The notes beneath the pieces were generated by a model. It saw only the letters and a list, made by a program, of their open reading frames with translations. It searched no databases and was not told the origin of the DNA. A program made the position numbers and the translations under genes. DNA of 25,549 nt from a virus: the IMG/VR virus record IMGVR_UViG_3300022514_000001, positions 1 through 25,549 of that record; one strand, 5' to 3'. Numbering within the stretch: position 1 is the first letter of the stretch; each line of letters opens with the position of its first letter. Below are positions 1 to 25,549 of this stretch, piece after piece.

Positions 1-33
1 GAAAAGGAGAAGATGGGAGATTAGGGAAACTTC

Positions 34-71
34 TAAAAAATAACGGCCCCCGGGTCTAATTCCCGGAAGCC
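34..71 (-). terminator. Rho-independent terminator downstream of the tRNA fragment
   Basis: On the minus strand a hairpin with stem CCGGG/CCCGG around a 7-nt loop, extended by an outer GGC/GCC pairing across two 2-nt mismatches, is followed by TTATTTTTT. It lies about 10 nt past the CCA end of the tRNA fragment, as expected for the original terminator of the chromosomal tRNA gene. I infer it is host sequence rather than phage. Confidence 0.7.
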
Positions 72-80
72 TTGCTTTCC

Positions 81-127
81 TGGAGCTGGTAGTCGGATTC
101 GGACCGACGGCCTGCGCATTACGAGTG
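81..127 (-). other. Attachment-site core: 3' half of a tRNA-Thr(CGU) gene
   Basis: Read on the minus strand, this 47-nt piece holds the anticodon loop CTCGTAA (anticodon CGT, 123-121), the 3' anticodon stem TGCGC, a variable loop, a T stem GTCGG/CCGAC, the 3' acceptor strand and an encoded CCA (83-81). The 5' half is missing: upstream of 127 the expected anticodon-stem bases are replaced by unrelated sequence, so no tRNA can form. This is the usual footprint of a prophage integrated in the 3' end of a tRNA gene; the intact tRNA should lie at the other prophage end. The T loop reads TCCGAAT instead of the near-universal TTCGAAT, consistent with drift in a non-functional copy. Confidence 0.8.
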
Positions 128-142
128 TCTTGGGATATAGGT

Positions 143-264
143 TACCTGGGGTGGTATAGTGTTATAAAGCCAGGTATATCAAGGTTTTCCCGAAACGGTA
201 TTGCCTTTCCAGGTAGTAATTTTGCGCCTCAGGTAGCACATTTGGGCGGCAACTGGGCGGCAAC
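143..264. repeat. Repeat cluster next to the attachment site (possible integrase arm sites)
   Basis: CAGGTA occurs at 171-176, 210-215 and 230-235 and inverted at 143-148. The last two direct copies sit exactly 20 bp apart inside imperfect 20-bp repeats (about 14 of 20 positions agree). They are followed by a perfect tandem of the 11-mer TGGGCGGCAAC (243-253 and 254-264). No gene covers 128-284. Short repeats beside an att core are typical of integrase arm-binding sites or excisionase sites. That role is inferred from position; no integrase is in the window to match them to. Confidence 0.5.
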
Positions 265-274
265 TTATTTACAC

Positions 275-308
275 CAAAACCAAACCCCCGGGGTCATTTC
301 CCCGGGGG
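275..308 (-). terminator. Terminator hairpin at the end of the late operon
   Basis: A perfect 9-bp stem, CCCCCGGGG (285-293) with CCCCGGGGG (300-308), has a 6-nt loop. On the minus strand it is followed by TTTGGTTTTGG. The TGA stop codon of the deaminase gene (296-294) lies in the loop, so the terminator is built into the last codons of the gene. It closes the late transcription unit just before the attachment site. Confidence 0.7.
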
Positions 309-731
309 CCACTCCTCCACTATTACTCCATGCCGCCTTAAAAACTCGATCCCCTCCCCCGTGTGCCCGTCCCGGCGCACCACCACCCGGGAAATAGCAC
401 ACGACACAATGAGCTTGGCGCAGGTCAAGCAGGGGTCGGCGTTCACGTACAGGGTTCCGCCGGCCACGGCCAGGCCGCGCTTGGCACAAAGGCAGATGGC
501 GTTTTGCTCGGCGTGGACGCAGGGCTTGTAATCTTCCCGGCCCGCCAGGTCTTTCAGGCACTGCCCGGTGTCAATGCAGTGTTCCGCCCCGCTGACCACC
601 CCGTTGTATCCGTGGGAGAGGATGCGCCGGTCCACCACAATCACCGCCCCTACTTTTTTCCGCAGGCAGGTGGAGCGCCGGGCAATAACGTCAACCACGT
701 CCATGTAGATTTCATCGAAGGTCGGTCTCAC
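294..731 (-). CDS. dCMP-deaminase-like cytidine/deoxycytidylate deaminase
   Basis: A 145-aa protein with the full zinc-dependent deaminase signature: HAE at residues 73-75 (Zn ligand His and proton-shuttling Glu) and PCxxC at 100-104 (two Zn cysteines). Length and the Cys/His-rich insert before HAE fit the dCMP deaminase/ComEB branch, which makes dUMP from dCMP for thymidylate synthesis. The exact substrate cannot be read from sequence. The start is GTG (731-729), overlapping the TGA of the upstream 52-aa ORF in a GTGA arrangement, so translation is probably coupled. It is the last gene before the attachment site, beyond the lysis genes, where accessory cargo is often found. Its stop codon lies in the loop of the terminator hairpin. 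Confidence 0.9.
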   Translation of the reverse strand: MRPTFDEIYMDVVDVIARRSTCLRKKVGAVIVVDRRILSHGYNGVVSGAEHCIDTGQCLKDLAGREDYKPCVHAEQNAICLCAKRGLAVAGGTLYVNADPCLTCAKLIVSCAISRVVVRRDGHTGEGIEFLRRHGVIVEEWPPGK

Positions 732-886
732 TTCTCTATCACCGCCGCGCTGGCGCTGAATGAAATATTCTCCAGGACCTTTCTAAGCCGCTCGATCTCC
801 AATCTCATTTTCCGGTTTTCTTCTTGGAGCCAGGCCAATTGCCGTTCCAACTCGGCACAGTGCGGGCAGGGGTTATTTTCCGGCAT
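728..886 (-). CDS. 52-aa protein with a CPxC knuckle and coiled coil
   Basis: This is a small gene of 52 codons, starting at ATG 886-884 inside the 3' end of the holin-like gene and ending in TGA 730-728, which overlaps the GTG start of the deaminase. The protein has a CPHC pair at residues 7-10, then a charged helix with a heptad-like pattern (LERQLAWLQEENRK and on), and a short Ala/Ser-rich tail. One CxxC alone is not a complete Zn site, so metal binding would need a dimer. Overlaps on both sides, and a leucine/glutamate pattern unlikely by chance, support a real gene. Function is unknown. Confidence 0.65.
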   Translation of the reverse strand: MPENNPCPHCAELERQLAWLQEENRKMRLEIERLRKVLENISFSASAAVIEK

Positions 887-1085
887 CCTGCCCGCCTCCC
901 TGCACTACCTTAGCCCGGGCGATGTCCACGGCAGCCTCTCCAAACACGTATCCAAGTACCAGAGCTACAATCTGCCAATAGGCATCCTCGGGAATACCCA
1001 GGCCGAAGCCCTCATTGGCGATGATTAAGACTGCGCCGGCCACGGCCACCCAAAACTTACGGGAACTAATTTTCTGCTTAAGCAT
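873..1085 (-). CDS. Small holin-like membrane protein
   Basis: A 70-aa protein with a basic N-terminus (about residues 1-10), a hydrophobic segment (about 11-26), a short turn containing GIPEDAYW, a second hydrophobic segment (about 37-53) and a polar C-terminal tail. Two membrane spans, small size and position directly after the endolysin gene fit a phage holin, which permeabilises the membrane at lysis. The start ATG is preceded by AAGGAGATGAG at good spacing. Its last 14 nt overlap the next small ORF. It may be a second holin, or an antiholin, alongside the BhlA-like protein at 1851-2066. Confidence 0.65.
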   Translation of the reverse strand: MLKQKISSRKFWVAVAGAVLIIANEGFGLGIPEDAYWQIVALVLGYVFGEAAVDIARAKVVQGGGQDAGK

Positions 1086-1104
1086 TTATCTCATCTCCTT
1101 GGTG

Positions 1105-1854
1105 TTATTCAACAACCACGGTCTTTTGCTCTTGTACCCACCTAACTTTCTTTCCTAACGCCTGGGCCAAATCCCTGACCGGGGCGTAAGTCGTGCCGTT
1201 AATCAACACGCCTTCAATAGCCTTATTACCAGCCACAACCTTTACCGTATCTTTCGCAGGAGGATCCGCCGGCGCAGGTGTTTGTTCAAAACCGGGTCGA
1301 AGTTGCACCTCAAGGAAGTCTGCTATACCTTGGGCGATTGCCCGGGCGGCCTTCTCCTGGAAGTCCGGGCTTTCCAGAAGGGCCTCCTCGGTGGGGTTCG
1401 ATATGAAAGCCAACTCAACCAGGCACGCCGGCATTTTTGTCTGCCGAAGCACAGCGAAATTGGCTGTTTTCACACCCCGGTCTGGCAACCCCAGGGCGGG
1501 TATGAGTTTGCCATGGATAACTTTGGCTAGCCTTTCCCCTTGTCCGCCCAGGGTAAAGCAAAACACCTCTGTACCTGCTGCCTCTCGGTTCGTAGCTGAA
1601 TTACAATGAATTGACACAAAGCAGTCCGCTGCCCAAGTGTTGGCCATGGCAGCCCGGGCAGAAAGGTCAGCGCTTACTGTGCCCGCTAACGCCCTGTCAT
1701 CCACCCGGGTCAACTTTACCTCGACCACCGGTTTGAGTAGGTCGGCAACCTCCTTGGCTATTGCCAGAGTGATTACCTTCTCCTGCACTCCAGTCGGCCC
1801 GATAGCCCCTGGATCAGGGCCGCCGTGTCCGGGGTCAAGCACAACCTTTTTCAT
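1105..1854 (-). CDS. Endolysin: N-acetylmuramoyl-L-alanine amidase (Amidase_3) with stalk domain
   Basis: A 249-aa peptidoglycan hydrolase that cuts the bond between N-acetylmuramic acid and L-alanine. The Amidase_3 domain covers about residues 2-182: DPGHGG (Zn His10), Glu25, SIHCNS (His83) and the catalytic Glu147 in VELAFISN are all present. A Pro/Ala-rich linker leads to a C-terminal module (about 205-249: VLINGTTYAPVRDLAQALG) like the copper amine oxidase N-terminal 'stalk' domain common in Clostridia, probably for wall binding. There is no signal peptide, so release should depend on a holin. The start overlaps the preceding gene's stop (ATGA, 1854-1851), with AAGGTGGGAG upstream. Confidence 0.93.
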   Translation of the reverse strand: MKKVVLDPGHGGPDPGAIGPTGVQEKVITLAIAKEVADLLKPVVEVKLTRVDDRALAGTVSADLSARAAMANTWAADCFVSIHCNSATNREAAGTEVFCFTLGGQGERLAKVIHGKLIPALGLPDRGVKTANFAVLRQTKMPACLVELAFISNPTEEALLESPDFQEKAARAIAQGIADFLEVQLRPGFEQTPAPADPPAKDTVKVVAGNKAIEGVLINGTTYAPVRDLAQALGKKVRWVQEQKTVVVE

Positions 1855-2066
1855 GCTCCCACCTTACCTTTCAACTCTTTTACATCGTCTCGCACTTCCC
1901 CTACATCCCTAGCAAGCGCTTCATATTGTGTGGACAGCCTCTCCAGCGCCGATAAAAGCCGTTCTTCACGCTTGACATTCTCCCGCAGCACATAAAAAAG
2001 CAGCGCCACGAAGAGCACTGCCCACAGGCCCTGGCTAGCGGCTAGGCGGATGATCTCCTGTTCCAA
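1851..2066 (-). CDS. BhlA/UviB-family holin-like protein
   Basis: With the TTG start chosen here the protein is 71 aa and begins MEQEIIRLAASQG, matching the usual N-terminus of the BhlA/UviB family. One transmembrane segment (WAVLFVALLFYVL) is followed by a charged coiled-coil tail (ENVKREERLLSALERL and on). The start is decided by the ribosome binding site: AGGAGGT (2080-2074) sits 7 nt upstream of TTG 2066-2064. An in-frame ATG at 2087 would put that site inside the gene. Family members act as holins or in bacteriocin release. It is coupled to the amidase by an ATGA overlap. Confidence 0.8.
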   Translation of the reverse strand: MEQEIIRLAASQGLWAVLFVALLFYVLRENVKREERLLSALERLSTQYEALARDVGEVRDDVKELKGKVGA

Positions 2067-2098
2067 ACGCCCCACCTCCTGTAACATTCGGCGGCACG

Positions 2099-2114
2099 TA
2101 TTTCACGTGAAATA
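2099..2114. promoter_or_regulatory. parS/Noc-type palindrome, site 1
   Basis: This is the perfect 16-bp palindrome TATTTCACGTGAAATA. It differs from the classical Spo0J/ParB parS consensus TGTTTCACGTGAAACA at two symmetric positions, and from the Noc site TATTTCCCGGGAAATA at two central positions. It lies in the 111-nt gap between the tail-fibre genes and the lysis genes. The same 17-mer, GTATTTCACGTGAAATA, recurs at 13521-13537. The likely ligand is the ParB-like protein encoded at 21302-22861, or host ParB/Noc. Confidence 0.7.
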
Positions 2115-2177
2115 ATCCAGGGCACCCAACCGATCACCGGGAGCCCCAAGTCTTATTACGCATTTAAGTCCAAATAT

Positions 2178-2366
2178 CTATCTAGCCAACAGTTTCTCCA
2201 GCATCTCCAATACCACGTCCAGCTTGGCGTCTATATCCTCCAGCGCCAACTTGCCCTTCGCCTTCTTGTCGGCGAGGACGGCGAGCTTGGCCTGGCGCTG
2301 CTTCTGTTCCTCCTGCTTTTCGTCTGCGAATACCACCTTGTTGCCCTGTACCTGCTTAGGACGCAT
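2178..2366 (-). CDS. 62-aa charged phage protein of unknown function
   Basis: I do not recognise this protein. It is lysine- and glutamate-rich, with a central helix (DEKQEEQKQRQAKLAVLADKK) and an amphipathic C-terminal helix (LEDIDAKLDVVLEMLEKLL), so a small coiled coil is likely. Its ATG lies in the last codons of the preceding gene (11-nt overlap, different frame), indicating coupled translation. It is the last gene of the tail/fibre block before the intergenic palindrome and lysis genes. A small XkdX-like position is possible, but I see no signature. Confidence 0.6.
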   Translation of the reverse strand: MRPKQVQGNKVVFADEKQEEQKQRQAKLAVLADKKAKGKLALEDIDAKLDVVLEMLEKLLAR

Positions 2367-2694
2367 TGATTACCACCTCGTTCAGTCTCGTTCTCGTCGG
2401 TTCCCCCGCACGAATCCTTATCGCCCCCGGCGTTGTTGCCGTTATCTGGAAAGTTGCCGTATGGGTTACAGGATCAACAGGTACAGTGGTTATGACGTCA
2501 TCGGTATCGCTGTGATAGAAAGTTATCTCTGTAGTTCCGACAGGGACTTCGGCGGTTGCAACGGCGGTATCTGCGCCGTCAGCCCTGATAACAGGCTTAT
2601 CCACAGAGAGGACAGCGGGTAAGACATCGTATAGCCATGTTCCTTCGGACTCCACGCAAAACACCTGAAAACCGTTACGCTCTAACCTCGCCAT
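2356..2694 (-). CDS. Tail-fibre-region protein with a bacterial Ig-like fold
   Basis: A 112-aa protein. After about 30 residues (FQVFCVESEGTWLYDVLP) comes a segment like a Big_1-type immunoglobulin domain: DKPVIRADGADTAVATAEVP, then alternating beta-strand sequence to the end. Such domains decorate phage tail and fibre proteins and add weak cell-surface binding. The start is ATG 2694-2692, overlapping the adhesin gene's stop as TGATG; a GTG three bases earlier is possible. Location after the Gly-rich adhesin suggests a role at the fibre tip. Family assignment is by pattern only. Confidence 0.65.
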   Translation of the reverse strand: MARLERNGFQVFCVESEGTWLYDVLPAVLSVDKPVIRADGADTAVATAEVPVGTTEITFYHSDTDDVITTVPVDPVTHTATFQITATTPGAIRIRAGEPTRTRLNEVVINAS

Positions 2695-3557
2695 CACGCC
2701 ATCACCAACCTGAAAACGACACCGTTACCACCATTACCGCCAGATGAACCCCCATTATACCCGTTGCCACCACGTCCACCAGCGGCGGAAATTGTCGATA
2801 TAGAGATTTCTCTAGCAACAGCAATAACTATACCGCCGCCGCCACCACCACCGCCGCCAGCACGGCAATAAGTAGAAGAGGTGCCGCTCCCAGCATTTCC
2901 ATCAATGCCGTCAGCTCTAATCGCTCCACTACCCTTGGTAGCGCGTGCGGCTATACACAGCACAAGTCCGCCTCCACTCCCCCCTGTGCCACCATAAGCG
3001 GAGAAACTAGAGTTACTACTACTTGCTCCTCCCCCACCTCCACCACCGCCCTGGTAGGTAAATAGCGTAGAAAGGTCAGGCGGTGCTGCAAGCAGGTATG
3101 CACTTGTCGCAGTAAGCCTCGATGGATCGCTGCTACCGCTCGGGCCTCCTATGGCTGTAGCACCCCCTGCTCCGCCCAAGGCGGAACTGTAGTAGCCTCC
3201 AGCTCCGCCAGGTGCGGCGAAACCGGCCCCGTTTTTGCCAGCGTTCCCGTTGGCAGTACCACTGATGATTGCCCCACTTCCTCCACTTGCCCCGCGACCT
3301 GATGCTGTCAGCAACCCATCGATAACGATGTCAGAACTCGACAGTATTACAATAGGTGACGCACTAACCGAGACCATAACACCGGAGGGTATGTACACGG
3401 AAGAAAATCGGTACACCCTGCCACCAGTCAAAGTGACATCGGCGCTTGGCGAAAACGTACCATCGACGCCGTCATTTACACAAATAAGCCCAGTCAACAA
3501 CTTGTACCAGTCTGGAACAAAAGAAATGGGTAAAGTGGATGTCACCTGTACACTCAT
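2694..3557 (-). CDS. Glycine-rich fibre-tip adhesin (candidate receptor-binding protein)
   Basis: A 287-aa protein in two parts. Residues 1 to about 80 are beta-rich (TLTGGRVYRFSSVYIPSGVMV, SSSDIVIDGLLTASG). The rest is dominated by glycine, with uninterrupted runs at about 170-177 and 234-242, separated by short hydrophobic strands (GLVLCIAARAT, GIVIAVAREISIS). Alternation of strands and polyglycine resembles the polyglycine-II sandwich of T-even gp38-type adhesins and other Gly-rich phage tip proteins; this is an analogy, not demonstrated homology. It overlaps the neighbours on both sides (ATGA before, TGATG after), placing it in the fibre operon. It is the best candidate for host-range determination. 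Confidence 0.7.
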   Translation of the reverse strand: MSVQVTSTLPISFVPDWYKLLTGLICVNDGVDGTFSPSADVTLTGGRVYRFSSVYIPSGVMVSVSASPIVILSSSDIVIDGLLTASGRGASGGSGAIISGTANGNAGKNGAGFAAPGGAGGYYSSALGGAGGATAIGGPSGSSDPSRLTATSAYLLAAPPDLSTLFTYQGGGGGGGGASSSNSSFSAYGGTGGSGGGLVLCIAARATKGSGAIRADGIDGNAGSGTSSTYCRAGGGGGGGGGIVIAVAREISISTISAAGGRGGNGYNGGSSGGNGGNGVVFRLVMA

Positions 3558-3862
3558 AAGCTCAACACCCCGTCTATAAAGATCGTTAGCGCACCAGCAA
3601 TACCCTGGTGACCTTTCACACTTTCATTTGCGTAAATATGCACAGGCACACGAATATCGGCTGTGCCGCCAGCAGGAATGCACATGGAAACTAGTGGCAT
3701 AGAATTATTCGACGTATCCACATGGGTCAAAGTCAAAGGTACCGTTGCTGTCGTGCCGTTAACTGCCCAAATGATCAAACCCTCATAGTCTTTTACCGCC
3801 GTAAATAAATTAGCATCAACTGTCCCAGGCTGGCCTTTGTAGAGACGGTCTTTTGCTGCCAC
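3554..3862 (-). CDS. Putative tail-fibre/baseplate accessory protein
   Basis: A 102-aa protein, mostly predicted beta strand (VNGTTATVPLTLTHVDTS, GGTADIRVPVHIYANESV, ITIFIDGVLSL-type C-terminus). No family signature is certain. The N-terminus (MAAKDRLYKGQPGTV) resembles small phage proteins next to tail fibres. The start is GTG 3862-3860, directly after the TAG of the preceding gene, with AGGGGGG upstream. It overlaps the Gly-rich adhesin gene by ATGA, so the two are probably translated together; it may be a fibre segment or fibre chaperone. Confidence 0.6.
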   Translation of the reverse strand: MAAKDRLYKGQPGTVDANLFTAVKDYEGLIIWAVNGTTATVPLTLTHVDTSNNSMPLVSMCIPAGGTADIRVPVHIYANESVKGHQGIAGALTIFIDGVLSL

Positions 3863-4066
3863 CTAAATCCCCCCTAACCAGAAGATGACGTTTACCTTTT
3901 TAAGGTTTGCTGTATCATTTACCAACGTATTAACCGATGTATCCAGCGCAGCTACGGCCTTATCCAGTTCATCTGTCTTATTCTCGTTGTTATTCAAACG
4001 TTCCGCCGATATGCCCGGCGGCCCGTAGTTTACGTATGTCGTTTTCTGGTAGTCACCTAAGGCCAT
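3863..4066 (-). CDS. 67-aa tail-fibre N-terminal-like protein
   Basis: The N-terminus (GDYQKTTYVNYGPPGISAERLNNNENKTDELD) is of the type often found at the start of phage tail-fibre or fibre-attachment proteins. It is followed by a short helix (AVAALDTSVNTLVNDTANLKK) that could trimerise, and then ends abruptly after a hydrophobic WLGGI. Compared with long fibres this is only the attachment domain, so fibre function here may be spread over several small proteins. AGGTGATG precedes the ATG. The next gene begins immediately after its stop codon. Confidence 0.6.
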   Translation of the reverse strand: MALGDYQKTTYVNYGPPGISAERLNNNENKTDELDKAVAALDTSVNTLVNDTANLKKVNVIFWLGGI

Positions 4067-4075
4067 CTACATCAC

Positions 4076-4561
4076 CTACCCCCTGGAGATCGTATCCGTC
4101 CGCCGGATAGTCCAGCTTTCAGTCGAACTTTTCTGCCTTGAATACAAAACACGGGCAATCATTATGCCCGTGTTTGCTGTGGCCGTAGCCTCCGCCCCGG
4201 CAAACCAGCCGATTTCTTCGCACTTGAAATTATTAGCTTCCGTGTCGGCGATGTAAAGCTCTGTATAGAGCTTCCCCGGCGTTACCGGGTCAGGATTTTG
4301 GCTCGTCACCTGCTTGCGGAATTGTTCAGCGACCAGTTGAGTTTGGCTGGGATCTGGTGCAGTAGTACCGTTACCCAGAGCGACGTATTTTATTTTGCCG
4401 TCGGTAATTGTTCCCCGCAGAATGTCGCGGATCATGTTCAGCCCGGCATCCGTGATCAGGTTCGGCCGGACTTCATCCCGCCAAAGTTCACGGCCCTGGG
4501 CGTCATGGGCTATGATTTCCCACTGACCAAGCCAGGATGTTATTGCTTTATCGTTCATCAT
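4076..4561 (-). CDS. Phage tail-fibre/baseplate structural protein
   Basis: A 161-aa protein of a type common downstream of siphovirus and myovirus baseplate genes. Recognisable elements are VRPNLITDAGLNMIRDIL near residue 30, then KYVALGNGTTAPDPSQTQLVAE, an EEIGWFAGAEATATANTGIMIARV segment, and a C-terminal beta strand ending WTIRRTDTIS. Such proteins form part of the tail-fibre shaft or its connector. There are two adjacent ATG codons; AAGGAGG upstream supports the first (4561). It is separated from the hub protein by 15 nt. Confidence 0.7.
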   Translation of the reverse strand: MMNDKAITSWLGQWEIIAHDAQGRELWRDEVRPNLITDAGLNMIRDILRGTITDGKIKYVALGNGTTAPDPSQTQLVAEQFRKQVTSQNPDPVTPGKLYTELYIADTEANNFKCEEIGWFAGAEATATANTGIMIARVLYSRQKSSTESWTIRRTDTISRG

Positions 4562-4576
4562 GCTTTCCTCCTTACA

Positions 4577-5635
4577 TTACATTGGATATAGGTCTTCCCG
4601 CGGGTAAAGATTTTCCGAGGGCAACAAACTGTATTGACTGACATCCAACTCATCGCTCCAGGCTGTGCTGTCACTTAATTCCACCGGCGGCGGTGAGGTG
4701 AAGGCCTCCGCCCAACCCACAACCTCTCCCACGGCCAACGGTGGCACCCTTGCCGCTGTTTCACCCCACCGCCACCATCCTGTTGCCTCCACTGGTGGCG
4801 GCAATTCGGCCACCTCCAGCCAGGCCCAGGGCTCTTCTTTTGCAATATATTTCTCCACCGGTCCTTCTTCGTCGCGCAACGTAGCCTTTTCCAGAGCAAA
4901 CAACCGCTGCGCAAGGTCCTTCAGTATGTGCGACACGTCACGCTCCGGACTTTCAAGCTGCAGCTTGATGTCTACCCGGGCCTGGCCAGGGATGCTGTCG
5001 TATATAACCTCTTTAATTTCCAAGTAGGTATCAATATTCAGATCGGGAATTTGCACCAGGATATATTCACCTGGCTTGTACACGCCGGTGAACGGTTCAA
5101 TGCTGCCTGTGATTACCGGCTGGCTGTATTTATACAGGTGTCGAAGGCCTAACTCCAGGGCCAGTTCCTTGTCGTCGGTGTCTACCCGGAGGATATCCTC
5201 AAAGACCCCGTACCGCTTCTGGCTTTCTGGTTCCTCCAGGAGAATTTTAATCGGGTATTCGTACCGGTAAGAAATCGTTCCAGTGCCGCTTGTGCACAAG
5301 TCGGGGATAAGCAACTTTTCAGAAGCATTCAGCAGAAAATCGTGTGTGCCGGGCTGGTCAATGTTCTGTAAACCGATTGTTTTTTGCTGGCCGTCCACGA
5401 TTACCGTTACCGGATCCCGGGGGGAGTAGTGCAACGGTATCGGTTCTGTCCCCACGGTAATAGGCTGAGTATATATGTCAGACAGGGCCTTACCGCCTTT
5501 AACCCAGAGGCGATTCACCAGCTGCCGGCTGTCCGGGGTGAGTTTCGCGCTACCTTTCTTGTAGGTGCCGGGCTTCAGCACGTACTTGCTCAGCCGGCTG
5601 CCGGCCGGGAAAAAGTGTATAGCTACTACGGACAC
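4577..5635 (-). CDS. Baseplate hub, second half, with GW-repeat tail
   Basis: A 352-aa protein. The N-terminal part (KLTPDSRQLVNRLWVKGGKALSD, then SPRDPVTVIVDGQQ) matches the middle of siphovirus/XkdQ-like hub proteins, where that segment normally follows a domain found here in the gene upstream (5647-6321). A helix at about 230-255 (DVSHILKDLAQRLFALEKATL) follows. The last 90 residues are Pro/Trp-rich: three units of PP-x(n)-GW or AW followed by E/D (EATGWWRWGE, GEVVGWAEAF, STAWSDELDV), closing with ENLYPREDLYP. The neighbour ends in the same motif. The start is GTG 5635 with GAAGGTGAG upstream. It probably forms the cell-facing end of the tail tube. Confidence 0.65.
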   Translation of the reverse strand: MSVVAIHFFPAGSRLSKYVLKPGTYKKGSAKLTPDSRQLVNRLWVKGGKALSDIYTQPITVGTEPIPLHYSPRDPVTVIVDGQQKTIGLQNIDQPGTHDFLLNASEKLLIPDLCTSGTGTISYRYEYPIKILLEEPESQKRYGVFEDILRVDTDDKELALELGLRHLYKYSQPVITGSIEPFTGVYKPGEYILVQIPDLNIDTYLEIKEVIYDSIPGQARVDIKLQLESPERDVSHILKDLAQRLFALEKATLRDEEGPVEKYIAKEEPWAWLEVAELPPPVEATGWWRWGETAARVPPLAVGEVVGWAEAFTSPPPVELSDSTAWSDELDVSQYSLLPSENLYPREDLYPM

Positions 5636-5646
5636 GTTCTCACCTT

Positions 5647-6321
5647 CTACCCTGGATATAGCGTTTCGGAAGGGTACAAATCTTCAGCCGGCCGCGGCGG
5701 GTAGAATATACGTTGCTGTACCGTTTCCTCCCACCCTATGCCTTCATCTGTCGCCAGGGCCGGCGGGACTAATTCCACCAGTTCGCTCCAGCCGGAGCCT
5801 TCGCCCTGGGGAATTTCCTCGGGTAGCGGTTCGGAAATAAACCACTCGTACCCGGCCAGCTTGCACAACTTTTCCATGCAGTCAAACAAAAATTCATCTC
5901 GGAAGCGAATAGTGATTACCTTGTCGCAGGGCACAATGCTGTCCCGGTTTATCCAGGGCATATATTTTGCGAAAAGGTCATTCACGATGTCGCTGATACG
6001 CCAGTTCTCATAGTTTTCCGTGACCACGATTTTCTGCGTCCGGCCGGTGTAACACATGCCGTCTATCTGTATTGCTTTCACCGGGCCGTCTACAGACTTA
6101 GCCGGGTTGAGCACCCACCCCCGGAAGATGTGATCGCCCTGGCTAATCCACACGTCACTGCCCACGGGAAAGGCGTCTATTAGTTCACCGGACACATCCG
6201 GCAACACTAAAGTAAATGACCCGGACCGCGTTGTCGCGGACAGGGTCACTGTGCAGCGATCGTAAACTTTAATCTCCCGGGGGTTACCGCCGGGAGGTGT
6301 GATGATGATTTTTGTACCCAT
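5647..6321 (-). CDS. Baseplate hub / XkdQ-like protein, first half, with GW-repeat tail
   Basis: A 224-aa protein. Residues 1-80 are beta-rich (tail-associated OB-like start: DRCTVTLSATTRSGSFTLVL), followed by the hub signature NWRISDIVNDLFAKYMPWI and FLFDCMEKLCKLAGYEWFISEP, as in phage late-control/XkdQ-like proteins. At that point other hubs usually continue into the segment that here starts the next gene. Instead this protein ends with two Trp units (EGSGWSELVELV, DEGIGWEETVQQ) and AEDLYPSETLYPG. The start chosen is ATG 6321, overlapping the tape-measure stop as TGATG with GGGGGTG 7 nt upstream; two GTG codons lie just before it. Confidence 0.65.
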   Translation of the reverse strand: MGTKIIITPPGGNPREIKVYDRCTVTLSATTRSGSFTLVLPDVSGELIDAFPVGSDVWISQGDHIFRGWVLNPAKSVDGPVKAIQIDGMCYTGRTQKIVVTENYENWRISDIVNDLFAKYMPWINRDSIVPCDKVITIRFRDEFLFDCMEKLCKLAGYEWFISEPLPEEIPQGEGSGWSELVELVPPALATDEGIGWEETVQQRIFYPPRPAEDLYPSETLYPG

Positions 6322-9300
6322 CACCACACACCCCCGGTAGCCAGGCCGTATTTACTCGCAATGCGCCTGGATACAATGTCGGCGAATTCCTCCATGCCAC
6401 GGCTGCCAACAATGGTACCGTGGTTTTCTATATGGATGTGGAGTTCACTGCGCAGAGGCTGCGGGGAAGCCAGAACAGTTAACCCCTTAACTGCTTCCAG
6501 CAGGGCATTTGTCATCATTGGCTGCAACTGAACGAGGGGTAATACCGCCTCCGGACCAGCTTCCCCTATAACTGCCGTAATTGCCTTTCTAACTATACCC
6601 CCGGATGCCATATAAGCGGGGGGATAATTGTAATTACCATGTTCATACTCATCTTCAGACCCGTAATAACGATACGCAGGCGCATTGCTAAATGGCCCAT
6701 ACCAACCAGGCCCCTGATAGCCATTTCTTGGATCTAGGTATGTTGTACCAGAATTAGAACCAGAATTACCAGTATCTGAACCAAAATCATTAGAGCCAGG
6801 TTCCGTTGTACCAATAAATTCACCAGTATCTGTGCGGAAGTACAGTTTAAGGCTAGGATCGGCATACGGATAGATATAAAACCATTCCCATCCTTCTTCC
6901 TGTGCTTTCTGGAGATATTCATAATAAGTATCCCAAAATCCTTCCAAGCTGCCACCTGCATTTACCCACAATTGTTCAGGTTCTGTGAGGGCCTGCGTAG
7001 GAGGATTGTAAATAGGGGGAGTGTAAATCGGTCTTGTAATGCTATCTATTGCGTCTTGTACAGCACTCTTACCGCTGTTAATTGCGTCTACAAGGCTCGA
7101 TATAGCATCTTGCCCTATCCTACCGAATTCATTAGGTAAAGTGCTCAATGAGCTTATCATACTTTGCGAAATTCCTGACATTGCATTTTTGACGTTTACT
7201 TCCCCGTCTTTAATGCCAACCGCTAACCCTTCGGCAACATTCTGGCCTATTTCACGCATAACCCCGGAAGGCGAGGATATGCGGAACAAAGCCTTGATGT
7301 GTGATTTTATGCCTTCTATCCATCCCGTCACCTGACTGCGCAACCAGCCAGCCATATTTTGTATGCCTGACCAGAACCCCTCAACGAGATTCTTTCCCCA
7401 GGATATTGCATTTTGTGCCAGCTGCGAAAACGTACTTATGAGCCAGGATTTGATATTGTTCCAAACTTCCTGAGTCCTGGTTTGGATATTGCTCCAAACA
7501 TTCGAAATAGTATCCTTTATCTGCTTAAATTTGGTGTTAACTTCATTTGCTATACTCTGGAAGAGCCCGGACAGGAACGTTTTAATGCTGTTCCAGGTTT
7601 CCTGAGTCTTGGTCTCAATGCTACTCCACGTGGTCGCCAACCAATCCCTGATCGACGTCCAGACGTTGGTAAAAGCGGTCTTGATGCTAGTAAGGGTATC
7701 GTTAAAGAATTTCTTTATGTCATTCCAAATCTTTTTCGTCTCATCTTCGATTTTAGACCATAAATCGGTGAGGAAATCTTTTATTGCATCCCAAATGGCT
7801 TCAGTTTTAGCCTTGATTTCGTCCCAGTTCTCTATCACCAGGGCCACCACAAGCCCTACCGGCCCGGTAATAGCAGCCAAAAGCAGCGGCCACCAGTCTA
7901 CCAGGAATTGTTTGATTGCGTTCCAAATCTCCGAAGTTGCTGCCTGAATCGCAGTCCAGGCGTTGGTCACGGCCACCCTGACGGACTCAACCGCGGTGGC
8001 GATGCTGGCTTTAATGCCCTCCCAGACCGTAGTCAGCGCCGCCCACAACTCCTGCGTCTTGGCCTTCACCACGTCCCAGTGTGTGTACAACGCTACGCCG
8101 GCGGCAATCAAAGCGGTAATGGCCGTAATAACCAAGCCAATAGGGTTCGCCCGTAAAGCCGCGTTAAACAGTGTTTGTGCCGCAGCGGCTGCCCTGGCCA
8201 CGGCGGTGTAGGTTTCTTTTGCAATAGTGACTGCTTTTACCGTCGCACTGTAAGCGGCCCAAGCTGCCGCCGTTACACCTATAACAGTCCCAATTGCAGT
8301 TAAGCCGTTCTGCACTGATAGAAGCGACGATGCAAATTCGGTCATTGTAGCTTTTGCCGCTCCGAAGTCTCCATTGATTACCTGCGCCACTGCACGAATT
8401 ACCGGTTCAACAGCTCGTAGTGCGCCGACCAGCACCTGAGCAATGACCTGGCTGATCTGGTTCAGGACGTTTAAGAACACCGGCCATACCGTGCTGTTTG
8501 CCTGTGCTACGGCGGCAAATACCGGCTCCAGGGCCATCTTTAGGTCAGCCCATATCTTGGTTAGTACCGGACCAACTGTCTCCCAATTCTGTTTGATAAC
8601 CAACGCAGCAATGCCAAAAGCTGTCAGCATCGGGTTAAGTCGCACAAAGTTGACCACCATACCTGGCAATGACCGTGCAAAGGTAAGCATAGCAGGACCA
8701 AGGCCAGCGATAACGCTGGGCAGGCCGAATATGGCGTTTCTAAACAGTTCCAGCTGTGTCCTGAGTGCTACCACTTGGGGCGAAAGAACCGCTATGCCCC
8801 CGGTAGACATCGCCACGATTGACTGTGCCAAACCATGGAAGAGCGCCCGATGCTGGATGAGAAGACCGGCCACCGGGCTGGCGGCGGCTACGAAACCGAC
8901 AGTGGCAGTAGTAGCCATACCCAGGTAGCCAATGAAAGATGCTATCCCTGGATTGTTACGCAAAAACTCGGTGGCAGCCTGGGTCGCGTTTTTAAATCCA
9001 TCAGCAATTTTGGTTAGTGTCGGTTCTACGGCCTGGTATAGTTCAACCAGTACCGCCTTCGCCCCGCGCAACGCCTCGCCAAACCGCCCCATGGCTCCCT
9101 TGTCAAGCGCCGCGTTCATCTGCTCAAATGCGCGGGCACCCTCGGTACCGGCGGCAGTGAGGTTCTTCCACTCGCTTCTGTGGGTAATAACGTCTTCTGT
9201 AGCCTTTTCGATGTCGCCCTGGTACTTCTTCAGGGCCAGAGTCATGATGTCCGCGGCCTGCTGCTGTTCCACGCCCAGTTTCTTCATCACCAGGCGCACG

Positions 9301-10340
9301 CTATCTATAGCCTGGGTCGGTTTTACTCCCCATGCATCGGCAAAGGCAAAGGCCATTTCGGCTGATTGCCGCAGGGTCTCTTTGCCCTCGTTATACTGGT
9401 TTACAAGGTGCGAAAATACTTCGCCAACTTCGCCGTACTTCTTACCGGTGGTTGTCGCCGTGTCAACCATCAGATCCTTAAATTCGCCCATGGTGGCATT
9501 AGATTCCAGGGTTTGCGCCTGGAATCTGTTCCAGGCATTCTCTGCCTCCGAAGAAAATTTGGCAACAGCCACGTTTACGCCAGCCATCGCAACGGCAGCC
9601 ATGCCGGCGTACATGCCGATCTGCTGGTATATCATCGGCAACTGCGCTATTTTTGCCTTTTGGGCGGCAGTGGTATCGGCTGCGCCCACGATTTTCTTCG
9701 CGGCGCCGTCGATGATTTCATAGGTTTTATTGGCTACGGCGGCAAGGTCCTGGTTAATAAAGCCGGCGATCTGCGCCTTTGCCCTGGCTACCTGGTCGGT
9801 GATAGGCTTAACAAAGACGTCCTTACCGAAAATTTTCTGGACTTCGTAGCCGAAGGCTTCTGCAAATTTCTTAATCGGCTCAGCATCGGCAAGCTGCTGC
9901 TTATAACGTGCCAGGGCTGCTTCGGCCTTTTTGATTTCGTCTACAAGTTCGTCAGCCCGGCCGCTCTCCTTCATCTGCTTCAGGGCCTTCTCCGTAAGGG
10001 CTATTTCTTCTTTCAACCTTGTCATCCGGACATTTGCCAGGTTGTAGAGCTGGGCCTCAAGGGCTTTCGCCTCGGCCTTTGTCTGGCCGAAGCCGAGGCG
10101 CGATAATTCGGCCCTGGTTTGCCGGATGGAACTCTCTAACTGGCTGAAGGCATGTGTGACCTGTACGGGGTTCGCGGCTTCAGCGAAACGCTTGAAAGCA
10201 ACTTCCGAATTCGCCAGGCGGGTGTTCATGTTTTGGATAACTTTTTCGGTACCCTGCAATGCCGCCTGGGCAGCGGCCAGGCTGCGCCGGAATTCCCGGT
10301 CATCAAGAGCCATCCTTGCGTAAAGTTCGCCAACTTGCAT
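6321..10340 (-). CDS. Tail tape measure protein
   Basis: A 1339-aa protein, by far the largest in the window. It sets tail length by spanning the tube during assembly and takes part in DNA delivery. The N-terminal 230 residues are helical coiled coil. Several hydrophobic stretches follow (for example MYAGMAAVAMAGVNVAVA). A long series of Trp-containing helices (TEAIWDAIKDFL, TKKIWNDIKKFF, TQETWNSIKTFL, TQEVWNNIKSWL) repeats about every 32-40 residues between roughly 780 and 1010. Near the C-terminus is the common GEAGPEAVLPL motif. ATG 10340 is preferred over an upstream TTG (10370). At about 1340 residues a tail of roughly 200 nm is expected from the usual 1.5 Å per residue. Confidence 0.95.
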   Translation of the reverse strand: MQVGELYARMALDDREFRRSLAAAQAALQGTEKVIQNMNTRLANSEVAFKRFAEAANPVQVTHAFSQLESSIRQTRAELSRLGFGQTKAEAKALEAQLYNLANVRMTRLKEEIALTEKALKQMKESGRADELVDEIKKAEAALARYKQQLADAEPIKKFAEAFGYEVQKIFGKDVFVKPITDQVARAKAQIAGFINQDLAAVANKTYEIIDGAAKKIVGAADTTAAQKAKIAQLPMIYQQIGMYAGMAAVAMAGVNVAVAKFSSEAENAWNRFQAQTLESNATMGEFKDLMVDTATTTGKKYGEVGEVFSHLVNQYNEGKETLRQSAEMAFAFADAWGVKPTQAIDSVRLVMKKLGVEQQQAADIMTLALKKYQGDIEKATEDVITHRSEWKNLTAAGTEGARAFEQMNAALDKGAMGRFGEALRGAKAVLVELYQAVEPTLTKIADGFKNATQAATEFLRNNPGIASFIGYLGMATTATVGFVAAASPVAGLLIQHRALFHGLAQSIVAMSTGGIAVLSPQVVALRTQLELFRNAIFGLPSVIAGLGPAMLTFARSLPGMVVNFVRLNPMLTAFGIAALVIKQNWETVGPVLTKIWADLKMALEPVFAAVAQANSTVWPVFLNVLNQISQVIAQVLVGALRAVEPVIRAVAQVINGDFGAAKATMTEFASSLLSVQNGLTAIGTVIGVTAAAWAAYSATVKAVTIAKETYTAVARAAAAAQTLFNAALRANPIGLVITAITALIAAGVALYTHWDVVKAKTQELWAALTTVWEGIKASIATAVESVRVAVTNAWTAIQAATSEIWNAIKQFLVDWWPLLLAAITGPVGLVVALVIENWDEIKAKTEAIWDAIKDFLTDLWSKIEDETKKIWNDIKKFFNDTLTSIKTAFTNVWTSIRDWLATTWSSIETKTQETWNSIKTFLSGLFQSIANEVNTKFKQIKDTISNVWSNIQTRTQEVWNNIKSWLISTFSQLAQNAISWGKNLVEGFWSGIQNMAGWLRSQVTGWIEGIKSHIKALFRISSPSGVMREIGQNVAEGLAVGIKDGEVNVKNAMSGISQSMISSLSTLPNEFGRIGQDAISSLVDAINSGKSAVQDAIDSITRPIYTPPIYNPPTQALTEPEQLWVNAGGSLEGFWDTYYEYLQKAQEEGWEWFYIYPYADPSLKLYFRTDTGEFIGTTEPGSNDFGSDTGNSGSNSGTTYLDPRNGYQGPGWYGPFSNAPAYRYYGSEDEYEHGNYNYPPAYMASGGIVRKAITAVIGEAGPEAVLPLVQLQPMMTNALLEAVKGLTVLASPQPLRSELHIHIENHGTIVGSRGMEEFADIVSRRIASKYGLATGGVW

Positions 10341-10353
10341 GTTCCCACCCGCC

Positions 10354-10841
10354 TTAGAGAATTTGGTCAATATAGCCCTGCTTGACGTTTTTCTGCTTCT
10401 CGGTTACGTTAGCCACTATAACGTAATCCCAGAACATTTCCAGATCAGTATCGTCGATATCATTAGGTGTCCAGCCGAAACTACGCGACAACTCCAAAAA
10501 ATAATAAATTACGAGCTGGTAGCCGGACAGGTTTACCCTGTCGGCTTCTGTGCGTTTGGGAGCTGGTTAATCTTCATCGTTACAATTTGACCTATCCAGG
10601 ACGATATCTCGTTAAAAATTGGCAGGAAATCTTCCAGGCCGAGGTTTTCCTCAATTGCCTGCGGTGTTACGTCTGGATGATTAAACGCCTCGGCTATCAG
10701 CCGCAGCATTTCGTCCAATGCCTGCTGTGTGTCCATTTTGTCCCGCACTTCCTGGAATTTTACAAACTGCCGCCACATTTTAACTTTAGGGCTCGGAGCT
10801 GTGTAAGTTTTACCGTTCAAGGTGATAGTCGGTGCGTTCAT
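10354..10841 (-). CDS. Tail assembly chaperone, frameshifted long form (gpGT-like)
   Basis: Translation of residues 1-96 from ATG 10841, then a -1 slip at CCCAAAC (10560-10554), gives a 162-aa fusion ending at TAA 10356-10354. The added 66 residues (RTEADRVNLSGYQLVIYYFL, ending YIDQIL) have no start codon and ribosome binding site of their own. They fill the gap before the tape measure gene, as the T part of lambda gpGT does. The extension holds FLELSRSFGWTPNDIDDTDL and is acidic. In lambda, gpG and gpGT must be made in a fixed ratio to load tape measure into the growing tube; the same role is inferred here. Confidence 0.85.
10522..10560 (-). promoter_or_regulatory. Programmed -1 ribosomal frameshift signal
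   Basis: On the minus strand the heptamer CCCAAAC (10560-10554) is in the X XXY YYZ register relative to the chaperone frame (CTC CCA AAC). After an 8-nt spacer comes a stem-loop at 10545-10522: GCCGACAGG pairs with CCTGT and CGGC across one bulged C, with loop GTAAA. Slippery site, spacer length and hairpin match the standard three-part signal. The -1 frame is open for 66 codons. Confidence 0.85.
10533..10841 (-). CDS. Tail assembly chaperone, short form (gpG-like)
   Basis: A 102-aa protein read without frameshifting. Its start is ATG with GGGAGGTAGATCAA upstream. It begins with a short strand (TITLNGKTYTAPSPKVKMW), followed by helices with MLRLIAEAFNH and LEDFLPIFNEISSWI, the layout of tail assembly chaperones between tail tube and tape measure genes. 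Position in the operon is diagnostic. The stop codon TAA lies inside the loop of the frameshift-stimulating hairpin. Confidence 0.85.
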   Translation of the reverse strand: MNAPTITLNGKTYTAPSPKVKMWRQFVKFQEVRDKMDTQQALDEMLRLIAEAFNHPDVTPQAIEENLGLEDFLPIFNEISSWIGQIVTMKINQLPNAQKPTG

Positions 10842-10865
10842 TTGATCTACCTCCCGAGATTATAT

Positions 10866-10887
10866 GGGGCGGCTTTTATGCCGCCCC
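10866..10887 (-). other. GC-rich hairpin between tail tube and chaperone genes
   Basis: A perfect 8-bp stem, GGGGCGGC with GCCGCCCC, has a 6-nt loop. On the minus strand it is followed by ATATAAT rather than a T tract, so it is not a strong intrinsic terminator. It probably protects the 3' end of tail-tube mRNA or lowers expression of downstream genes. Confidence 0.5.
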
Positions 10888-10898
10888 GGTAATCAAGT

Positions 10899-11783
10899 TT
10901 AAGCCGTAGTAAAGTTGATCACATACGGGCTGGCCAGGGCGTTGCCCGCCAGGTCCTTGACGTTCGTTGTAACCACGAAAATGTACTGCGTAGCAGCCGC
11001 CAGGTTGGCCGCCGGGTCGAAGGTGACTACAGTGTGGTCTGCATTGAGCGACAGGGTACCGGCTACCGGCGCACCGTCGGCCGTCATCAAAATGAAGTTG
11101 GCCGGCGTGACGGTGCTGGCCTGAATGGCCTCGCTGAAGGTTATCACGATGTTGGCGCTGACGGACACGCCGGTAGCCGCATCAGCCGGGGTGCTGGACA
11201 GCACGGTTGGAGGTGTGGTGTCAGCGGCGCCTTCCACGGCAGCGAACCAGTTAGCGCCGATACTCGGCACGTAATCCGGATGGTCCTCGTCCGCCTGCTT
11301 AATCCAGGCATCATCGAAAATGCGCTTCAGGAAAATACCCTCAATCTTCGGGGTTTGAAAGTTTACTTTGTCGTCCTTTGTTTTGTGTTCCAGCTTGGGA
11401 AGCTGGAATTTGCCTTTGAGCAGCCAAACGTACCGATATTTTCCGTTTGTCTTTAAGGATTTGAAGCCAATTGCGACATAAGGTGCCGTATCGGTGGATT
11501 TCCGTACCATTACACCGCCAGAAATAGTATGACCAAGTAGTGCGGCCTGTACTTCCAGTGGCAGGTCCTTAACTTCGAGGCTAAGTTTGATTTCCCCCAT
11601 GTTGCTGAAGGTTTCCGCAGGCCCATCGTCCGCGAAAAGAGTACCACTGGAAGGATTAGGGTCAATGTCGGCGGTTATCACCCCGGGGATGGCCACGGGC
11701 GCCTGATAGGTCACACCTGTTTCGTCGTCTTTGGTAAGGATTGCGTAATGTAAGTCACGTAAACCAACTTGAACTCCAGCCAT
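10899..11783 (-). CDS. Major tail (tube) protein with C-terminal Big_5 Ig-like domain
   Basis: A 294-aa protein. Residues 1 to about 185 form the tube domain (MAGVQVGLRDLHYAILTKDD, then GEIKLSLEVKDLPLEVQAAL and GKFQLPKLEHKTKDDKVNFQ), as in siphovirus tail tubes. After a junction at TPPTVLSSTPADAATGV, about 100 residues match the Big_5 bacterial Ig-like pattern (NIVITFSEAIQASTVTPANF, YIFVVTTNVKDLAGN). Ig domains on tail tubes, as on lambda gpV, project outward and may bind cell surfaces. AAGGAGG lies 8 nt before the ATG. With no sheath gene in the window, the tail is non-contractile. Confidence 0.9.
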   Translation of the reverse strand: MAGVQVGLRDLHYAILTKDDETGVTYQAPVAIPGVITADIDPNPSSGTLFADDGPAETFSNMGEIKLSLEVKDLPLEVQAALLGHTISGGVMVRKSTDTAPYVAIGFKSLKTNGKYRYVWLLKGKFQLPKLEHKTKDDKVNFQTPKIEGIFLKRIFDDAWIKQADEDHPDYVPSIGANWFAAVEGAADTTPPTVLSSTPADAATGVSVSANIVITFSEAIQASTVTPANFILMTADGAPVAGTLSLNADHTVVTFDPAANLAAATQYIFVVTTNVKDLAGNALASPYVINFTTA

Positions 11784-11796
11784 TTGGCATTCCTCC

Positions 11797-12168
11797 TTAA
11801 TCTCTTGTGGTTGCTACCGCCAAATTAAACACAAAAACCGTCCGCCCGCTGGCGTCGGTTTCAAGTTTGAACGGCGTTTGCAGGGCCTGGATTATGGCCA
11901 CACGGTCTGGTGTAAGCTGTACCCCTTCGCCCCGGGTATCAGCCCGGTCCAGCAGGTTGAATATGGCCCATGCCTTTGCCCGGGCGGTAGCGTAACTTTT
12001 ATTGCGTACCAGAACCTGTACCCGCCGGTCAAGGGCATCAACGCCGGTGGTAGTCGGTAGACCGGCATATTCAAAAATACTGATCAGATTGTCAGGTTGG
12101 TCTGGCCGGGTGTCCAAAAAAATATCCGTCCCTATGGCTGCGGCCTGGGAGTTGGCAATGAGATACAA
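11797..12168 (-). CDS. Minor capsid / tail completion protein
   Basis: A 123-aa protein from TTG 12168. The sequence GTDIFLDTRPDQPDNLISIFEYAG, followed by a beta-rich half with RRVQVLVRNKSYATARAKAW, is typical of the small minor capsid (Minor_capsid_3-type) or tail completion proteins encoded between the gp10-like protein and the tail tube. The start is uncertain: the best ribosome binding site, GGGGGTGG, is about 5 nt upstream of an in-frame ATT (12195-12193). Starting there would add IAELTRDIA, completing the N-terminal helix seen in related proteins. TTG 12168 has only a weak AGGGA. Confidence 0.75.
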   Translation of the reverse strand: MYLIANSQAAAIGTDIFLDTRPDQPDNLISIFEYAGLPTTTGVDALDRRVQVLVRNKSYATARAKAWAIFNLLDRADTRGEGVQLTPDRVAIIQALQTPFKLETDASGRTVFVFNLAVATTRD

Positions 12169-12207
12169 TGCAATGTCCCTGGTTAGTTCAGCAATTTATA
12201 CCACCCC

Positions 12208-12570
12208 CTACGGCGTATTTCGCAAGGCAGCCCGCACCCGCTCTTCTACCAACCGGGTGACGGCAGGTAGATTGCGGTTAAACGGATCCTCCAGGTACTT
12301 GGCCTTGCCTCCCCGGGGGTGGTTAAAGTCCAAGCGTTCATGCTGGACAACGGCATACGGTGTGTTGAATGAAATGTATACCGCCCACTCAGCGGGCGCG
12401 TCGGTCACGGTCCCGGACCGGCGCAGGGTACCGGTATCAATCGGCGTCTCGTCGATAGCTTCGGTCAGGATATGCTCTGCCCCGTCATGCAGGGCCTGCA
12501 GTGCCGCCTCGCGGGCTATTTTCGTTGCCAGCTCACCACGCCAGGTAAAGCTTCCTACCTCTTTCGGCAT
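12208..12570 (-). CDS. HK97 gp10-like head-tail joining protein
   Basis: A 120-aa protein starting at ATG 12570 (a longer open frame upstream lacks ribosome binding support). It contains ETPIDTGTLRRSGTV, NTPYAVVQHERLDFNHPRGGKAKYLEDPF and a C-terminal helix. The PxDTGxLR motif and YAxxqHE...GGkAkYLE pattern are the hallmarks of HK97 gp10/minor capsid proteins that join head and tail. It overlaps the preceding gene by one base (TGATG). Its stop codon is just before the GGGGGTGG site of the next gene. Confidence 0.88.
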   Translation of the reverse strand: MPKEVGSFTWRGELATKIAREAALQALHDGAEHILTEAIDETPIDTGTLRRSGTVTDAPAEWAVYISFNTPYAVVQHERLDFNHPRGGKAKYLEDPFNRNLPAVTRLVEERVRAALRNTP

Positions 12571-12863
12571 CAGCAGGCCACCTCCCGGAAAAGTATGCTT
12601 CCATCCAACATGGTCGCATCCAGGACAGAGATCACCGGCCACTCCCGGCCGGCATATACAAGTGTATCCCCAGGCTGGACAGGTTCGGTGGTGTATACCA
12701 GGCTTTCACTGACCACTTCCTGCCCCTGCCGGTCGCGGACCAAGCGGCGCTTTGAGATCCAGCGGACCTGGATTTCCTTTTCTTCTACCACAGGTTCGCC
12801 GTATTCGTTGGTTCCGGTGGTGCGCCGCCAGATGGCCCGGTGACAAAGGTATAACTCAATCAT
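12570..12863 (-). CDS. Head-tail adaptor / minor capsid protein
   Basis: A 97-aa protein from ATG 12863-12861, overlapping the preceding stop in ATGA. It is beta-rich: IELYLCHRAIWRRTTGTNEYGEP, then VRWISKRRLVRDRQGQEV, VYTTEPVQPGDTLVYAGREWPVI. The pattern 'WRR..GTNEYGEPV....I..R' followed by a G-D-x-L-x-Y-x-G-x-x-W strand is that of small head-completion (SPP1 gp16-like) or minor capsid proteins. Four-gene order (DnaT-like connector, adaptor, gp10, completion protein) supports it. A longer frame reaching 13061 is a shadow of the preceding gene. Confidence 0.8.
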   Translation of the reverse strand: MIELYLCHRAIWRRTTGTNEYGEPVVEEKEIQVRWISKRRLVRDRQGQEVVSESLVYTTEPVQPGDTLVYAGREWPVISVLDATMLDGSILFREVAC

Positions 12864-13288
12864 ACGATAGCCACGCTCCCCGCCAGCCAGGGCCGCAGCA
12901 ACTCCCTGGCCTCCTGGCTCAACAGGCCCCGGCCAGCGCCCGGGCGGTACTGCTCGTTCAGACCACTGGGGCCGCCGATACTGAAAACGGTCACGCCTTC
13001 CTGCTGGAGTTTCCGGCGCTGGCTGTTGCCCCGTTCCAGTAAGGCCAGGGCCTCTTCGCAACAGGCATCCTTCACGGCTTGGGGAACTTCGATATCCGGG
13101 TAGCGTGGGAAGGCCAGAGCCTGGGCAGGGTCGGTTTTGCGTCCGGCGATTGGTTGCCGGTCAATGGCCCGGGTGGCCATCTCCAGAGCTTTTATTTTGT
13201 CCGGATCTGCAGCATTAGCCCAGGCGTCAGAGAAAAGACGGGCCGAAAAGTAGGCCTGGGCCTCTTCCAGTGTCACGTAGGCGGGCAT
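12860..13288 (-). CDS. Head-tail connector (DnaT-like / gp6-type)
   Basis: A 142-aa helical protein. The N-terminus (AYVTLEEAQAYFSARLFSDAWANAADPDKIKALEMATRAID) and the middle LAFPRYPDIEVPQAVKDACCEEALALLE are characteristic of phage connectors annotated as 'DnaT-like ssDNA-binding protein', which sit right after the major capsid gene and form the ring below the portal. The C-terminal half holds SIGGPSGLNEQYRPGAGRGLLS. The DNA-binding name is a database label; structural use is far more likely here. GGCGGTGA precedes the ATG. Confidence 0.85.
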   Translation of the reverse strand: MPAYVTLEEAQAYFSARLFSDAWANAADPDKIKALEMATRAIDRQPIAGRKTDPAQALAFPRYPDIEVPQAVKDACCEEALALLERGNSQRRKLQQEGVTVFSIGGPSGLNEQYRPGAGRGLLSQEARELLRPWLAGSVAIV

Positions 13289-13290
13289 GA

Positions 13291-13500
13291 TTAGTCACCG
13301 CCTTTTTTCTTACCTTTCTTTGGCTCAACAGGTTCCGGTTCTTCTGCCGGTTCCTGTACCCCTGCCGGTGCGGCTGCCTGCGGTTCCGGTTCTTCTGCCT
13401 GAGCGGAGGGGGTTTGCTGTAGCTCCTGTTCTCTTTGCCGTTCTTCTTCCGCTTTTCTAGCCAGTTCACGCCGGCGCCGGTTGAATGCGGTTACACTCAT
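13291..13500 (-). CDS. 69-aa low-complexity phage protein
   Basis: A basic N-terminus (FNRRRRELARKAEEERQREQELQQ) is followed by an Ala/Pro/Glu-rich middle and a lysine-rich end (EPKKGKKKGGD). No fold is expected beyond the first helix. Similar low-complexity ORFs often sit between the major capsid and first connector genes in Gram-positive phages; some carry a C-terminal HeH/Rho-N motif, which is absent here. It starts at ATG 13500 and stops 2 nt before the connector start. It follows the parS-like palindrome gap. Confidence 0.6.
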   Translation of the reverse strand: MSVTAFNRRRRELARKAEEERQREQELQQTPSAQAEEPEPQAAAPAGVQEPAEEPEPVEPKKGKKKGGD

Positions 13501-13521
13501 TTAAACCACCAGCTTTCCCAG

Positions 13522-13537
13522 TATTTCACGTGAAATA
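13522..13537. promoter_or_regulatory. parS/Noc-type palindrome, site 2
   Basis: This is the perfect palindrome TATTTCACGTGAAATA, identical to site 1 and in the same orientation of the preceding G. It lies in the 68-nt gap after the major capsid gene, 6 nt from a GC hairpin. Together with sites 1 and 3 it suggests a dispersed centromere-like or nucleoid-occlusion-like set bound by a ParB-family protein. Confidence 0.7.
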
Positions 13538-13543
13538 TTTGTT

Positions 13544-13565
13544 GAGGCGGGCTAAAACCCGCCTC
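13544..13565 (-). other. Hairpin after the major capsid gene
   Basis: A perfect 8-bp stem, GAGGCGGG with CCCGCCTC, has a 6-nt loop. On the minus strand the T run is in the loop and only AACAAATATTT follows, so it is at most a partial terminator. Position directly behind the most highly expressed late gene suggests mRNA stabilisation or attenuation. Confidence 0.5.
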
Positions 13566-13568
13566 CTT

Positions 13569-14531
13569 TTAAATCTTGTGGATAAACGCAACAATCCGGA
13601 TGGCCTTGTTCTCGTACACCCTGGTCCAGTTAGCACCGTTCTCCAACTCCGCGTTCGTCGGGCTGGAGCCGGCAGGAGTGCCCACCCACTTGACACCCCT
13701 GGGGTGCAGGATGAACGTCCGCCGGTTAATCAGGTAGTCCTCACCGGCCAGGGTGTCCCGATCGGTCTCAGTCGGGACGAAACCTACAGGATTACCCTCA
13801 CCGTAAGCAATAGCACCTTCGCCGAAGATGTAAGTAGTGTAAATACCATTCACGGTATCTACAGGGCAGCCATCGTCAACAATAACCCGCTTACCCATAT
13901 AAGTCGGCACCTGCGGGCTGGCGGTGGACGGCTGGATGTACTGGATCAGGTTCTGCTTTGCCAGGGCCGCCTCTACAGCAGAGTGCATGACCACGGCAGT
14001 AAGCTGGTCTTTGGCATCACCCAGGAGCTGGACCGCATCAATGAAGCTGGAAGCAGAAATCTTCTCAGCCCCGCCAGTCAGGCCAGAGATGTCGAGCTTG
14101 TTGCCGGCCATGCTGGCAGAAGCAAATACACCTTTGAGAATCGAAATCAGCGTAGCCTGGTACCGCCGCGCCCAGTAACCGGCCACCAGGTCTCCGATTA
14201 CCCGCATCGGGTCGTCGCCGGCAAGGTTGGCCGCTAGGTCGTTAGCACCCCAGGCTTTACCCCGGCGCAGGATTACAGCCACGTCCTGGCCGGTGCCAAT
14301 CTTATCGGGGGTAAGGGCTGTACTGTCGGACAGTACCTCATCCGCTCCAGTCAGGTCAGTCCAGTAAGGCATATTGATGGTCTTGGCTCCAGAGCTGGCC
14401 AGCCGATCAAATTCTGCGGTCCTCTGAGCAATTCCGCTCTGAAAAATAGCGGCCAATTCCATCGTCCGCTGAACAACGTAAGGGTTGAATACTTCAGGTA
14501 CGATTACGTCCGCAATCTTAGTAACAGCCAT
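13569..14531 (-). CDS. Major capsid protein
   Basis: A 320-aa protein of the coat-protein group found in many Gram-positive siphoviruses. It begins MAVTKIADVIVPEVFNPYVV, then FQSGIAQRTAEFDRLASSGA and INMPYWTDLTGADEVLSDST, and has the conserved internal LRRGKAWGANDLAANLAGDD. The C-terminal half contains DDGCPVDTVNGIYTTYIFGE and LINRRTFILHPRGVKWV, typical for the HK97-like coat fold. No separate protease domain precedes it. Length matches the family (about 290-350). AAGGAGG lies 10 nt before the start. The scaffold gene directly upstream confirms the assignment. Confidence 0.92.
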   Translation of the reverse strand: MAVTKIADVIVPEVFNPYVVQRTMELAAIFQSGIAQRTAEFDRLASSGAKTINMPYWTDLTGADEVLSDSTALTPDKIGTGQDVAVILRRGKAWGANDLAANLAGDDPMRVIGDLVAGYWARRYQATLISILKGVFASASMAGNKLDISGLTGGAEKISASSFIDAVQLLGDAKDQLTAVVMHSAVEAALAKQNLIQYIQPSTASPQVPTYMGKRVIVDDGCPVDTVNGIYTTYIFGEGAIAYGEGNPVGFVPTETDRDTLAGEDYLINRRTFILHPRGVKWVGTPAGSSPTNAELENGANWTRVYENKAIRIVAFIHKI

Positions 14532-14546
14532 CGTCCATCATCCTCC

Positions 14547-15149
14547 TTAGATTTTCACCCCCGCTTCGGCCATAAGCCTTTGAGCCAAAGCAGGATTTTC
14601 TTTGAGAATTTTGGCCTGCATCGTGAGGTTAAAGGTTTCCTTTTTCCAGGGATTCTGCATCCCTCCGGTGTTTGGCGGGTTTGTGCCGCTCCCCACCGTT
14701 TTCCCAGCAGCACCAATCAGCTTCTTCAGCTCCCCGGCGTCCTGCCGTATCTCCTCTTCCGTGGTACCGAAAATGCGGCTGGCCCACGCCTTCAGAAGCC
14801 CCATTTCGTCTAAAACCTTGAGCTTCAGGCTTTCCAGCCGGGCCTCTTGGAGCTGGAGTTCAAGCTCTAGCTGCCGCCGTTCTGCTTCGGCCAGCTTGAC
14901 CTGGAGTTTTTCGGTCTCGCTCATCTGGGCCTCCTTCAGCTTCTTAAGCTCCTCAGCCGCTTTTTTCAGTTCGTCGTAGTCCTTATATTTCTCCCGTTCA
15001 CGCTTTAGGCGTTCAGCTAAGATGCGCTCAAGCTCCTCCTGCGTGAACGTCTTTGGTGGTTCCGGCGGGTTCTGGTTGCCACCCTGGCCGCCGTTGCCAG
15101 GGTTCTGTTCTGGATTTTGATTGGGATTTTGATTGTTGTTGTCAGCCAT
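14547..15149 (-). CDS. Capsid scaffolding protein (DUF4355-like)
   Basis: A 200-aa protein with an Asn/Gln/Pro/Gly-rich N-terminus (residues 1-33), then TFTQEELERILAERLKREREKYKDYDELKK, the classic start of phage scaffolds. A long coiled coil reaches to about residue 115, followed by a helical C-terminus (LKAWASRIFGTTEEEIRQD, ALAQRLMAEAGVKI) that should bind the coat protein. It lies directly upstream of the major capsid gene. It is predicted to shape the procapsid and then leave. Confidence 0.9.
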   Translation of the reverse strand: MADNNNQNPNQNPEQNPGNGGQGGNQNPPEPPKTFTQEELERILAERLKREREKYKDYDELKKAAEELKKLKEAQMSETEKLQVKLAEAERRQLELELQLQEARLESLKLKVLDEMGLLKAWASRIFGTTEEEIRQDAGELKKLIGAAGKTVGSGTNPPNTGGMQNPWKKETFNLTMQAKILKENPALAQRLMAEAGVKI

Positions 15150-15197
15150 CAGTAGTTATCCTCCTTCCGGGTTTTTGCCGGGTTCCCGTACCCGTGA

Positions 15198-15419
15198 TTA
15201 TTCACAGTAAGGGCAAAGAGCCACATAGTGACAGTCGCCCTTTGCGGCCTCCAACAAGCCAAGCTTTTCGATGTAACTCAGCTCGGCCCAAGCTATCTCA
15301 AATGTGCCGTCCCTGTTCTTGATGCACAGCACAAGGCCCTCAATCTCGCCTTGCTCGAATTTCCTGTTCAGTCGGTCAATTGCTTCCCCAACGCTGCCCA
15401 GGCGCACTACCTTGCTCAT
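15198..15419 (-). CDS. 73-aa conserved-looking phage protein
   Basis: I do not recognise this family with certainty. It has an alpha/beta pattern: GSVGEAIDRLNRKFEQGEIEGLVLCIKNRDG, then TFEIAWAELSYIEKLGLLEAA, and ends in CHYVALCPYCE. The first half resembles small proteins found in Clostridia phages that start with a helix and a 'GLVLCIKNRDGTFEIAWA' strand pair. A CPYC pair near the C-terminus could bind metal or act in redox. The start overlaps the preceding gene's stop by one base (TAATG). It lies between minor capsid and scaffold genes but is not an obvious structural protein. Confidence 0.65.
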   Translation of the reverse strand: MSKVVRLGSVGEAIDRLNRKFEQGEIEGLVLCIKNRDGTFEIAWAELSYIEKLGLLEAAKGDCHYVALCPYCE

Positions 15420-15754
15420 TACTTCTCTCCCGCCAACTGCTTAAGGCTCTCAGGCGGTCCCATCTTTGCCTCACGATATAGCCGAATGAGTTTTCGGGCA
15501 GCCTTTCTTTTTACATCAATCGGTGCGTCTACACCGCCCATTCCGCCTGCCAATACCTGAGCTGCTGATATCATCCCGTTTTTATTGTATTTCCCATTAG
15601 GCTCCTTAACGAGCAGTTTGCACTTGCTGGCTACTTTCTCTTCGCCAGGCGGGTTAAGGTCAATAAGACAGGCGGCACAGTATTTTTCGACACTGCCGTA
15701 AGCTTCTACAGTTTTTGAGATTTCTCCCCACGACCGATTGCTAAACTCAGCCAC
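15419..15754 (-). CDS. 111-aa phage protein (DUF6582-like)
   Basis: The C-terminal part, KCKLLVKEPNGKYNKNGMISAAQVLAG, followed by KRKAARKLIRLYREAKMGPPESLKQL, resembles the DUF6582-type region often attached to phage XkdF-like or protease proteins near the capsid genes ('LPV.EPdG..n.nG..aA...L.....A...L..LY......PPeSL'). It could therefore aid head maturation, but no catalytic residues are visible. The start is GTG 15754-15752 with GAGGTG 7 nt upstream; an ATG between them is in a short dead frame. An opposite-strand gene lies upstream. Confidence 0.6.
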   Translation of the reverse strand: MAEFSNRSWGEISKTVEAYGSVEKYCAACLIDLNPPGEEKVASKCKLLVKEPNGKYNKNGMISAAQVLAGGMGGVDAPIDVKRKAARKLIRLYREAKMGPPESLKQLAGEK

Positions 15755-15835
15755 CAGCCATCACCTCTTTTTTCTTTTAGACAGTTGCAGGTTTCAAAAA
15801 TTACCTGGCAAATAGTTAGTAACAGGGGTGGTTTT

Positions 15836-16168
15836 ATGGATTGGATTGACCCAAACTGGACCTTAGCCAACGACAAGCTGTCAGTCCACGTCGGCATCAA
15901 TACCCGCCTGTGGCTGTGCCGCAAACAGGGCCTGATCCCCGTCTGCATCCTCCTGGGGAAGGAACATACCCGCCTGTTTATGAAGGAACGGGGTTGGAAA
16001 GTAATCCCCAAAGGCCAGCATTACTACTCCCGCCGCTGCATCCCCATTATTTTCAATGTGCCCGGGCTGTACGGCATCGCGGTGGAAGCTATCCCGAAGC
16101 CGCCAAAGCGGGCAAGTAAAGGCCGTAAGCGTGCCGGCAGTTCGGGTGAAACAAGCCCGCATCTTTAG
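15836..16168 (+). CDS. Opposite-strand 110-aa protein of unknown function
   Basis: This is the only plus-strand gene I accept in the prophage. From ATG 15836 (GGGGTGG 4 nt upstream) it reads MDWIDPNWTLANDKLSVHVG, LWLCRKQGLIPVCILLGKEH, RLFMKERGWKVIPKGQHYYS, IPIIFNVPGLYGIAVEAIPK and a basic tail. Alternating hydrophobic and charged residues and normal codon use point to a folded protein rather than a shadow frame, and no other gene covers 15836-16088. Its 3' end overlaps the minor capsid gene by 80 nt, tail to tail. It may be a moron-type gene expressed on its own, for example in the lysogen. No family is recognised. Confidence 0.65.
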   Translation: MDWIDPNWTLANDKLSVHVGINTRLWLCRKQGLIPVCILLGKEHTRLFMKERGWKVIPKGQHYYSRRCIPIIFNVPGLYGIAVEAIPKPPKRASKGRKRAGSSGETSPHL

Positions 16169-16907
16169 CCTGTTGCAGTGTTGGATATCCCGGTGTCCTC
16201 CCGGTAAGGCTTAATATCTTGCCCTGCCATGGCTGACACTTCTCGCAGGCCCCCCGGTGCGTGCTCACCTTGACCAGGTCATGACCGTGCTCCAACAGCC
16301 GGTTCGCCGTGCCCTGCAGGTGCGCCTCCATCGTGGTAGTGCGGGCCACCATGTTAGCATAGGTTCTCATGTTCCACTCCCTGTTGGCCGCGTCCTTAAA
16401 CCCCGTAACACCTCGCTCTGCCAGCATCTCCCGGTACTGCTTCGCTACCTGCTGCCAGGTTTTGTAGCCGATAACACTGCCTCGAACGGCCTCAAGGGCC
16501 AGGGTTCGGTATATATCGTCAACCCGGCGGCCAATAGTAAGAACCACATCGTCAAAGCGGTTGTAAGCTGTTTCAGCCAGCACCTGGACAGCCTGCTGGT
16601 GAATGGCACCGAATCCGACCACAACCTGGCCAATAGCTATAATCTGAGTATCAACTGCCTGGGTGCTGGCCACGTAAACCCGGGGGATGGCCTCCTCACA
16701 CCACTGCCTGGAGCCGTTGCGCAGGTCTTCCAAAATAGCCCGCACGTTAGCAAGCATAGCCTGCAGATACTCGATTTTATTGCCACGTAACAATGCCCGG
16801 TTAATCTCGTTTAAGATTTCCCGCTCGGCTTCGGTATAAAGCTGCACCAGCCGGGCCACTTCGTCATCGCTGAAACGGACCAGCCTTTCATCCGGCCCCC
16901 GGGCCAT
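16089..16907 (-). CDS. Minor capsid protein 2 (Mu F / SPP1 gp7-type)
   Basis: A 272-aa protein. The N-terminal half is helical (DDEVARLVQLYTEAEREILN, EYLQAMLANVRAILEDLRNG). The C-terminal half has the Phage_min_cap2/Mu F signature: EWNMRTYANMVARTTTMEAH, STHRGACEKCQPWQGKILSL, PGYPTLQQAKDAGLFHPNCRH. The CxxC...HPNCRH residues probably bind zinc. Such proteins sit inside the head near the portal and affect DNA ejection. It is coupled to the portal gene through TAATG. The gene is somewhat short for the family, with the family's end motif close to the stop, and it overlaps the plus-strand gene at its 3' end. Confidence 0.88.
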   Translation of the reverse strand: MARGPDERLVRFSDDEVARLVQLYTEAEREILNEINRALLRGNKIEYLQAMLANVRAILEDLRNGSRQWCEEAIPRVYVASTQAVDTQIIAIGQVVVGFGAIHQQAVQVLAETAYNRFDDVVLTIGRRVDDIYRTLALEAVRGSVIGYKTWQQVAKQYREMLAERGVTGFKDAANREWNMRTYANMVARTTTMEAHLQGTANRLLEHGHDLVKVSTHRGACEKCQPWQGKILSLTGRTPGYPTLQQAKDAGLFHPNCRHAYGLYLPALAASG

Positions 16908-18322
16908 TATTCACCACCGCCCTGGCCTGCGGCGGCAGGCAGTGTTATCCTGGGCGGCTGCGGCGCCGTTTGTTGCTGCTTGCCCCTTATGCGTTCGACC
17001 TCCTGTTGCAGGGCCTCGCCTTCCAGACCGTCCAACCGCTTCAAAGAGCTTTCCAAGCTGCTAAGGCCTGCAGTGTATCTCTGCACTTCATTTTCTACTG
17101 CCTCTTTATCATCCTGCGGTAAGCCATCCTGCCACGTGATGTGGATGTTTTCCAGCTTCACCGCTCCCGGCATCCCCTGGGCCACCTCCAGGGCCGAGGC
17201 CAGCTGCAGGACCTTCTTCAGTGCCGGGTCAAACCTCATGCGGATCCGGTTTGTTTTTGCCAGCGGCGCCATCATCAGCCGGCGCAAGGCTGAACCACTT
17301 TCAGCCAATCCCGATTTAAGCTGCCCAAAGGCCGCGGCGCTGGTTTCGCTCAGGATGTAAAGCTGCTCCATCAGGAGTTCAATCTGCCGGAAAGCCGCCT
17401 CCAACTGGCCGTCCCATGTGACGTAGCCCGGGGGTTCCTCTCCTTGCCCAACCGGGAAATATTTGCCGCCTCCCCGGAATGTCCATTCGCCCGTCTTGGG
17501 GTCTTGCTCCAGGGCTGTATCCGGGCCGTACATGTTCGGGTCGGCGTGCTTATCGAGGATGCGGCTTATCTGAGCTACCCGAATTTCTAACTCCTGAATG
17601 ATGCTGTCCAGGTCGCTGTAGTCATCCAGACCGGTAATACGGTCGGTGGTGAGGATGTTGTTCACCGGGATTACCAGGAAGTCGTCAACGCCGGTCTCCT
17701 GCTCTTCCCGCTCCTGCTCGGCGGCTATCATCCCATCCCGGAGCAGGTAGGTGGCGGTAGTTATCTTGCCACGTTCATGGATTTCCGCCTTGAGATAGGT
17801 CTGCTTTCGAGTACCGAAAAGACCTTTCTCCTCCACGTCGTAGGTATAGGCCAGTACGTGGGCCACAATCTCCTTTACATTGTCGGGCTTGACCACCGGG
17901 AACCACACTGCAGGCTGCTGGGCCTCGATTATCCCCCGCTTGTCGAAGCGCACCTTGAAGATGCCCGTGCCGTAGCGGGAAACGTCCAGGGCCACCTCAT
18001 AGGCCACGTTAATGAGGTCATTGTCCCGGACAAGCCGTTCAACCGCCTGCTGCTCCGGCGTGTTTTTGTCGCCCGCCGAGATGCGCGGCGGCTCGCCCAA
18101 AAGCAGGTCGGCCCAAAGTGTACTGAGCCGCTTGTGCCAGTTGAGGATGATCTCCAGCGTGGCCTGCTGGTCTTCCCGCAACAGCCGCACCCAGTCTTTA
18201 AAAACCTGGTCGTGCTTGCCCTCGAACAGCTTGCGGTTGTTGTCGTACAGTGTTAACCGCTCCACCTCAGTGGGCGGCGGCCAGGCTTTGCCGGGTTGTA
18301 GAAAGTTCATGTCTGTAAGCAA
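16907..18322 (-). CDS. Portal protein (SPP1 gp6-type)
   Basis: A 471-aa protein forming the dodecameric ring at the unique vertex, through which DNA enters and leaves. Typical elements are: N-terminal VERLTLYDNNRKLFEGKHDQVF, then HKRLSTLWADLLLGEPPRIS, SRYGTGIFKVRFDKRG, the GLDDYSDLDSIIQELEIRVAQISRILDKHADPNM stem region and SETSAAAFGQLKSGLAESGSALRRLMMAPL. The C-terminus is Gln/Pro-rich. The TTG start (18322) has GGTGAT upstream; ATG 18310 lacks a site. It follows the large terminase by 5 nt. Confidence 0.93.
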   Translation of the reverse strand: MLTDMNFLQPGKAWPPPTEVERLTLYDNNRKLFEGKHDQVFKDWVRLLREDQQATLEIILNWHKRLSTLWADLLLGEPPRISAGDKNTPEQQAVERLVRDNDLINVAYEVALDVSRYGTGIFKVRFDKRGIIEAQQPAVWFPVVKPDNVKEIVAHVLAYTYDVEEKGLFGTRKQTYLKAEIHERGKITTATYLLRDGMIAAEQEREEQETGVDDFLVIPVNNILTTDRITGLDDYSDLDSIIQELEIRVAQISRILDKHADPNMYGPDTALEQDPKTGEWTFRGGGKYFPVGQGEEPPGYVTWDGQLEAAFRQIELLMEQLYILSETSAAAFGQLKSGLAESGSALRRLMMAPLAKTNRIRMRFDPALKKVLQLASALEVAQGMPGAVKLENIHITWQDGLPQDDKEAVENEVQRYTAGLSSLESSLKRLDGLEGEALQQEVERIRGKQQQTAPQPPRITLPAAAGQGGGE

Positions 18323-18327
18323 CTACA

Positions 18328-19551
18328 TCACCAGCCTTTTGGCTTCGATACCGGACCGGTTCTTGCTCGCCGGAAGTGGCTGTATAAAGCGTATCTGTTC
18401 CGGTCCATAGCATGGTCGTTCTGTTTCAAAGGCTTGTCTTCGCCCCTTAACTGCGCTTTCGGGTCCCATACGTAGGAGTTAAACTCCTTAATCGTATGCT
18501 TGCAGTTCGGGCTAACAAAAAACCGCTCCTGGGTCAGCATGGACGCCACGAAGCGGATACCGTCTATCACGTCATTATCAGCATCTTTTACCCTGAAACC
18601 GCGCTTCCGAAGCTCAGCAATAAAGCTGGCAGCTGAAGGGTCAACGTAAATCGCTTCCGGCCGAATTTCACCAAGCCATTCCTTAAAGTCATCTGCATAT
18701 TCCGCATCAGTTTTTTGCCGGCCGGTCGCTCTGGCATCGTACCAGTATTCCCGGGTCAGGTAAACCACGGGCTTTGAACTATCATGCCAGCCATACAGTC
18801 CGAAGGTGCATGGGTTACTGGTGCCGTAGTCAACTGCCACGATAAACCGTTTCAGGTCTTGTGGTGCTGGCCTGACATGTTTCGCATCATCCCACATGTC
18901 ATAGATAGCACCTTCAGCGAGCACCCACAGGCCTAGGATAAACCGCTTATACCAGAGGCCGGTGTATTCCTTCTTAAGGGCTTCGACGTAGGCCGGGTCG
19001 AGATTCAAGTTATCCTCCAGGGTGAAATGCCAGCTTTTTAGGTTTAGCTCCCCAGCCCGGTCGAGATAGTTAACCTTGAGCCAGTGATACGGCGAATCCG
19101 GGTTTGTAGTCCCAAACAGCTTTGCCCCCGGCACAGAGAGCCGGGAGAGCAGCATGGTGAAGAAGCTTTCCGGCCAGAGGCTCAATTCATCGCCGTATGC
19201 CCCGGCCAAAGTGAGGCCCTGAATTTTCCCCGCCGCCCGCTCGTCGTTGGCACCGGCGATATATACCCGCCGGCCAAATAACTGGCCCTCTCCGGCACCG
19301 ATTTTGTAGCGGAAATTCTTGCTCCCAACAATATGCTCAAGCGGGTCGAGGATATTCCTTTTCAGGGTGCGTTCAGTCTTACCCACCATGAGCAGGTCGC
19401 CAGGCGGGCCGTCCCGCAGGTATAGCAGCCAGCGCACCAAGCTGCAGATTGTTTTGCTGGAGCGAACGGAACCTTCCCAGATATTTATGCGGGCATTAGA
19501 TTCCCGGATAGACTGCAGGCCCTTGCGTGAGAATTTGCCCCAATTAAACAT
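18328..19551 (-). CDS. terL: Terminase large subunit (PBSX type)
   Basis: A 407-aa ATP-driven packaging motor and nuclease. Walker A is GSVRSSKT at residues 27-34, a PBSX/SPP1-type variant. Walker B is AYGDE (D121, E122). The coupling motif FGTTNPDSPYHW follows. The nuclease half shows acidic residues in IVAVDYGTSNP and EAIYVDPSAASF, and ends with the DHAMDRNRYALYS motif usual for this group. ATG 19551 overlaps the small-subunit stop as TGATG and has AGGTGA 6 nt upstream; a GTG one codon earlier is less well placed. The relationship suggests headful (pac) packaging, as in SPP1. Confidence 0.95.
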   Translation of the reverse strand: MFNWGKFSRKGLQSIRESNARINIWEGSVRSSKTICSLVRWLLYLRDGPPGDLLMVGKTERTLKRNILDPLEHIVGSKNFRYKIGAGEGQLFGRRVYIAGANDERAAGKIQGLTLAGAYGDELSLWPESFFTMLLSRLSVPGAKLFGTTNPDSPYHWLKVNYLDRAGELNLKSWHFTLEDNLNLDPAYVEALKKEYTGLWYKRFILGLWVLAEGAIYDMWDDAKHVRPAPQDLKRFIVAVDYGTSNPCTFGLYGWHDSSKPVVYLTREYWYDARATGRQKTDAEYADDFKEWLGEIRPEAIYVDPSAASFIAELRKRGFRVKDADNDVIDGIRFVASMLTQERFFVSPNCKHTIKEFNSYVWDPKAQLRGEDKPLKQNDHAMDRNRYALYSHFRRARTGPVSKPKGW

Positions 19552-20138
19552 CACGCATCACCTGCGTGTTCCCGGGCGCTCTCCTCAATGGCCCTGGCAA
19601 GCTCGTCCAGACTGCTGCCCTCCTGGCCGGCCAGCTCGGTTTCGAGGCGGTGCTTAATCTCAATCATCCGGGCCTTTTGCGCCTGCACCCGGGTCAAGGC
19701 CTCTTCGATGGCCTGAATTTGGCCTAATACTGCCTGGTATTTTTCTGTAGTAAGGTCTGTTCGCTTACCTTTCTCGATACCTCTCTTTTGCTCGATTTCT
19801 ACTGTCGTATGGGTTTGTTTTCTTAAGTCCTCAATTCGCTTGAGCATCCGGCGTTCCCGGATAGACAACAGGCGGATTTCCTCGTTTACTTGGGCCAGTT
19901 TATCCACGTTAACCTGGTAGTAAAGCTCCCGCTCATCATCAGGGAGTACATCCAGCCAGATTGCTTCGTGTTCGCCTGTTTTTACGGCATTTTTGTTGCG
20001 TTTCGGCGCCCCGCCCGGGTTCTTTGCGTTGGCTCCGTGATAATAGCAGACGTCATATCCCGGGGCGGCCCAACGCTTGCACCGTTCACCTGTTCTTTTT
20101 GATGTGGCAGTACACTGCTGCCGACGCGGTTGGGCCAT
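19551..20138 (-). CDS. terS: Terminase small subunit
   Basis: A 195-aa protein upstream of the large terminase. The N-terminus has a Cys/His cluster, CTATSKRTGERCKRWAAPG, then DVCYYHGANAKNPGG, the HGG-type motif seen at the start of many phage small terminases; three Cys and one His could hold zinc. A KNAVKTGEHEAIWLDVLP segment leads to a long coiled coil for oligomerisation. It recognises the packaging site and feeds DNA to the motor. AGGAGG is only 1-2 nt from the ATG; GGTGA 6 nt upstream is a better-spaced site. It is the first gene of the late operon behind the promoter at 20208-20258. Confidence 0.85.
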   Translation of the reverse strand: MAQPRRQQCTATSKRTGERCKRWAAPGYDVCYYHGANAKNPGGAPKRNKNAVKTGEHEAIWLDVLPDDERELYYQVNVDKLAQVNEEIRLLSIRERRMLKRIEDLRKQTHTTVEIEQKRGIEKGKRTDLTTEKYQAVLGQIQAIEEALTRVQAQKARMIEIKHRLETELAGQEGSSLDELARAIEESAREHAGDA

Positions 20139-20175
20139 CCCTCCTCACCGCCTACATCCAAGAGGGTTGTTTTAT

Positions 20176-20205
20176 CAAACACAAAAGCCGCCCTCGCGGA
20201 CGGCT
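20176..20205 (-). terminator. Hairpin-T terminator or attenuator at the head of the late operon
   Basis: On the minus strand AGCCGTCC pairs with GGGCGGCT (8 bp, one G-T pair) around a GCGA tetraloop and is followed by TTTGTGTTTG. It can end transcription coming from the early operon. It also begins only about 4 nt after the predicted start of the late promoter, so it could attenuate late transcription or cap its 5' end. Confidence 0.65.
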
Positions 20206-20207
20206 CC

Positions 20208-20258
20208 TGGTAGCATTATAGCACACTATCCCTATATTTTTCTCGACGAGAAAAATAT
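20208..20258 (-). promoter_or_regulatory. Late-operon promoter with 25-bp operator palindrome
   Basis: An extended -10 element, TGCTATAAT (TATAAT at 20220-20215), sits in front of the terminase operon. There is no TTGACA-like -35 element. Instead a perfect palindrome occupies 20234-20258: arms ATATTTTTCTCG and CGAGAAAAATAT around one central base, with its proximal arm over the -35 position. This is the arrangement expected of an activator-dependent phage late promoter. The likely regulator is the RinA/ArpU-like product of the gene ending one base before the palindrome. Start of transcription is predicted near 20208. Confidence 0.65.
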
Positions 20259-20765
20259 TCACAAAAGCCCTTTCTTCGCTGCCAGCCTCGCCGTATAGTT
20301 AACTATTTTGTCCCACCACTCGTGAAACGTAGCTGGACTGTTTATCCAAACGTCCTCTTCCTGCTTATTAAGCCTGGCAGCCACTTCCTGTGCAAATCTT
20401 CTTTGGACATATGGCACCCAGGTAGGCCTTCCCCGGCCGCCGCTTTTACTAAATCGACACTCCCTCCGTAAGCGCAGAAATATTTGCAACTTCCATGGCA
20501 GCCGGCGCTCTACCTCCTCAACAAGGGCCAGCCAGCGCTCAGTTTCCTGTAAGTCAGCCAGCTTCTGTCCCTTGCGCCCGGTTGGGTCACCCACCACGAC
20601 ATTTTTGCCCCCGGGCATGGCGTCAGAAAGACAAGGCGGCGATGAATGCAATATAGCTTCCCTTTGATTTAAGTATTCTTGTTTCCGCTCGTGATAATAA
20701 AGCAACCACCCTGCCACAATGCGATTATCATTTTTTATTTCAGTTTCAAGCGCCTTGGCTGCCAT
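20259..20765 (-). CDS. RinA/ArpU-like late transcription regulator
   Basis: A 168-aa protein. YYHERKQEYLNQREAILHSS, an internal GDPTGRKGQKLADLQETERW, and a C-terminal half ending FHEWWDKIVNYTARLAAKKGL follow the layout of the small sigma-like phage activators (RinA, ArpU, Xpf group) that switch on the late operon. LPWKLQIFLRLRRECRFS and RRFAQEVAARLNKQEEDVWI would form the helix-turn-helix. Its position, last before the terminase genes, is exactly that of RinA. ATG 20765 and the TTG just upstream (20768) are both possible, with GGAGGG ahead of them. Family assignment is by layout and position. Confidence 0.7.
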   Translation of the reverse strand: MAAKALETEIKNDNRIVAGWLLYYHERKQEYLNQREAILHSSPPCLSDAMPGGKNVVVGDPTGRKGQKLADLQETERWLALVEEVERRLPWKLQIFLRLRRECRFSKSGGRGRPTWVPYVQRRFAQEVAARLNKQEEDVWINSPATFHEWWDKIVNYTARLAAKKGLL

Positions 20766-20789
20766 CAAAGGTACATCCCTCCTACTTGA

Positions 20790-20948
20790 TTACGCTTTTT
20801 CTCTGGACACCTGCTGAAGTTCTCCTTTGTCGTTTGTTTCTCCCTTCCCTGGTTCTCTAAGCCTCAACTCAAAACCGGCCCAATAATACTTCTTTTTTGT
20901 TTCGGATCTCAGTTCATTTTTTTGGTTTTCCAGTTGCCGCAGAGTCAA
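20790..20948 (-). CDS. 52-aa unknown protein with TTG start
   Basis: This ORF begins at TTG 20948-20946, directly after the stop codon of the RusA-like gene, with GAGGTG (last codons of that gene) 6 nt upstream. It reads TLRQLENQKNELRSETKKKY, then YWAGFELRLREPGKGE, and ends with SREKA at TAA 20792-20790. It is a charged helix followed by a polar tail. It fills the gap between resolvase and late regulator genes. Function unknown; the immediate coupling to the upstream gene is the main support. Confidence 0.55.
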   Translation of the reverse strand: MTLRQLENQKNELRSETKKKYYWAGFELRLREPGKGETNDKGELQQVSREKA

Positions 20949-21305
20949 CTAGCCCACCTCCCGTATAATCACTTCGGCCCGCTCTTCCGCCTTCGATGTA
21001 ACCGCATGCCGTCTCACTCTGCCCTCCACCACCTGCTGGTCGTCGATCCAGGCCACTCCATTTAACCCATCACAGATGGCCTTGGCGTAGTTGTCCCAGT
21101 CTCCAGCCTGACCACGTACGTAGATGTCTATCTCCACCGCCACCGGCCGGTCTGTCATCCGCACGCCGGCGGCTTTCGCGCACCATCCCACTACGCCTTT
21201 ATAAATCAGGTACCGTTTTGCCTGGCGCTTCACGAATTTCCCGCGGCGTGTCATCCGTGCAGCTGGCACCGGCCGGCCGGGAATGGTGATTTTAATCTCA
21301 TTCAT
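20949..21305 (-). CDS. RusA-like Holliday junction resolvase
   Basis: A 118-aa endonuclease. It opens with IKITIPGRPVPAARMTRRGK, then IDIYVRGQAGDWDNYAKAIC and DGLNGVAWIDDQQVVEGRVR. The acidic residues of the RusA active site (D69/D71, D79, D88/D89) and a lysine are in place. RusA enzymes cut four-way junctions in recombination intermediates; phages use them to resolve branched DNA before packaging. It overlaps the parB stop in ATGA, so translation is coupled. Confidence 0.9.
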   Translation of the reverse strand: MNEIKITIPGRPVPAARMTRRGKFVKRQAKRYLIYKGVVGWCAKAAGVRMTDRPVAVEIDIYVRGQAGDWDNYAKAICDGLNGVAWIDDQQVVEGRVRRHAVTSKAEERAEVIIREVG

Positions 21306-22861
21306 ATCCCCATCTCCTCGGGAACAGGTGGCAGTTCGTTAATCAACTGGATCCAGCGGACATATATTTCCTTGCGCATAGTCACATTGTCATTCCCAAA
21401 AACCAGAACAACCCTGGCTGGCGGGACAGGGCCTGGCGTCTTAAAAGCCAGCATTTGCATAATGCATTTGGTACCAGCATTGTTCCCCTTAATACGGTAA
21501 TAGACGGGTAGTTCCGGACACCGGTCGATTAAATGACCCCTTTCATCGGCTATCCTTAACATCCCATTTTCCACGGATATACAGCCACGGTTATTGTCAC
21601 TGCCCTGGAAAGCCTGGAACTCACGAACATGAAACATTACACCCTGTTCAGGAATTATTACTTTTGCCTCACCCAACTGCGGTGACATGCTTGTTGCTTC
21701 CCGGCAAATTTCGTTTTTCGTCCTCCAATATTCCAAAAGTCCCTCCAGGGTAATAATGCTTTCACGGTCTACAATTCCACAATCAGCAATGCTGTAAGGA
21801 CGGTTTTTAATCTCTTCCTCCCACGCAGCCCTGGCAATTTTAATCAACTCAACCATTTCGGAATTTAACCCGGCAGAATTAGAAGCACTCACCCGGGCAA
21901 TCTGACCGGCGGCCTTTTGAATCTGCTCCTGGACCTCCACCTGGCGTTTCTGGTTTTCTGCTTTCTTCTTAGCTGCTTCTTCCCTGGCAACTCGGGCCTC
22001 TGCTTCCGCTTCTTCCGCTTCCTCCTGTTGCTTCATTTTTTGGGCCCAGGCCTGCTTATTTTCCCAGCAGGGCTTATTCATGCAATACGGCAATTTTCTA
22101 TTATTCCATGAATCATGGACAACAACACGATGCTTACATTTGCTACATTCTTCAACATCAAATACCGGGGAATTAAAAAAGTGTTTATACAAAGGCATAC
22201 CATCTTCAGCGACCACGCCGGTAATCACCTGTTCCGTCTTTGCCACTGGAATATCTCTTTCAACAATCTCCTTGACCACCTTCTTGAGCACCGGTTCTGG
22301 CAGGCGCTTATATCCAGCCAATACCTTGCCGTGACTTGTTGAAATTATTCCACGTGAAATATTTTCCTGGATAGATTTCGGGAGGTCCAGCAGCCGAATC
22401 CGGTTCGCAATGTGGGCCTGGCTCACGCCTAACTTTTCGCCCAAAGCCTCCTGGGTGTACCCGTGCTCCTTAAGCAGGGCCTGGTACGCCCTGGCCTCTT
22501 CGATAGGGTCCAGGTCCTTCCGCTGGAGGTTTTCGATGAGCATGATTTCCGCCTCTTGCCTCGGTGTCAACTTAGAGATCAGTGCCGGCACCGATTGCAG
22601 GCCAGCTAACCGTGCGGCCCGCCACCGGCGTTCGCCGGCCACGATGCGGTACTCTCCCCCGTCTTCAACCAGCAGCAAAGGTTGCAAAATGCCAATTTCC
22701 CGGATGCTGGCCGCCAGTTCCTCCAGGGCGGCCGGATCGAAGTTTTTCCGGGGGTTGTTTGGATTCGGTCGGATGCGGTCAACCGGCACATTATACAGGG
22801 CCCCGTGCATAACTGGCCTGTCCGGCAGGGTGAAGTCAGTATACAGCGTTTGGCCTTCCAT
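21302..22861 (-). CDS. ParB/Spo0J-family CTPase with Cys4 motif and long C-terminal extension
   Basis: A 519-aa protein from ATG 22861 (GAGGTG 7 nt upstream, 4 nt after the previous stop). The ParB N-domain spans about residues 21-115 with the CTP-binding motifs GERRWRAAR (76-84) and ENLQR (110-114). The helix-turn-helix TQEALGEKLGVSQAHIANRI is near 136-155, then ENISRGIISTSHGK. Cysteines 239, 242, 260 and 265 make a likely zinc site. A long Glu/Ala-rich coiled coil (about 275-330) and an unrecognised C-terminal domain follow; normal Spo0J proteins are about 280 aa and end in a dimer domain. No ParA is nearby. A parS-like palindrome lies inside the gene and two more lie in the late region. 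Confidence 0.85.
   Translation of the reverse strand: MEGQTLYTDFTLPDRPVMHGALYNVPVDRIRPNPNNPRKNFDPAALEELAASIREIGILQPLLLVEDGGEYRIVAGERRWRAARLAGLQSVPALISKLTPRQEAEIMLIENLQRKDLDPIEEARAYQALLKEHGYTQEALGEKLGVSQAHIANRIRLLDLPKSIQENISRGIISTSHGKVLAGYKRLPEPVLKKVVKEIVERDIPVAKTEQVITGVVAEDGMPLYKHFFNSPVFDVEECSKCKHRVVVHDSWNNRKLPYCMNKPCWENKQAWAQKMKQQEEAEEAEAEARVAREEAAKKKAENQKRQVEVQEQIQKAAGQIARVSASNSAGLNSEMVELIKIARAAWEEEIKNRPYSIADCGIVDRESIITLEGLLEYWRTKNEICREATSMSPQLGEAKVIIPEQGVMFHVREFQAFQGSDNNRGCISVENGMLRIADERGHLIDRCPELPVYYRIKGNNAGTKCIMQMLAFKTPGPVPPARVVLVFGNDNVTMRKEIYVRWIQLINELPPVPEEMGI
22346..22361. promoter_or_regulatory. parS/Noc-type palindrome, site 3 (inside parB)
   Basis: TATTCCACGTGAAATA matches sites 1 and 2 at 15 of 16 positions; the single change breaks symmetry at one base. 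It lies in the codons for ISRGI of the ParB protein, so the site and the coding need share sequence. B. subtilis also has a parS within spo0J, which makes an in-gene site plausible. Confidence 0.6.
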
Positions 22862-22865
22862 CGGG

Positions 22866-23579
22866 CTACACCTCGATCTCCAGGGTTTCAAGAGCCCTGT
22901 CAATGCGCTCCAGCATGTCCTTGCCACGCTTAACCAAATCATCAAGTGCCGCTTTTACCCCCGGGGTTAACATTTCGGCCGGGATATTTTTCTCAACACA
23001 CTGAATGTCCGCTACGATTTCTTCCCGCACCTTAAGCGCCCGGGCAACAGTCATTTTCTCACCTTTACTGCCGACATCACCCCGGTAAATTTCAAACGCC
23101 ATTGGTTTACGCCTCCTTTCCACGATCCCCACCAGGCCATACTTTTGCTTAATCCGTTTGACCAGGTACAGTTCCAGGCCTTTCAGATCCGCCACCTGCT
23201 GGTCAGTAAACCCCTGCCGGATAAACTCCTCGAATTCCTCCCGGGGCAACGCCTCCTGAGCCAGTTCCAGTTTGGTTTTCCGAACGTTGCCAGTCGGCTC
23301 CGGTTGCTCAGTTTCCGGTGCCGGCATATTTTCCGGCATATTTTCCGCCACTTCCACCACTTCGCATTCCCCCTTCTTTCGCGCGCCTCTGATGGTTTGC
23401 TGCCAATTTCGTATTCGCTGTGCTTTTTCAGGATCTGTTGGCGGACCATACCGGCGGGCTATCTCCTCTGGGCTGAGGCGGTACGTGATAACCGGCCCGT
23501 TCGCTGGTTCCTCCCCAGGGACCCGGCCGAACCTTGGAGGCCCGGCACGGTATGGGGAAATTTTTGTGAAGTTGGCCAT
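22866..23579 (-). CDS. Unknown 237-aa phage protein
   Basis: No family is recognised. The N-terminal quarter (FTKISPYRAGPPRFGRVPGE, VITYRLSPEEIARRYGPPTD) contains a short helix that could begin a helix-turn-helix. A Pro/Glu-rich linker (about residues 75-100) follows. Next comes a helical region with LPREEFEEFIRQGFTDQQVA and DLKGLELYLVKRIKQKYGLV, which looks like an HTH with a 'GFTDQQVADLKGLE' recognition segment. The last 80 residues form a helix-rich domain (MTVARALKVREEIVADIQCV). ATG 23579 has AGGGGTG 7 nt upstream. It is followed 4 nt later by parB, so it may act with ParB or regulate early genes. Confidence 0.65.
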   Translation of the reverse strand: MANFTKISPYRAGPPRFGRVPGEEPANGPVITYRLSPEEIARRYGPPTDPEKAQRIRNWQQTIRGARKKGECEVVEVAENMPENMPAPETEQPEPTGNVRKTKLELAQEALPREEFEEFIRQGFTDQQVADLKGLELYLVKRIKQKYGLVGIVERRRKPMAFEIYRGDVGSKGEKMTVARALKVREEIVADIQCVEKNIPAEMLTPGVKAALDDLVKRGKDMLERIDRALETLEIEV

Positions 23580-23597
23580 CACGCGTCACCCCTCGGT

Positions 23598-23792
23598 TTA
23601 ATTGGCCAACCGCATACCTCCCGTTTGCATCATGATCACAAACTTCCCGCTTTGACTAAGGCTGTCCAAATGTTTCCGGCAGCACAAGTTGCGGTTGCCC
23701 TCTACTTCATAGCAGTGGTCTGCACTTTTACCGCACCAGCATTTATGTTTACCCGTTGGTATCCGCCAAAAGGTGATTTTAGGCTTTCTCAT
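23598..23792 (-). CDS. Small zinc-binding-type protein
   Basis: A 64-aa protein from ATG 23792 (GAGGTG 6 nt upstream; a GTG at 23801 would lie within that site). It has CWCGKSADHCYEVEGNRNLCC, close to CxCx(6)C...CC plus RKHLD, enough Cys/His for one zinc finger-like site. The end, QSGKFVIMMQTGGMRL, is not recognisable. Such mini zinc proteins are common in phage replication operons; the role is unknown. Confidence 0.65.
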   Translation of the reverse strand: MRKPKITFWRIPTGKHKCWCGKSADHCYEVEGNRNLCCRKHLDSLSQSGKFVIMMQTGGMRLAN

Positions 23793-23804
23793 GATTAGCA
23801 CCTC

Positions 23805-24599
23805 TCAACTCAAGTAAAGCGAACGGAGCAGCTGTTTCTTTTTCTCGTCTACTTTGTGCTTTTTGGGCGGCTCCCTCTCCTGCTTTTCTAAAATGCCTTT
23901 TAGGTACAAAAGTGGCTTTTCCAGTTGCTGCACGGCAGCCGCCATCTGTAGCTTGTTTATGGCCGTCAGAACCTGGTCATAGCCATATTGGTTGTAAAGA
24001 GCTCCCACGAAGGCATAATCGCCTTTCGCGGGCTTGATACCCTCAATAGCCCGGTAGGCACCAGTCAACTCGGCAATCAAATCCTTATTGGTCGGGGGAG
24101 CGTCCCCGTCGGCCTCAGCGCACTGCGCTGTAGCTGTCGTTAGACAGCTACCCTGATCTATATCTCTGTCTCTGTCTCTGTTAGTCTGTTTGTCTGTCTC
24201 TGGGGGCGTTTCAGTAACGTTGCTGTAACGGTCTTGTAACGTTTCATTTTGCTGTTTTTTGCGCCGGTGTTTCCTGACGCGTTCAGTGCTGCTATCGCTT
24301 GAAAATTGCCTTTTGTCCCAGTTAACCAGGCGCCAAACTCCGTCAACCTGCTCGAGCATTCGCTGGGCTACAAAGGCCTCAATCCCCGATTTTACCTCGT
24401 CTAATGGGATGGCGGCATCGTCGGCCAAGTCCTCAATAGTGACCGGGACACCTTCAGACAATAGAAGGTATCCGGGTTTTGGAGATTCTTTTGCAATTGT
24501 CAAGATCACCACCCATAGCCACCTTTGTGCAGGTGACAACCTCCTCAACTTTCGGTCATTTCGAATCTCCGTATAAAGCCTGAGCCACAATCCAGCCAT
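23805..24599 (-). CDS. Phage replisome organizer / DnaD-like replication initiator
   Basis: A 264-aa protein. The N-terminal domain (GLWLRLYTEIRNDRKLRRLS, QRWLWVVILTIAKES, VTIEDLADDAAIPLDEVKSG, AFVAQRMLEQVDGVWRLVNW) is the winged-helix 'replisome organizer N-term' found in Gram-positive phages. A low-complexity linker (KHRRKKQQNE, then RDRDRDIDQ) leads to a helical C-terminal domain (AYRAIEGIKPAKGDYAFVGA, YDQVLTAINKL, LLYLKGILEKQ). Such proteins bind the origin, often inside their own gene, and recruit the host helicase loader. The linker DNA holds iterons and a hairpin, as expected for an origin. AAGGAGG lies 7 nt before the ATG. Confidence 0.88.
   Translation of the reverse strand: MAGLWLRLYTEIRNDRKLRRLSPAQRWLWVVILTIAKESPKPGYLLLSEGVPVTIEDLADDAAIPLDEVKSGIEAFVAQRMLEQVDGVWRLVNWDKRQFSSDSSTERVRKHRRKKQQNETLQDRYSNVTETPPETDKQTNRDRDRDIDQGSCLTTATAQCAEADGDAPPTNKDLIAELTGAYRAIEGIKPAKGDYAFVGALYNQYGYDQVLTAINKLQMAAAVQQLEKPLLYLKGILEKQEREPPKKHKVDEKKKQLLRSLYLS
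24131..24246. other. Origin-like cluster inside the replisome organizer gene
   Basis: Within 116 bp are: a perfect inverted repeat TAGCTGTC/GACAGCTA with 4-nt loop (24131-24150); a TCTCTG-type simple repeat (24162-24202); and three GTAACG iterons at 24214, 24225 and 24236, exactly 11 bp (about one helical turn) apart. The third continues as GTAACGTTTCA (24236-24246), identical to the arm of the palindrome upstream of the gene. Origins of Gram-positive temperate phages and of lambda lie inside initiator genes, which supports an origin here. Confidence 0.65.
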
Positions 24600-24616
24600 C
24601 CCGTTTCCTCCTTAAA

Positions 24617-24680
24617 TGTTTCACCCTGTTTCATATGGTGTTTCAGGTACCGTTACATGAAACGTTACAGTAACGTTTCA
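24617..24680. promoter_or_regulatory. Repeat/operator region upstream of the replisome organizer
   Basis: TGTTTCA occurs three times (24617, 24627, 24639), followed by CGTTAC at 24651 and 24663. A perfect 23-bp palindrome lies at 24658-24680: arms TGAAACGTTAC and GTAACGTTTCA around one A. The same elements recur in the origin-like cluster about 430 bp downstream. Position ahead of the initiator gene suggests autoregulation by the initiator or a repressor, or a second half of the origin. I see no convincing -35/-10 pair here. Confidence 0.6.
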
Positions 24681-24689
24681 AAGAAAGAT

Positions 24690-25296
24690 CTATCCGTCAA
24701 TCACGCCTTCCATATTTGGAAACTCATCCCACGTCCACCCATCCAGCAGGCGGCCGGCGGCCTTGCGGCCCACCCGAAAGACATGGTTCCGGCAACCTAT
24801 ATCTGTAATGCCGCGTCGATAGTAACCGGTTATTGGGTCAACTATCTCCCGATTGCCGAAATAAGCTCTTTCAGCTACCGATTTTTCCGTGATTGGCGCA
24901 AACTCCCCCCATTGTTTAAAAAAGAAAGGTATACCTGCCTCCTGGCACTGGTCACGCAGGCTCCGCACCCAATCCGGATGCATTGGGCGGGCATTAGGGC
25001 CAGTTTCACCGCCCACCACAACCCACTGAATTCCAGGACGAATGAGCACCGGCTTGTTTCCCGCGTCAGGATACATAGCACGGTAATAATCGTAGGTCGG
25101 CCTGTAGTCGTATTCCGGGAAATAGTTTCCCAGATCCACCGGCCCCAACAACGGTTCGCAACTCACGAACCTCACCGCAGCCGGTATCTGTAGCAGGATC
25201 GGTATGCGCTCATTAGCCCTGGCCTGATTCTCGGCGGTAACGCCGAGCCAGACGTTGGGCAGGGGCCATTCCTGATAACCAACAATTGTGTTATCG
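24690..25296 (-). pseudogene. Truncated phage Gp37/Gp68 (DUF5131) gene, C-terminal half
   Basis: The remaining frame reads EWPLPNVWLGVTAENQARAN, ERIPILLQIPAAVRFVSCEP, LLGPVDLGNYF, IQWVVVGGETGPNARPMHPD and GIPFFFKQWGEF, the conserved second half of Gp37/Gp68-type (DUF5131) phage proteins. Family members normally start some 100 residues earlier with a Cys cluster (radical-SAM-like CxxxCxYC); this is absent. The IS66 end lies exactly where homology stops. An ORF can be traced into the IS end to an ATG at 25325, but that start is IS DNA and gives no Cys cluster. The family's biochemical role is not established. Confidence 0.85.
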
Positions 25297-25303
25297 GTAA
25301 GCG

Positions 25304-25335
25304 TAAAATAAACCCCACCTTGCAATCAGGTGGGG
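25304..25335 (-). terminator. Terminator of the IS66 transposase gene
   Basis: A perfect 8-bp stem, CCCCACCT/AGGTGGGG (25313-25320 with 25328-25335), has a 7-nt loop. On the minus strand it is followed by TTTATTTT. It lies 12 nt after the transposase stop codon and inside the IS end, so it limits read-through into the prophage. Confidence 0.85.
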
Positions 25336-25347
25336 ACATAATCTGGC

Positions 25348-25549
25348 TTATTTATTAGCCCTGCAGACAGGGGGCAGCGAATCGGACCAGGGGAGTAACT
25401 GATCCAGGGCGTTACTGTCTTTAGGGTTCAGGTTGGGAAGTTTTTCAAAAAGATAACTGAGGTACTGGAAAGGATTCAACCCATTCTCCTTTGCCGTTTC
25501 TATGATGCTGTAAGTAATAGCGCTGGCCCGTGCACCCCGCGGAGTATTG
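25348..25549 (-). CDS. IS66 family transposase, C-terminal end (partial)
   Basis: The last 66 residues before TAA are visible: NTPRGARASAITYSIIETAK, ENGLNPFQYLSYLFEKLPNL and LDQLLPWSDSLPPVCRA. This is the IS66 C-terminal domain: the A-x-x-YSIIETAKENGLNP helix, a YL-x-x-LFE helix and the closing LLPW motif. The catalytic DDE core lies beyond the window. Whether the transposase is intact cannot be judged. Confidence 0.9.
   Translation of the reverse strand, partial: NTPRGARASAITYSIIETAKENGLNPFQYLSYLFEKLPNLNPKDSNALDQLLPWSDSLPPVCRANK

Follow-up and report, generated by a model that had tools for sequence, protein, structure and literature searches.

A phage tail hub encoded as two genes, each ending in a short peptide that probably holds a fibre adaptor

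Locus organization and identity of the hub

The window is the whole stretch of viral DNA analysed here and comprises 25,549 nucleotides. Two hub genes (5647-6321 and 4577-5635) sit between the genes for a tape-measure protein and a PF12571-like adaptor, and the locus reads as follows:

6321..10370, minus strand: tape-measure protein, directly upstream of the hub, assigned by composition and position
5647..6321, minus strand: hub N half (gene 1), 224 aa from ATG at 6321 to the stop TAG at 5647, aligning with residues ~1-160 of single-gene hubs
5650..5835, minus strand: C-terminal tail of the N half, 62 residues, with GWSE and GWEE units and then ...YPPRPAEDLYPSETLYPG; present in 12/12 split loci
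5639..5646, minus strand: Shine-Dalgarno sequence of the C half, AAGGTGAG, directly 3' of the N-half stop
4577..5635, minus strand: hub C half (gene 2), 352 aa from GTG at 5635 to TAA at 4577, with a weak PF06605 match
4580..4888, minus strand: C-terminal tail of the C half, ~100 residues, with WLE, WGE, WAE and WSD units and then LLPSENLYPREDLYPM
4076..4561, minus strand: PF12571-like stand-alone fibre adaptor, 161 aa, 27.4 bits, the proposed binding partner of both tails

The hub part of gene 1 stops at GYEWFISEP and is followed by a tail that closes in DLYPSETLYPG (C-terminal end EDLYPSETLYPG). Gene 2 starts 11 bases past the stop of gene 1, opens with VSVVAIHFFPAGSR and closes in NLYPREDLYPM (C-terminal end ENLYPREDLYPM). 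The nearest public record to the window is L003. Elsewhere in the window, the C-terminal ~100 residues (TPPTVLSSTPADAATGVSVSANIVITFSE..) of a tail-tube-like protein (10899-11783, minus strand) resemble an added Ig-like domain.

An earlier note on this DNA had proposed that the two genes are a hub split in two, and had named as the competing outcome that they are unrelated baseplate proteins. Our data support the split: gene 5647-6321 encodes the N half and gene 4577-5635 the C half of a single tail hub of the gp27/gp44/VgrG type. The AlphaFold2 model of a fused homologue, L010 (472 aa; mean pLDDT 67.7, pTM 0.58, 18 sequences), matched known hubs in a Foldseek comparison made with L010 and not with the window halves (3d37, 3cdd, 1wru, 1k28, 3gs9 and 6v8i; E 1e-16 to 1e-8, probability 1.00), so that the hub fold is established on this fused relative. 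The curated Pfam hub models did not reach their cut-offs (P0002, 24.1 bits vs 31.3 for PF06605; P0001, 17.2 vs 27 for PF24032), and hub membership is therefore deduced from the fold and from homology rather than from a family match. The likeness to Mu gp44, T4 gp27, the MuSo2 43-kDa protein, Listeria gp18 and the 80alpha hub lies in the fold and in the position after the tape measure; unlike the gp27/gp44/VgrG/Tal hubs, the window hub is divided between two genes at a hairpin turn, and each half has a W-x-E/LYP tail. Because hubs of this class are one continuous chain, as in 18 homologues, and the window and 11 other loci each have two genes, we call this hub a variant of the gp27/gp44/VgrG class. 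A tblastn search with P0002 against annotated phage records gave no match; thus, no annotated isolate among those records has a close relative.

Scans of viral and genome contigs identified 12 distinct loci split at the same point (the window, L004, L005, L006, L019, L021, L023, L025, L039, L041, L042 and L043) and 18 fused, single-gene rows. All 18 fused rows are continuous across the break and read GYEWYID..LxVNFF, as expected from the prediction that single-gene hubs would run on past GYEWFISEP into the sequence that opens gene 2. In the L010 model the break corresponds to the turn between strands 158-162 and 167-172, in a block with a pLDDT of about 84-89. When the C half was modelled alone as an AlphaFold2 monomer, its first ten residues, the second strand of the hairpin, had a mean pLDDT of 40; this disorder would fit a strand awaiting its partner chain, although monomer models built on small alignments make the observation suggestive only. 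In the 10/10 other split loci read, the N-half stop and the C-half start are near each other, with a purine-rich SD-like stretch between them.

The split loci include some from Clostridium sp. CX1 (two, prophages), a Desulfosporosinus MAG (one) and Ruminiclostridium sufflavum DSM 19573 (one, prophage); the last of these is L044, both hub halves of which are identical in reading to those of L021. Relatives are rare, being present in 1/391 genomes of the R. sufflavum class (R. sufflavum itself, plus one weak match) and in 3/30 Desulfosporosinus genomes, all of the latter among the loci already found. In L023 (3554-4672; also L071 and L150) two extra genes lie between the hub halves, one coding for a 226-aa, Ig-like-looking protein and the other for a 136-aa protein with several LYP units, and the C half carries an N-terminal extension of ~110 residues. 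Judging from these three loci, additional genes can seemingly be inserted at the split point.

The shared terminal peptide

The tail consists of one or more W-x-E units, a linker and a terminal xYPxxxxYP pair. That the same tail closes both proteins, as had been noticed in the window, holds on both halves in 12/12 split loci, and all N halves end in GWxE..P[SA]ExLYPxExLYP-like text. The earlier count of repeats was correct for gene 1, which has two (GWSE and GWEE); gene 2 has four units of the W-x-[ED] type and not three (WLE, WGE, WAE and WSD), three of the four following PP and only one being a literal GW-x-E. Across the split loci, the N half carries 1-3 and the C half 2-5 units, as counted with the regular expression W-x-[EDQ].

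In shuffled sequences LYPxxxLYP arose in 0/200,000 cases for gene 1 and in 15/200,000 for gene 2, never in both, and the motif occurs nowhere else in a six-frame reading of the window. On these grounds we exclude a chance origin of the shared tail. Nor is the repeat a lone coincidence of this locus, a doubt that the earlier note had raised, given that it recurs in all 12 split loci, in fused hubs, in distant hub families and in a DUF2612 protein. The suggestion that the repeat is not a named domain also stands: Pfam and PHROGs contain no such domain, and the LYP consensus matched only human proteins at chance level among PDB sequences. The likeness to Listeria-type GW modules (InlB type) and to SH3b wall-binding repeats is confined to the letters G-W; the window units span about 5-20 residues, whereas those modules are folded, SH3-like and ~80 residues long, and Pfam gave no match to GW-module or SH3b domains in either hub half.

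Fused hubs that precede the adaptor (L007, L008, L010, L013 and L158) carry the tail once, at the C-terminus, with exactly one W-x-E unit. In L157, on the same contig as L007, the adaptor is present and the tail has a W-x-E unit and lacks the LYP pair. The proposal that the tail was duplicated during the split thus holds as far as copy number goes, with one copy in fused hubs and two in every split locus, while its direction and mutational route are our interpretation. In the simplest reading the N-half tail would be a copy of the ancestral C-terminal tail, and the simplest route to two tailed halves would be tandem duplication followed by reciprocal loss; no intermediate of this route was found among the loci examined. 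Aligned in register, the last 16 residues of the N tails share 64% identity with fused tails, 58% with the C tail encoded in the same genome and 54% with those from other genomes, values that fit one peptide family and come from a peptide too short for dating the copy event.

Codon changes in the N tail are mostly synonymous, as judged from three pairs (window-L004, dN 0.23 and dS 1.24; L004-L039, 0.19 and 2.1; L041-L042, 0.10 and 2.1), with dN/dS ratios of about 0.18, 0.09 and 0.05 that are rough, since dS is saturated above 1. In the AlphaFold2 monomers, neither tail adopts an ordered structure.

Pairing of the tail with the downstream adaptor

The adaptor of the window (4076-4561) scores above the Pfam gathering threshold for PF12571 (27.4 bits vs a cut-off of 23); its relatives in L008 and L013 fall below it. 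In R-pyocin fibres, PF12571/DUF3751 has been proposed to be the part that contacts the baseplate (PMC6363177). While the window adaptor resembles this tail-collar fibre N-terminal domain of P2-like phages and R-pyocins by its score above the cut-off, it differs from it in being a stand-alone ORF of 161 aa and not the N-terminus of a long fibre.

With the adaptor as query (alignment A3), 50 loci that have an upstream gene were found; these loci include near relatives and so are not all independent. The upstream gene ends in xYPxxxxYP(x) in 36/42 of the closest adaptor loci and in 0/8 of the weakest relatives (L186-L193). Among all other ORFs of at least 60 aa on both strands of the 50 loci, the terminal tail occurs in 8/1711, and all eight are N halves of split hubs. 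Three kinds of protein carry the tail: (i) the hub family of the window, (ii) distantly related hubs of ~480 aa, and (iii) a DUF2612 wedge-like baseplate protein of ~200 aa that sits after a baseplate-J-like gene (L090, L113, L130; L181, L182, L185).

Within the hub family of the window, other fused hubs have a HQYHICGQT[MI]C-type end followed by a different small gene (MSVTSAANALAL..), the profile of which is homologous to that of the adaptor (hhalign probability 93, E 2.5e-7). Tail and partner thus change together within this family, with HQYHICGQ-type hubs preceding a diverged adaptor homologue. On the hub tree this swap amounts to only 1-2 independent contrasts; therefore, we claim no significance for it, and the case rests on the cross-family census.

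Upstream of distant relatives of the adaptor, genes with their ends at L189:3480, L190:512, L192:3477 and L193:3418 close in other repeats of ~30 residues (e.g. TLKRYGITPAEATDSVAAILSG), which might represent a second kind of docking tail. In Achromobacter phage 83-24 (L147:1894-2970) and in L148:1873-2940, an adaptor-like gene follows one whose product closes in F[SG]ExxxF repeats resembling the W-x-E units.

A separate DNA-pattern scan for LYP[ST][DE]xLYP covered the motif beyond this system. Where it lies near the C-terminus, the adaptor is found within 3 kb downstream in 14/24 ORFs, most of the 10 others belonging to one high-GC (actinophage-like) family; where it is internal, the adaptor is found in 6/44 ORFs and none was detected in 38/44, 14 of which left no room to see one. 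Consequently the LYP pair as a strict adaptor marker was rejected, as internal pairs mostly come without an adaptor. Only the terminal pair, nearly always preceded by a W-x-E unit, tracks the adaptor; internal pairs may serve a different function. In Roseburia phage Jekyll, an alignment made by eye places LYP units of the hub just past the equivalent hairpin. Annotated phages with the motif are mostly Mycobacterium phages, in which it lies in minor tail proteins, and also Gordonia phages; a comparison of mycobacteriophage Saal gp20, which carries the LYP pair, with the PDB yielded nothing usable. A 759-aa ORF of L109 has consecutive LYPSEM/LYPSAT-type hexamers within a long phage protein. The run of FPGDTWFPGDTLFPGD repeats in a plasmid protein of Natrinema halophilum (NZ_CP084880.1 34900-37032; L197:2281-4413) is superficially LYP-like and probably unrelated to the LYP repeats.

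A model for fibre docking and its alternatives

Combining these data, we suggest that the short shared end peptide is probably a plug that holds the tail-fibre adaptor, as indicated by genomic pairing. In this model, a hub of the gp27/gp44/VgrG class that had been the product of one gene came to be encoded by two neighbouring genes with separate translation, the break lying in one beta-hairpin turn, and the two halves would restore the hub trimer by joining again across the interrupted hairpin. Each tail would be a flexible peptide onto which the PF12571-like adaptor, the product of the gene just downstream of the hub, docks, and the adaptor would in turn carry fibre or receptor-binding proteins. 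The N-half tail would be a second copy that could have arisen, for example, if the hub gene was duplicated in tandem and copy 1 lost its C part and copy 2 its N part. Together with the additional W-x-E units of the C half, it would provide the hub with another ring of adaptor-docking sites or with a larger number of them. We consider it fairly likely that the tail is a docking peptide of this kind, copied when the hub gene split and thus adding docking sites to the hub.

A comparable arrangement is known from phage Mu, in which a fibre-docking loop of gp48 holds the N-terminus of the fibre gp49 (PMC11915804). The likeness, which we draw from genomic pairing, is that the tail is also found on the DUF2612 wedge-like protein followed by the adaptor; the difference is that Mu, whose tail is contractile, uses an internal loop of its wedge protein for docking, whereas the proposed docking element of the window is a C-terminal tail found mostly on hubs.

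Hub and fibre genes are adjacent in most phages. The pairing of tail and adaptor could therefore reflect shared gene order. The earlier note had allowed for docking or for surface binding; the genome evidence favours docking to the adjacent adaptor, and surface binding is the rival. In its explicit form, the W-x-E/LYP tails would bind the host envelope directly, either a wall polymer or the S-layer, duplication would raise avidity, and the adaptor would be a mere neighbour. Tails that are flexible, repetitive, rich in aromatic residues and placed at the exposed tip would suit such a function, as would the LYP pairs without an adaptor in many tail proteins such as the minor tail proteins of Mycobacterium and Gordonia phages. 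We nevertheless regard it as unlikely, given that the tail also occurs on the DUF2612 wedge-like protein, that one downstream gene is tracked through phages of varying base composition, and that tail type and adaptor switch together within one hub family.

Alternatively, the tails could be elements for oligomerisation or assembly of the hub (a trimer clamp, a tip plug or a chaperone-like segment) and not fibre-docking peptides. Helix 407-425 lies just before the tail in the fused-hub model, the N-half tail is placed exactly at the chain cut, and in JBD30 the tip is gated by three helices of the hub trimer (PMC11445458), all of which count for this possibility. The presence of the tail in another family and position (DUF2612), and the wholly different tail of same-family hubs where the downstream gene differs, make it improbable in our judgement.

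Finally, chance gene fission is common in phages, and the hub tree neither shows nor rejects a single origin of the split (p-AU 0.316, one change in only 4% of bootstrap trees). It is nonetheless very unlikely that a single gene has decayed or been mis-assembled here, or that the fission was neutral and the extra tail functionless. The reading as an artefact is largely refuted, frameshift and assembly error being ruled out by 12 loci, genome assemblies of cultured bacteria among them, in which both halves are open with a stop, an SD-like stretch and a start between them and the N tail is kept with mostly synonymous changes.

Returning to the docking model, a broader version of it, to which we hold only tentatively, is that the W-x-E...xYPxxxxYP tail may be a portable plug that many phages carry on unrelated baseplate proteins and that recruits a single class of PF12571-like adaptors. 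Here, the hub would have been divided at a surface hairpin so as to place the plug a second time, which would double or relocate fibre attachment and create a site for gene insertion as in L023.

The hub and the adaptor are of known kinds; the split with a duplicated tail, and the tail as a companion of the adaptor across families, appear to be undescribed. Searches thin on subscription journals and preprints found no papers containing LYP strings and, in titles and abstracts, nothing matching a hub encoded as two genes; Ceduovirus, considered as a precedent for a two-gene hub, differs. How Gram-positive siphophages attach fibres or receptor-binding proteins to their hub has, to our knowledge, been worked out in few cases. 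A short tail that accompanies the adaptor on otherwise unrelated proteins would provide a sequence rule predicting which tail protein holds which fibre. Similarly, the split hub would be a natural example of a core ring protein that was cut and gained a second copy of an attachment peptide, and may bear on how phage tips change their number of fibres.
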